Shown piece by piece: positions 1 through 64,000 of a stretch of 64,000 nucleotides of DNA. Numbering within the stretch: position 1 is the first letter of the stretch; each line of letters starts with the position of its first letter. Origin of the DNA: Acidimicrobiia bacterium (GTDB taxonomy: Bacteria > Actinomycetota > Acidimicrobiia > Acidimicrobiales > Poriferisodalaceae); NCBI GenBank assembly GCA_022822525.1, contig JAJEBN010000020.1:1-64000 (forward strand), in the 5' to 3' direction. The position numbers were made by a program, and so were the translations under genes. Below the pieces are notes generated by a model that saw only the letters and a program-made list of their open reading frames with translations, did no database searches and had not been told where the DNA came from.

Positions 1-834
1 CCCGTCCACGAGCGTCGGCGGGTCGGAGCCCTCCAAGATGTCGTCGCTGGGCTCGGTCCAGCTGTTCAGTGCGTACGCGAAGTCGGCCAGCGGGTCGCCG
101 AGGGTGGAGATCTCCCAGTCGAGCACGGCCTGCAGCTCGCCCGCGGGGTTGAACAGGCAGTTGTGCAGCCCGTAGTCGCCGTGCACCACCCGGGCGGGGC
201 CCTGGGTGGGCTTGCGCTCCTGCAGGAAGTCGTGCAGCTCGTGCACGACCGGCGTGTCGTAGGAGGCCGAGGGGGCCGATGCTGTCCACGAGCGGTACCA
301 CGTGCGGATCTGCCGACCGACGTAGTCCTCCTTCTTGCCGAGCTCGCCCAGCCCGACGTCGTCGGGATCCACCGAGTGCAGCGCCGCCAGTACGTCCATG
401 AACGACATGCCGACGTGTGCCCGGCCCTCGGCGGTCAGGTGCTCGCGGGCGTCGGCCGACTCGAACAGCGGCTTGCCCTCGACATAGCTCATGACGTAGA
501 AGTGCGCCCCGGTCACGTCGGGGCTCTCGCAGTAGCCGTACGCGATGGCAACGGGCACGCCGGTGGACCCGAGGCCGCTGATGATCGTGAACTCGCGGCC
601 CATGTCGTGGGCCTTGGGCAGCAGTTCGCCCATGGGCGGCCGGCGCACGACCGCTGTGGTGCCGTCGGCGGCGGTGAGCTTGTAGGTCAGGTTGCTGTGG
701 CCGCCTTCGAGCTGGGTCCAGTCGAACGGCGGCTCGAGACCTTCGACGTTCTCGCTGATCCACGCCTCGACGGCGGGCACGTCGTACCCGAGGACCCCAC
801 CAGCAACGGATGCGCCTACCGAAGCGTCGGCCAT
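1..834 (-). CDS. Phosphotransferase family protein (APH fold), 3' part cut by window edge
   Basis: Aminoglycoside-phosphotransferase-fold kinase of the ACAD10/11-like group, often found with acyl-CoA metabolism genes. The 278 visible residues hold the catalytic loop HGDYGLHN (His218-Asn225, Brenner-type HGDxxxxN) and the metal-binding stretch DWEISTLGDPLAD (from Asp239). The N-terminal nucleotide-binding part (GGHSNLTYKL, then VVRRPP) is also present. The start ATG at 832-834 follows a strong GGGAGGGA ribosome site. The C-terminus runs off the left edge. The true substrate (small hydroxylated molecule or hydroxyacyl-CoA) cannot be read from sequence; aminoglycoside resistance is unlikely for this subgroup. 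Confidence 0.88.
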   Translation of the reverse strand, partial: MADASVGASVAGGVLGYDVPAVEAWISENVEGLEPPFDWTQLEGGHSNLTYKLTAADGTTAVVRRPPMGELLPKAHDMGREFTIISGLGSTGVPVAIAYGYCESPDVTGAHFYVMSYVEGKPLFESADAREHLTAEGRAHVGMSFMDVLAALHSVDPDDVGLGELGKKEDYVGRQIRTWYRSWTASAPSASYDTPVVHELHDFLQERKPTQGPARVVHGDYGLHNCLFNPAGELQAVLDWEISTLGDPLADFAYALNSWTEPSDDILEGSDPPTLVDG

Positions 835-1013
835 CTTGTCCCTCCCTCGAACCGAACCGGCACCGGCCAGCATGTGGCCGGGCGCACGGTGCCTCGCCGT
901 GCGCCGCGCACACACTATGGCAATCGGCGGCGAGCGCTGCGGGCTGTGCATACCCGCGCCACGCGCCGGCAGAGCGTCGCGAACCCGCGACGGTGCGGCC
1001 CGACAGCGACCGG

Positions 1014-1019
1014 TAGCTT
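1014..1019 (+). promoter_or_regulatory. -10 box TAGCTT, leaderless-type
   Basis: TAGCTT ends 7 bases before the ATG of the decarboxylase gene, so transcription would begin at or next to the start codon. No ribosome site is visible. The same TANNNT arrangement recurs at many genes in this window. Confidence 0.45.
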
Positions 1020-1026
1020 CGCCGCC

Positions 1027-2505
1027 ATGGACCTCGCTGATTCAGACGTGCCCCCGGCATTGACGTCACCGCCGCAGCACATGACGCCTGAGGAGTTCCG
1101 GCGCCACGGTCGCGAGGTCATCGACTGGATCGCCGATTACTGGGAGCGCATCGAGTCGTTGCCGGTGGCCTCGACGGTGCAGCCCGGCGACATCCGGGAG
1201 CTGCTTCCCGTGGCGGCGCCAGAAGAACCCGAGCCGTTCGACAGCCTGCTCGCCGACCTTGAACGGGTGGTGGTGCCGGGCGTCACCCACTGGCAGCACC
1301 CGGGCTGGTTCGCCTACTTCCCGGCCAACAACTCGCCGCCCTCGGTGCTGGCCGACACGGTGTCGGCCGGTTTGGGGCTGATCGGGCTGCTGTGGTCGGC
1401 TTCGCCGGCGCTGACCGAGGTCGAGAGCCACATGCTGGACTGGCTCGTCGACCTGCTCGACCTGCCCGGCCACTGGAAGACCACGGCCGCCGGCGGCGGA
1501 GTCCTGCAGGGCAGCGCGTCAGATGCCACCCACGTCGCGCTCGTGGCGGCCCGCCACCGTGCCGCGGAGCGCAGCGGCCGGCCTGCGACCCAGATGGTTG
1601 CCTACACGTCGGCCCAGGCGCACAGCTCGGTGGAGAAGGGCGCCAACGTGGCCGGGTTCGGCCACGTGCGGCTCATCGAGGTCGACGAGCACCAGGCGAT
1701 GCGCCCAGATGCTCTGGCGTCAGCGGTCGAGGCGGATCTGGCCGCTGGCCTGGCACCCGCATTCGTGGGCTCGACCGTGGGAACTACCGGCACCACTGCG
1801 GTCGACCCCGTGCGAGCCATCGCTGAGGTCGCCATCGAGCACGGCCTGTGGCACCACGTCGATGCGGCCTATGCGGGCACGGCGATGATTTGTCCCGAGT
1901 TCCGCCACCACCAGGACGGCATCGAACTGGTGGACAGCTACGTGTTCAACCCGCACAAATGGATGATGGTGAACTTCGACTGCTCGGCGTTCTATGTCGC
2001 CGACAAGGCGGCGCTGACCGATGCGCTGTCGATCGACCCGCCGTACCTGCGCAACACCCAGAGCGACGCCGGCAACGTGATCGACTACCGCAACTGGCAG
2101 GTGCCGCTGGGGAGGCGCTTCCGGGCGCTCAAGCTGTGGTGGGTGCTGCGCAGCTACGGCGCATCGGGGATCCGCCAGATGGTGCGCCACCACGTCGCGA
2201 TGGCCCAGGAGTTTGCGCTGCGGCTCAGCGAGGACAGCCGGTTCGAGATCGTGGCCCCGCACCCGTTCTCGCTGGTGTGCTTCCGCCGGCGGGCTGCGGG
2301 CGACGGCGCTGCGGCGGCCGAGGCTGCCGACCGCGCCACCGACGCCGTCGCGGCAGCGGTGAACGACAGCGGCGTCGCCTACCTGACCCCGTCGAAGCTG
2401 GACGGACGCAGCATCATCCGCGTCGCAGTCGGCCAGTCGCGCACCGACCGCACCCAGATGGACCTGCTGTGGAAGGCGATCAGCGAGGCCGCCGTCGGGA
2501 CTTGA
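1027..2505 (+). CDS. Pyridoxal-phosphate-dependent group II amino-acid decarboxylase
   Basis: Aromatic-L-amino-acid-decarboxylase-like enzyme of 492 residues, normal for the family. It removes CO2 from an L-amino acid, probably aromatic, using PLP. The Schiff-base lysine lies in NPHKW (Lys311), the cofactor-binding Asp279 in HVDAAYAG and the ring-stacking histidine in SAQAHSS (His199). The N-terminus MTPEEFRRHGREVIDWIADY is typical of group II decarboxylases. The ATG at 1027 is chosen because homology starts just after it and a -10 box sits directly upstream; the open frame continues to 163 but that part is antisense to the phosphotransferase. Substrate preference (Trp, Tyr, Phe or Dopa) is not determined. 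Confidence 0.92.
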   Translation: MDLADSDVPPALTSPPQHMTPEEFRRHGREVIDWIADYWERIESLPVASTVQPGDIRELLPVAAPEEPEPFDSLLADLERVVVPGVTHWQHPGWFAYFPANNSPPSVLADTVSAGLGLIGLLWSASPALTEVESHMLDWLVDLLDLPGHWKTTAAGGGVLQGSASDATHVALVAARHRAAERSGRPATQMVAYTSAQAHSSVEKGANVAGFGHVRLIEVDEHQAMRPDALASAVEADLAAGLAPAFVGSTVGTTGTTAVDPVRAIAEVAIEHGLWHHVDAAYAGTAMICPEFRHHQDGIELVDSYVFNPHKWMMVNFDCSAFYVADKAALTDALSIDPPYLRNTQSDAGNVIDYRNWQVPLGRRFRALKLWWVLRSYGASGIRQMVRHHVAMAQEFALRLSEDSRFEIVAPHPFSLVCFRRRAAGDGAAAAEAADRATDAVAAAVNDSGVAYLTPSKLDGRSIIRVAVGQSRTDRTQMDLLWKAISEAAVGT

Positions 2506-2529
2506 CAGTGCCAGCCGGGGGTGCGGCTG

Positions 2530-3135
2530 TCACAATGCCGCAGCCTCGGGTTGCACGAGCGCTGAGCCAGCAGCAGCGGCGGCCGCTTCGGCCGGCATGC
2601 CGATGCCCAGGTAGCCCTCGATGCGGGCGAGCCGCTGCCCGTTGGCCGCCAGCTCCGCGCGCACTGCGCCGATCTTGTCGCCCAATCCCGTGCGCGCTGC
2701 GCCGATCTCGTCGCCCAACCCCGTGCGCACCGCGCCGATCTCGTCGCCCAACCCCGTGCGCACCGCGCCGATCTCGTCGCCCAATCCCGTGCGCACTGCG
2801 CCGATCTCCGCGCCCAACCCCGTGCGCACTGCGGCGATCTCGTCGCCCAATTCCGTGCGCACTGCGGCGATCTCCGCGCGCAATTCCGTGCGCACTGCGG
2901 CGATCTCCGCGCGCAATTCCGTGCGCACTGCGCCGATCTCCGCGCGCACTGCGGCGAACTCCTCGTGCATCTCGGTGCGCAGCGCGGCGATCTCCTCGCG
3001 CATCTCGGTGCGCAGCGCGGCGATCTCCTCGCGCATCTCCCTGCGCAGCCTCTCGTTGCTGCGCTGCTGGTGCCACACGATCGCCACGGCGGCGAGCACC
3101 ATGGTGAGCACTTGAGCGCTGGCGGCCACATCCAC
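2530..3135 (-). CDS. Membrane-anchored hendecad-repeat coiled-coil protein
   Basis: I do not recognise a named family. The 201-residue product has one hydrophobic N-terminal segment (about residues 8-21, VLTMVLAAVAIVW), then an uninterrupted helix built of 11-residue repeats (residues 34-161) and an alanine-rich tail. Typical units are MREEIAALRTE, LRAEIAAVRTE and LGDEIGAVRTG. Such a protein probably sits in the membrane with a long cytoplasmic or external coiled-coil rod and oligomerises. All three frames on this strand, and one on the other, are open here because of the repeat; this one is chosen because only it gives a membrane segment plus an amphipathic helix. It converges with the decarboxylase. 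Function unknown. Confidence 0.7.
   Translation of the reverse strand: MDVAASAQVLTMVLAAVAIVWHQQRSNERLRREMREEIAALRTEMREEIAALRTEMHEEFAAVRAEIGAVRTELRAEIAAVRTELRAEIAAVRTELGDEIAAVRTGLGAEIGAVRTGLGDEIGAVRTGLGDEIGAVRTGLGDEIGAARTGLGDKIGAVRAELAANGQRLARIEGYLGIGMPAEAAAAAAGSALVQPEAAAL
2653..3036 (-). repeat. 33-bp tandem repeat array (eleven units plus one 21-bp unit)
   Basis: Inside the coiled-coil gene. Eleven units of 33 bases encode 11-residue repeats. After the third comes a single 21-base unit (residues 67-73, IGAVRTE). Units nearest the C-terminus (LGDEIGAVRTG type) are nearly identical, which points to recent unequal duplication. N-terminal units have diverged to MREEIAALRTE. Confidence 0.9.
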
Positions 3136-3200
3136 ATTGTAAGCCTGCCATCGAGACGGCAGCCGTTCAACTGAATTAATCCAAAAGTACCGAAATCACC

Positions 3201-4283
3201 TCAAGAGGCTGAGCCCAGCGCGGCCAGCAGGCGGTCGTTCTGGGCGGGAGTGCCCAGGCTGATGCGCACGCCCTCGCCTTCGAACGGGCGGGTCACCAGG
3301 CCCTGCTTCTCGAGACGGACGAACAGCTCCATCGCCCCGCCGCCGACCGGCAGGTACACGAAGTTCGCCTGGCTCGGCACGATCGGCCAGCCCAGCTCGG
3401 CCATCGCGGCGCTGACCCGGTCGCGCTCGGCCAAGATGGCGGCAACACGTTCTTCCAGCTCCGTGCTGGCTTGCGGCTCGAGCGAGGCCAGCGCCGCGAT
3501 CTGGGCGATCCCGCTGACGATGAACGGCAGCGCCACCTTGTCGAGTGCCCCGATGACGTCGGGGTGCCCGACGCCGTAGCCGACTCGCAGGTTGGCCAAG
3601 CCGTACGCCTTGGAGAAGGTCCGCAGCACCAGGGCGTTGGGGTGCGCGGGCAGCACCGTTTCGATCGGGTCGGCCACGGCGGGGTCGGTGACGAATTCCC
3701 GGTAGGCCTCGTCGATCACCACGATCACGTCGGAGGGCACGGCCGCGAGCAGGCCCTGCAACTCTGCGGTCGTGCAGACCGTGCCGGTGGGGTTGTTCGG
3801 CGTGGAGAGCACGACGAGCTTGGTGCGGTCTGTCACTGCAGCCGTGACGCCGTCGAGGTCGAACGCGTGGTCGACCAGCGGCACCGTCACGGCCTGGGCG
3901 CCTGAGATCGCGCAGAACACCGGGTGCACCTCGAATGAGCGCCAGGGGTAGACGACCTCGTCGCCGGGATCGACATAGGAAGCGAAGAGCTGCTGCAGCA
4001 CTCCCACCGAACCGGAGCCGACCGTGACCTCGTCGAGCTCCACTCCGTGCCGGTCTGCCAGCGCCTCACGCACCTGGGTGCAGCGATGGTCGGGATAGCG
4101 GTTCATGCCCAGGGCGGCGTCGGACACCGCTCGGGCCACTGAGGGCAGCGGATCGTTGGCGTTCTCGTTGGATGCCAGCTTGATGGCCTCGGCCAGGTTG
4201 TGCTCCGCCTCGGCCTGTGCCGCGGATCGACCCGGCTTGTACTGCGGAAGGCCCTCCACCGCCGCTCTCGGTCGTCCGATCAT
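3201..4283 (-). CDS. hisC: Histidinol-phosphate aminotransferase
   Basis: PLP-dependent class I/II aminotransferase of 360 residues, converting imidazole-acetol phosphate and glutamate to histidinol phosphate in histidine synthesis. Family features: ASNENANDPLPSV near the N-terminus, NNPTGT (163-168), DEAYREF (191-197) and the PLP lysine in SKAYGLANLRVGYG (Lys225). The ATG at 4283 follows a good GGAGGAGA ribosome site. No other histidine genes are nearby, so this may be a stand-alone HisC or a paralogue acting on another amino acid such as phenylalanine; HisC and Pat proteins are hard to separate by sequence. Confidence 0.88.
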   Translation of the reverse strand: MIGRPRAAVEGLPQYKPGRSAAQAEAEHNLAEAIKLASNENANDPLPSVARAVSDAALGMNRYPDHRCTQVREALADRHGVELDEVTVGSGSVGVLQQLFASYVDPGDEVVYPWRSFEVHPVFCAISGAQAVTVPLVDHAFDLDGVTAAVTDRTKLVVLSTPNNPTGTVCTTAELQGLLAAVPSDVIVVIDEAYREFVTDPAVADPIETVLPAHPNALVLRTFSKAYGLANLRVGYGVGHPDVIGALDKVALPFIVSGIAQIAALASLEPQASTELEERVAAILAERDRVSAAMAELGWPIVPSQANFVYLPVGGGAMELFVRLEKQGLVTRPFEGEGVRISLGTPAQNDRLLAALGSAS

Positions 4284-4381
4284 GCGCTCGCTCTCCTCCG
4301 AGACGAGGCCCGCCGACGGCTCGCAGCGGTGCCCGGCGGCAAACTAGCGGCCCCGACCCCCACAGGCGGCGGCTGGCCCGG

Positions 4382-4397
4382 CCGCCCGCACGGGCGG
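4382..4397 (-). terminator. Possible hairpin after the deacetylase gene
   Basis: CCGCCC and GGGCGG (4382-4387 and 4392-4397) can pair with a 4-base loop, 18 bases past the stop of the deacetylase gene. There is no T-run, so its role as a terminator is only a guess. Confidence 0.3.
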
Positions 4398-4415
4398 TGA
4401 TCGGCGAGGTGCCTG

Positions 4416-5324
4416 CTACAGGCGACGGTTGGCGTCGTCCCCCGGAGTGGCGACCGAGCGGAATTGATCGGCGACCTGGTCCATCGTGGCGAAGGTCACC
4501 CCCGGCCGCGACGCCATGTGATCGATGAGGCGCTCGAGCATCAGCATCCGGCTGCCACGCCCGATGCACTGGGGATGCATGGTGAGCACGAACACCCCGC
4601 TGCCGACCCGCTCGTAGAGGTAGTCGAACTCCGCCGACCACACGTCATAGACGTGATCGGGTGTGCGCAGCCCTTGCACTGTGGGCCCGTCGTAGCTGAA
4701 GTACGGCCAGTCGTCGAGGATCCAGTCGAACGGCAGCTGCACCAGGTCGACCTCGTCGCCGAACCGGTGCGGCCCGTCCGTCGTGGGCACGTCGCCGAGC
4801 CGGCACCAGGTGGGCGCGTAGTCGTTGCGCGCCATGGAGGAGTCGTAGGAGAAGCCGTGCTCGATGAGCAGGCTGATCCAACGGTCGCCGCAGTTGCCGC
4901 CCGGTACCCGGTGCCCCACGGGCGGGCTGCCTGAGAGTTGTTCGAGGCAGTCCATGGAGCGCATCAGGATGGCTCGCTCGTCGGCTTCGTCTCGCTTCGA
5001 CGAGGGTGCCTCGTGGCAGTACCCGTGGTAGCCCACCTCGTGCCCGTCGGAAGCCACCCGGGCGCACACCTCGCCGAAGGTGTCGATGGTGTGGCCGGGG
5101 ATGAACCATGTGGACGGGAGCGAGCGCTCATCGAGCAGGTCGAGCAGCCGGTGCGCGCCGATCGACGCGAACTCGCCCCGAGCGGTCAGGTTGGGCGACC
5201 GTGACCCCCGCGGGCCGGTCCAGATCGAGATCGCATCGAAGTCGAAGCTCAGACAGACCGTGACCGGGCCATGAGCGCCGTTGGAGGCCCCGTTGGATGC
5301 AGAAGCGCCGTGTGACAAGCTCAT
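4416..5324 (-). CDS. Polysaccharide deacetylase family (NodB-homology) protein
   Basis: Carbohydrate-esterase-4-type metal hydrolase, 302 residues. The NodB signature begins with SFDFDA (catalytic/metal Asp28 and Asp30). The zinc histidines follow as HGYCHE (His100, His104). TWFIPGHTI, GHEVGYHG and HRVPGG complete the usual motif series. No signal peptide is seen, so it is probably cytosolic, as for the deacetylase-like amidases (PuuE-type allantoinases) in this superfamily. The first 20 residues are Ser/Gly/Asn-rich and disordered. A TAGGGT box lies 6 bases before the ATG. Real substrate unknown: it could be an N-acetyl sugar or a small cyclic amide. Confidence 0.85.
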   Translation of the reverse strand: MSLSHGASASNGASNGAHGPVTVCLSFDFDAISIWTGPRGSRSPNLTARGEFASIGAHRLLDLLDERSLPSTWFIPGHTIDTFGEVCARVASDGHEVGYHGYCHEAPSSKRDEADERAILMRSMDCLEQLSGSPPVGHRVPGGNCGDRWISLLIEHGFSYDSSMARNDYAPTWCRLGDVPTTDGPHRFGDEVDLVQLPFDWILDDWPYFSYDGPTVQGLRTPDHVYDVWSAEFDYLYERVGSGVFVLTMHPQCIGRGSRMLMLERLIDHMASRPGVTFATMDQVADQFRSVATPGDDANRRL

Positions 5325-5330
5325 CTTCGG

Positions 5331-5336
5331 ACCCTA
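5331..5336 (-). promoter_or_regulatory. -10 box TAGGGT, leaderless-type
   Basis: Read on the minus strand, TAGGGT ends 6 bases before the deacetylase ATG. It faces the divergent CoA-transferase promoter at 5414-5419. Confidence 0.5.
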
Positions 5337-5413
5337 CTGAACGCCCGTCCGAGTCCGCCACAGCAAGCACAGCGACCCGCTCGTCGGCCGGGTGTGCCGG
5401 GGCCGTCGGGCGG

Positions 5414-5419
5414 TACCGT
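5414..5419 (+). promoter_or_regulatory. -10 box TACCGT, leaderless-type
   Basis: TACCGT ends 6 bases before the ATG at 5426 and supports that start over the longer open frame, which would begin inside the divergent gene. Confidence 0.5.
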
Positions 5420-5425
5420 GATCCG

Positions 5426-7798
5426 ATGCCTGCCCCGGCCGGCGGAGCCGCCGAGACCGAATCGCCGCCGCTCGCGGGGATGCGTGTGCTGGAGCTGGCC
5501 ACCGGCATCGCCGGACCGTACGCCGGTCGCCTCTTGGCGGGTGCGGGGGCGACCGTGGTCAAGGCGGAACCGCCCGGCGGGGACCCTGCTCGGCACCAGC
5601 CGGTCGACGACGTCCCGCTGGCACCGGGTGAGCTGAGCCCGCTGTTCGTGCATCTGAATGCGGGCAAGCTGAACTGCGCCGCCGACAGCGTCGAGCAGTC
5701 GTGGCCCGAGGTGGTGATCGCCAGCGAGACGCTGGCCGGGCTTGCCGGCGGGCCGTGGGATCCCCAGCGGATGGCCGCCCGTGCGGCAGCGGGCGAACGC
5801 GTGCCCAAGCTCGTCACGGTGACGGCCTGGGGTGCGGACGCCGACGACCCCGGTGTCATCGCAGACGAGCTGCTGGTGCAGACCGCCACGGGCTTTCTGG
5901 GCTTCAACGGCGACGAGGGCGCCGAGCCGCTGCGCCTTCCGGGCTGGCAGGCCCAGTACTGCGCCGGCGGTCTTGCCGCTTGGGCTGCACACCTCATCCG
6001 GCGACGGACCGAGACGCACATGGATGTGTCGTGGCTGGGGGCGCTGCTGACCGCCGTCGAGCTCTGCTACTGCGATTCGCTGCACTGCCAGCGGCGCCGG
6101 CCGCTGGTGGGGCCCCACCCTCCGACGGCGTACCCGTCGGGTGCGATCCGCTGTGCGGACGGCTTCGTGTGCCCGGGCTCGATCCGGCGGGACGACTGGG
6201 AGATGCAGTGCCTGCATCTCGGCATGCCGGAGTGGATCGACGATCCCGAGCTGAGCCACCGCCACCGCCGGGTCCGCCACATCGACAAGATCCGCGAGGT
6301 CATCGAGCCGTGGTACGCCGCCCGCACCAAGCGAGAGCTGTTCCAGTTCGCGCTCGAGACGCCATGGGCCGTCGGCATGGTGATGACGCCGCTGGATGCC
6401 CTGGCAGACGAGCATCTCGCCCAACGCGGCTTCCTCGGCGAGGTCGAGACTCCAGCGGCGACCGCCTTGGCGCCCATCGGGCCCTTTGCCGCACCAGGCC
6501 TGCCCGTGCCCGGTCAACGAGTTCGCGATCAGGGCGCTGACACAGTCCCGGCCGCCGATGCCCCCACGATGGCGCTGCGACCGGCGCGTGCGCTGCGGGT
6601 GATCGAGATGACCATCGCCTGGGCTGGGCCGTACATCGGCAACTTGCTGACACCGCTCGGCATCGACGTCATCAAGATCGAGGCGCAGAACCCCTTCGAC
6701 GGCTTCCGCACCCAGCGGCCCTATGACCATGGCATGGCGCCCGGCCTCGAACACCTCGTGCACGACAACCGCTTCTACGAGGCGGGCGGGCATTTCAACG
6801 CCGTCAACAAGGGCAAGCGCGACTGCGTGGTCACGCTCGCCACGCCGGAGGGCCGCGCCGCCTTCATGGAGCTGGTGCGCAACTGCGATGGGTTGGTCGC
6901 CAACTTCTCGGCCCACGTGCTGCCCCAGCTCGGGCTCGACTTCGAGACGCTGGCCGAGGTCAATCCCCGCATCGTGCTGGTGCGCATGCCGGCGTTCGGC
7001 GTCGACGGGCCGTATGCGGGCGCGGTGGGCTTCGGCTCGATCATCGAGGCCATGGGCGGGTTGGGTCACCGGCAGGGCTACGAGCACGAGGGTGCCCGCA
7101 TCTCCAACATCTACTTCCCTGACCCCATCGCCGGCATCACCGCCGGATTCGCCCTGCTCAGCGGCCTGCACCACGCCGAGCGCACCGGCCACGGCATAGA
7201 GATCGACGTCTCCCAGCAAGAGGGAACCTGGCAGCACAGCGGCGAAGCGCTCGTGCTGGCCTCCACAGCAGGCCGAGACATCGGCCGCATGGGAAACCGC
7301 GAACCCGGCGCCGTCTGGAGCGGGTTCATTCAAGGCACCGACGGCTGGCTCGCCGTCATCGCCGACGGATCGGCCGACCCGTCCTCCGGGACCAACGCCC
7401 TCAACGTGATCGAGGGCCTGCTCGACGAGATCGAGCACAACCGCGGCGAGCCCGTCCGAACCAGGGCAGACCTGCAGGCCGTGCTGCACGCCGCCGGCGC
7501 CCGCACAGAGTTCTGCTGGGACCCATGGACCGCACCCGAGCACCGGCGCGTCGCCGAACGCATCGAGCTGGTCGATCACCCAGTAACAGGCCCCATGCGC
7601 CACATAGCGTCCCCGTTCACCCTCGACGGAACCCGCCCAGCCCAAGCAGGCCCCTCCCCCCTCTTCGACCAGCACACCGACCACGTCATGGCCGAAGCAG
7701 CTCGGCTCTCCCCCACCGCGATCGAGAGCCTCCGAGCCAACGGCCACATCGGAGGCAAGCTCCCCCCACCCGCCGAGCTCGGCTTCGTCTACGACTGA
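5426..7798 (+). CDS. Double-length CaiB/BaiF (class III) CoA-transferase
   Basis: Family III CoA transferase moving CoA between carboxylic acids, 790 residues instead of the usual 380-420. Two homologous halves are visible. Half one opens with RVLELATGIAGPYAGRLLAG and KAEPPGGDPAR. Half two (from about residue 390) opens with RVIEMTIAWAGPYIGNLLTP and KIEAQNPFDGFR, then NKGKRDCVVTLATPEGR. Each half therefore carries the CoA-binding N-terminal fold. The second half is the more complete, so the first may be structural or bind a different partner. Such fusions probably fold as an intramolecular version of the interlocked homodimer. It lies upstream of epoxide hydrolase and acyl-CoA synthetase genes. 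Substrate unknown. Confidence 0.88.
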   Translation: MPAPAGGAAETESPPLAGMRVLELATGIAGPYAGRLLAGAGATVVKAEPPGGDPARHQPVDDVPLAPGELSPLFVHLNAGKLNCAADSVEQSWPEVVIASETLAGLAGGPWDPQRMAARAAAGERVPKLVTVTAWGADADDPGVIADELLVQTATGFLGFNGDEGAEPLRLPGWQAQYCAGGLAAWAAHLIRRRTETHMDVSWLGALLTAVELCYCDSLHCQRRRPLVGPHPPTAYPSGAIRCADGFVCPGSIRRDDWEMQCLHLGMPEWIDDPELSHRHRRVRHIDKIREVIEPWYAARTKRELFQFALETPWAVGMVMTPLDALADEHLAQRGFLGEVETPAATALAPIGPFAAPGLPVPGQRVRDQGADTVPAADAPTMALRPARALRVIEMTIAWAGPYIGNLLTPLGIDVIKIEAQNPFDGFRTQRPYDHGMAPGLEHLVHDNRFYEAGGHFNAVNKGKRDCVVTLATPEGRAAFMELVRNCDGLVANFSAHVLPQLGLDFETLAEVNPRIVLVRMPAFGVDGPYAGAVGFGSIIEAMGGLGHRQGYEHEGARISNIYFPDPIAGITAGFALLSGLHHAERTGHGIEIDVSQQEGTWQHSGEALVLASTAGRDIGRMGNREPGAVWSGFIQGTDGWLAVIADGSADPSSGTNALNVIEGLLDEIEHNRGEPVRTRADLQAVLHAAGARTEFCWDPWTAPEHRRVAERIELVDHPVTGPMRHIASPFTLDGTRPAQAGPSPLFDQHTDHVMAEAARLSPTAIESLRANGHIGGKLPPPAELGFVYD

Positions 7799-7818
7799 CG
7801 GACGCAGCCGGCAATCGA

Positions 7819-7936
7819 GGGGTGTGCGAGGGCAGGGGTACCCGCGCGCAGTTGTACGGCGCCCCTGCGACACCTCGCCAGTGCACAGCGCGCCGCATCT
7901 GTTTGAAGCACGGGTGCCCCTGCCCTCGTACGCCCC
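7819..7936. repeat. 118-bp element with 26-bp imperfect terminal inverted repeats
   Basis: Arms 7819-7844 and 7911-7936 match at 23 of 26 positions when one is reverse-complemented, all differences being transitions. The arms centre on GTGCGAGGGCAGGGG. The 66 bases between them show only weak further symmetry. It fills the gap between the CoA transferase and the epoxide hydrolase. No flanking target duplication and no second copy were noticed in this window. It could be a small non-autonomous mobile or palindromic repeat, or a large RNA hairpin. Confidence 0.6.
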
Positions 7937-7958
7937 GGGCTGTCTCACACAGCCGGAC

Positions 7959-7964
7959 TACCGT
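7959..7964 (+). promoter_or_regulatory. -10 box TACCGT, leaderless-type
   Basis: TACCGT ends 7 bases before the epoxide hydrolase ATG, just downstream of the 118-bp inverted-repeat element. Confidence 0.45.
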
Positions 7965-7971
7965 GCGCCCC

Positions 7972-9102
7972 ATGCAGATCGAACCGTTCCAGATCAACGT
8001 CCCGGACGAACAGCTGGCAGACCTCAAGGACCGCCTGGCAAGAACCCGCTGGCCAGACGCCGAACCGGTCGACGACTGGTCCCAGGGCATCCCCCTCGCG
8101 TACGTCCAGGAAGTCTGCGACTACTGGGCCAACACCTATGACTGGCGAGCCCGCGAGGCCGCGCTCAACCGGTTCGACCAGTACACGGCCGACGTCGGCG
8201 GCATGGACGTGCACTTCATCCACGTCCGCTCACCCGAGCCCGATGCGATGCCGATCGTCATCACCCACGGCTGGCCCGGCTCGGTCGTCGAATTCCACAA
8301 GGTCATCGAGCCGCTCGCCGACCCGGTGGCCCATGGCGGCAGCGCTGCCGACGCATTCCACGTGATCTGCCCGTCTTTGCCCGGCTACGGCTTCAGCGCC
8401 AAGCCGTCCGAAGCGGGCTGGGGCGTCGAGCGGATCGCCGACTGCTGGGCCGAGCTCATGACCGGCCTGGGCTACGACCGCTTCGGCGCGCAAGGCGGCG
8501 ACTGGGGCTCGGCTGTCACCAGCGCACTCGGCAGCCGCCACCCCGACCGCTGCATCGGCATCCACCTGAACATGGTGATGCGCGGCAGCCGCCCCAAGGA
8601 CCGTGAGCCCAACGAGGAGGAGATCGCGGCTCTCGCCAAGGCCAAGCACTACAACGACTGGGATTCGGGCTATTCGAAGCAGCAGTCCACCCGCCCCCAG
8701 ACGCTCGGCTACGGCCTGACCGATTCTCCTGCGGGGCAGGCGGCGTGGATCCTCGAGAAGTTCTGGGCCTGGACCGACTGCGACGGGCACCCCGAGAACG
8801 CGCTGGGCCGCGACGAGATGCTCGACAACGTCATGCTGTACTGGCTGAACGCCAACGCAGCCTCGTCGGGCCGCCTGTACTGGGAGAGCTTCCGGCAGCT
8901 CCCCCGCATGACGGTGGACGTGCCGACCGGCGTTGCCAAGTTCCCCGCGGAGATCATCCCGCCCGTGCGCTCGTGGTCCGAGCCCATCTATTCCGACATC
9001 CGCCACTGGACCGACATGCCCGCAGGCGGCCACTTCGCGGCCTTCGAGCAGCCCGAGCTGTTCGTCGACGACGTGCGCGCCTTCTTCAGCCTGCTCCGAT
9101 GA
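7972..9102 (+). CDS. Epoxide hydrolase (EHN domain plus alpha/beta hydrolase)
   Basis: Microsomal-type epoxide hydrolase, 376 residues, opening epoxides to diols through an alkyl-enzyme ester. The N-terminal EHN domain (FQINVPDEQLADLKDRLART) precedes the hydrolase core. THGWPGSV carries the oxyanion HGxP motif. The nucleophile is the Asp of QGGDWGS (about residue 178). The acid and histidine lie near the C-terminus (GGHFAAFEQPE). There is no signal peptide. The start is fixed by the EHN domain and the upstream -10 box. Acyl-CoA ligase follows 37 bases later, so the two are probably co-transcribed. The physiological epoxide is unknown. Confidence 0.93.
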   Translation: MQIEPFQINVPDEQLADLKDRLARTRWPDAEPVDDWSQGIPLAYVQEVCDYWANTYDWRAREAALNRFDQYTADVGGMDVHFIHVRSPEPDAMPIVITHGWPGSVVEFHKVIEPLADPVAHGGSAADAFHVICPSLPGYGFSAKPSEAGWGVERIADCWAELMTGLGYDRFGAQGGDWGSAVTSALGSRHPDRCIGIHLNMVMRGSRPKDREPNEEEIAALAKAKHYNDWDSGYSKQQSTRPQTLGYGLTDSPAGQAAWILEKFWAWTDCDGHPENALGRDEMLDNVMLYWLNANAASSGRLYWESFRQLPRMTVDVPTGVAKFPAEIIPPVRSWSEPIYSDIRHWTDMPAGGHFAAFEQPELFVDDVRAFFSLLR

Positions 9103-9139
9103 GCGCAGGCCCACGGCGGCCGGCGCGGGGTCGCCTCCG

Positions 9140-10813
9140 ATGACAGCAGGATCCGCCGAGCCCGTGCTGCTCGGCAACACCATGGATCGGCCGTTGCTGG
9201 TCTCGAGCCTCATCTCCTATGCGGCGCGCAGCCATGCCAGCACCGATGTGGTGGCCGTGGATTCGGCGGGCGTCACCACGCGCAGCAACTGGGGGACGGT
9301 GGCGGAGCGGGCCCATGCGGTGTCAGGAGCGCTGGCGGCCGACGGGATCCGGCCCGGTGAACGCGTTGCCACCATTGCGTGCAACGACCACCGCCACCTC
9401 GAGGCCTACTACGGCATCACCGGGATCGGCGCCGTTCTGCACACGGTCAACCCCCGGCTCCACGACGACCAGCTGGCGTTCATCCTCAACGACGCCGCCG
9501 ACAGCGTCGTGCTCGTCGACCAGTCGTTCATCGAGATTGCTGCGCGCCTCGCCCCGCGCACGCCGACGGTCCGCCGCTGGGTGGTGCTCGGCGGGCTCGA
9601 TGCACCTGCCGGGCTGCCGGGCGAGATCGCGTACGACGACTGGATCGCCGACGCGCCGGGCCCCGCGGCGTGGCCCGATTTCGACGAACGCGCAGCCGCG
9701 ACGCTCTGCTACACGTCAGGCACCACCGGCAATCCCAAGGGTGTCCTGCAGAGTCACCGTTCGATCGTGCTGCAGACCTGGGCCTGCTGCACCGGCGACG
9801 GCCACGACGTCCACTCAGGGCATGCCGTGCTCGGCGCAGTGCCCATGTTCCACGTCAACGGCTGGGCGCTGCCCTTCGCCAGCGCGATGAGCGGCGCCAA
9901 GCTCGTGCTGCCGGGCCCGGACCTCAGCCCCGAAGCCCTGGTGAACCTCATCGAAACCGAGGACATCACGTTCTCGGCGGGCGTGCCCACGATCTGGCTC
10001 GGCGTCGTGCAGTACCTGCAGGCCACGGGTCGAAAGGTGCCCTCGCTCCAGAAGGTGGCTGTCGGCGGCTCAGCGGCACCACGGATGCTCATCGACACGC
10101 TCGAGGACGACTACGGCGTCACGGTCAGCCACGTCTGGGGCATGACCGAGATGACCCAAGGCACGTCAGGGCGGTTCACGCACCGGGTCGAGCGGCAAGA
10201 CCGTGACGCCCAGCGCGACCGCCAGGCAAAGGCCGGCCGTGAGCTGTACGGCATCGAGCTGCGCGTGGTCGACCCAGACGGCAACGTGTTGCCCCATGAC
10301 GGGCGCAGCGTCGGCGAGATACAGGCACGCGGTCCGTGGATGTGCGGCGCGTACTACCTCGGCGAGCTCGCCGACCCGGGCGCCTTCGCCGACTCCCACC
10401 TGCCGCCTACCGAAGGCGGCTGGCTGCGCACGGGCGATGTCGGCGCTCTCGACGCCGAGGGCTACCTGACGCTGACCGACCGGTCTAAGGACGTCATCAA
10501 GAGCGGCGGGGAGTGGATCAGCTCGATCGAGCTGGAGAACGCTGCGCTCGTCGCTCCCGGCGTGGCAGCCGCAGCGGTCATCGGCCTGCCGCACGAGCGC
10601 TGGGGAGAACGGCCGCTGCTCATCGTCGAGCTCGCCGAGGGTGCCAGCCTCGACGCCAGCGCTGTGCTGGATGCGATCAGGCCCCGGGTGGCGTCGTGGT
10701 GGCTGCCCGACGACATCGTCGTCGTGCCAGAGATACCGCTGACCGGCACCGGCAAGATCGACAAGAAGCTGTTGCGCAACCGGTTCGCCGACCATGGGTG
10801 GCCCGAAGCCTGA
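9140..10813 (+). CDS. Acyl-CoA synthetase (AMP-forming, ANL superfamily)
   Basis: Activates a carboxylic acid with ATP to an acyl-AMP and then the CoA thioester; 557 residues. The P-loop-like motif is YTSGTTGNPKG. The A5 motif is WGMTEMTQG, and TGDVGALDAEGYLTLTDRSKD is the hinge region. The C-terminal lysine lies in TGTGKIDKKLLR. The internal KSGGEWISSIELE and the fold order match medium- or long-chain fatty-acid ligases (FadD/AlkK group). The ATG at 9140 is followed by the family's usual N-terminus; the same open frame upstream is the shadow of the epoxide hydrolase. Chain length cannot be assigned. Confidence 0.92.
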   Translation: MTAGSAEPVLLGNTMDRPLLVSSLISYAARSHASTDVVAVDSAGVTTRSNWGTVAERAHAVSGALAADGIRPGERVATIACNDHRHLEAYYGITGIGAVLHTVNPRLHDDQLAFILNDAADSVVLVDQSFIEIAARLAPRTPTVRRWVVLGGLDAPAGLPGEIAYDDWIADAPGPAAWPDFDERAAATLCYTSGTTGNPKGVLQSHRSIVLQTWACCTGDGHDVHSGHAVLGAVPMFHVNGWALPFASAMSGAKLVLPGPDLSPEALVNLIETEDITFSAGVPTIWLGVVQYLQATGRKVPSLQKVAVGGSAAPRMLIDTLEDDYGVTVSHVWGMTEMTQGTSGRFTHRVERQDRDAQRDRQAKAGRELYGIELRVVDPDGNVLPHDGRSVGEIQARGPWMCGAYYLGELADPGAFADSHLPPTEGGWLRTGDVGALDAEGYLTLTDRSKDVIKSGGEWISSIELENAALVAPGVAAAAVIGLPHERWGERPLLIVELAEGASLDASAVLDAIRPRVASWWLPDDIVVVPEIPLTGTGKIDKKLLRNRFADHGWPEA

Positions 10814-10830
10814 CCGCAGAGACCCACTCT

Positions 10831-10851
10831 GGCCTGCGCTCAAATCAGGCC
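10831..10851 (+). terminator. Possible hairpin after the acyl-CoA synthetase
   Basis: GGCCTG and CAGGCC (10831-10836 and 10846-10851) pair around a 9-base loop, 17 bases after the stop codon. There is no T-run. A second stem, CGTCGGC with GCCGACG, lies at 10959-10980. Confidence 0.35.
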
Positions 10852-11009
10852 GAACCGCCAGTAGCATGGAATTCCGGACAGGGCGGACTGATTTGCCGCC
10901 GAGTCAGTCTGGGCTCAGATCGCTCCCGAAGCGGTCGGAGTCGCTGCGCTGAGGCAGCCGTCGGCGAGCCATTGCCGACGCTCGCTCAGTTCGCCGAGTC
11001 CCGAGTTCC

Positions 11010-11039
11010 CAAGTTCGATACGCGCAAGTTCGGTACGCG
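11010..11039 (+). repeat. Two tandem 15-bp direct repeats upstream of the SHOCT-like gene
   Basis: The 15-base unit at 11010-11024 (CAAGTTCGATACGCG) is repeated at 11025-11039 with one change. The copies end 10 bases before the ATG at 11050, where paired operator half-sites could sit. The 236-base gap before that gene holds nothing else recognisable apart from the hairpins at 10831 and 10959. Confidence 0.5.
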
Positions 11040-11049
11040 AGGTGTTGTC

Positions 11050-11352
11050 ATGGCTGCTGGTCGCACGACGTTTGAGAAGCTGCAACGGGACCGGGCCAAG
11101 AAGGCCAAGGCGGAGGCCAAGCGTGCCAAGCGCATGGGCAAGATCCCCCAGAGCGGACCGCTGGTCGCTGCCGAAGCTGACGATGAGGGCACGGGCGCGG
11201 TCCTCGACGGCAACCTCGACGAGGAGCTGTCGGCCGCTGACCTGATCCGGCTCGTCGAAGAGGTTCAGACCCAGTTCGACAATGACGAGATCACGTTCGA
11301 CGAGTACGAAGAACGCAAGATCGAACTGCTTGCCCGTCTCCCCACCGACTGA
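11050..11352 (+). CDS. Small SHOCT-like protein with lysine-rich N-terminus
   Basis: A 100-residue protein. The first 35 residues are a highly basic helix (FEKLQRDRAKKAKAEAKRAK), followed by an acidic linker. The C-terminal part (ADLIRLVEEVQTQFDNDEIT, then FDEYEERKIELLARL) matches the pattern of the SHOCT short C-terminal domain, a likely oligomerisation or protein-contact helix pair. Start chosen at the ATG with GAGGTG five bases upstream; the frame continues upstream without homology. The basic part may bind nucleic acid or ribosomes, but that is inference. Confidence 0.72.
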   Translation: MAAGRTTFEKLQRDRAKKAKAEAKRAKRMGKIPQSGPLVAAEADDEGTGAVLDGNLDEELSAADLIRLVEEVQTQFDNDEITFDEYEERKIELLARLPTD

Positions 11353-11400
11353 GCCGACCCGGCCCCGTCACCTCAGCCGCATCGGCTCGACGAGGTTGGC

Positions 11401-11997
11401 TCAGCCGGTTCGCCGGTGAACCGAGACGGCGTAATCGCCCCCGTCGAATGGGGCACCCTCCCAGGTCGAGAAGCGGGATTCGAGCTCCAGCCCGTTGCCC
11501 CGCGCAAGTGCGTCGTAGACGTGCAGTGCCATGTAGCCGTCGCTGAGCTGGAAGCCGGCCACGAGCACGCCGCCGGGCCGCAGGTGCGCAGCGAGGTTGG
11601 CGACGACGGCCGCCTCGGAACCGCGCTCGAGGAAGATCATCACGTTGCCCGCAGCAACCGCGACATCGAAGCGGCGCTGACGCCCAGCGGCGTCGGCCAC
11701 GACCGTGCTCGCGAGATCACCCTGCAGCCACTCCAGCTCGGGGGCCTTGTGCCTCGCCAGGTCGAGCATCGCAGGGTCGAGATCGACGCCCACGACATCG
11801 TGCCCGCGGCGCGCCAGCTCGATCGCCACCCGGCCTGTCCCGCAGCCCGCGTCGAGCACGCTCCCGACCGGCTCGAGCAGCGAATCGACCAGATCGGCCT
11901 CGCCGTGAACGGACTCGCCCCGCGCTGCCTTCTGGGCCCAGCGGTCGTCGTAGGCGGCGCCGCGGGGAATGTCGCCCCGTTCGTCCCAGCGGCTCAG
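11401..11997 (-). CDS. Class I SAM-dependent methyltransferase, probable CTG start
   Basis: Rossmann-fold methyltransferase. Motif I is VLDAGCGTGRVAIELARRG and motif II is VVGVDLDPAMLDLA; LEWLQGDL and VAAGNVMIFL follow. The nearest ATG/GTG (11859) would start inside motif I and remove the conserved leader (WAQKAARGESVHGEADLVD). The frame is open up to a stop at 12016-12018. The only sensible start is CTG at 11995-11997, which overlaps the TGA of the enoyl-CoA hydratase (CTGA) with GGAGG four bases upstream. With it the protein is 198 residues. Translational coupling to the upstream gene is therefore likely. Substrate unknown. Confidence 0.8.
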   Translation of the reverse strand: MSRWDERGDIPRGAAYDDRWAQKAARGESVHGEADLVDSLLEPVGSVLDAGCGTGRVAIELARRGHDVVGVDLDPAMLDLARHKAPELEWLQGDLASTVVADAAGRQRRFDVAVAAGNVMIFLERGSEAAVVANLAAHLRPGGVLVAGFQLSDGYMALHVYDALARGNGLELESRFSTWEGAPFDGGDYAVSVHRRTG

Positions 11998-12776
11998 CGG
12001 TCCTCCCAGACCGGATCACGCTTCTGCGCGAACGCCGAAGCGCCTTCGATGGCGTCAGCAGATCCGAAGACCTCCTCCATGGCCGGCCGCTGGTAGTCCC
12101 AGAAGCCGTCCTCGGACACGCCCAGCACATCGCGGATCAGGCGCTTGGAGGCGCGCACGCCCATCGGCGCGTTGCGCGCGATGCGCTCAGCGATCTCGAC
12201 GGCGACGTTCACGGCCTCGCCGCGCGGGCAGACGCGGTTGACCATGCCGTGCTGATGGGCCACCTCGGCGGTGATCGGCTCGGCGGTCAGTGCCATCTCC
12301 ATGGCGAGGCTGTACGGCAGTTGCCGCGGCAGCCGCAGCAGCGCGCCAGCACCGGCGAACAGGCCCACACCCACTTCGGGGATGCCGAGCATCGTGCCTT
12401 CGGACGCCACGATGAGATCGCACGACAGCGCCACCTCCAGCCCGCCGGCCAGCGCGAAGCGCTCCACCGCCGCAATGAGCGGCTTGGAGGCACTCTTCTC
12501 GGTGATGCCGGCGAATCCGCGCTCGGGCGAGTTCGGCATGCCCGCGAGGCCGCCTCCCTCAACGAAGGCCTTGAGATCCATGCCGGCGCTGAAGCCGCGC
12601 CCCGCCCCGGTGAGCACTCCGACCCGGGCCTCGGGATTGGCGTCGAGCGCCTCGAGCGCTTCGCCGAGGGCCACCGACAAGTCCATGTTGAAGGCGTTCA
12701 TCGCGTCGGGGCGGTTGAGCGTCAGGATCTGCACGTAGCCGCGCTGCTCGACGAGGACAAGGGGTTCTTCGCTCAC
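11994..12776 (-). CDS. Enoyl-CoA hydratase/isomerase (crotonase) family
   Basis: Crotonase-fold enzyme, 260 residues, acting on acyl-CoA substrates. Oxyanion-hole segments are AGRGFSAGMDLKAF and FALAGGLEVALSCD. The second glutamate region of true hydratases, expected around PEVGVGLFAGAGALL, has Glu in GIPEVG, but the following Glu/Gly pattern is altered (FAGAGALLRLP). Hydratase, isomerase or another crotonase activity are all possible. GTG start at 12774-12776 with GAGGAG upstream. It overlaps the downstream methyltransferase by one codon. Confidence 0.87.
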   Translation of the reverse strand: MSEEPLVLVEQRGYVQILTLNRPDAMNAFNMDLSVALGEALEALDANPEARVGVLTGAGRGFSAGMDLKAFVEGGGLAGMPNSPERGFAGITEKSASKPLIAAVERFALAGGLEVALSCDLIVASEGTMLGIPEVGVGLFAGAGALLRLPRQLPYSLAMEMALTAEPITAEVAHQHGMVNRVCPRGEAVNVAVEIAERIARNAPMGVRASKRLIRDVLGVSEDGFWDYQRPAMEEVFGSADAIEGASAFAQKRDPVWEDR

Positions 12777-12951
12777 GGGATCTCCTCAAGATTCTTGGCT
12801 GCTTGGTTCGGGGTCAGGTCGGCGACGACACAAAGGTGCCGGCGTGCTCGCTGGCATCGAGATCGGCAGCGTCTCGGGCGCCGACAGTAGCCTCACCGCG
12901 CAGCCCGTGAGCTACTGCAAACGGATGCGAAAGAGTCGAGCGAGGGGCGGC

Positions 12952-14550
12952 ATGGACAGCGACGGCACCACCTCGGACGGCGAACGAGACGGCGGTGCGC
13001 CCCCGGGCGAATCCGCTCAACCCGACAGCGAAGTCGCCGACCTGCTGGCGCGCATCGAGATGGCTGAGCCGACCGAGGCGCCGCTGCTGGTCCAGATGCT
13101 GGCCCGATCGCCCAACCTGCAGCAGGCCGACGGCCCGGTGGCCTTGCGCGCCGCCCGGGCGCTCAGCGTGCACGGCGGTCCCCAGACGCTGTCGATCGCA
13201 GGCGAGCTCGCAGCCCGCGCTCACCGTTCAGGGCAGGCAGGCGCCGGGGTCGTGTTCGCCGAGTGCGCCGACAAGATGAGCCTGCTCAGCGGGCGGCCCC
13301 AGCAGTTCGGCACCGTGGTCACCCAGCATCTGGGAGACCTCGTGCTGGCACCGGTGGACGGCTCGGTCGACGACGAGTCCCGCAACCGCATCGGCCTGCC
13401 GACGCTGGCACAACGACGCGCAGAGATCGATCGGCGCAACCGTGAGCTCAGCCGCGAACGAGCCGACACACCGGGTCTGCCGCCCGGCCAGCGCCTGTGC
13501 CGGGTCTGGCGGGACCCATCGGCGCAATTCCTCGCTTCGCGGCTCGAAGCCGATCCTGCCGGGTGCTGGGCCGACGGCGACGAGCTCACCTTCGTCTGCC
13601 GCAGCGATGCCGCCGGCGTGCTGCCAGGGCCGGTCATCGAGCTGCCGATGTGGCGCATCGACGAGAACCGCAGCAACGGCGACGGCGACGACCTGTGGGC
13701 GCTCAGCGTGCGCATCGAACGCCTGTCAGAAGCCGTGATCGGCTACGGCTTCTGGCCGCTCGACGATGCGGGCAGCCTGCTCGGCGGCCAGCGCGGTCCG
13801 GTGCCCCACCGCTTCCGCGGCCCCGACGCACCAGCCGAGCTGCCCTCGCACCCCGATGACGACCTGCGGGGCACGACCCAGGTGCACGCCATCGACAGCA
13901 CGGCGTTGCGCACCAAGCGCACCGTCACCGTGTACCTGCCGCCGGACCACTCGGTCGCAGAGCGGCTGCCGGTGCTGTACGCCACCGACGGCGGCATGAT
14001 CGGCCCCTACATCCGGCGCCTCGATGCGGGAGTCACCAACGAGACCGTGCCCCGCTTCGTGCTCGTGGCGGCCCACTCCGCGCCCATGGGGGGCTACGGG
14101 AACGAACGGGCGATGGAGTACCTGCCGGGCTTCGACAACGACCGGTTCGACCGCCATCAGCGCTTCTTCGTGGAGGAGCTGTCTGCCTGGGCCGAGCAGA
14201 CATTCGGCGTCTCCGACGATCGCAGCCAGCGAGGCGTGTTCGGCGCATCCGACGGCGGCGGCCACGCCTTGGCGGTCGGGCACATGCACCGCGACAAGTA
14301 CGGCCACGCCATGGCGTATTCCACCGGCATGCCGCCGAACGAGCAGATGAACTGGAACGCCGCCGAGGCGCCCTTCGTGCACCTGTGCGCCGGCACGCTC
14401 GAGGGCGGCTTCCACCAGGCCACCGAGGCCTGGGCGGCATGGTTGCACTTTGCCAAGTCGCCGCACGACTGGACCGAGCGCGTGTGCGGGCACGATCTCA
14501 TTCAGTGGATCGAGGAGTTGCCCCGAGCCGTTGCACGCGCCTGGGGCTGA
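12952..14550 (+). CDS. Two-domain protein: DUF6624-like N-terminus and putative esterase (PF00756-like)
   Basis: A 532-residue protein. The N-terminal third (to about residue 175) contains SLLSGRPQQFGTVV, LAPVDG and RNRIGLPTLAQRR, which resembles the DUF6624 pattern; that match is by eye. After a middle domain, the C-terminal half (from about residue 300) is an enterochelin-esterase-like alpha/beta hydrolase: RTVTVYLPPDHSV, VLYATDGG and the nucleophile elbow FGASDGGGHA. It would hydrolyse an ester; the substrate is unknown. ATG at 12952 is chosen for its GAGGGGCGG ribosome site; an earlier frame-internal Met lies 9 codons upstream. The N-terminus is Asp/Gly-rich with no signal peptide. Confidence 0.75.
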   Translation: MDSDGTTSDGERDGGAPPGESAQPDSEVADLLARIEMAEPTEAPLLVQMLARSPNLQQADGPVALRAARALSVHGGPQTLSIAGELAARAHRSGQAGAGVVFAECADKMSLLSGRPQQFGTVVTQHLGDLVLAPVDGSVDDESRNRIGLPTLAQRRAEIDRRNRELSRERADTPGLPPGQRLCRVWRDPSAQFLASRLEADPAGCWADGDELTFVCRSDAAGVLPGPVIELPMWRIDENRSNGDGDDLWALSVRIERLSEAVIGYGFWPLDDAGSLLGGQRGPVPHRFRGPDAPAELPSHPDDDLRGTTQVHAIDSTALRTKRTVTVYLPPDHSVAERLPVLYATDGGMIGPYIRRLDAGVTNETVPRFVLVAAHSAPMGGYGNERAMEYLPGFDNDRFDRHQRFFVEELSAWAEQTFGVSDDRSQRGVFGASDGGGHALAVGHMHRDKYGHAMAYSTGMPPNEQMNWNAAEAPFVHLCAGTLEGGFHQATEAWAAWLHFAKSPHDWTERVCGHDLIQWIEELPRAVARAWG

Positions 14551-14605
14551 TCGCCGATCCCGTGACTGCAGCGGCGGCCCCACCCCCGGCAGTGCCGTCG
14601 CCGGC

Positions 14606-15475
14606 GTGAGCACCGAAGACGGACGGATCGCGGTCGACGGCGTCGGCATCGCCTGGCGGCGCTTCACGCCGCCCGCCGACACCCGAATCGCGCGCGACCC
14701 CCACGGCGAGCCTCCGACCATCGTCATGCTGCATGAAGGACTGGGCAGCATCACCCAGTGGCGCGACCTGCCCGATGTGCTGGCGCACCAGAGCGGGCTC
14801 GGGGTGGTGGCCTACGACCGCAGCGGCTATGGACGTTCCGATCCCGTGCCGCAGACCTACACCGACGGCTTCATGGAGCGCGAGGCCGCCGACATGCTGC
14901 CCGCGGTGCTCGAACAGCTCGGCGTGAGCCGTCCCATCCTGATCGGGCACAGCGACGGGGCATCCATCGCTCTCCTCGCCGCGGCCACAGGCTCGGTGAG
15001 CCCGCTCGGCGTCGCGGTCATCGCGCCGCACACGTTCATCGAGGACGTCTGCATCGAGGGCATCCGCGCCATCGACGGTCAGCGCGAACGGGTCATCGCG
15101 GGACTGGCCCGCCACCACGACCACCCCCGCCTCGCCTTCGAGCGCTGGCGGGACGCGTGGCTGACGCCGCGGTTCAGCCTGTGGGACATGCGGCCGCTGC
15201 TCGAGCACATCGACTGCGCGGTGCTGGTGCTGCAGGGCGACGGCGACCAGTACGCCACCGACGCGCAGGTGTGGACGATCACCGAGCGGGTGAGGGGGGC
15301 CGACGGTCACCTGCTGGCCGACTGCGGCCACGTCGCCCACCGCGACCAGCCCGAGGCGGTGGCGGGCTATCTCGTCGAGTTCGTCTCGGCCTGCGCGACG
15401 GCGTCGAGGCTGCCAGACAGCGCCGCGAGCGCGTCGGCGGCAATGAGATCGGGGTCTTCGAACGGTCCGAAGTGA
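14606..15475 (+). CDS. Alpha/beta hydrolase
   Basis: Alpha/beta hydrolase fold protein, 289 residues from a GTG start. The oxyanion segment is MLHEGLGSI, the nucleophile elbow is IGHSDGAS and the C-terminal histidine lies in DCGHVAHRDQPE. YDRSGYGRSD is the usual strand/loop after beta-4. The last 35 or so residues (ASRLPDSAASASAAMRSGSS) read antisense through the C-terminus of the convergent hydrolase and are probably not part of the fold, hinting at a lost stop codon. Activity (esterase, C-C hydrolase or other) not assigned. Confidence 0.85.
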   Translation: MSTEDGRIAVDGVGIAWRRFTPPADTRIARDPHGEPPTIVMLHEGLGSITQWRDLPDVLAHQSGLGVVAYDRSGYGRSDPVPQTYTDGFMEREAADMLPAVLEQLGVSRPILIGHSDGASIALLAAATGSVSPLGVAVIAPHTFIEDVCIEGIRAIDGQRERVIAGLARHHDHPRLAFERWRDAWLTPRFSLWDMRPLLEHIDCAVLVLQGDGDQYATDAQVWTITERVRGADGHLLADCGHVAHRDQPEAVAGYLVEFVSACATASRLPDSAASASAAMRSGSSNGPK

Positions 15476-16275
15476 CTCAAGTGCGGATAGGTGATGAGCC
15501 ATGAGTTGACGAGTGCCTCGTGTGCCGGCACGCCGATGTCCGCGTCGTCGCGTGGCGGCCGCTGCACTCCCCTGCCGATGGCCACGTGCGTCTGGCTGCC
15601 GTCGAGCAACGCAGTCGTCGAGACCCATTCGCCGTCGTAGGTGGCCGCTTCGTCGGCGGCGCGACACCGCAGCCGGATCGAGCCGTCGGGCAAGTCCTCG
15701 AACCCGTGCTCGACATAGCTCGCCAGCGCATCGGCCCGCATGGTGCCGAACGGCGGTCGCGGCGCGTACCGCTCGAAGGCCGCGCCTCGAGACGCGAAGG
15801 TCTCCCGCCGTTTGTGGGTGAACTCTGCCAGCGGGTTCTCGCCGGGTCCGAACTGGTCTTCGACGCGCCACACGACCGGCTCGTAGCCGTACATCCGCCG
15901 GATAGTGCCCGGCCGCCGCGCATCGGCCAGCAGCAGCGTGGCCGCGCCGATGGAATGCCCGACGCAGTCCAGCTCGGCGGGGGCGATGCCCAGGTGATCG
16001 ACGATCGCGAGCAGGTCGTCTGCCAGCGTCGTCCACAAGAAGTCGCGGTCGGCAGGCGGCGGGCTCCATCCGTGTGCCCGCAGGTCGGGAGCCCAGACCG
16101 TGAAATGCTCGATGAGGCAGGTCGTGAACGGGCCGTAGACCCGGCCGTTGAAGCCCGTCGCGTGCACGAACAGCAGCGGAGGGCCGTCCCCTCCCAGGCA
16201 GTGCAGTGCCAACTCGACCCCGTCGGCGACGCGGACCATCTCCGGCGCAATCGTGCCGCTGCGGTCAGCGGTCAT
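15367..16275 (-). CDS. Alpha/beta hydrolase
   Basis: Hydrolase-fold protein of 302 residues with LFVHATGFNGRVY at the oxyanion hole, nucleophile elbow VGHSIGAATLLLA and late histidine in LSHFGPFEDPD. It closely resembles, in layout and in the TGFNGRVYGP-like start, the hydrolase at 28592-29440 (THGNGLNAGMW, AGHSLGAACLL, LSHFGPMENGE); the two are probably paralogues. It overlaps the convergent gene by 109 bases. Substrate unknown. Confidence 0.85.
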   Translation of the reverse strand: MTADRSGTIAPEMVRVADGVELALHCLGGDGPPLLFVHATGFNGRVYGPFTTCLIEHFTVWAPDLRAHGWSPPPADRDFLWTTLADDLLAIVDHLGIAPAELDCVGHSIGAATLLLADARRPGTIRRMYGYEPVVWRVEDQFGPGENPLAEFTHKRRETFASRGAAFERYAPRPPFGTMRADALASYVEHGFEDLPDGSIRLRCRAADEAATYDGEWVSTTALLDGSQTHVAIGRGVQRPPRDDADIGVPAHEALVNSWLITYPHLSHFGPFEDPDLIAADALAALSGSLDAVAQAETNSTR

Positions 16276-16322
16276 GCCGGATCCAGGCGTGCTTGAGCAG
16301 CACGTGTGCTAGCCATGCGCGC

Positions 16323-17075
16323 ATGAGTACTACAGACGCCCTCGCAGGTGCAGAGGCAGCACCCGATCTCGAGTTCTTCTGGGACCCGGTGTGCCCGTTC
16401 GCGTGGATCACGTCGCGCTGGGTGGAAAAGGTCGTCGCTCAGACCGGCTACTCGGTGGACTGGCGATTCATCTCGCTGCGCATCCTGAACAAGCACCGCG
16501 ACTACGCCACCGAATTCCCTGCGGGATACGAGCAGGGGCACACGGCGGGGCTGCGGATGCTGCGCACCGCTGCTGCGGTTCGGGCAGAGCTCGGCCGCGA
16601 CGTCATGGGTCCGCTGTATGACGCGATGGGCCAGCACTACTGGGAGATGCCCAAGGGCTCAGGGCTGCGGGATCGCATCGGCACTGCGGAGCACACCGCG
16701 GAGGCGTTGGCGACTGCCGGCCTGCCGACGGACTTTGCTGCAGCCGTCGACGACGAGACATGGGACGCCGAGATCGAAGCCGAGACCGAGCTGGCGCTGA
16801 GCCGCACCGGGCGCGACGTCGGCACACCGATCATCACCGTCGAACCGCCGGACGGATTGTCATTCTTCGGACCGGTGATCTCACGCGTCCCGACCGACGA
16901 ACAGGCCGTCCCGCTGTGGAATGCCGTCATCGAGCTCGCACGCTTTCCCGGTTTCGCCGAGCTGAAGCGGTCGCTGCGCGAAGCCCCGCAGCTGCGCGTG
17001 CTGGGCACCATCACGGACGCACCCGAGATGGAGGACTGGGAAGCGGGTTCCCGCAAGGCCCACAAACCGACCTAG
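16323..17075 (+). CDS. DsbA-fold protein of the Rv2466c mycothiol-nitroreductase group, lacking the second cysteine
   Basis: Thioredoxin-fold protein of 250 residues. FWDPVCPFAWITSRWVEKV aligns with the active-site start of the mycobacterial nitroreductase Rv2466c, whose motif is CPWC. Here it is CPFA (Cys24, Ala27): only the first cysteine is kept, so disulfide exchange through a Cys pair is not possible, but a mixed disulfide with a low-molecular-weight thiol is. The C-terminal part contains the cis-proline region GTPIITVEPPD and LSFFGPVISRVP. It ends in CTAG shared with the convergent molybdopterin gene. Function is probably thiol-dependent reduction; partner not known. Confidence 0.82.
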   Translation: MSTTDALAGAEAAPDLEFFWDPVCPFAWITSRWVEKVVAQTGYSVDWRFISLRILNKHRDYATEFPAGYEQGHTAGLRMLRTAAAVRAELGRDVMGPLYDAMGQHYWEMPKGSGLRDRIGTAEHTAEALATAGLPTDFAAAVDDETWDAEIEAETELALSRTGRDVGTPIITVEPPDGLSFFGPVISRVPTDEQAVPLWNAVIELARFPGFAELKRSLREAPQLRVLGTITDAPEMEDWEAGSRKAHKPT

Positions 17076-20020
17076 CGCGGGTCGAAGCGGTACGCCTCGG
17101 CCCGGGGCTTGAGCGGGCGCGAGAGCCACAGCGGGCGCCGCAGACCGCCAGGGCCCGGCGCGGGCCGCGTCATCTCCAGCCAATCGGTGTACGCCTCCGC
17201 TGCGCGTGCGGTGTCCACCACCACGTCGCCGTAGCGGTCGTCGGCCGCAGCCGCACTCACGCGCACTCGCTGGTGCCAGCACTGCATGCCCGATACGGGG
17301 TCGGGCTGCACGGAGAAGGTCAGGTTCTGGTGCACGCCGGTGTCGTTCCACCACACCCGCTCTGAGTCGGGATCGTCGGACGCGAACGGCGCCATCGACC
17401 CCGTGCGCCGCAGCCGCCAGGTTGTGCCGTCCCGATCGATCTCTGCGGGACCGCCCGCCCACGACCTGGGCCCCTCGCCGTCGCCGCCACGTCCTTCCCG
17501 CTCTTGTTCGCTCCGCTCACGGGCCGCTCGGGCCACGGCTTCGCCTTCCGACTCAGCCTCCGGCGCGTCGGAGTGCGCGGCAGAGTCGAGCCGCCAGCGA
17601 CCCATGTGGTGCGAGGCGGCCACCACTCCTGGGCGGATGCCCTCGGTGCGCCATGCCGAGATGACGAAATGACCTATCCGGGTGGAGATCCGCACCAGCC
17701 CGCCGACATCGATGCCGAGCGCCTCGGCGTCGGACGGATGGATCCACAGCGGGTGGCGATGGCTGATCTCCGCCAGCCACTTCGAGTTCGCGGATCTGGT
17801 GTGGATCAGCGTCGGGATCCGGAAGGTCGGCACCAGGATCCGCTCGTCTCCGGCGATGTCCAGGTCCTGCCAATGCACGTGGCTGGGAATCCAGCCGGGC
17901 GTGGCGTGCTCGGGCCAGCCCCAATCGGCCAGCGTCGTCGAGTAGAGCTCCAGCTTGCGCGACGGCGTCGGGAAGCCCTGCCGAGCCGCGCCTGCCACGT
18001 GCACGCCGAGCGAGCCGTCGCCCAGCGGGGGCAGCCGCGCTGACGCCGCGCCGACCGTGTCACGCTGCGGCCGGTACACCCCGTCGTCGCCGAGCACTGC
18101 GCCCAGCAGCTGCGACGGTGCCACGACGCGTTCGTGGTGGCCGTAGGGGTCGCCCTCGATGGCATATGCGCCGCGGTCGCGCATGAACTCCAGCGGCGAC
18201 TGGCCGGCCTCAGCAGCATCGTCTGCCAGTCCGGGGACCTCATCGGCGAAGATCGCCCCGTAGTACTCATCGACGCTGATGGGCTCACCGGGTCTGGCGG
18301 GGCTCTCGAACCACTTGCGGATGCCCAGCGATCCGTCGGGGTCGATCCGCCACGACAGGTCGATCCAGAACTCGTTCTCCTCCCAGACCTCTCCTGGGTT
18401 GAATTCGTGGGTCCGGGTGTGCGGTCCTACGTCTCGCCCCTCCAGCTCCGCGTAGCGGCGCATGACCGGCTGGCGGAATCCCAGCCATTGGCCGGCGTGG
18501 GTCTCGAAGGACGCCAGGTCGTGGCGTTCGGAGCCGACACCCATCGGCAGCACGTAATCGGCGAACCACGCCGTCTCGGACCAGGTGGGCGTCAACGCCA
18601 CGTGGCAGCCGACGCGGTCAGGATCGGACAGGGCTTCCAGCCAGCTGAAGCCGTCGGGATTCGTCCACACCGGGTTGTAGACGCGGGTGAAGTAGGTATC
18701 CAGACGCCCCCGGCCCTCACGCAAGAAGTGCGGCAGCAGGATCGACATCTCGTGATGACAGAGCGGGTATTCGGGCGGCCAGGAGAGCTCATTCCAGTGA
18801 TCGGATGCCGGCGGCCGCAGCGGAGGCGCCGGCTTCATCTTGTGCCAGCCGGCACCAGTCGTGCCGCCGGGCGTGCCCACCGAGCCGGTGAGCACGTTGA
18901 GGAAGAACAGGCAGCGGGCCGTCTGCCAGCCGCCGAGGTTGCCCGCCCCGGCCGCTCGCCAGTTGTGGGATGCAAAGCGACTCTGCGCGTTGCCGATCAA
19001 CGCTGCGATCTCGCGCAGCTCATCCGCGTCCAGCCCGCACAAATGGGCAGCCCGCTCAGGCGTGTAGTCGGCGTAGGCGTCGAGCAGCGCCCGCTCGAGT
19101 GACTCGAAGACGGGCGGCAGATCGGGGCGAGTCCGCGACAGGTAGGTCTGCCAATTCGTCCATCGGTGCACGAAGGCGCGGTCCCAGGTTCCGGCTTCGA
19201 TCAGCAGGTGCGCCAGGCACAGCAGCAGGACCGGCTCGGTCCCGGGCCACGCCGGCAGCCAATGATCCGCCTTGGCCCCCGTGTTGGACAGCCGGGGATC
19301 CACGCAGATGACCTTGGCGCCACGCTGCTGCCCTTCGATGATGCGCTGCGCATGCGGATTGAAGTAGTGCCCAGCCTCGAGATGGCTCGAGATGAGAAAG
19401 ATCACCTCGGCATTGGCGAAGTCGGACGAGGGCCGGTCGTGGCCCATCCAGCTGGCGTACCCGACACGTGCGTTGGAGGAGCAGACGTTGGTGTGGCTGT
19501 TGTGCCCGTCGATGCCCCACGCCGTCAGGACGCGCTCGGTGTAACCGTCCTCGCCCGGCCGGCCGACGTGGTACATGATCTCGTCCCGGCGGCCCTCGGT
19601 GATCGCGGTCCGGATGCGCTCGGCGATATCGCTCAGCGCATCGTCCCAGCTGATCCGCTCCCAACCGCCGCCGCCCCGCTCGCCAGTGCGGCGAAGCGGG
19701 TGCAGGATCCGCTCGGGATCGTGCACCTGGTTGATCGTGGCCGGTCCCTTCGCGCAGTTGCGGCCGCGTGAGGCGGGATGCTCAGGGTTCCCCTCGAAGC
19801 GCACCACCTCGTCGGTGTCGCGATCGATGTACGCGACCAGCCCGCAGGCTGCCTCGCAGTTGAAGCAGGTCGTGGGCACCAGGGAGTAGTTGCGCTCGAC
19901 GCGTTCGGGCCACGACGCCGCATCGAGCTCGGTCCAGTTGTGCCATTCGCTGTGCGGGACGGCCGAGCTGAGACGCATCGCAGCGTCCGCCGCGCCCGCG
20001 GATTGATCCTGATCGGTCAT
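17072..20020 (-). CDS. Molybdopterin (bis-MGD) oxidoreductase catalytic subunit
   Basis: DMSO-reductase-superfamily catalytic subunit, 982 residues. An N-terminal [4Fe-4S] site is Cys52, Cys55, Cys59 and Cys89 (CFNCEAACG ... GRNCAKG). The likely Mo ligand is Cys180 in HTNVCSSNARVGY. VICVDPRLSNTGAKADHWL and the C-terminal molydopterin-binding domain (VPTFRIPTLIHTRSANSKW, HPSDAEALGI) follow. No Tat signal peptide precedes the cluster, so it should be cytoplasmic. Between the C-terminal domain and the end lies a charged low-complexity stretch (about residues 855-900, EGEAVARAARERSEQERE). It is downstream of the Fe-S/NrfD gene by 10 bases. It looks like a polysulfide/thiosulfate/sulfite-type enzyme, but the substrate cannot be read from sequence. 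Confidence 0.88.
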   Translation of the reverse strand: MTDQDQSAGAADAAMRLSSAVPHSEWHNWTELDAASWPERVERNYSLVPTTCFNCEAACGLVAYIDRDTDEVVRFEGNPEHPASRGRNCAKGPATINQVHDPERILHPLRRTGERGGGGWERISWDDALSDIAERIRTAITEGRRDEIMYHVGRPGEDGYTERVLTAWGIDGHNSHTNVCSSNARVGYASWMGHDRPSSDFANAEVIFLISSHLEAGHYFNPHAQRIIEGQQRGAKVICVDPRLSNTGAKADHWLPAWPGTEPVLLLCLAHLLIEAGTWDRAFVHRWTNWQTYLSRTRPDLPPVFESLERALLDAYADYTPERAAHLCGLDADELREIAALIGNAQSRFASHNWRAAGAGNLGGWQTARCLFFLNVLTGSVGTPGGTTGAGWHKMKPAPPLRPPASDHWNELSWPPEYPLCHHEMSILLPHFLREGRGRLDTYFTRVYNPVWTNPDGFSWLEALSDPDRVGCHVALTPTWSETAWFADYVLPMGVGSERHDLASFETHAGQWLGFRQPVMRRYAELEGRDVGPHTRTHEFNPGEVWEENEFWIDLSWRIDPDGSLGIRKWFESPARPGEPISVDEYYGAIFADEVPGLADDAAEAGQSPLEFMRDRGAYAIEGDPYGHHERVVAPSQLLGAVLGDDGVYRPQRDTVGAASARLPPLGDGSLGVHVAGAARQGFPTPSRKLELYSTTLADWGWPEHATPGWIPSHVHWQDLDIAGDERILVPTFRIPTLIHTRSANSKWLAEISHRHPLWIHPSDAEALGIDVGGLVRISTRIGHFVISAWRTEGIRPGVVAASHHMGRWRLDSAAHSDAPEAESEGEAVARAARERSEQEREGRGGDGEGPRSWAGGPAEIDRDGTTWRLRRTGSMAPFASDDPDSERVWWNDTGVHQNLTFSVQPDPVSGMQCWHQRVRVSAAAADDRYGDVVVDTARAAEAYTDWLEMTRPAPGPGGLRRPLWLSRPLKPRAEAYRFDPR

Positions 20021-20030
20021 GACAGTTCGC

Positions 20031-21371
20031 TCATGAGAGGGGCACCGCCTGCGCGTCACGCAGGAATGCTCGATCGTGGCGCCACAGCCACGCCAAGACC
20101 GCCAACGCCGCCACGGGCGTCCACGAGAAGACGGCTGCGTCGGCACGCATCGCCACCAGCGCGCCCCAGACCGCACCGCCGCCCAGGACAGCCTCGCCCA
20201 CCAGCCGCCCGATGAGCGCCAGCGCGGGGCGATCCGCCCACTGCACCCGGCCGCGGCACTGGCGCAGCAGCAACGCGGTGTACCCGGCGGTCGCCACCGA
20301 GAAGAGCGCCGTGGGGATGATCAGCACGGCGAACCAGGTCGAGCCGCCCCACAGCCCGCCGATGCCCCACAGCGTCACGAGCGCGCCGTCGATCATGATC
20401 ACCCACGCACCCGCAGTGATCCAGCTGCGGAGTCGGCCCTTGGTGAACAGGTACCAGAAGCGCTCGGGGCGCTTGAGGTCGGCAATCAGCAGCACACCGG
20501 TCACGGCGAGCGCGACCAGCGCGATGACGGCGGGGCCCGTGGCCAACACGGCGCGGTCGTCCCAGCCCAGCAACGCTGCGGCCATCGCCCACAGCATCAC
20601 GCCGGCCGCCACACCCTTGGTGACGAAATACGCGGAGACCTTGGCGCCCCACGGCTCCGCGTGCGCCACGGTGTACGCGGTGCGCGCGTCGGAGCTGCTG
20701 CCCTGGGGCCACGCCGCGCTGCCGGTCCAGTCCGACCAGATCAGCCCATCGGCTGCGACGGGCCGAGACAGTGGATCGAGTGCCTCAGGCACTGTGCCCG
20801 CGTAGTGCACCTTCGGCAGCGTGCGCCGCTCAGGCGCCCGCACGGGCAGCGCCTCGCTCTGGATCCGCCGTGCAGCGAGGTCGTTCGGGTCGTCATGGTC
20901 GACGACGGTGATGGCGCGGGTCGGGCAGACCGACACGCACGATGGCTCCAGCCCCACCTCGAGGCGGTGCTGGCAGAAGTTGCACTTGTGCGCGGTATTG
21001 GTGCGCGGCGAGATGTAGAGCGCGTCATAGGGGCAGGCATTCATGCAGCCCTTGCAGCCGATGCAGCGGGAGTCGTCGAAATCGACGACTCCGTTGCTCG
21101 CACGGAACAGCGCCCCCGTCGGGCAGATCGAGATGCACGGTGCGTCGTCGCAGTGATTGCAGCGCATCACCGCGAAGTGCCGCTGCGTGTCAGGGAACTC
21201 GCCCGTCTCGACGTAGTTCACCCAGGTGCGGTTGACACCCAACGGCACGTCGTGCTCGCTCTTGCACGCCACCGTGCACGCGTGACAGCCGATGCACGCG
21301 CCGCTGTCCAGCAGGAACCCGAGGCGCGTCACGCACACAGGATCGCACAGCCGACGGCTGTGCAGATGCAT
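20031..21371 (-). CDS. Fused 4Fe-4S electron-transfer subunit and NrfD-like membrane anchor
   Basis: A 446-residue fusion of two subunits that are normally separate. Residues 1-160 hold four cysteine clusters for [4Fe-4S] centres: Cys26/29/32/36, 71/74/79/83, 103/106/109/113 and 130/133/145/149 (DmsB/NrfC type). After a linker, about residues 225-440 form several membrane helices of NrfD/PsrC/DmsC type (GVMLWAMAAALLGW, AVIALVALAVTGVLLIADL, with KRPERFWYLFTKG between helices). It would link the cytoplasmic molybdopterin subunit to the quinone pool. Start ATG at 21371; a later GTG (21332) is possible because family proteins often begin just before TRLGFLLD. Confidence 0.86.
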   Translation of the reverse strand: MHLHSRRLCDPVCVTRLGFLLDSGACIGCHACTVACKSEHDVPLGVNRTWVNYVETGEFPDTQRHFAVMRCNHCDDAPCISICPTGALFRASNGVVDFDDSRCIGCKGCMNACPYDALYISPRTNTAHKCNFCQHRLEVGLEPSCVSVCPTRAITVVDHDDPNDLAARRIQSEALPVRAPERRTLPKVHYAGTVPEALDPLSRPVAADGLIWSDWTGSAAWPQGSSSDARTAYTVAHAEPWGAKVSAYFVTKGVAAGVMLWAMAAALLGWDDRAVLATGPAVIALVALAVTGVLLIADLKRPERFWYLFTKGRLRSWITAGAWVIMIDGALVTLWGIGGLWGGSTWFAVLIIPTALFSVATAGYTALLLRQCRGRVQWADRPALALIGRLVGEAVLGGGAVWGALVAMRADAAVFSWTPVAALAVLAWLWRHDRAFLRDAQAVPLS

Positions 21372-21481
21372 CAATCGAGTACGTCCCGCCAGCCGCGATG
21401 CAGACACGTCGCCGATGCGCGGGTTGCCGGCCGCCCAAGTCAGCGCGCCTAACGTGGCACGGGACGAGCCAGGGGGCACTC

Positions 21482-22741
21482 ATGAGCGACGATGCCGCGA
21501 ACGGCCAGAGCAAGGGCGCTGCCGCAGACGGTGACGAGATCATTCGCCTGAACGATGTGTACAAGATCTTCGGACCCCAGCCGCGAGGCCGCGCGTTCGA
21601 ATTGGCCCGCTCCGGCGTGCCCAAGAACGATGTGCAGCGGCTGTCGGGGCACGTCGTCGGCCTCACCGACGTCAACTTCTCGGTCAAGCGCGGCGAGATC
21701 TTCGTCGTGATGGGCCTGTCGGGTTCAGGCAAGTCCACGGCGATCCGGATGGTCAACAAGCTCTACGACGTCACGCACGGCGAGGTGCTCGTCGACGGAA
21801 CCGACGTGCAGAAGCTCGAAGGAACCGATCTGCAGGCATTCCGGCGGCAGAAGATGGGCATGGTGTTCCAGCACTTCGCCCTCTTCCCGCACCGCAGCGT
21901 CATCGACAACGTCGGCTACGGGCTCAAGGTGCAGAGGGTCGATCGCTCAGACCGAAACGACGCATCAATGAGGGCGCTGTCGCTCGTCGGGCTCGCCGCA
22001 TTCGCTGATCACCGGCCGGCCCAGCTCTCGGGCGGCATGCAGCAGCGCGTCGGCCTCGCCAGGGCACTCGCCTCCGATCCCGACATCCTGCTCATGGACG
22101 AGGCCTTCAGTGCCCTCGATCCGCTCATCCGTCGCCAGATGCAGGACGAGATGATGGAAATCCAGGACGAAGTCCACAAGACGATCCTGTTCATTACCCA
22201 CGACCTCAACGAGGCACTGCGCATCGGCGACCGGGTCTGCATCATGAAAGACGGCGCGGTCGTGCAGATCGGCACGCCCGAGGAGATCCTCACCGAGCCG
22301 GCGACCGGCTACGTGGCCGAGTTCGTCCAGGACGTCGACCAAGGGCGCGTCATCAAGGTGCACGAAGTCATGACCGAGCCTCGACCGATCCCCGCCGACA
22401 TGTCGCTCAGCGATGCGCTCACCCTCTGCCAGGACATCGCCGGCCGATTCTGCTGCGATACCGACGGCCGACCGATCTCGCTGCTGACGGCGGCCGACGG
22501 CTTGCGCGCCCGCAGCATGGGCAGCAATGACCTCGCCAAGGCGCTGCGATCCGATTTCGATAGGTGCAGTCCCGACGCGACGCTCAACGAGCTCTACGCA
22601 TCGGCTGGCCGAGGACTGTCGATCGCCGTCGTCGACGACAGCGGCAAGTTGATCGGCAACCTCGACCCGCGGCTCATCATGGAGGAAATGGGCCGCGTCG
22701 AAGGACTCATAGAGGGCTTCGAGCGGGAGGTGTTCATGTGA
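21482..22741 (+). CDS. proV: Glycine betaine/proline-type ABC transporter ATPase
   Basis: ATP-binding subunit of a QAT-family (ProU/OpuA) importer, 419 residues. Walker A is GLSGSGKST (78-86), signature QLSGGMQQRVGLARAL, Walker B DILLMDEAFSALD and H-loop FITHDLNEA. As in ProV/OpuAA there is an N-terminal extension (YKIFGPQPRGRAFE) and a C-terminal region of CBS type (from about residue 285) that in characterised members senses ionic strength. GGGGG ribosome site upstream of the ATG; the gene overlaps the permease (GTGA). Expected to drive uptake of betaine or a related quaternary amine. Confidence 0.93.
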   Translation: MSDDAANGQSKGAAADGDEIIRLNDVYKIFGPQPRGRAFELARSGVPKNDVQRLSGHVVGLTDVNFSVKRGEIFVVMGLSGSGKSTAIRMVNKLYDVTHGEVLVDGTDVQKLEGTDLQAFRRQKMGMVFQHFALFPHRSVIDNVGYGLKVQRVDRSDRNDASMRALSLVGLAAFADHRPAQLSGGMQQRVGLARALASDPDILLMDEAFSALDPLIRRQMQDEMMEIQDEVHKTILFITHDLNEALRIGDRVCIMKDGAVVQIGTPEEILTEPATGYVAEFVQDVDQGRVIKVHEVMTEPRPIPADMSLSDALTLCQDIAGRFCCDTDGRPISLLTAADGLRARSMGSNDLAKALRSDFDRCSPDATLNELYASAGRGLSIAVVDDSGKLIGNLDPRLIMEEMGRVEGLIEGFEREVFM

Positions 22742-25380
22742 GCGCGATCGCACTGCTCGGCCAGGCCAACGGCGCGGAAGAGGACACCGGCCACTTCATC
22801 GACCAATTCGTCGACGCGGTCACCGCGCCCGAGGCGGGCGATCGCGTAGTCGACTGGGCGACCACCGGAATCGAGTGGGCAGTGGTGATCGCGTTGTTCG
22901 CGATACCAGTGCTGATGGTGATCGGTGGCATGAGGACCCGCCGTTGGGGTATCGCCGGTGGCGGGCTCTTGGCGCTGCTTGCGGTGCTGTGGTACCGGAC
23001 CCGACCGAAGGAGTTGATCGCTTCGGGCCAGCGCAAATTCTCCCAAGAGGGCGAACCGATCGATTGCGTCAACGCAATCGTCGATGAGAGCGGCGAGTTG
23101 CTGGAGTGCAGCTCGGGCCTCGTCTCGCAGGTGCGCCAGAACACCGTTCTCGATCAATGGACGATCCCAGTCGGCGACTGGGGCGAGCAGACCGTGCGCT
23201 GGGTGGAGAACAACCTCGACGAGACGCTCCAAGTGATCGAGTGGCCCTTCGCCAGGCTCCTCGACCTGATCGTGGATCAATGGCTCGTGCAGATGTCGTG
23301 GATCACCGTGTGCCTCCTGGTGTTCGCCATCGGTTGGCTCGTCAGGGGCTTCGTTGTGGGCGCAATGTCAGCAACGGCGCTCGTTGCCTGCGGCCTGCTG
23401 GGTGCCGAGTACTGGGTGGAGACTGCACGCACGCTCGGCTTCATTGCGGTCGCGGTGCTCCTCTGTGTGATCGTCGGCATCCCGATCGGCGTGCTCTGCG
23501 GCCGGGTCGACGGTGCGTGGACCGTAGTCAGACCGGTCTTGGACGCAATGCAAGTGGTGCACTCGTTTGTGTACATGCTGCCGTTCATTTACTTCTTCGG
23601 AATCGGCTTCGTCTCAGCGACGATGGTCACCATGACCTTCGCCCTGCCACCGCTGATCCGGCTCACCAATCTCGGGATCCGGCAAGTACCCGAGGATGTC
23701 GTGGAGGCAGCCCGCGCATACGGCGCACCAGAGCGCCGGGTGCTCTTCGACGTACAGCTGCCGCTGGCTCGACCGGCGATCATGACGGGCCTCAACCAGA
23801 CATTGCTGCTGTCGATCTCCATGCTGGGCATCGCTGCCATCATGGGTGCGGGCGGCTTGGGTCGGCTGCTGTACCAAGGCATCCAGAACCAAGACATCGC
23901 CCTCGGTGTGTCCGGTGGCCTGGCCTTCTTCCTGGTGGCGGTGGTACTCGACCGGATCAGCCAAACCGATGCGGATCGCAGCAACCTGATATCGCGCATC
24001 GTCACGGCTTGGTCCAATCGCCGCACTCCCGAAAGACTGCTCGAGGCAGCTCAATCTGCAGCGAACGAGAAGGCATCCAAGCTCGCCGAAGAGCCCGACC
24101 CGCCCGCAGAAGAATTCGCTTCGGCTTCCCGGCGCGAGCGAATCTCAGTCGTTGTTGCGGGGCTGGGAGCGCTGGTCATGCTGCTAGCACTGCTCTTGCC
24201 GTGGAGCGTCGACGCCGGCCGGGTCTCGGCGTGGGCCCGCTTTGATGACGCCGATCTACGCACCGAGCAGTGCACTGGCGAATGGGTCGACGCCGCCCAA
24301 CTCGATTCGCAGGGTGCAGGTGGGGGATCCTCGGAGTTGGCCTGCACGGGCGAGACTCGCTACCTGTCCAATAGCTTCAACGGCGTGTCGCCATCAGGCG
24401 GCTCGTGGTACGGCATCTTCATGGCCGGACTCGCCGTGTCTCTGCTGTGGTCGGCAGCCATGATGCTCATTCGACCCGGCCAGACTCCGCCGTGGTTCGG
24501 TCCGCACGGTGCGATGCTGTTCGCTTCGGGCTCGCTGGGTCTGTCGCTGGCGTTTCTGCTCACGAACCCGCCGAGCATCGCGGCTGTTCACACGACAGGC
24601 ATCGGGGTGTGGATTGCCATAGCCGCCGGGTTGGTCGCGGTCACTGGCGCAGTCGCTTGGCTCTGGTGCGCTCCCATGACGGCGCGGCGTCCGCTGTCCG
24701 CTCGTATCGGCTGGGGCAGATTGGCTGGCTGCACATTCGCGGTACTGCTGCTGGTCATCGGGATCTACTCAGGCTGGAGCTACGACACTCGAGAGGGCTC
24801 CGTCATAGGTCCCGAGCTCCAAACCGAACTCGACGCCCTCGAGGTAGAAGCACGGGCCTGGGCCCGCGAGTCGCAAGAACTCGCCGCCCAAGCGGAGGCG
24901 GAAGAGGCCGCCGGCAACCTCGCTCGCGCCGAGGAACTGCGCAACGCCGAAATCGAGGCCAAGAGCAACGAGAGTGCAGCGAGCAACGAGTTCACCACGA
25001 AACGGTCGGAAGCTCAGCGCAAGGGCGATGTCATCTTCAACGGTTACCAAAGCGATGGTTCGCGCTTGGGCATCTGGACCCTGCTGGCTGGTTTGGCAAC
25101 GCTGGGCCTAGTCCTCCCCGCCATCGGGATGTTCGGCATCGACGAGGGGCGTCGTTATCGCTGGAGCACGGTCGTGGGAGGTGTGGGCCTAGCCATAGCG
25201 CTCGCACCGGCAGGCTGGATCGCCTCAATCTCCCGAGTGGCGGAGGTGAACTTCGTGTCGGGCGTGGGCGCGGTCGTCGCTATGGCCGCTGGCGCAACGA
25301 TTTTCGCCTCGAGCCGCGCCACCCTCGCAGAATTCGAGCGCAACAAGGTCTACGGGGACATTCCCGCCAACGCGGACTAA
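22738..25380 (+). CDS. proW: Oversized ABC transporter permease (ProW type) with extra membrane domains
   Basis: An 880-residue permease; usual ProW/OpuAB proteins are about 280-400. N-terminal membrane helices (residues 35-85) precede the permease core (about 185-425), which holds the coupling motif EDVVEAARAYGAPERRVLFD and the family block MLPFIYFFGIGF. The C-terminal half (from about 460) adds membrane helices and an Ala/Glu-rich coiled coil (residues 690-760, EAEEAAGNLARAEELRNAEI), then three more helices. The GTG start overlaps the proV stop, indicating translational coupling. The extra region has Cys pairs (ECSS, EQCTGEW, ELACTG) that could form extracytoplasmic disulfides. Transport role is clear; the added module is unexplained. 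Confidence 0.85.
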   Translation: MSAIALLGQANGAEEDTGHFIDQFVDAVTAPEAGDRVVDWATTGIEWAVVIALFAIPVLMVIGGMRTRRWGIAGGGLLALLAVLWYRTRPKELIASGQRKFSQEGEPIDCVNAIVDESGELLECSSGLVSQVRQNTVLDQWTIPVGDWGEQTVRWVENNLDETLQVIEWPFARLLDLIVDQWLVQMSWITVCLLVFAIGWLVRGFVVGAMSATALVACGLLGAEYWVETARTLGFIAVAVLLCVIVGIPIGVLCGRVDGAWTVVRPVLDAMQVVHSFVYMLPFIYFFGIGFVSATMVTMTFALPPLIRLTNLGIRQVPEDVVEAARAYGAPERRVLFDVQLPLARPAIMTGLNQTLLLSISMLGIAAIMGAGGLGRLLYQGIQNQDIALGVSGGLAFFLVAVVLDRISQTDADRSNLISRIVTAWSNRRTPERLLEAAQSAANEKASKLAEEPDPPAEEFASASRRERISVVVAGLGALVMLLALLLPWSVDAGRVSAWARFDDADLRTEQCTGEWVDAAQLDSQGAGGGSSELACTGETRYLSNSFNGVSPSGGSWYGIFMAGLAVSLLWSAAMMLIRPGQTPPWFGPHGAMLFASGSLGLSLAFLLTNPPSIAAVHTTGIGVWIAIAAGLVAVTGAVAWLWCAPMTARRPLSARIGWGRLAGCTFAVLLLVIGIYSGWSYDTREGSVIGPELQTELDALEVEARAWARESQELAAQAEAEEAAGNLARAEELRNAEIEAKSNESAASNEFTTKRSEAQRKGDVIFNGYQSDGSRLGIWTLLAGLATLGLVLPAIGMFGIDEGRRYRWSTVVGGVGLAIALAPAGWIASISRVAEVNFVSGVGAVVAMAAGATIFASSRATLAEFERNKVYGDIPANAD

Positions 25381-25405
25381 CCGGCCCACGGGGCGCTGCA
25401 TCGTA

Positions 25406-25433
25406 TTCCGAACATGTGCGCGCGGACTAGGGT
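25406..25433 (+). promoter_or_regulatory. Candidate promoter for the binding-protein gene
   Basis: TTCCGA (25406-25411) and TAGGGT (25428-25433) are 16 bases apart in the 190-base gap after the permease. A separate promoter would let the binding protein be made in excess of the membrane subunits, as is usual. The -35 match is poor. Confidence 0.35.
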
Positions 25434-25570
25434 GCAGGGCGCGTTTATGGCCGACTACTCTGCTGGGCGAGGGACCCTCGTCGAGCCGGGCGAACGGTGC
25501 CGCACACGCGTCGACACATCATGGTGCGCCGCATAACGCAATCTGTCGCAGATCAGGGAGGATCTCCGAA

Positions 25571-26785
25571 ATGTTCACCAAACGATTGACCAAGCTGCTG
25601 CTGTTGCTAGCAGCGTTCGCATTGTTCGCTGCGGCGTGCGGCGGCGATGACGACGGCGGGGGCGACGCCGTTGCTACCCAAGAAACCGAGGCGCCAGCTG
25701 CGGCCGACGAGGACATGGCCGCCGACGAGGACATGGCCGACGAGATGTCGATGACGCCTGGCGATGGCGTGTCTGTTCTGGCCGGCCGGGCGAATTGGTC
25801 CAGCGGCTACTTCCAAGCAGAGCTCTACAAGCTGCTGCTCGAGGAGTTGGGCTACGAGGTGTCTGATCCGGCCGCGATCGAGCTCGGCCCGAGCAACGGT
25901 TACACCGCCATGGCCTTGGGCGAGATGGACTACTGGCCTAACAGTTGGTACCCGGGCCACCTCTCGTGGCTGGAGAATGAGCTGCCCGATGGGTCGCTCG
26001 TGAAGGAGCACGTGACCATCGTCGGCAGAGAGATGGTTGCCGGTGGCCTCCAGGGCTTCTTGGTCACGAAGGCGTTCGCCGACGAGTACGGCGTTTACAC
26101 CATGGATGAACTCAATCGCAATCCCGACGCGATTGCCGCGTTTGACGAAGTCGATGCCGATCCGGGCAATGGCATCGCCGATATCTTCGGCTGCCCCGAG
26201 GACTGGACCTGCGACGACATCATCGAGAGTCAGATTGCGTTCAGCGGCTGGAACAACATCCAGCAGGTCAAGGCCGGCTACGACGCGATGTTCGCCCAAG
26301 CAGTTGACAACGCGGACGACGGCAAGGCGATGGTGATGTACACATGGACTCCCACCGCATATCTGACGCAGTTGCGCCCCGGCGACAATGTCTATTGGAT
26401 GGGCGTCGAGAACGTGATCGACGACTCCAACCCGCTTGGACTTGAGGGCGGCGAGAAATGGAGCCAGCTCGGCTCCGACGGCACGCCGGTCAACGCGCAG
26501 ATCGGCGAAGACTCCTGCCCGTCCGTTGCTACCTCCTCTGACGGCCTGTGCCAGCTCGGGTGGATCGCTGCCGACATCCAGGTGACCGCCAACAACAACT
26601 TCCTGGCGGCGAACCCGTCTGCCGGAGCACTGTTCGCCGTTGTAACGCTGTCGGTCATCGACGTGGCGCTGGCCAACGTGGAACAAGGCGCTGGCACACC
26701 GCCACGCGACATCGCTATCCAGTGGATCGCGAACAACCGCGACACGGTCGATGCCTGGCTCGACGCTGCTCGCGCTGCTGCGTAA
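25571..26785 (+). CDS. proX: Glycine betaine-type substrate-binding lipoprotein
   Basis: OpuAC/ProX-type binding protein, 404 residues. It starts with a lipoprotein signal (MFTKRLTKLLLLLAAFALFA) and lipobox AAAC (Cys23), then a low-complexity acidic linker (GGDDDGGGD and repeated AADEDM). The mature domain has LAGRANWSSGYFQAELYKLL and the Trp/Tyr-rich DYWPNSWYPGHLSW, the sort of aromatic residues that cage quaternary amines. A strong GGGAGGAT ribosome site lies before the ATG. It is the third gene of the importer and ends before a strong hairpin. The precise ligand (betaine, proline betaine or other) is not settled. Confidence 0.92.
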   Translation: MFTKRLTKLLLLLAAFALFAAACGGDDDGGGDAVATQETEAPAAADEDMAADEDMADEMSMTPGDGVSVLAGRANWSSGYFQAELYKLLLEELGYEVSDPAAIELGPSNGYTAMALGEMDYWPNSWYPGHLSWLENELPDGSLVKEHVTIVGREMVAGGLQGFLVTKAFADEYGVYTMDELNRNPDAIAAFDEVDADPGNGIADIFGCPEDWTCDDIIESQIAFSGWNNIQQVKAGYDAMFAQAVDNADDGKAMVMYTWTPTAYLTQLRPGDNVYWMGVENVIDDSNPLGLEGGEKWSQLGSDGTPVNAQIGEDSCPSVATSSDGLCQLGWIAADIQVTANNNFLAANPSAGALFAVVTLSVIDVALANVEQGAGTPPRDIAIQWIANNRDTVDAWLDAARAAA

Positions 26786-26836
26786 GCAGGTGCACATAGC
26801 CGCTTTCTGATCAGGTCAGCGGCAACGACACGCACT

Positions 26837-26874
26837 CGCAGAGGGTGCCGGGCTGCGGCTCGGCACCCTCTGCG
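26837..26874. terminator. Strong hairpin between convergent genes
   Basis: A perfect 14-bp stem (26837-26850 with 26861-26874, core GCAGAGGGTGCCG) and 10-base loop lies 51 bases after the binding-protein stop and 13 bases from the stop of the convergent SDR gene. There is no T-run on either side. It probably acts as a shared bidirectional terminator. Confidence 0.7.
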
Positions 26875-26887
26875 CGTCCGCTGCCGT

Positions 26888-27718
26888 TCAGTCCTCCAGC
26901 TCGGGCAGGCGCGCCGGGGTGTTGGATGCTGTGACACGAGCCAGCCCGCCGTCCACGACGAGCGTCTCGCCGGTGACATAGCGGGAGGCATCCGATGCGA
27001 AGAACAGCACCACGTCGGCGATGTCGTCGCCGAAGCCCCAGCGCTTGAGCGCGATCTGGCCCGCTAGGTCCTCGATGAGGCCCGGCACGTTGTTGCGGGC
27101 GTCCTCCCAGATGGCAGTCGCTATGAGGCCCGGGGCAATCGAGTTCACCCGGATTCCCTCAGGACCCCAATCGGCGGCCAAGGCTCGGGTCATGGCATCG
27201 ACGGCGCCCTTCGTGCCGGCGTACGCGACGCGTCCCAGCGGACCGTGGACTCCTGCCACCGAGCTGATGTTGATGATGGAGCCGCCGCCGCGCTCGATCA
27301 TCGACGGGGCCAAGCCGATGCTCAGCATCACCAACGACCGAACGTTGATCGAGAACACCAGGTCAAAATCGGCCTCGCTGAGCTGAGCGGGCGTGCGACG
27401 CATGGGGATGCCTGCGTTGTTGACCAGCACGTCGACACCGCCGACCTCATGCAGAATGCGCTGCGCGAGGTCAGTTCCGGCACCTGCGGGCGCGAGGTCG
27501 GCCGTGAGCACGACAGGATCGTGCTGCAGCCCCGCAGCAACCCGCTCGAGGTCAGCGGTGGTGCGCCCGGTCAGCACCACCCGCGCACCTGCAGTGTCCA
27601 GCGCATGAGCACTGGCCTCGCCGATGCCGCGGCTGGCCCCGGTGACCACTGCCACCTTTCCGTCCAGACGGTGGCTTGAACTGATGGCGCTGGCTGAGTG
27701 TCCGGTATCGCTCGTCAT
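26888..27718 (-). CDS. Short-chain dehydrogenase/reductase (SDR)
   Basis: Classical SDR of 276 residues, NAD(P)H-dependent. The nucleotide motif TGASRGIG is near residue 26, NNAG near 108, the catalytic Ser in INISSVAG and YxxxK as YAGTKGAVD, and the downstream PG motif is NSIAPGLI. Asp in LTADL suggests no clear cofactor choice by eye. It is a single gene with a TAGCTT box six bases before its ATG, convergent with the betaine transporter genes. Substrate unknown (likely a sugar alcohol, hydroxyacyl or steroid-type alcohol). Confidence 0.92.
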   Translation of the reverse strand: MTSDTGHSASAISSSHRLDGKVAVVTGASRGIGEASAHALDTAGARVVLTGRTTADLERVAAGLQHDPVVLTADLAPAGAGTDLAQRILHEVGGVDVLVNNAGIPMRRTPAQLSEADFDLVFSINVRSLVMLSIGLAPSMIERGGGSIINISSVAGVHGPLGRVAYAGTKGAVDAMTRALAADWGPEGIRVNSIAPGLIATAIWEDARNNVPGLIEDLAGQIALKRWGFGDDIADVVLFFASDASRYVTGETLVVDGGLARVTASNTPARLPELED

Positions 27719-27724
27719 GCGCGC

Positions 27725-27730
27725 AAGCTA
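27725..27730 (-). promoter_or_regulatory. -10 box TAGCTT, leaderless-type
   Basis: On the minus strand TAGCTT ends 6 bases before the SDR ATG. Confidence 0.5.
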
Positions 27731-27774
27731 ACGCGCTGCGCTGGCCGGGGAGGCGGCGAAGTTCTCAGGCCCGC

Positions 27775-28497
27775 TCAGGGAGTGTGCTCGGCGACGAACG
27801 CTGCGAATTGGTCCATCGCCGCTGCCCGGGCGTCGCCTTCCATCCAGTCTTCGATCATCGTGGAGTTCGGCGCCGTCTCGTGGACGATCCGGGACGATGA
27901 TTCGGGGTGGTACAGGTCGTTGCCGAGCAACACGAGCAGCGGCGTCTGCACGGTGGACACGAAATCGCGGTCGACGTTGAACAGGAAATTGTCGCCGTCG
28001 TACATGTTCGAGCGGAACTGTGTCCAGGCTGCCTCGTCGGCCTCGGGATGGGCGTCACGGATCGCCGTAGCCCAGTCGTCGAACATGGCGTAGAAGGCAT
28101 CCCGGTTGCCGTCGAGCCCGATGGTCTGGAACAGCGTGGCGCTGACCACCCGCTCGGGCGCTGCCTGGATCAATCCCATGATGTAGGGGCCGCCGATGCA
28201 CATGCCGGCGGCGTGAAACCGCTCGCAGCCGAGGTGATCCATGAGTGCGAGCTGGTCGGCGGTGTAGGTGTCCCAGCCGTCGTCCGCAGATACAGGAGCG
28301 CTGGAGCGACCGGCGTTGCGCTGGTCCATTGCGATGACCCGGTAACGGTCAGACAGCTGGCTGACCGGGTTCCACGGAGTCTGGGTCCAGAACGACGCTG
28401 CGGATCGCATCCCGCCGGGCGCGATGAGCAGCAACGGGAAGCCCGAGCCATGGTCGTCGTAGTGGATGTCCGCGGAGCCGTGAATGAAATTCGCCAT
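27775..28497 (-). CDS. Alpha/beta hydrolase
   Basis: Hydrolase-fold protein, 240 residues from the ATG at 28497 (a longer frame to 28560 has no homology). LLLIAPGGMRS replaces the usual HG oxyanion turn, MDQRNAGRS follows beta-4 and the nucleophile position is CIGGPY (Cys rather than Ser: HAAGMCIGG), as in dienelactone-hydrolase-like and some non-esterase members. A C-terminal catalytic histidine is less clear (HPESSSRIVHETAP). The Cys nucleophile makes dienelactone-type or transferase activity possible. It is divergent from the next hydrolase. Confidence 0.82.
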   Translation of the reverse strand: MANFIHGSADIHYDDHGSGFPLLLIAPGGMRSAASFWTQTPWNPVSQLSDRYRVIAMDQRNAGRSSAPVSADDGWDTYTADQLALMDHLGCERFHAAGMCIGGPYIMGLIQAAPERVVSATLFQTIGLDGNRDAFYAMFDDWATAIRDAHPEADEAAWTQFRSNMYDGDNFLFNVDRDFVSTVQTPLLVLLGNDLYHPESSSRIVHETAPNSTMIEDWMEGDARAAAMDQFAAFVAEHTP

Positions 28498-28576
28498 GGA
28501 GCAAGTCTGCCGCACTGCGGCGATGCGGACCCAGGGCAATCCGCGCCGGCAACACGACAACGCCCTGACAGGCCAC

Positions 28577-28582
28577 TAACGT
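28577..28582 (+). promoter_or_regulatory. -10 box TAACGT
   Basis: TAACGT ends 9 bases before the ATG at 28592; the transcript would have almost no leader. Confidence 0.4.
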
Positions 28583-28591
28583 GCCGCTGCG

Positions 28592-29440
28592 ATGATGCGG
28601 CTGACCACTTCCGACGGCGAGCACGCAGTGCTTCACGATCTCGGCGGGCACGGAACGCCCCTGCTCCTGACGCACGGCAACGGCCTCAATGCCGGCATGT
28701 GGGCCACCGTGGTGCCACACCTGCAAGACACGTTCCGGTGCTGGGGGCTGGACTTCCGTGGGCACGGCGCCTCGCGCCCGCAGCACGACGGCATGTCGGT
28801 GGACCGGAGCCGGTTCACCGACGAAGTGCTTGCCGCGGTCAACGCGCTGGGCGGCGAGCCGGTGCTGGCGGCGGGCCATTCGCTCGGCGCCGCGTGCCTG
28901 CTCATGGCCGAAATGCGCCAGCCCGGCACCTACCGGGGCCTGTACCTCTACGAGCCGGTGCTGGTTCCCGAGGGCTTCCCGAGACCCGACTCCGAGCATG
29001 CGCTCGTGGTGGCGTCGCGCCGCCGGCGCATCCGGTTCGCGACCGTCGATGAGGCCTACGAGCGCTTCATGTCGAAGCCGCCGTTCTCGCTCTGCCAGCC
29101 CGAGGCGGTGCGGGCCTACGTGGAGCTGGGCACCTACCCCTCAGGCGACGATGCCGTGCGCCTGTCGTGCTCGGGAGACACCGAGGCGCGGATCTACGAA
29201 ACCAGCGTCCCGATGGACTACAGCACGTTCGGCCCGATCACCTGCCCGACCGTGGTCGCTCGAGGCGATTCGCCTGCGCAATGGAACGACATCCCTCCCC
29301 AGATGGCCCAGCCCATCGCCGAAGCACTCGGCAACGGCCGGCTCGAAGCCTTTGCCGAGCTCAGCCATTTCGGCCCGATGGAGAACGGGGAACGGGTGGC
29401 GAAGTCGATCCGCGCCCACCTCGAGCCGCTCGTCGCCTAG
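28592..29440 (+). CDS. Alpha/beta hydrolase
   Basis: Hydrolase-fold protein of 282 residues: LLTHGNGLNAGMW at the oxyanion hole, GLDFRGHGASRPQ after beta-4, nucleophile elbow AGHSLGAACLL and the late histidine in ELSHFGPMENGE. Overall similar to the hydrolase at 15367-16275, including LYEPVLVPEGF versus YGYEPVVWRVE, so these two are probably paralogues. Two adjacent ATG codons begin the gene; the first is used. Five bases separate its stop from that of the convergent amidohydrolase. Substrate unknown. Confidence 0.85.
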   Translation: MMRLTTSDGEHAVLHDLGGHGTPLLLTHGNGLNAGMWATVVPHLQDTFRCWGLDFRGHGASRPQHDGMSVDRSRFTDEVLAAVNALGGEPVLAAGHSLGAACLLMAEMRQPGTYRGLYLYEPVLVPEGFPRPDSEHALVVASRRRRIRFATVDEAYERFMSKPPFSLCQPEAVRAYVELGTYPSGDDAVRLSCSGDTEARIYETSVPMDYSTFGPITCPTVVARGDSPAQWNDIPPQMAQPIAEALGNGRLEAFAELSHFGPMENGERVAKSIRAHLEPLVA

Positions 29441-29445
29441 AGCAC

Positions 29446-30588
29446 TCAGGCGGCTGCGGGCAGCGAGTCGGGGTCGAGGCTGTAGAGCTCGAGGACGTTG
29501 CTCCAGACCATCTGTTCCTTCTCGTCGTCGGGAACGCCCGAGAGGATGTCGTCGAGGATGGGGCGCGAGTTGGGCCAGATCGAATCGTGGTGCGGGTAGT
29601 CGTTGCCCCACAGCAGATTGCTGACCCCGATCGAGTGCCGGGTCGCAACTCCCTCCACGTCGTCCTCGAACGTGACCCAGAAGTTGCGGTCGAAGTACTC
29701 CGAGGGCTTCATGGTGAGCTCGTCTGACACTTCCCACGGCGTGCGGTATGCAGCGTGGTCAAGGCGCTGCTTGAAGTGGCCGACCCAGCCGGTCTCGTAC
29801 TCGGCGCAGACGAAACGCAGATCCGGGAAGCGCTCCACGACCCCGCCGCAGATGAGGTCGATGATCGTGTTGGCAATGGTGGTGTGGGCCAGCGTGTAGC
29901 CCTTCAGATGGCCGCCGGGCGTGCCCCAGTGCTCGGGCATGCCGCCCTCGAGGCTCGACCCAGTGAAGATGTGCATGGTGAGCGGCACGCCGAATTCCTG
30001 GGCTCGGGCCCAGAACGGGTCGAAATCGGGGTGGCAGTACGGCTTGGCAGGGTCGACGTGGGCGGGAATGGCGAAGCCGCGCACGCCCAGCTGCGCCGAG
30101 CGGTCGATCTCGGCGATGGCCCGCTCCACGTCGGGCAGGGGCAGGCAGCCGACGCCGATGAGGCGGTTGCGGTCTACCGAGCAGTAGTCGAGCACCCAGT
30201 CGTTGTGATTGCGGAACGCGGCGTCGCGTACCTCGTCGTCGGGGATCGCAAAGGTGAACATCGACAGGCTCGGGTACATGACCTCGCCGACGATGCCGTC
30301 CTGGGCCTGCTCGTCGAGACGAGCGGTCGGATCCATCACGCCGGGATTGAAACCGTCGTAGCCCTGCTCGATACGCGCGTGGGTGGCCGGGTCGGAGAGA
30401 CTGGCGCCGGCGATGCCCAGCCGGCCCACGGGCACCGGGCGGATGCCGCCAGGCAGCACCAGCCACGTGCCGGGCTTGTCGTTGTAGTCCTTGCTGATGA
30501 ACGGTGCCCGATCGCCGAACCGGTCCGTCAGTCCCGCATAGATCTCGGCTGCCTCGACCACATGCGAGTCACACGAGTAGTACCGCAT
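29446..30588 (-). CDS. Amidohydrolase 2 family metal-dependent hydrolase
   Basis: TIM-barrel amidohydrolase (PF04909 type), 380 residues. The N-terminal metal motif is CDSHVVE (DxH). Later barrel residues occur in GFAIPAHVDP, LTMHIFTG and the terminal Asp motif LLWGNDYPHHDSIWP. Members include decarboxylases (ACMS- and 5-carboxyvanillate-decarboxylase-like) and hydrolases of aromatic degradation; the WGNDYPHHDS end is frequent in uncharacterised actinobacterial members. Start ATG at 30588 with AGGGGAG upstream; the longer frame is not homologous. Precise reaction unknown. Confidence 0.87.
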   Translation of the reverse strand: MRYYSCDSHVVEAAEIYAGLTDRFGDRAPFISKDYNDKPGTWLVLPGGIRPVPVGRLGIAGASLSDPATHARIEQGYDGFNPGVMDPTARLDEQAQDGIVGEVMYPSLSMFTFAIPDDEVRDAAFRNHNDWVLDYCSVDRNRLIGVGCLPLPDVERAIAEIDRSAQLGVRGFAIPAHVDPAKPYCHPDFDPFWARAQEFGVPLTMHIFTGSSLEGGMPEHWGTPGGHLKGYTLAHTTIANTIIDLICGGVVERFPDLRFVCAEYETGWVGHFKQRLDHAAYRTPWEVSDELTMKPSEYFDRNFWVTFEDDVEGVATRHSIGVSNLLWGNDYPHHDSIWPNSRPILDDILSGVPDDEKEQMVWSNVLELYSLDPDSLPAAA

Positions 30589-30702
30589 CGCTCTCCCCTG
30601 CTTCCCATCGGGCGCCCGCGTGCCGGGTCGCCCCGATGCCGACGCACTGCGCCGCCAACAGTACCAGCGGCCCAGTTGAAGCTCCTGTGGCACAGTGTCG
30701 CG

Positions 30703-31692
30703 ATGCGTGCTTTGGAAGTGCAGTCCCTCACAGGCCCAGCCGGCGTCGCGGTCGTCGACGCTCCCGAACCGGTCGCCGATGCAGGCGGCGCGTCGGTCAT
30801 CGTCGACATCGTCTGCGGCGGCGTGTCGTTCCCTGACCTGCTCCAGAGCCAGGGTCTCTACCAGTACCGTCCCGACCCGCCCTTCCGACCGGGGATCGAG
30901 GCCTCGGGTGTGGTGCGCTCAGCGCCCGCCGATTCGGGATATGCACCCGGCGACCGGGTGTGCGTGTCGTCGAGCGGCTGCCTGGCCGAAGTGGCAGCCA
31001 CCAAGCCCCGCGATCTGTTCGCGTTGCCCGATCAGCTCTCGTTCGAGGAGGGCGCGGCGCTGGTCATGAACTACCAGACCGCCGTGTTCTGCATGATCGA
31101 TCGGGCGGGCCTGCGCGAGGGTGAATCGGTGCTGGTTCTGGGCGCCTCGGGCGGCGTGGGCACCTCGGGCATCCAGGTGGCAAAGGGCGTCGGCGCCGGC
31201 CCGGTGATCGGCTTGGTCTCCACCGAGGCAAAGGGCGAGATCGCCCGGGTGGCCGGGGCCGACCACATCGTGCTCATCAGCGACACATGGAAGGACGAGG
31301 TGCGCGAGCTCACCGGCGGCCGCGGCGTCGACATGACCTACGACCCCGTCGGCGGGGATCGGTTCCTCGACGGGATCCGGGCGCTGGCACGCTTCGGGCG
31401 GCTCGTCGTTGTCGGCTTCGCCGCTGGCGAGATCCCGACCGTGAAGGTGAACAGGCTGCTGCTGCGCAATGTCAGCCTGGTCGGCGCGGCCTGGGGCGAA
31501 GCCGTCGCCGCGGACCCGTCGATCCCCGCCCGCATTCACGAGCGTCTGCTCGGCATGATCGAATCGGGTGCGGTGAGGCCGCCCATCGGCCAGGTGCTGC
31601 CGTTCGAAGATGCGGCCGAGGCGTACCGCCTGCTGGATGAACGCGAAGCCGTCGGCAAGGTGCTCGTGAGGATGCGCCCCGACCCCGCCTAG
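30703..31692 (+). CDS. NADPH:quinone oxidoreductase (zinc-less MDR family)
   Basis: Medium-chain dehydrogenase/reductase of the quinone oxidoreductase branch, 329 residues. GroES-like N-terminal domain (GVSFPDLLQSQGLYQY, PGIEASGVV), then the Rossmann motif VLGASGGVGTSGIQVAKG. No zinc-binding cysteine/histidine set is present. VDMTYDPVGGDRF and RLVVVGFAAG are typical. It would reduce quinones or act as an enoyl/alkenal reductase. It ends in CTAG shared with the convergent ribH. Start ATG is preceded by only short sequence and no clear ribosome site. Confidence 0.9.
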   Translation: MRALEVQSLTGPAGVAVVDAPEPVADAGGASVIVDIVCGGVSFPDLLQSQGLYQYRPDPPFRPGIEASGVVRSAPADSGYAPGDRVCVSSSGCLAEVAATKPRDLFALPDQLSFEEGAALVMNYQTAVFCMIDRAGLREGESVLVLGASGGVGTSGIQVAKGVGAGPVIGLVSTEAKGEIARVAGADHIVLISDTWKDEVRELTGGRGVDMTYDPVGGDRFLDGIRALARFGRLVVVGFAAGEIPTVKVNRLLLRNVSLVGAAWGEAVAADPSIPARIHERLLGMIESGAVRPPIGQVLPFEDAAEAYRLLDEREAVGKVLVRMRPDPA

Positions 31693-32174
31693 CAGGCAGG
31701 GAAGTCGCGGGTCAACAGCGCCATGGCGACGGCCACGTACGCCGCGTCCTCACCGACATTGTGGCCGCCTGGGCCCTCGCTGCGCAGCATCGCCTGCTCT
31801 TCGTTCTCGACCGTGACGAGCCCGAATCCGATGGGGATGCCGGTCTCGAGCTGGACGGCCAGGACACCTTGGGCCGCGCCCCCGCTGACAAGCTCGTAGT
31901 GGGTGGTCTCGCCACGGATCACCGCTCCGAGGACGACCATGGCGTCGACCTGCCCAGACCCGGCGAGCAGCTTCGCCGCAAGCGGGATCTCGAAGCACCC
32001 GGGCACGGTGACCTCGGTCGCGTGAGTTGCAGCGAGCTCGTCGAGGCCCCGCTCGACGCCCGCTGCCAGCCGGTCCACGATCTCGGGATTCCACGTCGCT
32101 CGCACGACGCCGATGCGAAGTCCCGCACCGGACCCTGCCGACGGCCTGGCTGCCCGTTGGTCGCCGCTCGCCAC
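31689..32174 (-). CDS. ribH: 6,7-dimethyl-8-ribityllumazine synthase
   Basis: Penultimate riboflavin enzyme, 161 residues: condenses the ribitylaminouracil with dihydroxybutanone phosphate and usually forms 60-mer capsids or pentamers. Diagnostic motifs are VPGCFEIPLAAK, VVLGAVIRGETTHYE and GFGLVTVENEEQA; the catalytic His is in ETTHYE. The C-terminal helix (GEDAAYVAVAMALL) is normal. GTG start at 32172-32174. No other rib genes are beside it, so the riboflavin pathway is scattered. Its promoter interlocks with that of the divergent hydantoinase gene. Confidence 0.95.
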   Translation of the reverse strand: MASGDQRAARPSAGSGAGLRIGVVRATWNPEIVDRLAAGVERGLDELAATHATEVTVPGCFEIPLAAKLLAGSGQVDAMVVLGAVIRGETTHYELVSGGAAQGVLAVQLETGIPIGFGLVTVENEEQAMLRSEGPGGHNVGEDAAYVAVAMALLTRDFPAC

Positions 32175-32180
32175 GCCTGC

Positions 32181-32186
32181 ACGGTA
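32181..32186 (-). promoter_or_regulatory. -10 box TACCGT, leaderless-type
   Basis: On the minus strand TACCGT ends 6 bases before the ribH GTG. Its -35 region would fall at about 32204-32209, next to the -10 box of the opposite gene. Confidence 0.5.
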
Positions 32187-32214
32187 GCCCCGCAGCCTCC
32201 TGCGGCGACGCGCC

Positions 32215-32220
32215 TACGCT
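32215..32220 (+). promoter_or_regulatory. -10 box TACGCT, leaderless-type
   Basis: TACGCT ends 6 bases before the ATG at 32227. Its -35 region (about 32192-32197) lies between the two -10 boxes, so polymerase should not be able to occupy both promoters at once. Confidence 0.5.
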
Positions 32221-32226
32221 GGGCCG

Positions 32227-35200
32227 ATGACAGGCCCACGCGCGCGGCTCGCAGCCGACATCGGCGGCACGTTCACCGACATCGCGCTCGAGGTCGACGG
32301 TGCGAGCGGCGGCGGACCGGTCCTGCACACCGCGAAGGTGCTGACGACGCCTGACGCGCCGGCCGACGCCGTGCTCGACGGTGTCGAGCGTGTCCTTCGC
32401 GAGGCCCGCATCGCACCCGCAGAGGTGGGCGTGTTCATCCACGGCACGACCCTTGCCACCAACGCCCTCATCGAGCGCCGCGGCGCACGCACGGCGTTGC
32501 TGACCACCCAGGGCATCCGCGACTCGGTCGAGATGGCGCACGAGAACCGGTTCGAGCAGTACGACCTGTACATGCGCCGGCCCGAGCCGCTGGTGCCGCG
32601 CGACCGGCGCATCGGCATTCCAGAACGGCTCGCTGCCGACGGTTCGGTGTTGCTGCCGCTGGACGAGCAGGCTGTGCGGGCAGCGGCAGCGTCGCTGGCC
32701 GCCGACGGCGTGACCAGCGTGGCGGTCGGCTACTTGCACTCGTACCTCGACGCCCGGCACGAAGAGCGCACAGCGGAGATCCTGGCCGAGTGCTGGCCCG
32801 AGGCAACCGTGACCATCTCCAGCGAGGTCTGCCCGGAGATCCGGGAATACGAACGCTTCTCCACCGCGTGCGCCAACGCCTACATCGCACCGCTGGTGCG
32901 GCAGTACTTGACCGACCTCGATGCGCGGCTCGCAGCGCTGGGACTGGGCTGCGAGTTGTTCCTCATGACCTCCGGCGGCGGGTTGGGGACGCTTGCCGAG
33001 GCGCTGCGCTTCCCGGTCCGGCTGATCGAGAGCGGGCCAGCGGGCGGCGCACTGCTGGCCTCGGAGATCGCCCGCGGCCTCGACTGCGAACGGGCACTCA
33101 GCTTCGACATGGGCGGCACCACGGCAAAACTGTGCATCGTCGAAGGCGGTCATCCCCGCACGAGCAGGGAGTTCGAGGTCGGCCGCGAGTACCGCTTCCT
33201 GGCTGGCAGCGGGCTCCCGCTGCGGCTGCCGGTGATCGAGATGGTCGAGATCGGCGCCGGCGGCGGCTCGATCGCCAGCCTCGATGCGCTCGGGCGCATC
33301 ACCGTCGGCCCGGCCAGCGCAGGTTCCGAACCGGGTCCTGCGGCCTACGGGCGCGGCGGCTCCGAGCCGACGGTGACCGACGCCGATGCAGTGCTGGGCC
33401 GGCTGGCGCCCGAGCGGTTCGCCGGCGGCGCGTTGACCTTCGACGTCGATGCCGCCGCCAAGGCCGTCGGGACCGCGCTGGCGGAGCCGTCGGGCCTGCA
33501 GTCGGTGATTTCTGCCATCGGCATTTCCGAGGTCGTCGACGAGAACATGGCCAATGCCGGTCGTGTCCACGCGGCAGATCAAGGCTGCGATATCAGCCGC
33601 GGCACGCTCATCGCCTTCGGCGGCGCCGCGCCGCTGCATGCCGCCCGGGTGGCCGCCAAGCTCGGCATCGACGACATCGTGGTGCCTGCGGGCGCAGGCG
33701 TGGGGTCGGCCATCGGCTTTCTGGCGGCGCCGGTGGCCCACGAGTCTGTGCGCACGCGCCATGCTCGCGTGAGCGAACTCACTGCGGCGAGCCTGGCGGG
33801 CCTGCTCCGTGATATGGCCGCCGAGTCGAATGCGATCGTGCACGCTGCCGCGCCCGGCACCGAGACGGCCACTCACGTGCGGGCCCTGATGCGCTACCGC
33901 GGTCAGGGCCATGAGATCACCGTCGATGTCGACGCTGCAGCCCTGCTCGCCGGCGACACCGGCAGCCCGAGCGACGCGGAGGTGCGCAACCAGCTGCGCA
34001 CTGCGTTCACGAAGGCCTACCAGCAGCTCTACACACGCCACATCGGCAACCTCGAGATCGAAGTCTTGAGCTGGCTGCTGGAAGTTCGCACCCCGCAGGC
34101 ACCCGCCGTGTCGCTGCATCCGGTCGTCGCAGACCAACCAGTTGCCTCCGACACGACCGCCCTCGTCACCGACACGGCAACCGGCCGCGCTGTCCCCCAC
34201 GCAGTCTTCGAACGCGGCACCCTCACCGAGGGCGCGTGGCTGGCAGGGCCAGCGCTGATCACCGAGGACCAGACCACGACCTTGGTGCCAACCGGAGCAG
34301 TCGCAACGGTCACGGCGGGCGGGCACCTGCGGCTCACCGGCGTGTCGGCACCGCAGCGTCCGCGGACCCACACCGAGCTGCGCGACCAGGGCGGGCGGCA
34401 CGGCGAGCCGTCAGCGGGCTCGCAGAAGTCAGCCGCTGCCGCTGCCGACCTCGACGCGGTGCGACTCGGGGTGCAGTGGAACCGGTTGATCTCCGTGACC
34501 GAGGAACAGGCCCGGGCGCTGGTGCGCGCTGCATTCAGCACCTCGACTCGTGAAGCCGGCGACCTGTCGGCTGGCATCTTCGACCCCCAGGGGCGGATGC
34601 TCGCCCAGTCGGTCACCGGAACGCCCGGTCACGTCAACTCGATGGCCTACTCGGTGCTGCACTTCCTGGAGCGCTTCCCGGCATCGGAGATGCGCCCCGG
34701 CGACATCTTCTTGACTAACGACCCGTGGAAGGGCACCGGTCACCTGTTCGACATCGTCGTGGTCACACCGGCATTCCGAGGCGGCGATCTGGTGGCGCTG
34801 TTCGCCTGCACAAGCCACGTCGTGGACATCGGCGGGGCGGGCTTCACCACCGATTCGAAGGAGGTGTACCACGAGGGCCTGTACTTGCCGATCCTGAAGT
34901 TCGCCACCGATGGCGTGTTCGATCCGACCGTGGTCGCGATAATCGAGGCCAACGTCCGCGACCCTGTGCAGGTCATCGGCGACATCCACTCGCTGGCTGC
35001 CTGCAACGAGACCGGCGCCGCACGTCTGGTGTCGATGATGGACGAGTACGGCATGGCTGATCTGGATGAGTTGGCCGGCCACATCATCACCTCGTCGCAC
35101 CGGGCAATGCTCGATGCGATCGGCGAGCTGCCCGAGGGCACCTGGAACTCGACGATGCGGGTCGACGGCATGGAGCAGCCGATCGACATCGTGTGCGCGT

Positions 35201-36201
35201 TGACGGTCTCCGATGACGGCATCGACGTGGACTTCGCAGGCACGGGGCCTCAGTCGAGCTGGGGCATCAACGTCCCGATGGCCTACACCGACGCGTACAC
35301 CTCATTCGGCGTGCGCTGCATCATCGGCCCTGACATCCCCAACAACACCGGCTCGCTGGACGCCGTGCGGGTGCGAGCGCCCGAAGGCTGCATTCTCAAT
35401 GCGCCCCACCCGGCGGCGGTCAACGTGCGTCACGTCATGGGCCAACTGCTGCCCGACGCCGTATTCGGCTGCCTGAGCCAGGTGGTGCCCGAGCGGGTGC
35501 CCGCAGAGGGCACGTCGTCGCTGTGGAACCTGCTCGGCACGGGCATGTGGGAGCCCGACACCGGCGTCGGCGCGACGAATCGCTCCCGAACGACGGTCGG
35601 GCACTCCGGCGACGAGGCCGATTGGCGCAAGCTGGAGCGGTACATCCTGATGAGCTTCCATTCGGGCGGAGCCGGAGCGCGCCCGCATGCAGACGGGCTC
35701 TCCGCCACGGCGTTCCCCAGTGGGGTGCGCAACATGCCGGTGGAGGTGAACGAGATCGGCTCGCCGCTCGTGTTCTGGCGCAAGGAGTTCCGCACCGATT
35801 CCGGCGGGCAAGGCAAGCACCGCGGCGGGCTCGGCCAGGTCATCGAGCTGGAGAACCGTCAAGGGCGCGACTTCTCCATCAGCGCGACCTACGAGCGAAC
35901 TGTGTACCCGGCGCGCGGCCGGCACGGCGGCGGTCCCGGCGCGCTGGGACGCCTGTCGCTCGACGACGGCACCGAGGTCCGCGCCAAAGGGCGTTCGGTG
36001 ATTCCCGGCGAACGGCGCCTGATCGTGGAGTTCCCGGGCGGCGGCGGTTACGGCGATCCCGCTGAGCGCAGTCCCGACGCTGCGGCACGCGACGTACAGC
36101 TCGAATTCACCTCAGCAGAATCCGCGCCGGCGCGACAATCCTGGGTTGGAGCCGGCCGTCAGCGCCCGCATACGCCGACAAGCTCTGAGGACGCTTCTTG
36201 A
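32227..36201 (+). CDS. Fused hydantoinase/oxoprolinase (HyuA-HyuB)
   Basis: ATP-dependent amidohydrolase of the 5-oxoprolinase/N-methylhydantoinase/acetone carboxylase family, 1324 residues in one chain. HyuA region (about 1-690) starts with the ATP/actin-like phosphate loop DIGGTFTDIAL (11-21), and later SFDMGGTTAKL, EIGAGGGSIASLD and GPASAGSEPGPAAYGRGG. A linker of about 40 residues precedes HyuB (about 741-1310) with GIFDPQGRMLAQ, TPGHVNSM and TNDPWKGTGH. HyuB ends with GGGGYGDPAER. The fusion is as in eukaryotic-type 5-oxoprolinase. It would open a lactam or hydantoin ring with ATP; 5-oxoproline is one possible substrate. Couples to the MOSC gene through TGATG. Confidence 0.93.
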   Translation: MTGPRARLAADIGGTFTDIALEVDGASGGGPVLHTAKVLTTPDAPADAVLDGVERVLREARIAPAEVGVFIHGTTLATNALIERRGARTALLTTQGIRDSVEMAHENRFEQYDLYMRRPEPLVPRDRRIGIPERLAADGSVLLPLDEQAVRAAAASLAADGVTSVAVGYLHSYLDARHEERTAEILAECWPEATVTISSEVCPEIREYERFSTACANAYIAPLVRQYLTDLDARLAALGLGCELFLMTSGGGLGTLAEALRFPVRLIESGPAGGALLASEIARGLDCERALSFDMGGTTAKLCIVEGGHPRTSREFEVGREYRFLAGSGLPLRLPVIEMVEIGAGGGSIASLDALGRITVGPASAGSEPGPAAYGRGGSEPTVTDADAVLGRLAPERFAGGALTFDVDAAAKAVGTALAEPSGLQSVISAIGISEVVDENMANAGRVHAADQGCDISRGTLIAFGGAAPLHAARVAAKLGIDDIVVPAGAGVGSAIGFLAAPVAHESVRTRHARVSELTAASLAGLLRDMAAESNAIVHAAAPGTETATHVRALMRYRGQGHEITVDVDAAALLAGDTGSPSDAEVRNQLRTAFTKAYQQLYTRHIGNLEIEVLSWLLEVRTPQAPAVSLHPVVADQPVASDTTALVTDTATGRAVPHAVFERGTLTEGAWLAGPALITEDQTTTLVPTGAVATVTAGGHLRLTGVSAPQRPRTHTELRDQGGRHGEPSAGSQKSAAAAADLDAVRLGVQWNRLISVTEEQARALVRAAFSTSTREAGDLSAGIFDPQGRMLAQSVTGTPGHVNSMAYSVLHFLERFPASEMRPGDIFLTNDPWKGTGHLFDIVVVTPAFRGGDLVALFACTSHVVDIGGAGFTTDSKEVYHEGLYLPILKFATDGVFDPTVVAIIEANVRDPVQVIGDIHSLAACNETGAARLVSMMDEYGMADLDELAGHIITSSHRAMLDAIGELPEGTWNSTMRVDGMEQPIDIVCALTVSDDGIDVDFAGTGPQSSWGINVPMAYTDAYTSFGVRCIIGPDIPNNTGSLDAVRVRAPEGCILNAPHPAAVNVRHVMGQLLPDAVFGCLSQVVPERVPAEGTSSLWNLLGTGMWEPDTGVGATNRSRTTVGHSGDEADWRKLERYILMSFHSGGAGARPHADGLSATAFPSGVRNMPVEVNEIGSPLVFWRKEFRTDSGGQGKHRGGLGQVIELENRQGRDFSISATYERTVYPARGRHGGGPGALGRLSLDDGTEVRAKGRSVIPGERRLIVEFPGGGGYGDPAERSPDAAARDVQLEFTSAESAPARQSWVGAGRQRPHTPTSSEDAS

Positions 36202-36803
36202 TGAACGCAGCAGCAGAAACCACCGCCGTCGCCGGAGCTGCGAGCAGCGACCCGGCACGGCATCGCAGCGCTGACGAGCTGGAAGCGGCGCTGCCGCACA
36301 TTCGCGAAGCGCCCGGCAGCGCCGGCACGATCGAGCTCATCGTTCGCCGCCCCGCCGAAGATGCCCGCGAGGTGCTCGACGTTGCCGAGATCAACGACGC
36401 CGAAGGCATCGCCGGCGACACATGGAACCAGCGAGGCTCATCTGCATCAGCCGATGGCGGACCGCACCCGGACGCCCAGATCACCATCATGAGCGCTCGT
36501 GCGGCGGCCGCCGTTATCGGGCCGGTCGAACGCTGGCCGCTCGCCGGCGACCAGATCTACGCGGACCTCGACATCAGCCACGAGACGCTCAGGGCGGGCA
36601 CCCAGCTGCAGCTCGGCGACGCGATCCTGGAGGTCACGGCCAAGCCGCACCGAGGCTGTGCCAAGTTCGCCGCCCGATTCGGCCGTGACGCCCTGCGATT
36701 CGTGAACACCGGCGAAGGCCGCGACCTGCGCATGCGCGGCGTCAACTGCCGCGTCATCCAGCCCGGCACCGTCCGCCCCGGCGACACCATCACCCGCCTC
36801 TGA
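36201..36803 (+). CDS. MOSC domain-containing protein
   Basis: MOSC (molybdenum cofactor sulfurase C-terminal) protein, 200 residues. The core motifs are SARAAAAVIGP, HRGCAKFAARFGRDALRFVN and RMRGVNCRVIQPGTVRPGD. The conserved Cys in HRGCAKF is the residue proposed to bind sulfur/Mo cofactor in the family. ATG at 36201 overlaps the hydantoinase stop (TGATG), so the two genes are translationally coupled. The first 45 residues are Ala/Glu-rich and probably disordered. Function may be a Moco-linked reductase such as MarC/YiiM-type detoxification; why it is paired with a lactamase-like enzyme is unclear. Confidence 0.87.
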   Translation: MNAAAETTAVAGAASSDPARHRSADELEAALPHIREAPGSAGTIELIVRRPAEDAREVLDVAEINDAEGIAGDTWNQRGSSASADGGPHPDAQITIMSARAAAAVIGPVERWPLAGDQIYADLDISHETLRAGTQLQLGDAILEVTAKPHRGCAKFAARFGRDALRFVNTGEGRDLRMRGVNCRVIQPGTVRPGDTITRL

Positions 36804-36853
36804 CCCGGCAGCTCCCCTGCGTACATGTCCGCTCTGCGACCGGGCAACTACGA

Positions 36854-36869
36854 AGTTCCATTTGGAACT
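36854..36869. promoter_or_regulatory. Palindrome AGTTCC-attt-GGAACT
   Basis: Perfect 6-bp arms with a 4-base loop, 50 bases after the MOSC stop. It could be a weak terminator for hyuAB-MOSC or a protein-binding site. Confidence 0.4.
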
Positions 36870-36890
36870 CTCGCCATGAGGCCGGTCACA

Positions 36891-36982
36891 GTGCGTTTGG
36901 CGAATCACCTATAGCGCGTTTCAGGAATGATCCATGGCGCGTTCTGGGAATACTCCGCCGCGCTTCTTAGCCAATCCCGACT
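36891..36982 (+). repeat. Four degenerate 23-bp tandem repeats
   Basis: Units start at 36891, 36914, 36937 and 36960. Each begins with a GYGCGTTT-like block followed about 4 bases later by GGAATNATCC. Neighbouring units match at about 15 of 23 positions; the last is the weakest. The exact 23-base period over three steps argues against chance. Confidence 0.55.
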
Positions 36983-37035
36983 AGGGCCGGTGGCGATTGC
37001 ACACGACCGGCCGCCGCCCCCGTAGCGCTTCTCAA

Positions 37036-37056
37036 TTAGTCTAGTCATTAGACTAA
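37036..37056. promoter_or_regulatory. Candidate toxin-antitoxin operator: 8-bp arms TTAGTCTA/TAGACTAA
   Basis: A perfect inverted repeat with a 5-base spacer, ending 49 bases before the antitoxin ATG. Phd/YefM-type antitoxins usually repress their own promoter by binding such palindromes. Confidence 0.55.
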
Positions 37057-37105
37057 GTTCATGAGAATCATTGCAGTGAAAATAACTTGCAAAGACTGAG
37101 ATAAA

Positions 37106-37348
37106 ATGAAATCGCCATCCATGGTCAACGTGCACGAGGCGAAGACGCATCTGTCGAAGTTGCTCAGCCGAGTTGAGGCCGGCGAGGAGATCGTGATTGC
37201 GCGGGCGGGCAAGCCGTGTGCCCGTCTCGTTCCGTATGTGCCGGCGGCGACTCGACGGATGCCGGGCAGATTCCGCGGTATCGAGATACCACCAGAGTTC
37301 TTCGATCCCCTTCCCGATGACGAACTCGCTGCCTGGGAGGGCGAATGA
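37106..37348 (+). CDS. Phd/YefM-type antitoxin
   Basis: An 80-residue type II antitoxin. The N-terminal DNA-binding part matches the Phd/YefM pattern (MVNVHEAKTHLSKLLSRVEA, then EEIVIARAGKPCARLVPY). The C-terminal tail (IEIPPEFFDPLPDDELAAWE) is the acidic segment that would cover the toxin active site. It overlaps the toxin gene (ATGA). The ATG at 37106 is used; an in-frame ATG at 37121 is equally plausible and gives the more standard N-terminus. It is expected to bind the palindrome upstream. Confidence 0.9.
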   Translation: MKSPSMVNVHEAKTHLSKLLSRVEAGEEIVIARAGKPCARLVPYVPAATRRMPGRFRGIEIPPEFFDPLPDDELAAWEGE

Positions 37349-37734
37349 ACGACCTCTTGCTCGACACCCATGCGCTGCTGTGGTGGTGGACGGATCATCC
37401 ATCGCTCTCACCAGTCGCCCGCGAAGCGATCTCTGGTTCAGATGCCCTGGTGTTCGCCAGCGCGGTGAGCGCATGGGAGATGGCGACTAAGTCAAGAATG
37501 GGCCGACTCGGCGAATTCAGCGAGCTCGTGCCGCATTTCGGCGCATCAGTAACCGCCGACGGTTTTCTGCACCTTCCCGTCATACATGAGCAGGCACTGA
37601 GGGCAGGCAGCTACGAGGCTGCCCACAAGGATCCGTTCGACCGGATGCTGGCGGCGCAGGCCGAGATCGAGTCGTTGACACTCGTCACGAGAGACCCGGC
37701 ATTTGAGGAGTTCCCCGTCGCCACGCTCTGGTGA
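37345..37734 (+). CDS. vapC: VapC-family PIN-domain toxin
   Basis: PIN-domain ribonuclease of 129 residues. The four acidic active-site positions are visible: Asp7 (LLLDTHALLWW), Glu45 (SAWEMATK), Asp99 (DPFDRMLAAQA) and Asp117 (VTRDPAF). The ATG overlaps the antitoxin stop, the usual order and coupling in such pairs. This subgroup (LLLDTHALLWW and DPFDRMLAAQA) normally pairs with Phd-like antitoxins. RNA target unknown. Confidence 0.93.
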   Translation: MNDLLLDTHALLWWWTDHPSLSPVAREAISGSDALVFASAVSAWEMATKSRMGRLGEFSELVPHFGASVTADGFLHLPVIHEQALRAGSYEAAHKDPFDRMLAAQAEIESLTLVTRDPAFEEFPVATLW

Positions 37735-37766
37735 GGCGGGGAGCAACAACCGTCTTCAGCGAGGAA

Positions 37767-38369
37767 TCAGCTCGGTGCCGGCAATGGGGCGGTGGCGGGG
37801 ACCTGTGAGGGGCGGCTGAAGACCTCGTCGAGCAGGGGGCGGAAGTCTTCGGCTGCGAGGTTGGGGTACTTCGGGTCGAAGCAGTTCTGGTCGTAGTTCT
37901 CGCAGAAGTCCACGCAGGCGTCGTAGTGGGGCGAGTCTCGGTACTGCTCGCGGGCGTCGCGATCGCCGCCGAGGTGGTGGAAGTAGTAGTAGCCCTGAAA
38001 CAGACCGTGATGAGCGATCACCCAGTGCGTGCGCTCATCGACGTACGGCTGCAGGACAGCGGCACCGGCGGCACTGTGATTCTCGGGCGCGAATGCATCG
38101 CCGATGTCATGCAGCAGGGCCGCCGCCACGAGGTCGGTCGATTCGCCGTTCCGCAATGCCCGGGTTGCCGATTGCAGGGAATGGTCGTAGCGGTCGATCG
38201 GGTAGCCCAGTGTGGGTCCCCGCAGGCACCGCAGGATGCTCAGCAGGTTGTCGACCAGTCCCGTTCGGACATGTGCGTAGTGCTGGCTGTCCAAGAACGC
38301 GTAGTCGTCAGCGGTGCCGTGCTCCATTGCCGTCCAGGACACGATGCGGCCGGCATCCGGATTGCTCAT
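37767..38369 (-). CDS. HD-domain protein, PhnZ-like oxygenase or phosphohydrolase
   Basis: HD-superfamily protein, 200 residues. The metal ligands start with YDHSLQSATRA (His63) and LLHDIGDAF (His87-Asp88), followed by ENHS and VIAHHGLFQ. The spacing and the ending YDQNCFDP resemble HD-type mixed-valent diiron oxygenases such as the phosphonate-cleaving PhnZ, but it could equally be a phosphohydrolase. It starts 13 bases after the stop of ilvE on the same strand, so the two are probably co-transcribed. No phosphonate genes are visible nearby. Confidence 0.75.
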   Translation of the reverse strand: MSNPDAGRIVSWTAMEHGTADDYAFLDSQHYAHVRTGLVDNLLSILRCLRGPTLGYPIDRYDHSLQSATRALRNGESTDLVAAALLHDIGDAFAPENHSAAGAAVLQPYVDERTHWVIAHHGLFQGYYYFHHLGGDRDAREQYRDSPHYDACVDFCENYDQNCFDPKYPNLAAEDFRPLLDEVFSRPSQVPATAPLPAPS

Positions 38370-38382
38370 GGCACCCGATCCG

Positions 38383-39408
38383 TCAGCCCTTCACAGGTGT
38401 GCGCCAACCGAAGGGATCGGGCGCAGCACCGACCTGGATGTCGACGAGTGCCTGGCGCAGCCGCATCGTGTTGCGGCCCGGTTGGCCGTCGCCCACCGTC
38501 AACGTCTTGCCTGCGTACAGGATCGTTCCCACGGGTGCCAGCACTGCTGCTGTCCCCGACAGGAACGCCTCGCCTCGCTCAGCCCAGTCCACCAGCTCCT
38601 CGGGGTCGATCGAGCGCTCCTCGACCTCGTAGCCCAAGGACGAAGCGAGTTCGATCACTGACGACCGGGTGACACCGTGCAGGAACGACTCGTCGAGATG
38701 GCGGGTCACGACCCGCTCATCGTCAGCGAGGAAGAAGTTGGACGCCCCGGTCTCGGTGATGTCCCCGCCGGTGGCGAACAGCATCTGGTCGATGGCCTCG
38801 TTGCCGGCCATGGCATCGAGCGTGGGCGCCAGCGCCATCGCGTAGTTGCCGCCGCACTTCACCATGCCGAACTGCGGGACGGTGCGGGGAATCTCGGTCT
38901 CCACCAACAGGGTGAGGGGCCGGACGCCGCCCTTGAAGTAGTCGCCCACCGGGCAGTTGACGACATAGAGCAACGCGCTGCTGGTCGGCCGGGCCGCAGC
39001 GCCGATGTCGGGCTCGGTGCCGATGAGCGTCGGGCGGATGTAGAGCGAGCCGGGCGGGTCGGGCACTTCGCCTGCGTTGGCCTCGACCGCGTCCACGCAC
39101 ATCCGGTGCAGGACGTCGCCGTCGATGGCTGGCAGCCGCAGTCGCTCGGCGCTGGACACCATGCGCTCCACATGGCGGTCCAACCGGAAGATCGCCAGCG
39201 ACCCGTCCACCTGGCGGTGGGCCTTCAGCCCTTCGAAGATTGCACTGCCGTAGTGCAGTACGTGCGCGGCGGGGCTGATGGTGAAGTCGCCGAATGGCTC
39301 AGCTGCCCCGCCGTAGACGTACGGGCCGTCGTCGGCGCGGGCTGTGGTCATCCAGTCACAGAAGATGGTTCCGAAGGGGACCGTAAACGGGTCGGGCTTG
39401 TCAGTCAC
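38383..39408 (-). CDS. ilvE: Branched-chain amino-acid aminotransferase
   Basis: Class IV PLP aminotransferase, 341 residues, exchanging amino groups between Leu/Ile/Val and their 2-keto acids. The N-terminus HYGSAIFEGLKAHR, the arm FRLDRHVERM, the PLP lysine in MVKCGGNYAMAL (Lys184), EAIDQMLFATGGDITETGAS and the late LSGTAAVLAPVG all match the long (human/yeast and actinobacterial) BCAT type rather than the short bacterial type. GTG start with GGAG six bases upstream. Confidence 0.93.
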   Translation of the reverse strand: MTDKPDPFTVPFGTIFCDWMTTARADDGPYVYGGAAEPFGDFTISPAAHVLHYGSAIFEGLKAHRQVDGSLAIFRLDRHVERMVSSAERLRLPAIDGDVLHRMCVDAVEANAGEVPDPPGSLYIRPTLIGTEPDIGAAARPTSSALLYVVNCPVGDYFKGGVRPLTLLVETEIPRTVPQFGMVKCGGNYAMALAPTLDAMAGNEAIDQMLFATGGDITETGASNFFLADDERVVTRHLDESFLHGVTRSSVIELASSLGYEVEERSIDPEELVDWAERGEAFLSGTAAVLAPVGTILYAGKTLTVGDGQPGRNTMRLRQALVDIQVGAAPDPFGWRTPVKG

Positions 39409-39542
39409 CGGCGCTCCATGGGGATGGCTTGGACGTTGCAGTCGTCCAAGACATTCGCAGCGTATCGCCGGGCCCTTTCCTCATTGGGGAGAATATTGCG
39501 GGATCGGCTCGCGTCACCCGGTCATCCCGCGCCGTCGTTGCG

Positions 39543-39548
39543 TACGCT
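39543..39548 (+). promoter_or_regulatory. -10 box TACGCT, leaderless-type
   Basis: TACGCT ends 7 bases before the ATG of the beta-oxidation enzyme gene; the open frame upstream of that ATG is antisense to ilvE and is not coding. Confidence 0.45.
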
Positions 39549-39555
39549 GCGGCCC

Positions 39556-41670
39556 ATGACAACCCAGGAACAGAGCCAGATCACCGAGTCGGTCCGACTC
39601 GAGCGCCGCGACGACGTGGCACTGCTCATCGTGAACAACCCACCGGTGAATGCTCTCAGCCACCATGTGCGGCTCGGGCTGCTCGACGGAATGGCGGCCG
39701 CTGAGGCCAGCGACGCCACCGCGATCGTGCTGATCTGCGACGGGCGCACATTCATTGCCGGCGCGGACATCACCGAGTTCTCCCAGGCACCGCGCAAGCC
39801 GGGCATCGGTCCGCCTCAAGCTGCCATGGAGAACAGCACAAAGCCCGTGATTGCTGCCATCCACGGCACGGCGCTGGGCGGCGGACTCGAGGTGGCTCTG
39901 TGCGCCCATTACCGGGTGGCCATCAGTACGGCGCAGTTCGGCCTGCCCGAAGTGAAGCTGGGACTGGTGCCGGGCGCTGGTGGCACGCAACGACTGCCGC
40001 GCATCACCGGGCCGCAACGGGCGCTGGAGATGGTGACGAGCGGCGACCCCATCGGCTCGGCCGAAGCTCTCGAATGCGGGCTCATCGACGAGATCGTGGG
40101 TGACACCTTGGCTGACCTCGAAGCCGGCGCACTGGCGTTCGCCCGCCGGGCAGTGGCCGAAGGGCTGCCGCTGGCCAAGGTCCGCGACCGCAACGAACGG
40201 CTCGAGGGTTTCGGCCCTGACCAATTCGCCGCATTCCGGGCCTCCATCGCCCGACGCACCCGCGGGTTCGACGCACCCGAGCGCAACGTGCAGTGCATCG
40301 AGGCCGCTGTTGCCTCGGGCGCCAGCGGCGACTTCGACGAGGGCATGGCCTTCGAGCAGCGTCAGATCGGCGAGCTGATGGGCGGCTCGCAGGCCAACGC
40401 GCAGCAGTACTACTTCTTCGCCGAGCGAGCGGCCCAGAAGGTGCCCGATGTTCCCCGCGACACGCCGCCCGTGGACATCGCGCGGGTCGGCATCCTGGGC
40501 GCGGGCACGATGGGCGGCGGCATCGCGATGAACTTCGCCAACATCGGCATTCCGGTCACCCTCGTGGAGCGTGACGAGGCGAGCCTCGAACGGGGTCTCG
40601 GCGTGGTGCGGCGCAACTACGAGCGCACCGCCGCTCGGGGCGGCATCTCCTCCGATGACGTGCAGACCCGCATGGACCTGCTCCAGGGCTCCACCGACAT
40701 GGGCGACTTCGCCGACTGCGACCTGATGATCGAGGCCGTGTTCGAGAACATGGCGCTCAAGAAGGACGTGTTCTCCCAGCTCGACGCCATCTGCAAGCCG
40801 GGTGCGGTGCTCGCCACCAACACCTCCGCATTGGATGTGAACGAGATCGCCTCGGCCACATCACGGCCCGAAGCCGTCATCGGCATGCACTTCTTCTCCC
40901 CCGCCAACGTCATGCGGATGCTCGAGGTGGTGCGCGGCGATGCCACCTCGCATACGGCCATCACCACCGCGATGTCGATCGGCAAGCGCATCGGCAAGAC
41001 ACCGGCGCTGTGCGGCGTCTGCTACGGCTTCATCGGCAACCGGATGCTGTTCATGCGCGGCATCGAGGCCGAGAAGATGCTGCTCGAGGGCGCCACACCG
41101 GCTCAGATCGACAAGGTCGTGTACGACTTCGGCTTCCCCATGGGGCCGTTCGCCATGAGCGATCTGGCGGGGCTCGACGTGGGCTGGAACCCCGACACGT
41201 CGTCGAGTTCGACAGTGCGCGAGGTGCTGTGCGAGTCGGGCCGCCGCGGCCAGAAGAACGGCCGCGGCTACTACCTCTACGACCCCGACACCCGGGCCTC
41301 GACCCCCGACCCGGAGGTGGAGCAGATGATCCGCGACTTCGCCGCTGAGCGGGGAGCGGTGCTGCGCGAGGTCACCGAGCAGGAGATCCTCGAGCGCTGC
41401 CTGTACCCGATGGTCAACGAGGGCGCCAAGATCCTCGACGAGGGCATTGCGCTGCGGGGCAGCGACGTCGACGTCACCTGGATCAACGGCTACGGCTGGC
41501 CGATGTACACCGGCGGGCCGATGTACTGGGCCGACGAGGTCGGGCTGGACGAGGTGCTGGGACGCATCCGCCACTACGACGAGACGCTGGGCGGCGACCA
41601 CTGGACGCCGAGCCCGCTGCTGGAGCGGCTGGCAGCCGAGGGCGACTCGCTGGCCCGTCACCAGAGCTGA
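39556..41670 (+). CDS. Bifunctional enoyl-CoA hydratase / 3-hydroxyacyl-CoA dehydrogenase
   Basis: FadB/FadJ-type multifunctional beta-oxidation enzyme, 704 residues. The crotonase domain (1-190) has the oxyanion segment [22 protein letters not shown] and both acidic positions in [19 protein letters not shown]. The linker reaches the NAD domain at about 310, starting [19 protein letters not shown], with the catalytic His in GMHFFSP. The C-terminal 3HCDH domain and its repeat finish with [15 protein letters not shown] and [11 protein letters not shown]. Compared with E. coli FadB it has the same order but is somewhat shorter. Cytoplasmic. Acts on medium to long acyl-CoA. Confidence 0.93.
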
Positions 41671-41814
41671 CGGCAAGGCTGCCGAACGCGGCTGGCGGAG
41701 TGTCAGCGAGGCTGTCTGGATCGTCTGCATGCCAAGCGCACGGCTTGGCCAGCCGAGGCGTCCGGCGCTCGCAGTGTCGGGCGATGCCTCTCGCAGCAGT
41801 GCCAAGATGAACCC

Positions 41815-42672
41815 ATGCTGACCTTTGAGCCGATCCATCCAGATTTCGGTGCACGAGTGACAGGCATGGACCTTTCTGTGACGCTCGACGACGAGGCGGT
41901 CGCCGAGCTGCATGAGGCCATCGACACCTACTCGCTGCTCCACTTCGCAGACCAGCAGATGTCTGACGAAGCGCAGCTGGCGCTCACCCGCAGCCTCGGC
42001 GAGCCGGAGCCCAATCACGTCGTCTTCGGCAAGACCGGTCGGGTTGAGTTCTTCGGCACGATCGGCAACGTCATCGACGCCGACACCAAGCGGGACGAAT
42101 CACATCCTCTGACCCACAACCAGAAGGGCAACAACCTCTGGCACTCGGACTCGTCGTTCCGGCTGGTGCCGTCGTACGTGTCGATCCTGTGCGCCTACGA
42201 AGTGCCCGGCGAGGGCGGCGAGACGCTCTATGCCAGCCAGCGCGCCGCATACGACCGGCTCAGCCCCGAGCGCCAGTCCGAGATCGACGACCTCGTGGTG
42301 CTGCACGACTACGTGTTCAGCCGGACCAAGGTCGCACCGGTCGATCCGAACCATGCCGCATCACTGCCGCCGATCCCCCAGCGGCTGGTGCGCACCAACC
42401 CCGGCAACGGCCTGAAGAACTACTACGCCGGGTCGCATGCCCGGTCCATCGTCGGCTGGCACGGCATCGACAGCCGCCGGCTGATCGACGAGCTGAACGA
42501 GGCCGCCACCCGTCCCGAAGACGAGTACGCACACCGTTGGAGCCCGGGCGACACGGTCATCTACGACAATCGCTGCCTGCTGCACCGCGGCGCCGGCTAC
42601 GACGCCGACCGCTGGCGCCGCTACATGCGCCAGACCCGCGTGCAGGGCGCCGGCCCCACCCTCGACGAGTAG
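41815..42672 (+). CDS. TauD/TfdA-family Fe(II)/2-oxoglutarate dioxygenase
   Basis: 2-Oxoglutarate-dependent dioxygenase, 285 residues. Iron ligands are His110 and Asp112 (LWHSDSSF) and His257 (LLHRGAG), with a 2-oxoglutarate-binding arginine in [29 protein letters not shown] is the usual start. The sequence near [14 protein letters not shown] matches the alkylsulfatase/2,4-D dioxygenase branch rather than taurine dioxygenase itself. It is an isolated gene following the beta-oxidation enzyme by 144 bases. Substrate unknown. Confidence 0.9.
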
Positions 42673-42698
42673 CGCCGGGTCCCCAGGGTCCAGCGGGC

Positions 42699-43841
42699 TC
42701 AGCCGCCGGCTGCGGCGGCGATTGTTGCTTCAGCCACGCCGGCGGCGCGGGCGCCGCCGCAGATGCTCTCCCACGTCTCGGCGGGCAGCGTGATGCCGTT
42801 GGCCATGCGATGCTGGCGGCGCTCGTGTTCGACATCGCCGGGCAGCTTCACCCCTCGGTCGGGATCGATCGCGTCCGCGTCGTAGAACCAGTCGAGGTAG
42901 TCCGCCGCGATGCCGTTGTAGCCGTCGCCGGTCTCGCCGACGGCAGCGTCGATCTGGGCCGGGTCGACGTACACCGAGAGCATGCCGTTGGCGAAGCGAA
43001 CACGTCGGGGCCCCGCAGTGCCCGTGCCGGTGAGCGCACCGGCCAGCAGCTCGCACATCACCGAGATGCCCGAGCCCTTGTGCTCGCCCATCGCCCGCAA
43101 CGCGCCGGGGCCGTCCATCGAGTTGGGGCGCTCGCCTTCCTTGAACGTGTACAGCACCCGCGGGTCGCCGGTGATCTCGCCGTCGCCGGACACCAGGGCA
43201 TTGCTGGGAACGGCCGGGCCGCCATGCAGGGCGACCATGGCCTTGCCCTCGGCCACGACCGAGGTGGCGAAGTCGTGGATGACGGGGCGGCGACCGGCCA
43301 CGGGCGCGCCAAAGGCACACGGGTTGGTGCCCATCCGGCGGGCCTTGGCGCCGAACGGAGCCACGAGCCGGCTGTTGGCGACGTTGACGAAGTGCACCGA
43401 GACCAGGCCATCGGCTGCCGCCATCTCGGCGTACTCGCCGATGCGGCCGAGGTGGCCCGCGTTGCGCAGCCCCACCACCGCAACGCCCAGTTCGGAGCAG
43501 CGTTCGATGCCCAGCTCCACCGCGGCAGGCCCGACCGTCTGTCCCATGCCGTACTGGCCGTCCACCAGCAGCAGCGCGCCCGAGTCGATCAGCACCTTGA
43601 GCTCCTGATCGGCAAGCTGAACGCCGTTCGCCAGCAGCTCCACGTACAGCGCCGAGCGGATCACGCCGTGGCTGTCATGACCCGCCAAGTTGGCCCCCAC
43701 GAGGCTGCGGCCGATGCGCTCCGCTTCGGCATCCGAGCACGCCGTATGGCGGAAGATCTCTGCGATGAAGCCGGCAAGGCGCTCGTGATCGATCACCACG
43801 TCGCTGTTCGCAGCGTCACTGTCTGTGCTGGATTCGCTCAT
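42699..43841 (-). CDS. Ldh_2-family malate/L-lactate-type dehydrogenase
   Basis: NAD(P)-dependent oxidoreductase of the malate/L-lactate dehydrogenase-2 (YbiC/YlbC/AllD) family, 380 residues. Family marks are AGHDSHGVIRSALYVELL, the GQTVG block near 145, NPCAFGAPV and GHLGRIGEYAEMA. These enzymes reduce 2-oxo acids or oxidise hydroxy acids such as ureidoglycolate, sulfolactate or 2,3-diketogulonate. Start chosen at the ATG at 43841, supported by the TACGCT box directly upstream; the longer frame overlaps the divergent flavoprotein gene. Substrate not assigned. Confidence 0.88.
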   Translation of the reverse strand: MSESSTDSDAANSDVVIDHERLAGFIAEIFRHTACSDAEAERIGRSLVGANLAGHDSHGVIRSALYVELLANGVQLADQELKVLIDSGALLLVDGQYGMGQTVGPAAVELGIERCSELGVAVVGLRNAGHLGRIGEYAEMAAADGLVSVHFVNVANSRLVAPFGAKARRMGTNPCAFGAPVAGRRPVIHDFATSVVAEGKAMVALHGGPAVPSNALVSGDGEITGDPRVLYTFKEGERPNSMDGPGALRAMGEHKGSGISVMCELLAGALTGTGTAGPRRVRFANGMLSVYVDPAQIDAAVGETGDGYNGIAADYLDWFYDADAIDPDRGVKLPGDVEHERRQHRMANGITLPAETWESICGGARAAGVAEATIAAAAGG

Positions 43842-43847
43842 CGCCGC

Positions 43848-43853
43848 AGCGTA
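43848..43853 (-). promoter_or_regulatory. -10 box TACGCT, leaderless-type
   Basis: Minus-strand TACGCT ends 6 bases before the ATG of the Ldh_2-type gene. Confidence 0.5.
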
Positions 43854-43937
43854 CGCCGCTCCCCTGGTTCGTTTCCGCGTCAGAGCATTGCGACTGCGAC
43901 AGCCACCACCGCTCCCGCGTCGTCGCAGCGATACACA

Positions 43938-43943
43938 TAGGCT
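43938..43943 (+). promoter_or_regulatory. -10 box TAGGCT, leaderless-type
   Basis: TAGGCT ends 8 bases before the GTG at 43952. Confidence 0.4.
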
Positions 43944-43951
43944 CGCCCGGC

Positions 43952-45529
43952 GTGAATTTGCCTGACCCAACGGCGGCTGCGGACCCGACGGAGCGTTACG
44001 ACGTGGTGGTCGTGGGCGCGGGCAATGCGGCCATGTGTGCAGCGCTCGCGGCCTGCGAAGGCGGTGCCCGGGTGCTGGTGCTGGAACGGGCGCCCGAGGC
44101 CGAAGCCGGCGGCAACAGCCGCTTCACTGCCGGCGCGATCCGCTTCGCCTACGACGGCGTCGATGACCTGCGTGCGCTGATGCCTGATCTCACCGACGCC
44201 GAAGTGGAGATGACCGATTTCGGCACCTACACCGAAGAGCAGTTCTACGCCGATCTGGGCCGCATCACCGACTACCGGTGCGATCCAGAGCTGGCCGACA
44301 CGCTCGTCACCCGCAGCAAGGACACGCTGCTGTGGATGGCGAGCCACGGCGTGCGATTCGCTCCGATCTGGGGACGCCAGGCCTTCAAGGTGGACGGGCG
44401 CTTCAGGTTCTGGGGCGGCCTCACGGTGGAGTCGGTAGGCGGCGGCGAGGGACTCGTGGAGTCGCTGCGGGCGGCGCTCGACCGCAATCAGATCGACCTG
44501 TGGCACGAGGCCACCGCACAATCGCTGATCACGGACCATTCCGGCGCAGTTCGAGGCGTGCGGGTCCGGCTGCGCAGCACCGATGGACCTGACGCAGCGA
44601 CTGCCGCGGACGCCGACAGCTCGGGACAGCCGGACCGGACAGTCGAGGTTGAGAGCAGTGCGGTCGTGCTGGCAGCGGGCGGGTTCCAGGCCAACGCCGA
44701 ATGGCGCACCCGCTACCTGGGTCCCGGATGGGACCTGGCCAAGGTGCGCGGCACCCGCTTCAACACCGGCGACGGCATCGCCATGGCGCTCGACATCGGT
44801 GCCATGCCCTACGGCAACTGGAGCGGCGCCCACGCCGTGGCGTGGGACTACAACGCCCCGGAGTTCGGCGACCTCGCCGTCGGCGACGGCTTCCAGAAGC
44901 ACAGCTACCCGTTCGCGATCGTGCTCAACCAGCACGGCAAGCGCTTTGTGGACGAAGGCGCCGACTTCCGCAACTACACCTACGCCCGCTACGGACGCGA
45001 GATCCTGGCCCAGCCGGGGCATTCGGCCTGGCAGGTCTTCGACGCCAGCACCGAGCACCTGCTGCGCGACGAGTACCGCATCCGCCAGGTCACCAAGGTG
45101 ACCGCCGGCAGCATCGAAGAGCTCTGCGCCCGCATGGAGGACGTGCACACCGAGGGGGCGCTGGCGACGATCAGCGAATTCAACGCAGCGGTCGACCGCA
45201 GCGTCGCGTTCGACCCCAACGTGCTCGACGGCCGCCGCACCAGCGGCCTCAGCCCCGACAAGACGAACTGGGCCATGCCGATCGAGACGCCGCCTTTCTC
45301 GGCGTTCCGCGTGACCTGCGGCCTGACCTTCACGTTCGGGGGCCTGCGCATCGACGAGACCGGCTGTGTGATCGACACCGACTTGCGGCCGATCAGCGGC
45401 CTGTATGCCGCGGGTGAGCTGGTGGGCGGCCTGTTCTACGGCAACTATCCCGGTGGCTCGGGCCTGTCAGCGGGCGCCGTCTTTGGCCGCCTCGCGGGCA
45501 GCTCCGCAGCTGCGCACGCGGCCGGCTGA
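43952..45529 (+). CDS. FAD-dependent dehydrogenase, TcuA (tricarballylate dehydrogenase)-like
   Basis: Flavoprotein of the succinate dehydrogenase/fumarate reductase family, 525 residues. The FAD motif is VVVGAGNAAMCAALAA; SRFTAGAIRFAYDG follows. VVLAAGGFQANAEW is the second FAD contact, and the C-terminal VTCGLTFTFGGLRID and YAAGELVGGLFYGNYPGGSG end the flavin domain. The GGNSRFTAGAIRF and YDGVDDLRAL pattern resembles TcuA, which oxidises tricarballylate to cis-aconitate. No TcuB electron-transfer or TcuC transporter gene is nearby, so the substrate is uncertain. GTG start with a -10 box just upstream. Confidence 0.85.
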   Translation: MNLPDPTAAADPTERYDVVVVGAGNAAMCAALAACEGGARVLVLERAPEAEAGGNSRFTAGAIRFAYDGVDDLRALMPDLTDAEVEMTDFGTYTEEQFYADLGRITDYRCDPELADTLVTRSKDTLLWMASHGVRFAPIWGRQAFKVDGRFRFWGGLTVESVGGGEGLVESLRAALDRNQIDLWHEATAQSLITDHSGAVRGVRVRLRSTDGPDAATAADADSSGQPDRTVEVESSAVVLAAGGFQANAEWRTRYLGPGWDLAKVRGTRFNTGDGIAMALDIGAMPYGNWSGAHAVAWDYNAPEFGDLAVGDGFQKHSYPFAIVLNQHGKRFVDEGADFRNYTYARYGREILAQPGHSAWQVFDASTEHLLRDEYRIRQVTKVTAGSIEELCARMEDVHTEGALATISEFNAAVDRSVAFDPNVLDGRRTSGLSPDKTNWAMPIETPPFSAFRVTCGLTFTFGGLRIDETGCVIDTDLRPISGLYAAGELVGGLFYGNYPGGSGLSAGAVFGRLAGSSAAAHAAG

Positions 45530-45617
45530 GCCGTCCTCGCGGACCCGGACTCAGGCCTCCCAGCCCGCCGGCTGCTGCGTCTCGGAGCTCGTCAGGCGGC
45601 GTGCCACCGGCGGGCGG

Positions 45618-45623
45618 TAGCGT
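45618..45623 (+). promoter_or_regulatory. -10 box TAGCGT
   Basis: TAGCGT ends 9 bases before the isocitrate dehydrogenase ATG. Confidence 0.4.
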
Positions 45624-45632
45624 CCAATCGCT

Positions 45633-49390
<3,758 letters not shown>

Positions 49391-49392
49391 TC

Positions 49393-50577
49393 ATGAGCGA
49401 CAGCGAGGCGACAGGCACGACGAACGGCACTGCCACCGGCCAGTCCATTGCCGAGCTGCTGAGCGAGATGGTGCGCATTCCCAGCGTCAACCCGATGCAC
49501 CACGGGCCGCGCTCAGGCACCGTTGCCGAGGCCGACATGGCCGAATGGGTGGCCGAACGAGCAGCGGCGCTGGGTGCCGAGGTCGAGATCGACGAGGTCG
49601 AGCCGGGGCGTCCCAACGTGTACGCCCGCTTCACCGGCCGCACCGAGCGGATGCTCGCCGTCGACGTGCACCTCGACACCGTCGGCGTCGAGCACATGGA
49701 AGGCGACCCCTTCGAGGGCCGCATCAGCGAAGGACGGGTCTGGGGGCGCGGCTCGGTCGACACCAAGGCGACCATGGCCGTGGTGCTGGCCGTGCTGGCC
49801 GAGATGACTGCCGCCGGCCAGCAGCCGATGTCCACTGTCGAGCTGGTCGGCACCATCTCCGAGGAAGGCGGCGGCTTGGCCGGCGCAGGGGCCTATCGGG
49901 ACCGCTTGCTGGAACGGGGCGAACGCCGCGAGCAGCTCGTCGTCGCGGAGCCGACGATGTGCGTCCCGGTGTACGGCCACAAGGGCGGTCTCGGCCTCGA
50001 AGTCGAAGTCGAGGGACGGGCGGCACACTCGTCCAAGCCGCACCTCGGCATCAATGCCCTGTCCGCCGCAGCCCGGATCATTGGGGCCATCGACGCCGAG
50101 CAAGAGCGCCTGGCGAGCCAGGACGAGGTCGGTGTGCTCGGGGCCGGCACGGTGTCGGTCAACGAGATGAGCGGCGGTCGTGCCCGCAACATCATTCCCG
50201 ACCACTGCGAGATGTACGTCGGCAGACGCATCGCCGACGGAGAGGACTACCAGGAGGAATTCGCCCGCCTCACCGATCTGGTGCGAGCCGCAGCGCTGCC
50301 CGCCCGGGTGAAGGTCGAACTGGCGAACGGCTTGGGCGAGAACGCCTTCTTTCAAGCGCCTGGCAGCGATCTCATCACCGCCCTGGCGGAAATGTCAGGC
50401 CACAGCCCCGCCGTGGCCGATTTCGGCACGAATGCGCTGCGCTACGGCGAAGTGGCCGATCAGATCGTGGTGTTCGGACCGGGTTCCATCGATCAGGCTC
50501 ACCAAGCGATCGAATGGGTCGAGATCGCAGAGCTCGAACGAGCTGCCGAGGTGTACCGGCAGCTGCTCGCCCGCTGA
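49393..50577 (+). CDS. M20-family peptidase/deacylase (ArgE/DapE type)
   Basis: Zinc metallohydrolase, 394 residues. The active-site set is complete: His/Asp in VDVHLDTVG, Asp in GRGSVDTKATM, Glu-Glu in ISEEGGG, the acidic ligand in VVAEPT and the final His in GPGSIDQAHQAIEW. HSSKPHLGINA starts the lid domain. It probably cleaves an N-acyl or short peptide bond; being divergent from argG makes N-acetylornithine or N-acetylcitrulline attractive but not shown. GAAGGGGTG ribosome site before the ATG, with a TACGCT box further upstream. Confidence 0.9.
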   Translation: MSDSEATGTTNGTATGQSIAELLSEMVRIPSVNPMHHGPRSGTVAEADMAEWVAERAAALGAEVEIDEVEPGRPNVYARFTGRTERMLAVDVHLDTVGVEHMEGDPFEGRISEGRVWGRGSVDTKATMAVVLAVLAEMTAAGQQPMSTVELVGTISEEGGGLAGAGAYRDRLLERGERREQLVVAEPTMCVPVYGHKGGLGLEVEVEGRAAHSSKPHLGINALSAAARIIGAIDAEQERLASQDEVGVLGAGTVSVNEMSGGRARNIIPDHCEMYVGRRIADGEDYQEEFARLTDLVRAAALPARVKVELANGLGENAFFQAPGSDLITALAEMSGHSPAVADFGTNALRYGEVADQIVVFGPGSIDQAHQAIEWVEIAELERAAEVYRQLLAR

Positions 50578-50617
50578 GGGATCGAGCGGGTTCAGTCGCG
50601 TCTGTCGGCTGGCTCGC

Positions 50618-51073
50618 TCAGCCGCGGCGCGCGGTGATGAAGACCGGGATCTCGCGATCTGTCTTCGCCTGGTATTCGGCATAGGGCGCAAAGGCGGCCA
50701 CACACCGCCCCCACCATTCGTCCCGCTCGGCACCGGTGATGAGCCGCACCGTCGTCTCGAACGGCTCGGGTCCATCCTGGATGAGGACCGTCGGGTCTGC
50801 CATCAGGTTGTGGTACCAGCCCGGATGCGCCGGAGCGCCGCCCTTGGAGCCGACGATCGCGTACTCGCCGTCGTGCTCGACGCGCATCAGCGGGACCTTG
50901 CGCACCAGGCCGGTGCGGTGCCCGACGGTTGTCATCACGATGATCGGCAAGCCGGTGTCGCGCAGGGTGTTGGCTTCGCTTCCGTTCGACGCCTCGTAGG
51001 CGTCTGCCTGCTCCCGGACCCAGCCCCACGTGCTTGGTCCGTATTCGCCGTCGAATCTCTCGCTCTGTGTCAT
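50618..51073 (-). CDS. Ddn-type F420-dependent nitroreductase-fold protein
   Basis: Deazaflavin-dependent reductase of the Ddn/FDOR-A group, 151 residues. TVGHRTGLVRKVPLMRVEHD and VGSKGGAPAHPGWYHNLMAD are characteristic; the split-barrel fold binds F420. It should reduce an unknown electrophile (quinone or nitro compound). The window also encodes FbiC for F420 synthesis, which agrees. Start at the ATG with TAGATT seven bases upstream; the much longer open frame above it is not homologous. Confidence 0.92.
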   Translation of the reverse strand: MTQSERFDGEYGPSTWGWVREQADAYEASNGSEANTLRDTGLPIIVMTTVGHRTGLVRKVPLMRVEHDGEYAIVGSKGGAPAHPGWYHNLMADPTVLIQDGPEPFETTVRLITGAERDEWWGRCVAAFAPYAEYQAKTDREIPVFITARRG

Positions 51074-51080
51074 GGATGGC

Positions 51081-51086
51081 AATCTA
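51081..51086 (-). promoter_or_regulatory. -10 box TAGATT, leaderless-type
   Basis: Minus-strand TAGATT ends 7 bases before the ATG of the Ddn-like gene. Confidence 0.45.
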
Positions 51087-51187
51087 CGGCGGCGCGCTCG
51101 ATGCGGTCCCCGCAGCGCCGATGAAACGCAGATTGCGTGGCCGACTCGCCCGCCGGCAGCGTTCGCCTGACAGTCATCTCGCACGCC

Positions 51188-51193
51188 TACGAT
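51188..51193 (+). promoter_or_regulatory. -10 box TACGAT, leaderless-type
   Basis: TACGAT ends 7 bases before the GTG at 51201 and supports that start over the ATG three codons later. Confidence 0.4.
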
Positions 51194-51200
51194 CCACAGC

Positions 51201-51656
51201 GTGCAGATCATGTCCGCCTTGTTCATCGAGCACTTCGACATGCGCCAGGCTGCCGGCGGTGCTGCTCGCATCGATATCGGCGGTGTGCACTTCTCGATGG
51301 CGGCGCCCGGGCCGTTCCCGGTGACCATCACGCCGCACATGATCGTGCTCGTTCGCTGTCCCGCGTCCCACACAGGTCTGGCGGCGCTCGAAGTGCGATT
51401 CATGCGGGGCGACGAGCAGATCGCGCGCAACGTGCAGCCCCTCAGCGTGGAGCCCGGGAAGTTCGGCTACAACCTCGTCCAGGCCGAGCTGACATTCGAC
51501 GAGCCGTCCACCATCGAAGCGCATTGCCGGGTCGACCAGGGCGAGGCGATCGTCATTCCCTTGACGATGACCCCGCCCGCGGACGACAGCCCACCGCCGG
51601 CCGCAGAGCCAGCCACGGGCGGCTGGACCGGCACGCCGGCAGAGCAATCGGGCTAG
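51201..51656 (+). CDS. Small protein of unknown function (possibly DUF6941-like)
   Basis: Hypothetical protein of 151 residues. There is a compact beta-rich core (IDIGGVHFSMAAPGPFPVTI, MIVLVRC, LEVRFMRGDEQIARN) and a proline/alanine-rich C-terminal tail (PPADDSPPPAAEP). The IGGV and VLVRC strand pattern recalls DUF6941, but the match is by eye only. No signal peptide. GTG start at 51201 preferred because of the -10 box; alternative ATG at 51210. It is followed 15 bases later by the FIST gene, so the two are likely co-transcribed. Confidence 0.75.
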   Translation: MQIMSALFIEHFDMRQAAGGAARIDIGGVHFSMAAPGPFPVTITPHMIVLVRCPASHTGLAALEVRFMRGDEQIARNVQPLSVEPGKFGYNLVQAELTFDEPSTIEAHCRVDQGEAIVIPLTMTPPADDSPPPAAEPATGGWTGTPAEQSG

Positions 51657-51671
51657 GCGGGTCGATCAGCG

Positions 51672-52856
51672 ATGCCGTTCACCGTCGGGCTGTCCCAGCA
51701 CACCGATCCCGGTGTGGCCACCGGCGAGCTCGTGGGCCATGTGCTCGAGTCGCTGGGCGTTCAGCCTGACGTGGCCCTCCTGTTCACCTCGGGCGAGCAC
51801 CTTGCCAACACGGACGAGATCGCAGCGGCAGTGGTCGAGTTGCTCAACCCCGGTGCATTCATCGGCACCACGGCGATCTCGGTCGCCGCCGGCGAGCGCG
51901 AGATCGAGGAACAGACCGCCGCAGTGCTGTGGGTGGGAAGCCTGGGCGGCAGCGCCGCGCCGCGAGCGCGTGCAGTCCGACTGCACGGGGTGCCCGATCC
52001 GGCTGCCGACGACGAGGCACTGGCAGCCGCGCTCGACGAGGTCCACGCCGCCGGCGATCTCTCGATGATCGTGCTGGCAGACCCGTACTCCTATCCCGTC
52101 GATACTGCCCTCGGGCACTGGGCCGAGCGCTGGCCCGAGGTGAGCGTGCTGGGAGGGCTGTCATCGGGGGCGCCCGTGCCGGGCGGCAACCGCATCGTCG
52201 TGGACGGCGGCGTGCACCGCGACGGCGCTGCGGCCCTGATCGTGGGCGGCAGCGCGGCCGTGACGCACTTGGTCTCTCAGGGCTGCCGACCAATCGGCCA
52301 GCCGTACATCATCACCGAGGCCGAAGGCAACGTCGTGAAGTCGCTCGGAGGCAAGCCGCCGTTCGAGCGGCTGCAGCAGATGTTCTCCAAGCTCGACCCT
52401 GCCGACCAGAGTCTCCTGCAGCGAGGGCTGCACGTCGGCCGGGTGACCGACGAACGCAAGACCGAGTTCGAGCGCCGCGACTTCCTGATCCGCGGCGTGC
52501 TCGGGGCCGACCGTGACAGCGGCGCCATCGCCATCGGCGACGAAGCGCCGGTCGGCGCGACCGTGCAGTTTCATGTGCGCGACGCACTCACAGCTCATGA
52601 GGACCTGGCCGCCGCGCTGCACAACCGGCCATCAGCGGCTATGTCGGCCTCAGGCGCCCTGCTGTTCACCTGCAACGGGCGAGGCACCCACCTGTTCGAG
52701 ACTCCCCATCATGATGCGCAGACCATTGTCGAGCGGACGGGCACGGACCTCGCAGGCATGTTCTGCGCCGGTGAGATCGGTCCCGTGGGGGCCCGCTCGT
52801 ACGTGCACGGATTCACCGCATCAATGGCGCTGTTCACCGACTGCGACGAGCAATGA
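51672..52856 (+). CDS. FIST-domain sensory protein
   Basis: A 394-residue protein with FIST_N (about 20-200: ALLFTSGEHL, GTTAISVAAGEREIEEQ, VLGGLSSGAPVPGGN) and FIST_C (about 220-375: QGCRPIGQPYIITEAEGNVV, LLFTCNGRGTHLF, MFCAGEIGPVG). FIST modules are thought to bind small ligands, often amino acids, and usually sit beside signalling or redox proteins. There is no output domain on this chain, so it would act alone or with a separate partner; the preceding small protein is a candidate. Confidence 0.9.
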   Translation: MPFTVGLSQHTDPGVATGELVGHVLESLGVQPDVALLFTSGEHLANTDEIAAAVVELLNPGAFIGTTAISVAAGEREIEEQTAAVLWVGSLGGSAAPRARAVRLHGVPDPAADDEALAAALDEVHAAGDLSMIVLADPYSYPVDTALGHWAERWPEVSVLGGLSSGAPVPGGNRIVVDGGVHRDGAAALIVGGSAAVTHLVSQGCRPIGQPYIITEAEGNVVKSLGGKPPFERLQQMFSKLDPADQSLLQRGLHVGRVTDERKTEFERRDFLIRGVLGADRDSGAIAIGDEAPVGATVQFHVRDALTAHEDLAAALHNRPSAAMSASGALLFTCNGRGTHLFETPHHDAQTIVERTGTDLAGMFCAGEIGPVGARSYVHGFTASMALFTDCDEQ

Positions 52857-52869
52857 TGAGCCCAGCGTC

Positions 52870-54834
52870 ATGAGCACCGACACCGCGAACACAGCACTCG
52901 AAGCCCGGCAGGTCAACACCATCCGGGCATTGGCGATGGACGCCGTGATGCAGGCCAACAGCGGCCACACCGGCACTGCGATGGCGCTCGCGCCGACGGC
53001 CCACGTGCTCTTCAGCCGCATCATGCGCTACGACGCCAATGCGCCCGATTGGCCCGACCGCGACCGCTTCATCCTGTCGGCGGGCCACGCCTCGATGCTC
53101 GTCTATGCGATGACGCACCTGCTGGGCTATGGCGTCACCCTCGACGACATCCGCGACTTCCGCCAGCTCGGCTCCATCACCCCAGGCCATCCAGAGCGGG
53201 GTCTCACCCCCGGCGTCGAAGTCACCACGGGTCCGCTCGGTCAGGGGCTCGCCAATGCCGCCGGCATGGCACTGGCCGAGCGCGGGCTGCGCGCCCGGCT
53301 GGGCGCGGACCTCGTGGACCACCACACGTTCGTCATCGTCAGCGACGGCGACCTAATGGAAGGAATCAGCCACGAGACGGCGTCGCTGGCAGGCCACCAG
53401 CAGCTCGGCCGCCTCATCGCGGTCTACGACGACAATCGCATCACCATCGACGGCAGCACCGATCTGGCGCTCAGCGATGACGCCGCCCGGCGGTTCGAGG
53501 CCTATGGCTGGCACGTCGCCGACCTGGGGGAAGCGGCCGAGGACCTCGACGCAATCGAGCGGGCACTGCGATCCGCGATGCTCACCGAGGACCGGCCGTC
53601 GATGGTCATCATCCGCTCCCACATCGGTCACCCGATGCCCACGGAGATCGACACCCCAGCGGCACACGGTGCCATCACCGATCCCGACGAGATCGCCGCC
53701 GCCAAGCGAGCCATGGGCATGGACCCACACGCCGGGTTCGTCGTCGACGATGACGTAGCACAGGCCTACATCGCCGCCGGTGCTCGGGGCACTTCCGAAC
53801 GTCTCGCATGGGAAGCCCGGATGGCTGCGAGCGGTCACGATCCCGAGTGGCTGGATGCCCTGTGGTCAGCCCGCTCGACGACCAGCGACCCCGCCGGTGG
53901 CCCGACCTTCGAAGCCGGCACCCAGATGGCGACCAGGGTCGCCGCGAACCGCGTCCTGGACGCCTCGTTGGACAATGTGCCCTCCCTCATCTGCGGCGGC
54001 GCCGACCTCACCGGCAACACCGGCACCAACATCACCGCTGCGGTGCTGTCCGCTGACAATCCGGGCGGCCGCAAGCTCTATTACGGCGTGCGCGAGCACG
54101 CGATGGGGGCGGTGGCCAACGGCATGGCGCTGCACGGAGGGGTGCTTCCGGTGGTCGGCACGTTCCTGGTGTTCAGCGACTACATGCGACCGGCGGTGCG
54201 CTTGGCCGCGCTGAGCGGAGCCAAGACCGTGTTCGTGTGGACGCACGACTCCATCGGCGTGGGCGAGGACGGACCCACCCACCAGCCGATCGAGCATCTT
54301 GCGTCGCTGCGTGCGATACCGGGACTGAGCGTGATCCGTCCTGCCGATGCCAACGAGACCGCACAGGCATGGCAGATCGCGGTCGATCGTGCTGGTCCGA
54401 CGGCGCTTGTGCTGACCCGCCAGAACGTCCCAGTGCTCGACGGCACCGAACGCGCGGGGCAAGTGGAACGCGGTGCCTATGTGCTCATCAACACGCCGGC
54501 GCCCGCAGTGGTTCTCGCTGGCACGGGCAGCGAGGTGCAGTGCTGCACCGAAGCCGCCGCCCTGCTCGCAGCCGAGGGCATCGCCAGCACCGTTGTCTCG
54601 ATGCCGAGCTTCGATCTCTTCGAGAACCAGGATGCGCAGTACCGGTCCACGGTGTTCCCCGCGGGTGTTCCCGTGCTCGGTGTCGAGGCTGCCGCTGCGT
54701 TCGGCTGGGACCGCTACGCCGATGCCACAGTGTCGATGGACCGCTTCGGCGCCAGCGCGCCGGGCAGCCAGCTGATGGCCCACTTCGGCTTCACAGCGCC
54801 GGCCATCGCCGACGCAGCCCGCAAGCTGCTCTGA
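52870..54834 (+). CDS. tkt: Transketolase
   Basis: Thiamine-diphosphate enzyme of 654 residues, moving two-carbon units in the pentose phosphate pathway. AMDAVMQANSGHTGTAMALA begins the family; GPLGQGLANAAGMALAE, SDGDLMEGISHE (ThDP/metal site), the C-terminal pyrimidine domain with GVREHAMGAVANGMALHGG and WTHDSIGVGEDGPTHQPIEH follow. It is a short-type bacterial transketolase. Tal follows after 86 bases. No zwf, opcA or pgl gene follows tal, unlike the classical actinobacterial cluster. Confidence 0.96.
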   Translation: MSTDTANTALEARQVNTIRALAMDAVMQANSGHTGTAMALAPTAHVLFSRIMRYDANAPDWPDRDRFILSAGHASMLVYAMTHLLGYGVTLDDIRDFRQLGSITPGHPERGLTPGVEVTTGPLGQGLANAAGMALAERGLRARLGADLVDHHTFVIVSDGDLMEGISHETASLAGHQQLGRLIAVYDDNRITIDGSTDLALSDDAARRFEAYGWHVADLGEAAEDLDAIERALRSAMLTEDRPSMVIIRSHIGHPMPTEIDTPAAHGAITDPDEIAAAKRAMGMDPHAGFVVDDDVAQAYIAAGARGTSERLAWEARMAASGHDPEWLDALWSARSTTSDPAGGPTFEAGTQMATRVAANRVLDASLDNVPSLICGGADLTGNTGTNITAAVLSADNPGGRKLYYGVREHAMGAVANGMALHGGVLPVVGTFLVFSDYMRPAVRLAALSGAKTVFVWTHDSIGVGEDGPTHQPIEHLASLRAIPGLSVIRPADANETAQAWQIAVDRAGPTALVLTRQNVPVLDGTERAGQVERGAYVLINTPAPAVVLAGTGSEVQCCTEAAALLAAEGIASTVVSMPSFDLFENQDAQYRSTVFPAGVPVLGVEAAAAFGWDRYADATVSMDRFGASAPGSQLMAHFGFTAPAIADAARKLL

Positions 54835-54882
54835 CCCCTCCCACTGGACACGGCATCGCCGATGCAGCTTGCAGGCTGCTCT
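54801..54882 (+). repeat. Duplicated transketolase 3' end (direct repeat, 50-base offset)
   Basis: 54801-54832, ending at the tkt stop region, is repeated at 54851-54882 with 26 of 32 bases matching; the shared core is CATCGCCGA. The copy is out of frame relative to tkt and lies in the gap before tal. It looks like a decayed copy of the gene tail. Confidence 0.6.
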
Positions 54883-54920
54883 AGAAAGAGAGGGCGAAGC
54901 GTCATCTTGAAAGGACGGCC

Positions 54921-56054
54921 ATGACCGACGGCGGTACTGGCAGTACGACCAACGGCAAGCTCACCTCGCTGTTCTCCGAGTGCGGCCAGAGTCCGTGGCT
55001 GGACAACCTGCGTCGCGGCTGGATCACAGGAGGAGAGCTGGAGACTTGGGTGGAGCGCGGCATACGTGGCCTCACCTCGAACCCGTCGATCTTCCAGAAG
55101 GCCATCGAGTCGTCGGTCGACTACGACGAGCAGTTCGGCGACCTGGTACGCGGCGGCATCGGGGTCGACGATGCCTACTGGCAGCTCGTCACCAGCGACA
55201 TCTGCGGGGCGCTGGCCGCGCTCGAACCGGTGCATGCGGTCTCGGGCGGAACCGATGGATTCGTATCGGTCGAGGTTGATCCGTCGCTGGCACATGACAC
55301 CGAGGCCACCGTGGAGGCGGCCCGGGCCCTGCACCGGGGCATCGCGCGACCGAACCTGATGGTGAAGATCCCCGGCACGGTCGAGGGCCTGCCTGCCATC
55401 CGCCAGATGATCTCCGAGGGTCACAGCATCAACGTGACGCTGATTTTCTCGGTGGCCCGGTACGTGCAGGTGGCAGAGGCCTACATCTCCGGCCTCGAAG
55501 ACCGGGTTGACGCCGGTGCGGCTGATCTGTCGGATGTCGCGAGCGTGGCCTCGTTCTTCGTCAGCCGCACCGACACCGAGGTCGACCGTCGCCTCGACGC
55601 CGTGGGCACTACCAGCGCACTGGCACTGCGCGGCCGAACGGCGGTAGCCCAGGCCCAGGCCGCCTACGGCCGCTTCGAGGAGAGCTTCAGCGGTCCTCGC
55701 TGGGATCGGCTCGCGGCGCTCGGCGCACAGGTGCAGCGCCCGCTGTGGGCATCGACGAGCACGAAGAATCCCGCGTATCCCGACACGCTGTATGTCGACG
55801 AGCTCATCGGGCCGCACACCGTGAACACCATGCCTGACGCCACCCTCGATGCCTTCTGCGACCACGGCAAGCTGCGTCGCACGATCGATGCCGACCAATC
55901 CGCTGCCCGCTATGTGCTGGACGCAGTGTCAGCGCATGGCATCGACCTCGACGATGTCGCCGGCGTGCTCGAAGCGCAGGGCGTCGCAGCATTCACGAAG
56001 AGTTTCGACGAGCTGCTGGTGTCGCTGCAGACCAAAGCTGACTCGCTCGCCTGA
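54921..56054 (+). CDS. tal: Transaldolase
   Basis: Transaldolase of 377 residues (long actinobacterial/cyanobacterial type), moving dihydroxyacetone units in the pentose phosphate pathway. The Schiff-base lysine is Lys149 in LMVKIPGT; GIRGLTSNPSIFQKAI, INVTLIFSVARYVQVAEAY and ASTSTKNPAYPDTLYVDEL are conserved. GAAAGGAC ribosome site before the ATG. It is probably co-expressed with tkt. Confidence 0.96.
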   Translation: MTDGGTGSTTNGKLTSLFSECGQSPWLDNLRRGWITGGELETWVERGIRGLTSNPSIFQKAIESSVDYDEQFGDLVRGGIGVDDAYWQLVTSDICGALAALEPVHAVSGGTDGFVSVEVDPSLAHDTEATVEAARALHRGIARPNLMVKIPGTVEGLPAIRQMISEGHSINVTLIFSVARYVQVAEAYISGLEDRVDAGAADLSDVASVASFFVSRTDTEVDRRLDAVGTTSALALRGRTAVAQAQAAYGRFEESFSGPRWDRLAALGAQVQRPLWASTSTKNPAYPDTLYVDELIGPHTVNTMPDATLDAFCDHGKLRRTIDADQSAARYVLDAVSAHGIDLDDVAGVLEAQGVAAFTKSFDELLVSLQTKADSLA

Positions 56055-56130
56055 CGGCTCACCGGTCACCTTCGCTCCCCTGACGGCTCACCGCTCACAT
56101 TCGCTCGCCTGACGGCTCGCCGGGCTCACG
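56043..56130 (+). repeat. Three tandem 29-bp repeats spanning the tal stop codon
   Basis: Units at 56043-56071, 56072-56100 and 56101-56130 each contain CTGACGGCTC. The first includes the tal stop (TGA at 56052-56054). The first two differ at 3 positions; the third is one base longer. Confidence 0.8.
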
Positions 56131-56151
56131 CGCTCGCTGGGGCCTCCCAGC

Positions 56152-56180
56152 GGAGTCAGTTGCAAACCGAAACTGACTCC
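56152..56180. promoter_or_regulatory. Perfect 10-bp palindrome over the hxlR-fbiC promoter
   Basis: GGAGTCAGTT and AACTGACTCC with a 9-base spacer. It covers the -35 box and most of the spacer of the promoter at 56160-56188, an ideal place for repression. The autoregulating HxlR protein encoded just downstream is the natural candidate to bind it. Confidence 0.75.
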
Positions 56181-56188
56181 TCTAGGGT
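56160..56188 (+). promoter_or_regulatory. Promoter of hxlR-fbiC: TTGCAA-17-TAGGGT
   Basis: The -35 TTGCAA (56160-56165) and -10 TAGGGT (56183-56188) are 17 bases apart, the best promoter match in the window. The -10 ends 8 bases before the GTG at 56197, so the transcript would be leaderless or nearly so. Confidence 0.65.
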
Positions 56189-56196
56189 GCGCGGCC

Positions 56197-56733
56197 GTGA
56201 CCGCGTTGGATGAGCGAACGGTCGAGCGCCAACCCGCCTGCTCAATCCAGGCGACGCTCGACATCGTGGGCGACCGCTGGACGCTGCTCATCCTTCGCGA
56301 CCTGTTCCGCGGCGTGCGCCGCTTCAGCGCAATGCAGCATGACTTGGGCATCGCTCGCAACATGCTGGCCGACCGGCTGAGCCGCCTCACCGATGCCGGC
56401 GTGGTGGCCAAAGTTCCCTACCAGCACCGCCCAGTCCGCTACGACTACGTCTTGACCACCAAGGGTCTCGACCTGTCGAACAGCCTGCTTGCGCTGATGG
56501 CCTGGGGCGACCGCTGGTGCCACGACGGCGAGGCGCCGACCGTGCTCGTGCATGCCGACTGCGGCACCCCGCTGGAGATCGCCACACGTTGCCCCGCCTG
56601 CGACGAACCCGTCAGCCCGACGCGCATCCGCAGCCTCGCAGGCCACAGCGACTCATCGCCCGGTGGTGAATTCGCCGCCGCCGGAGCAAGCCAAGCCAAT
56701 CGGCAGCACCCCACGAACGGAGGGGCCCAGTGA
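56197..56733 (+). CDS. HxlR-family transcriptional regulator
   Basis: Winged-helix regulator, 178 residues. CSIQATLDIVGDRWTLLILR is the family start, with Cys15 in the position used for redox or electrophile sensing in some HxlR proteins. GVRRFSAMQHDLGIARNMLA is the recognition region and YVLTTKGLDL the wing end. The C-terminal extension has Cys122, Cys132 and Cys135 (HADCGTPL ... CPACDEP), which could bind zinc or sense thiols. GTG start; the stop overlaps the fbiC GTG. It should control its own promoter and so fbiC. Confidence 0.93.
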   Translation: MTALDERTVERQPACSIQATLDIVGDRWTLLILRDLFRGVRRFSAMQHDLGIARNMLADRLSRLTDAGVVAKVPYQHRPVRYDYVLTTKGLDLSNSLLALMAWGDRWCHDGEAPTVLVHADCGTPLEIATRCPACDEPVSPTRIRSLAGHSDSSPGGEFAAAGASQANRQHPTNGGAQ

Positions 56734-59252
56734 CCATCATCGAACCGTCGCACACCATCGAGGACCCGGCGGCCAACGGCGCACCCGACAACGGCATCGC
56801 CGTGGCACCGCAGCCCACGACCGGGTCGCTGACGCTCGCCAACCTGGCACTGGCCGAGCTGGCCGAGCGCGCCGCTGAGGTGCGCGACCGATCCTTCGGC
56901 ACACGCGTCACCTACAGCCCCAAGGTGTTCATCCCGCTGACGATGCTGTGCCGCGACAAATGCGGCTACTGCACGTTTGCCCAACCGCCGGCCCGGCTCG
57001 ACTCGCCGTACCTGACGCCCGAACAGGTGCTGGAAATCGCCACCAGCGGCGCACGGGCCGGCTGCCACGAGGCGCTCTTCACGCTGGGCGAGCGTCCTGA
57101 GCTGCGCTACCCGGCGGCGGCGGACTGGCTGCGCACCCACGGCTGGGACTCCACCGTCCACTACCTGGTCGAGATGTCCCGGCTCGTGCGCGATGAGACC
57201 GGGCTGCTCCCCCACGCCAATCCGGGTGCCATGACGGCCGGGGAGCTGGCGTCGCTGCGCGAGGTCGCACCGAGCCAGGGGATGATGATCGAGTCGCTGA
57301 ACCCCCACCTCGACTGCCACCGGGGTTCGCCCGACAAGGAACCGGCCCGGCGCCTGGCAACCCTCGAAGCCGCCGGCGAGCTGGCGATCCCGTACACCAC
57401 CGGCATCCTCGTCGGCATCGGCGAGTCGCTGGCGGATCGGCTGGCAGCGCTGGAGGCCATCGCGGCGAGCCACGCCCGCTGGGGTCACATCCAGGAAGTC
57501 ATCGTCCAGAACTTCCTGCCCAAGGCAGGCACGTCCATGCACAACATGCCGGCCTGCCCGCCTGACGAGTACGCGCAGGCGATCGCGCTGGCACGCCTGA
57601 TCCTGCCTGCCGACATTCACCTGCAGGCGCCGCCGAACCTCTCGGACGACTTCGGCGGGCTGCTCGACGTCGGCATCGACGACTGGGGCGGTGTCTCACC
57701 GGTCACTGCCGACCATGTGAATCCCGAGCGCCCGTGGCCGGCACTGGATCGCCTGCGGGAGGTCACCGAGGCGCGAGCGTTCACGCTGGCGCCCCGGCTG
57801 ACGATCTACCCCGAGTTCGCACTCGATCCGCAGCGCTGGCTGGACGAGGGGAATCGATTTTCGGTGATGGACCGGTCCGACGCAGAGGGACTCGGCCGCG
57901 ACGACCCCGGCAGCCAGATGCCTGAACGGACGATGGAGAACCTCGACGCCGGCTCCGGCGCGGACGTGCTCGTTGCCGACGAGAACTCGACCCAGTGGTA
58001 CTCCGGCGGCGCAGGTCACTACCCGACCGACATCATGAGCGGTCGCTCGCACGCCCGCGGCGCAGTGCGGGAGGTGCTCGACGGGGTGATGGCCGGTCAG
58101 CAAGTCGGCCATGAGGAGATCGTCACGCTCTTCTCCGCACGCGGCCCCGAGGTGGTCGCCATCGGCGAAGTGGCCGACGAGCTGCGCCGTGAAGCTGTCG
58201 GCGACATTGTGACCTGGGTGCACAATCGCAACATCAACTACACAAACGTCTGCACGTTCAAGTGCAAGTTCTGCGGCTTCTCCAAGGGTCCCCTGTCGCT
58301 GAATCTGCGGGGCACGCCCTACATGCTGACGCTGGCAGACATCCAGGAACGGGTGATCGAGGCCGCCGAGCTGGGCGCCACCGAGGTGACGCTGCAAGGC
58401 GGCATCCACCCCAGCTTCGACGGCGACTACTACATCGACGTGTGCCGGGCCATCCATGACGTCGTTCCCGACATGCACCTGCACGGGTTCACGGCCCTCG
58501 AAGTCATCGAAGGCGCCAAGCGGCTCGGCGAATCTCTCGTCGACTATCTCATGCGGCTCAAGGAGGCAGGGCTGAAGTCGCTGCCCGGCACCGCGGCAGA
58601 GATCCTCGACGACTCGGTGCGGGCCGTCCTGTGCCCCGACAAGATCAACACTGCCGAGTGGCTGGAGTGCCATGAGGCAGCGCACGCTGTGGGTCTTCAC
58701 TCGAATATCACGATCATGTTCGGCTCGATCGAGCATCCGGAGAACTGGGCCAACCACATCGTCGCCACCCGCGAGCTGCAGAAGCGCACAGGCGGGTTCA
58801 CCGAGTGGGTACCGCTGCCGTTCGTGCACATGGCCAGCCCGATCTACCTGCGCAAGGGCGCCCGGCGGGGTCCGACGTTCCGGGAGACCCTCCTGATGCA
58901 CGCGGTGCCGCGCATCGCCTACCGGGGGCTCATCGACAACGTGCAGGTGTCCTGGGTGAAGATCGGTCCTCCGGGCGCGCAGCAGATCCTGCGGGCAGGC
59001 GCCAACGACCTGGGCGGCACGCTCATGGACGAGAACATCTCCCGGGCTGCGGGAGCGCAGCACGGGCAGGGTCTCGCCGAGCAGGACTTCCGCAATATCG
59101 CCGAGCCTGTGGGCCGCCGCGTTCGCCAGCGGCTCACCGGCTACGAGAACGCGGACGGGGCCCCTGAGGTTCGCAGCCGGACGCTGCGCCCCACCGACAA
59201 CGCCACCGACCGCAAGCTCATCCCGCTCGAATCGCTCGGCAGTCGCGTCTAG
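56730..59252 (+). CDS. fbiC: FO synthase, fused CofG-CofH (F420 biosynthesis)
   Basis: Makes the deazaflavin FO, the chromophore of F420, from tyrosine and a ribitylated uracil; 840 residues. Two radical-SAM domains: CofG half with Cys74/78/81 (MLCRDKCGYCTFA) and CofH half from about residue 490 with Cys508/512/515 (CTFKCKFCGFSKG). Later CofH marks are QGGIHPSFDGDYY and MFGSIEHPENW. Start GTG overlaps the hxlR stop (GTGA), so translation is coupled. FbiC fusion is usual in actinobacteria. Its stop codon lies within a tandem duplication. Confidence 0.96.
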   Translation: MTIIEPSHTIEDPAANGAPDNGIAVAPQPTTGSLTLANLALAELAERAAEVRDRSFGTRVTYSPKVFIPLTMLCRDKCGYCTFAQPPARLDSPYLTPEQVLEIATSGARAGCHEALFTLGERPELRYPAAADWLRTHGWDSTVHYLVEMSRLVRDETGLLPHANPGAMTAGELASLREVAPSQGMMIESLNPHLDCHRGSPDKEPARRLATLEAAGELAIPYTTGILVGIGESLADRLAALEAIAASHARWGHIQEVIVQNFLPKAGTSMHNMPACPPDEYAQAIALARLILPADIHLQAPPNLSDDFGGLLDVGIDDWGGVSPVTADHVNPERPWPALDRLREVTEARAFTLAPRLTIYPEFALDPQRWLDEGNRFSVMDRSDAEGLGRDDPGSQMPERTMENLDAGSGADVLVADENSTQWYSGGAGHYPTDIMSGRSHARGAVREVLDGVMAGQQVGHEEIVTLFSARGPEVVAIGEVADELRREAVGDIVTWVHNRNINYTNVCTFKCKFCGFSKGPLSLNLRGTPYMLTLADIQERVIEAAELGATEVTLQGGIHPSFDGDYYIDVCRAIHDVVPDMHLHGFTALEVIEGAKRLGESLVDYLMRLKEAGLKSLPGTAAEILDDSVRAVLCPDKINTAEWLECHEAAHAVGLHSNITIMFGSIEHPENWANHIVATRELQKRTGGFTEWVPLPFVHMASPIYLRKGARRGPTFRETLLMHAVPRIAYRGLIDNVQVSWVKIGPPGAQQILRAGANDLGGTLMDENISRAAGAQHGQGLAEQDFRNIAEPVGRRVRQRLTGYENADGAPEVRSRTLRPTDNATDRKLIPLESLGSRV

Positions 59253-59320
59253 CGACTGCGCAAGCAGCACAGCAGTCGCGTCGAGCGACTGCGCAAAGAG
59301 CACAGCAGCCGCGTCGAGCC
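59239..59320 (+). repeat. 33-bp tandem repeat spanning the fbiC stop, with hairpin arms
   Basis: Units 59239-59271 and 59272-59304 match at 30 of 33 bases, then a partial third. Each full unit can fold a hairpin with arms CAGTCGC/GCGACTG and a 5-base loop (59240-59258, 59273-59291). The fbiC stop (TAG, 59250-59252) lies at the first loop; the matching codon in unit two is GAG. Confidence 0.8.
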
Positions 59321-59355
59321 AGATTCGCCGCGGATGCGGACGAATCAGCGAGGCG

Positions 59356-59361
59356 TACGCT
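59356..59361 (+). promoter_or_regulatory. -10 box TACGCT
   Basis: TACGCT ends 10 bases before the ATG of the thioredoxin-like gene. Confidence 0.35.
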
Positions 59362-59371
59362 GCGCGTTGGG

Positions 59372-60103
59372 ATGAAGTCTTCCTACGCGCGCTACGGGGC
59401 GCTCCTCATCGTGCTGGCGGGCATCGCTGTCATCGTCTGGACCGCGGTCGCCGACCCCGACACCTCGCCGACGTTGGCCGAGGCTGCCGATGCGCCCAGC
59501 ACCGAGCTTTCGCCCGCAGTTCCGGGCGACTCCGGCGATGCAATGGAGGCGAGCGCTGCCGACGATGCTGCGCCGTCACCCACCACGACGACGCCGGCGG
59601 CCACCACGACAACCGAGCCGCCCGAGCCGGTTCCCGTCCTGGGCACCGCCTTCACACTGAGCCGGCTCGACGGATGGCTCAACACCGACGCCACGTCGCT
59701 CGAGGAGATCCGCGAGCAGAACACCCTGACAGTGGTGCAGTTCTGGACCTTCGGCTGCCGCAACTGCAAGAAGACGCTCGACGCGCTGGGCCAGCTTCAT
59801 GCCGATTTCCGCGATCGCGGCGTGGAGGTCGTGGGGGTGCACGCGCCCGAGTTCGCGTACGAGGCCGATGTCGACAACATCATCGAAGCCGCTGCGGAGC
59901 TCGGAGTGGTCTGGCCGATCGCACTCGACACCACCAAGTACAACTTCCACGTCTGGCAGGAAGGCCCGACCGGCTACTGGCCCCGCGTCTACATCATCGA
60001 CAGCGAGAACCAGATCCGCTTCGATCGCCGCGGCGACGGCGCTCACACCTACCGGGAGCTCTACGCGACCGTCGAGCGGCTCCTCGCCCAAGAGAGCGCA
60101 TAG
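59372..60103 (+). CDS. Membrane-anchored thioredoxin/redoxin-like protein
   Basis: A 243-residue protein: N-terminal membrane anchor (ALLIVLAGIAVIVWTAVA, residues 10-27), a long Ser/Thr/Ala/Pro linker (28-90, TTTTPAATTTTEPPEPVPV) and an extracytoplasmic thioredoxin domain with active site FGCRNCKK (Cys129, Cys132). The C-terminal part (VHAPEFAYEADVDNIIEAAA, WPRVYIIDSE) is redoxin/DipZ-like. It probably takes electrons from the CcdA-like protein encoded 15 bases downstream and passes them to exported thiol proteins. Confidence 0.9.
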   Translation: MKSSYARYGALLIVLAGIAVIVWTAVADPDTSPTLAEAADAPSTELSPAVPGDSGDAMEASAADDAAPSPTTTTPAATTTTEPPEPVPVLGTAFTLSRLDGWLNTDATSLEEIREQNTLTVVQFWTFGCRNCKKTLDALGQLHADFRDRGVEVVGVHAPEFAYEADVDNIIEAAAELGVVWPIALDTTKYNFHVWQEGPTGYWPRVYIIDSENQIRFDRRGDGAHTYRELYATVERLLAQESA

Positions 60104-60118
60104 GCAGGCCGTCCCGTC

Positions 60119-60730
60119 GTGGACACGCTCGTCGACACCTTCACCGAAGGGATCAGCGTCATCACGTGGGCGTGCACGCTGCCCATCGCCCTCCCCGGCC
60201 TGGCGCTCATGCTGGCGGCACGGCGAGCCCGGCTCACCGTCGGCTTGCTGTATGTCACCGGCGTCGCGCTGATGGCGTGGGCGCCCGCCGCGGGGTACTG
60301 GCGCACCGACCTGAGCGGCCTGGTCGTCGTGATTGCCGCCGTGCTGGCGGCAGGGACCTACCTGGCGGCGTGGAAGGCGCCTGCGGGCAACTGGCCGCTC
60401 GCCGCGGGCAGCGGATTCGTCGGCGGTGCCATCGCAAGCTGGCTGTGGCGACCCTGTGTCGGCCCCCGGCTGGGAGACATCCTGAACGAAGCCAGCGCTG
60501 ACGAGCTGCGCACGCTGGCGCTGATGGGGGTGTACGCGGTGGGAGCGCTGCTGCCGCTGTTGCTGCTCGCGGTGCTGCCGGTCGCGGTGCCTGCGGTGGG
60601 CCGGGTGCTCGACCGCAGGCACTTCGCGATCGCCGGAGCGGTCCTCGGCGGGATGTATGCGATCACGCTCGCCATCGGCCTGTACGACGACCTGATCGGC
60701 GAGCTGTACCGCATCTCGAGCGGCTACTGA
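60119..60730 (+). CDS. CcdA/DsbD-like transmembrane thiol-electron carrier
   Basis: Polytopic membrane protein, 203 residues from a GTG start. A CcdA-like pair of cysteines is visible: Cys19 in WACTLPIALPGLALMLA and Cys113 in RPCVGPRLGD, each beside a helix-breaking Pro as in CcdA/DsbD. The remaining helices (LTVGLLYVTGVALMAW, GLVVVIAAVLAAGTYLAAW and later segments) give about six. It should carry electrons from cytoplasmic thioredoxin across the membrane to the thioredoxin-like protein encoded just before it. Confidence 0.85.
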   Translation: MDTLVDTFTEGISVITWACTLPIALPGLALMLAARRARLTVGLLYVTGVALMAWAPAAGYWRTDLSGLVVVIAAVLAAGTYLAAWKAPAGNWPLAAGSGFVGGAIASWLWRPCVGPRLGDILNEASADELRTLALMGVYAVGALLPLLLLAVLPVAVPAVGRVLDRRHFAIAGAVLGGMYAITLAIGLYDDLIGELYRISSGY

Positions 60731-60764
60731 GCGCCGTCCCGCGTCGAGGTCGTGTCTCGGAGGA

Positions 60765-60992
60765 CTACCACAGTTCCTCGGCGTCAGCGCTGACGCCGGT
60801 GGATTCGCGCAGGATCGACGCCGCCTTGATTGTGGCCCTGCGGGCACGGGTCACGCTTCGCTCGAGCCGGGATCGCTCGTCGCTGGTGTCCGCGTCGGCA
60901 AGTGCCCCCTGCAGCAGCTCGATGCTCAGCTCGGCCAGCCGTTCGGCCGTGTCGTCGAGACGGTCGGCCAGTTCGATGATCTCGTCGTGCAT
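60765..60992 (-). CDS. Small helical protein at the end of the glycolate oxidase operon
   Basis: A 75-residue, almost fully helical and strongly charged protein (MHDEIIELADRLDDTAERLA, then LERSVTRARRATIKAASILR). No Cys/His metal motif, no signal peptide. It begins 5 bases after the glcF stop on the same strand, so it is probably made with the operon. I do not recognise the family; it could be an assembly or regulatory partner. Longer open frame upstream of this ATG is antisense-like shadow of glcF. Confidence 0.65.
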   Translation of the reverse strand: MHDEIIELADRLDDTAERLAELSIELLQGALADADTSDERSRLERSVTRARRATIKAASILRESTGVSADAEELW

Positions 60993-60996
60993 CGGC

Positions 60997-62262
60997 TCAG
61001 GCCTCCCGGGCGGACAGGTGCTCGGCCACGATCTCGAGCGGGTGGCGCACGTCGAGGCCCACAGCTCGCAGGTGCAATGTGCACCCGGGGTTCGCGCTGG
61101 CCACCACGTTCGCACCAGTGCGTTCGATGGCGGCCACCTTGCGCTCCCGCACTGCTCCGGCGACCTCGGGATGCTGCTGGGAGTATGCCCCGCCGGCGCC
61201 GCAGCAGAGGCCGTCGTCGTCGAGCTCGACGACATCGAAGTACCGGCTGAGCACCGCTCGTACGGGCAGGTGTGCCTGCTGGACGTGGCGCAGATGGCAC
61301 GGGTCTTGCACCGCGATCTGCAGCGGCGCTGAGCCATTGGCACCGGGGGCAGCTGACGGCAGATTGTCGACCCGCTCAGCCAGCCACTCGTGCACGTCCT
61401 GGACACGCTCTGCGAATCGGCGGGCCTCTTCGGTGCCGAGCAGGTGACCGTATTCCTTCATCGTGGCACCGCAGCCGGCCGAGTCGATGAGGATCGGAGC
61501 CTCGCCGGGAAGTGCTGCCATCACCTTGCGCGCGAGTCGCCGGGTGTCAGAGGCCAGGCCCGCATGGAGATGCAGCGACCCGCAGCACGAAGCTCTCGGC
61601 GGTGGCAGCGCTACGCCGGCGCCGGTGGATTCGATCACGGCCTGCACTGCCCGGTGGGTGTCGCGCATCCACGCATCCATGACGCATCCGGTGAACAGCC
61701 AGACGTCGTCGCCGCTGGCGATGAGCGGTGACTGGCGCACGGGCACCCGCGGCAGCGAGGCGGTCATGGCACCGAGCTGGCGAAATGGGCGTGCACGACC
61801 CAGCAATCCGATCAGTCGCATCAGGCCGAGCCGTTGGGACAGCCCCAGCAGCCGGGATCCGAACCCGAGCAGCCGGGGCATGCCCAGGGCGCGGTACGCG
61901 AGCCGCCGCAGGCGGGGCTGGTAGCCGGTCTGCGAGGCCAGCGCCTCGCGGGTGACCTCCATCATGTGGCCGTAGCGGACGCCGGCAGGGCACGCCGTCT
62001 CGCAGCCACGGCACTGGATGCAGGCGTCCATGAACTCCACGAACGCCTCATCGGCCTCGCCCCGCTCGGCGACGTCGCGCATGAGTGCGATGCGGCCGCG
62101 CGGCGACGCCGATTCCTCACCTGTCACCCGGTATGTCGGGCAATGCGGCAGGCACATGCCGCACGCCACACACGATGCGAGCGTGTCGCTGTCGATGTCG
62201 AGCTGCAGCGGGAATGTGCCCGCTGTGCCCGATGGCTCGCCCACAGGGCTCGCTGTGCTCAC
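60997..62262 (-). CDS. glcF: Glycolate oxidase iron-sulfur subunit
   Basis: GlcF-type electron-transfer protein, 421 residues. Two [4Fe-4S] clusters: CVACGMCLPHCP and CIQCRGCETACP. Two CCG domains follow (ASCCGSLHLHAG and CCGAGGAYSQQHP), as in GlcF and heterodisulfide reductase D. The GTG start at 62260-62262 overlaps the glcE stop (GTGA). It passes electrons from the GlcD/GlcE flavoproteins towards the quinone pool. Confidence 0.92.
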   Translation of the reverse strand: MSTASPVGEPSGTAGTFPLQLDIDSDTLASCVACGMCLPHCPTYRVTGEESASPRGRIALMRDVAERGEADEAFVEFMDACIQCRGCETACPAGVRYGHMMEVTREALASQTGYQPRLRRLAYRALGMPRLLGFGSRLLGLSQRLGLMRLIGLLGRARPFRQLGAMTASLPRVPVRQSPLIASGDDVWLFTGCVMDAWMRDTHRAVQAVIESTGAGVALPPPRASCCGSLHLHAGLASDTRRLARKVMAALPGEAPILIDSAGCGATMKEYGHLLGTEEARRFAERVQDVHEWLAERVDNLPSAAPGANGSAPLQIAVQDPCHLRHVQQAHLPVRAVLSRYFDVVELDDDGLCCGAGGAYSQQHPEVAGAVRERKVAAIERTGANVVASANPGCTLHLRAVGLDVRHPLEIVAEHLSAREA

Positions 62263-63251
62263 CAGGGCCTCCGGCCGGGGTTGAGGCGGTTGTCGGGATC
62301 CAGTCGCTGCTTGAGCTGGTCCATCAGCAGCGCATTGGCTGGCGCGACCGGTGCAGCCTGCACAGCTTCGTGCCGGTGCACCAGGCCGATACCGACCTCG
62401 GCGAGCCACTCGCCCCCGGTGCCGGCGAGCGCTCGCAGGTCCGAGGGCCGCATCGACTCGCGCCCCACAGCCGGGATCGGCGGCGGGCCGTCGCACGGAG
62501 CGAACCCCGCCGGCTCCAGCTTGCTGGCCTCTGCCGCGACATCGGCCGGGTCGCCCTCCAGCAGGATCCAGGCATGCGAACCGTTCCACAGAATGCTGCT
62601 CGGCCGGTACAGCAGGTCGAATGCGGCAAACGGATCGCCGTCTCCCGTCAGCCACTGCGATGCCGCAGGCACCGGCAGGGTCCGCAGGATCACTTCGGCC
62701 AGCAGCCCGAGCGTGCCCAGCGACCCCACCAGCAGGCGAGCGAGGTCGTACCCCGAGACATTCTTCACCGTGGGCCCGCCCGCGGTGACCACCTTGCCGG
62801 AGGCATCCACGTGACGTGTCTGCAAGACGAGATCGCGCACGTGACCGTAACGAAGCCTGCGGTGCCCGCTGAAACCGCACGCCAGCACACCGCCCACGGT
62901 CGCGGCGTCGTCGGCTGGGTCGAGCGGGACCATCTGGCCGGTTTGAGCGAGATGCGCCGAGAGATCGGCCACAGTCGTGCCGGCGCCGCAGCGAACCGTC
63001 ATCTCCGACGGCTCGTGTTCCCACACGCCCGCGGGCGCGCGGACTTCACGCGTCCCCGCAAGCGGAGTGCCGCCCACGTCCCAATGCGCCTGGGCCCCCA
63101 CCACGGTCACCGGATCGCAGCTGCCGACCTCGTGAGCAAACGCTGTCACCTCCGCAGCAATGTTCGCGGCGAGGCTGGCACCAGCGTCGGGCGACCCGGT
63201 GCTCGCTCCCTCCCACTGCGGCTCGCTGCCGCCGCTGGATCGGCGATTCAC
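62259..63251 (-). CDS. glcE: Glycolate oxidase FAD-binding subunit
   Basis: FAD_binding_4 (PCMH-type) protein, 330 residues: MTVRCGAGTTVADLSAHLAQ, LDPADDAATVGGVLACGFSG, RYGHVRDLVLQ and PTVKNVSGYDLARLLVGSLG are the usual flavin contacts. It is shorter than GlcD and lacks most of the catalytic cap, as expected for GlcE. Start chosen at GTG 63249-63251, which overlaps the glcD stop; the longer frame (63296) would extend into glcD. Confidence 0.9.
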   Translation of the reverse strand: MNRRSSGGSEPQWEGASTGSPDAGASLAANIAAEVTAFAHEVGSCDPVTVVGAQAHWDVGGTPLAGTREVRAPAGVWEHEPSEMTVRCGAGTTVADLSAHLAQTGQMVPLDPADDAATVGGVLACGFSGHRRLRYGHVRDLVLQTRHVDASGKVVTAGGPTVKNVSGYDLARLLVGSLGTLGLLAEVILRTLPVPAASQWLTGDGDPFAAFDLLYRPSSILWNGSHAWILLEGDPADVAAEASKLEPAGFAPCDGPPPIPAVGRESMRPSDLRALAGTGGEWLAEVGIGLVHRHEAVQAAPVAPANALLMDQLKQRLDPDNRLNPGRRPW

Positions 63252-64000
63252 ACCCAAGCGCCTTCGGGTACATGCTGGTGGAACGAATCGCTGCAACGCG
63301 AGCCCGTCGGGATGATCTTGAGGGGATTGGCAAGGCCGTCGGGGTCGAAGGTCTCACGAACCAGATCCTGGGTGTACATGTCGTGGGTACTGAACAGCAT
63401 CCCCATGTAATCCCGCTTCTCCAACCCGATCCCGTGCTCGCCGCTGAGCACCCCACCGGCCTCGATGGAGGCGGCAACGATGTCGCGGCCCGCTGCTTTC
63501 ACCCGTTCGTCCACCCCCGGCTCACGCCGGTCGAATGCCAGGATCGGATGCAGGTTGCCGTCCCCGGCGTGAAACACGTTGACCGCGATCAGGTCGTACG
63601 CGTCGGCGATCCGGTACACCTTCTCGAGCACTTCAGTGAGCCGTGACCTCGGCACGACCGTGTCGTGGAGGTAGTAGTCGGGCTTGATCCGTGCGACAGC
63701 CCCGAACGCGTTCTTGCGTCCCTTCCACAGCAGCGCCCGTTCGGCGTCGTCGGCTGCGACCCGGACGTGGCCGGCGTGATGGCGCTCCGCCACCTCCCGC
63801 ACGATCTCCACACCGGCTTCCACACCGCCGCCCAGACCGTCGAGCTCGACCAGCAAGACCGCCGCAGCTCCGGTCGGGTAGCCCGCATGCGCGAAAGCCT
63901 CCACGATCTCGATGGCGCGCTGATCCATCATCTCCAGCGCAGAGGGCACCAGACCTGCGGCGATGATGGCGCTGACCGCAGCCGAGCCCTCGCTGACATC
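63248..64000 (-). CDS. glcD: Glycolate oxidase subunit GlcD, C-terminal part (cut by window edge)
   Basis: The 250 visible residues are the C-terminal FAD-linked oxidase domain: DVSEGSAAVSAIIAAGLVPS, ALEMMDQRAIEIVEAF, the His-rich VNVFHAGDGNLHPILAFDR and the end SGEHGIGLEKRDYMGMLFS. The HAGDGNLHP and EHGIG motifs are typical of D-2-hydroxyacid oxidases (GlcD, D-lactate and D-2-hydroxyglutarate dehydrogenases). The 5' half lies beyond the right edge. First gene seen of the glcD-glcE-glcF operon. Confidence 0.92.
   Translation of the reverse strand, partial: DVSEGSAAVSAIIAAGLVPSALEMMDQRAIEIVEAFAHAGYPTGAAAVLLVELDGLGGGVEAGVEIVREVAERHHAGHVRVAADDAERALLWKGRKNAFGAVARIKPDYYLHDTVVPRSRLTEVLEKVYRIADAYDLIAVNVFHAGDGNLHPILAFDRREPGVDERVKAAGRDIVAASIEAGGVLSGEHGIGLEKRDYMGMLFSTHDMYTQDLVRETFDPDGLANPLKIIPTGSRCSDSFHQHVPEGAWV

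What the first reader, a model, noticed from the sequence alone, without database searches (positions are those of the whole stretch)
2530..3135. Hendecad-repeat membrane rod with one 7-residue unit
Eleven 11-residue units are interrupted by a single 7-residue unit (residues 67-73). Hendecads give near-straight or right-handed coiled coils and one heptad insert changes the phase, so the rod should have a defined kink or register shift. C-terminal units are almost identical in DNA, indicating ongoing copy-number change. Family unknown.
Basis: seen in the sequence. Interest (0 to 1): 0.5.

Follow-up and report, generated by a model that had tools for sequence, protein, structure and literature searches.

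The report
Length-variable membrane-anchored coiled-coil protein family
A small bacterial membrane protein carries a stretchable helical rod built from 11- and 7-residue units; it belongs to an unnamed protein family of a few related genera whose two ends stay the same while the rod length changes greatly between relatives.

Summary
ORF 2530-3135 (-), 201 aa, has an N-terminal membrane helix, eleven 11-residue units and one 7-residue unit, with near-identical DNA in the later units. Relatives support the reading frame. The 'defined kink' is not supported: heptads recur at varying places in relatives, the syntenic relative has none, 157 of 160 repeat spacings are 4, 7, 11, 15 or 22 (hydrophobic stripe kept in phase), and AlphaFold2 gives one unbroken helix.

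No Pfam or NCBIfam model reaches its cut-off, yet this is a real family: a conserved membrane segment ending IW(H/N)QQ, a rod of 13-141 residues, and a cap RLARIEG(F/Y)LGIG that contains the known R-h-x-x-h-E trimerization motif. It was found in 39 of 397 genomes (5 of 203 genera) sampled from the order. The syntenic gene of a congener lacks 8 hendecads and the heptad. The whole gene is missing from this locus in 8 of 10 congeners, and two other loci also differ in occupancy. Most copies share a promoter-like element.

Best explanation: a membrane-tethered trimeric spacer that holds a conserved tip at an evolvable distance. Trimerization, topology and partner are inferred, not shown.

The parts
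2530..3135 (-). whole gene, 201 aa plus stop, GTG start
   Evidence: frame test
3073..3129 (-). membrane segment, about residues 3-21 (VAASAQVLTMVLAAVAIVW)
   Evidence: best 19-residue Kyte-Doolittle mean 2.1; conserved in A1 and A2
2950..3048 (-). hendecads 1-3, residues 30-62
2929..2949 (-). single heptad VRAEIGA, residues 63-69
   Evidence: absent from the syntenic relative L033
2665..2928 (-). hendecads 4-11, residues 70-157, near-identical in DNA
2599..2664 (-). degenerate unit and cap, residues 158-179 (VRAELAANGQRLARIEGYLGIG)
2617..2634 (-). R-h-x-x-h-E trimerization motif RLARIE, residues 168-173, the only one in the protein
   Evidence: motif definition from PMC3653964 passages
3166..3186 (-). 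promoter-like element TTTTGGATTAATTCAGTTGAA, 30 nt before the GTG
   Evidence: PWM score 18.0 against a maximum of 14.93 in 345 shuffles; not matched by the stricter pattern
2503..2532 (.). inverted repeat TGACAG...CTGTCA that spans both convergent stop codons; possible shared terminator
   Evidence: read directly; no terminator scan was run

Best explanation
The gene encodes a membrane-anchored coiled-coil spacer. An N-terminal helix sits in the membrane, a continuous helix projects from it (most likely into the cytoplasm), and three chains are held in parallel register by the RLARIE motif at the far end. The conserved tip (R)LARIEG(F/Y)LGIG(M/I)P is presented at a distance set by the number of 7- and 11-residue units. 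Units are gained or lost by slippage, tolerated when the hydrophobic stripe stays in phase, so length can evolve without disturbing either end. Shown: the anatomy, the frame, the conserved ends, the quantised length, the length difference at the same locus, and gene presence/absence at three loci. Inferred: trimer, topology, distance function, and an unidentified partner for the tip.
For: Two ends conserved, middle elastic: A1 (13 sequences) and A2 (28); rods of 13-141 residues, 61 distinct. Rod length minus 13 is a sum of 7s and 11s in 55 of 61 rods (51 of 57 longer than 13; random shifts of up to 5 residues gave mean 27.2 and at most 41 in 20,000 trials). Spacings between LR/VR dipeptides are 4, 7, 11, 15 or 22 in 157 of 160 cases. 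The cap is R-h-x-x-h-E, which specifies parallel trimers in passages of PMC3653964 and stabilises the trimeric FapF coil in passages of PMC6173795. Of 32 ORFs carrying the membrane pattern, 30 keep R-h-x-x-h-E, 4 of them as RLSRIE. AlphaFold2: one helix 2-176. Topology: in 50 WHQQR-type ORFs mean Lys+Arg is 3.48 after and 1.10 before the membrane segment.
Against: No experiment, no multimer model and no named partner. [quoted passage not shown] Six of 61 rods break the 7/11 rule (remainders 8, 41, 48) and three spacings are 8. The length quantisation partly follows from slippage of 33-bp units, and the rods share ancestry, so the control is not one for selection. Cap conservation is partly built in: the collection scan used the cap as one of its two search patterns. 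The later units are 27% glycine, which weakens helices. In 18 WNQQQ-type ORFs the charge gives no topology (1.61 before, 1.67 after), and N-side counts were made without trimming to the start codon.
Confidence: 0.45

Rival explanations
1. The rod is not a coiled coil: its 11-mer repeats lie flat on the membrane as a long amphipathic helix, as in apolipoproteins and perilipins.
For: The best Pfam match of the window protein is Apolipoprotein (E 5e-13), and 6 of the 10 solved chains found are apolipoprotein E (best E 0.0012).
Against: 49.6 bits against a Pfam cut-off of 90. Only about 3 of 11 positions per unit are strongly hydrophobic, there is no proline in the rod, and R-h-x-x-h-E sits at its end. 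Of 28 repeat-poor members none matches Apolipoprotein at E 0.01.
Confidence: 0.12
2. Same architecture, but the rod faces outside, as a short surface stalk that contacts the animal host or neighbouring cells.
For: The second paralogous group in these genomes (type II, A3) has Arg-rich stretches before its membrane segment, which suggests an outside rod there. Genera with many copies include Candidatus Poriferisocius; that these live in sponges is recalled and read from the name.
Against: The type I proteins with a WHQQR juncture have their positive charges after the membrane segment; the window protein has none before it and Arg 25, 29, 31 and 32 after it.
Confidence: 0.15
3. The gene is a dispersing, weakly constrained or selfish gene-plus-promoter cassette with no cellular role.
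For: Presence/absence at three loci (2, 5 and 4 of 10 genomes); no shared neighbours seen in the four loci inspected; an upstream element shared between loci; a probable decayed copy (L180).
Against: Omega 0.09-0.48 in 10 pairs and strong conservation of both ends across four families mean selection on the protein. No transposase or terminal repeat was identified, though none was searched for systematically.
Confidence: 0.12
4. A phage or defence component.
For: PHROG 9415 (unknown function) matches the window repeats at E 2.4e-24; N-terminal membrane helix plus coiled coil recalls phage Rz (weak Pfam matches).
Against: The repeat-poor members L044, L081 and L105 do not match PHROG 9415, so the match is to the repeats. 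No match of L044 in 50,697 phage records; no confirmed relative among 64 candidate stretches of viral contigs. PADLOC matches are weak (best E 2.8e-4). Loci inspected sit between metabolic genes.
Confidence: 0.04

Closest known systems
R-h-x-x-h-E trimeric coiled coils (coronin-1, FapF and others; PMC3653964 and PMC6173795, passages)
   Same: the six-residue motif, at the end of a helix that continues the core stripe
   Different: here it caps a membrane-anchored 7/11 rod and is followed by a conserved LGIG(M/I)P tip; the oligomeric state is untested
NadA3, trimeric adhesin with mixed heptads and undecads (PMC6191539, passages)
   Same: 11- and 7-residue repeats in one continuous trimeric coil
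   Different: NadA is an outer-membrane autotransporter with a head domain; this protein has an N-terminal membrane helix and no head
CCDC90-like / MCUR1 family (PF07798)
   Same: membrane-anchored coiled coil; weak match to the rod (26.2 bits)
   Different: score below the cut-off of 33.5; the family's head domain and C-terminal anchor (recalled) are absent here, where the anchor is N-terminal
Type II group in the same genus (A3)
   Different: long N-terminal region, different membrane segment, LDH(A/T)ERLARIE cap, tandem gene arrays

Membership tests
the family defined here (type I) | membrane segment ending IW(H/N)QQ near the N-terminus | tested here: met
the family defined here (type I) | cap RLARIEG(F/Y)LGIG | tested here: met
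the family defined here (type I) | upstream promoter-like element | tested here: inconclusive
   PWM score 18.0, above all 345 shuffles, but G000 has no match to the stricter pattern at up to 1 mismatch
parallel trimeric coiled coil | R-h-x-x-h-E motif | tested here: met
   once, residues 168-173
parallel trimeric coiled coil | trimer in solution or in a structure | not testable with these tools
   only monomers can be modelled here
CCDC90-like (PF07798) | score above the Pfam cut-off | tested here: not met
   26.2 against 33.5 bits
CCDC90-like (PF07798) | C-terminal membrane anchor (recalled) | tested here: not met
   anchor at residues 3-21
Apolipoprotein A1/A4/E (PF01442) | score above the Pfam cut-off | tested here: not met
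   49.6 against 90 bits
Apolipoprotein A1/A4/E (PF01442) | lipid binding of the repeats | not testable with these tools
   needs biochemistry
trimeric autotransporter adhesins | C-terminal membrane anchor domain (recalled) | tested here: not met
   C-terminus after the cap is an Ala-rich tail of 22 residues; no such Pfam match among the 25 shown

The most novel reading that the evidence does not exclude
An evolvable molecular ruler that spreads as a gene-plus-promoter cassette: copies of one membrane-tethered trimer are placed at unrelated loci, each with its own rod length (about 13 to 141 residues between the two conserved ends), so that one conserved tip is held at different, tunable distances from the membrane.
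Probability: 0.2. Interest if true: 0.6.

Novelty: new variant of a known kind. Interest (0 to 1): 0.4.

Why it matters
Natural series in which the two ends of a coiled coil stay fixed while the middle changes only in phase-preserving steps are useful for learning how coiled-coil length evolves. Here the same locus has 3 units in one species and 11 plus a heptad in another, and shortest forms with almost no rod exist, so the question whether length itself is under selection becomes directly testable. It also names a family that annotation libraries lack.

Tried and rejected
Kink at the heptad: rejected as a defined feature, see the first-reader field. Another reading frame: tested, not supported. 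Fold search: Foldseek against the PDB gave one match at E 8.9, uninformative for a single helix. Sequence search of solved structures gave only weak coiled-coil or amphipathic matches. NCBIfam gave nothing below E 0.006. Defence and phage libraries gave only repeat-driven or weak matches. Conserved neighbours: gene order was inspected at four other loci by ORF calling; the gene products there were not run through a family library, so 'metabolic' is a reading of two search hits and of the window's hisC and decarboxylase. Literature: searches listed no paper on this family; they cover only open-licence PMC papers.

Rows dropped before counts: the rod count uses 64 rods found by a regular expression in L062-L130, plus the window and L035; loci whose cap is not RLAxxE-like, is masked or is frameshifted (for example L064, L094, L101, L111, L118) were left out. 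A2 was built from 28 of 63 references, chosen for short rods. L101 contains masked bases.

Full report
Observation. The ORF at 2530-3135 (-) encodes 201 residues: membrane segment about 3-21, hendecads at 30-62 (three) and 70-157 (eight), a heptad at 63-69, then a degenerate unit, the cap RLARIEGYLGIG and an Ala-rich tail. It lies between hisC (3201-4283, -; NCBIfam PRK03321 above cut-off) and a PLP-dependent decarboxylase (ending at 2505, +; PF00282). The array scores 418 in Tandem Repeats Finder.

Reading frame. Open frames exist on both strands across the array. Relatives settle it: in 10 pairs the third codon position changes most often in each, with omega 0.09-0.48, and in the 5 ungapped pairs the annotated frame always has the lowest omega, narrowly so for L044/L045.

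The family. A search of 61 related genomes (own included) matched 21 at E 0.001. Besides generic rods, a distinct group shared both ends of the window protein and differed in the middle. In the genus I found 14 such genes in 8 of 11 genomes; one search was not exhaustive for weak matches. Alignment A1 (13 sequences) has the cap residues R168-G174, L176-G179 and W21, Q24, R25 invariant. The genome-collection scan gave 69 loci: 61 labelled Acidimicrobiia, Acidimicrobiaceae, Acidimicrobiales or Poriferisocius, 7 labelled only 'bacterium', and one Gemmatimonadetes (L079, on a 4.3-kb contig; its protein closely resembles L100 of an Acidimicrobiaceae bin, so mis-binning or transfer is possible). The genus itself is Acidimicrobiia by contig match: G006:C86 is 11,917 bases, as is JAJDZE010000031.1. 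A profile of 28 short members matched 39 of 397 genomes of the order, in 5 of 203 genera and four families, and 2 of 396 genomes drawn from the phylum, both of the same order. Only up to 13 candidates per genome were scored and weaker rows may be other rods, so copy numbers there are not reliable.

Names in libraries. No Pfam or NCBIfam model reached its cut-off for the window protein. PHROG 9415, of unknown function, matches the repeats at E 2.4e-24, but not the repeat-poor members L044, L081 and L105.

Length rule. Between the membrane juncture and the cap, 61 distinct rods range from 13 to 141 residues; the window's is the longest. Length minus 13 is a sum of 7s and 11s in 55 of 61; the six exceptions leave 8, 41 or 48. 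Spacings between LR/VR dipeptides are 4 (21), 7 (40), 11 (91), 15 (2), 22 (3) and 8 (3). Passages of PMC4786415 explain why 7/2, 11/3 and 15/4 fit a continuous coiled coil, and passages of PMC6191539 describe heptads and undecads in one trimeric crystal structure. The control does not account for shared ancestry, and slippage of 33-bp units produces multiples of 11 without selection; the heptads and 4-residue steps are the better evidence for selection on phase.

Cap. RLARIE is R-h-x-x-h-E, the parallel-trimer motif (passages). Because the cap served as a search pattern, I counted ORFs that carry the membrane pattern: of 32, 26 have the exact cap pattern, 4 have RLSRIE, and 2 (L101, masked; L118, apparently frameshifted) lack it. 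Conservation continues past the motif (LGIG, then usually M/I and P), which trimerization alone would not require; I read this as a tip for a partner (inference).

Structure. AlphaFold2 with A1 gives one helix, residues 2-176, mean pLDDT 89.8, 97-99 around the heptad, falling after 170. It is a monomer model.

Length change at one locus. L033 (G006) is syntenic: 95.3% identity over window 2-2762 and 87.9% over 2938-6825. Its protein has 106 residues and three hendecads, 95 residues fewer, equal to 8 hendecads and the heptad. Since the window rod is the longest of 61, expansion in the window lineage is likelier than loss (inference). Both genomes are fragmented assemblies, so unit counts may be off.

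Presence and absence. Between hisC and the decarboxylase, 8 of 10 congeners have only 20-66 bp, against 695 bp in G000 and 410 in G006 (G001 gave no hisC hit). At a second locus (beside an enzyme gene used as query) the gene is present in 5 of 10, and at a third in 4 of 10. The window genome is empty at both. The own-genome search found two further rod proteins (C18, C29), which are type II.

Upstream element. A motif wTTTCATgwaATTnnRTTGCa lies mostly 30-40 nt before type I starts. With a PWM trained on the same 69 upstream stretches (some from the same locus), 57 exceed the best of 345 mononucleotide shuffles; four score below zero. In 916,203 bases of fetched, partly overlapping sequence, 47 distinct hits scored 19 or more: 28 labelled type I automatically, 17 more lie at type I loci on my reading, 2 do not. 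A stricter pattern with up to one mismatch hit 7 places in 9 genomes (about 31 Mb) with none in the control. Six precede type I matches, by 25-29 bp in five cases and 147 bp in one; four of the 9 genomes, the window's own included, had no hit. The promoter role is inferred.

Verdict. A real, taxon-restricted, unnamed family with an unusual elastic middle; ordinary coiled-coil physics. Function beyond 'tethered spacer' is open. Scores: interest 0.4, best explanation 0.45.

Noticed in passing
upstream of type I genes; window 3166-3186: Promoter-like element shared by dispersed copies of the family; it may mark a small regulon or travel with the gene.
   Followed up: partly
L180 (G006:C116), at 1501: The seventh element hit is followed by a few bases resembling the start of the window gene and then a stop: probably a decayed copy.
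   Followed up: partly
L052, L051, L049, L050: Type II rod genes occur in clusters, 5 within 12 kb in L052 and 3 in L051, with rods that also vary in length.
   Followed up: partly
window 2503-2532: Inverted repeat TGACAG...CTGTCA covering both convergent stop codons.
   Followed up: no
window 3129-3141: TACAAT directly before GTGGATGTG may be a -10 box of a leaderless transcript starting at codon 3; not tested.
   Followed up: no
window 56043-56137 and 59239-59319: Two further tandem arrays, of 29-bp and 33-bp units.
   Followed up: no
L079: Family member on a contig labelled Gemmatimonadetes, very like L100 from Acidimicrobiaceae: mis-binning or transfer.
   Followed up: no
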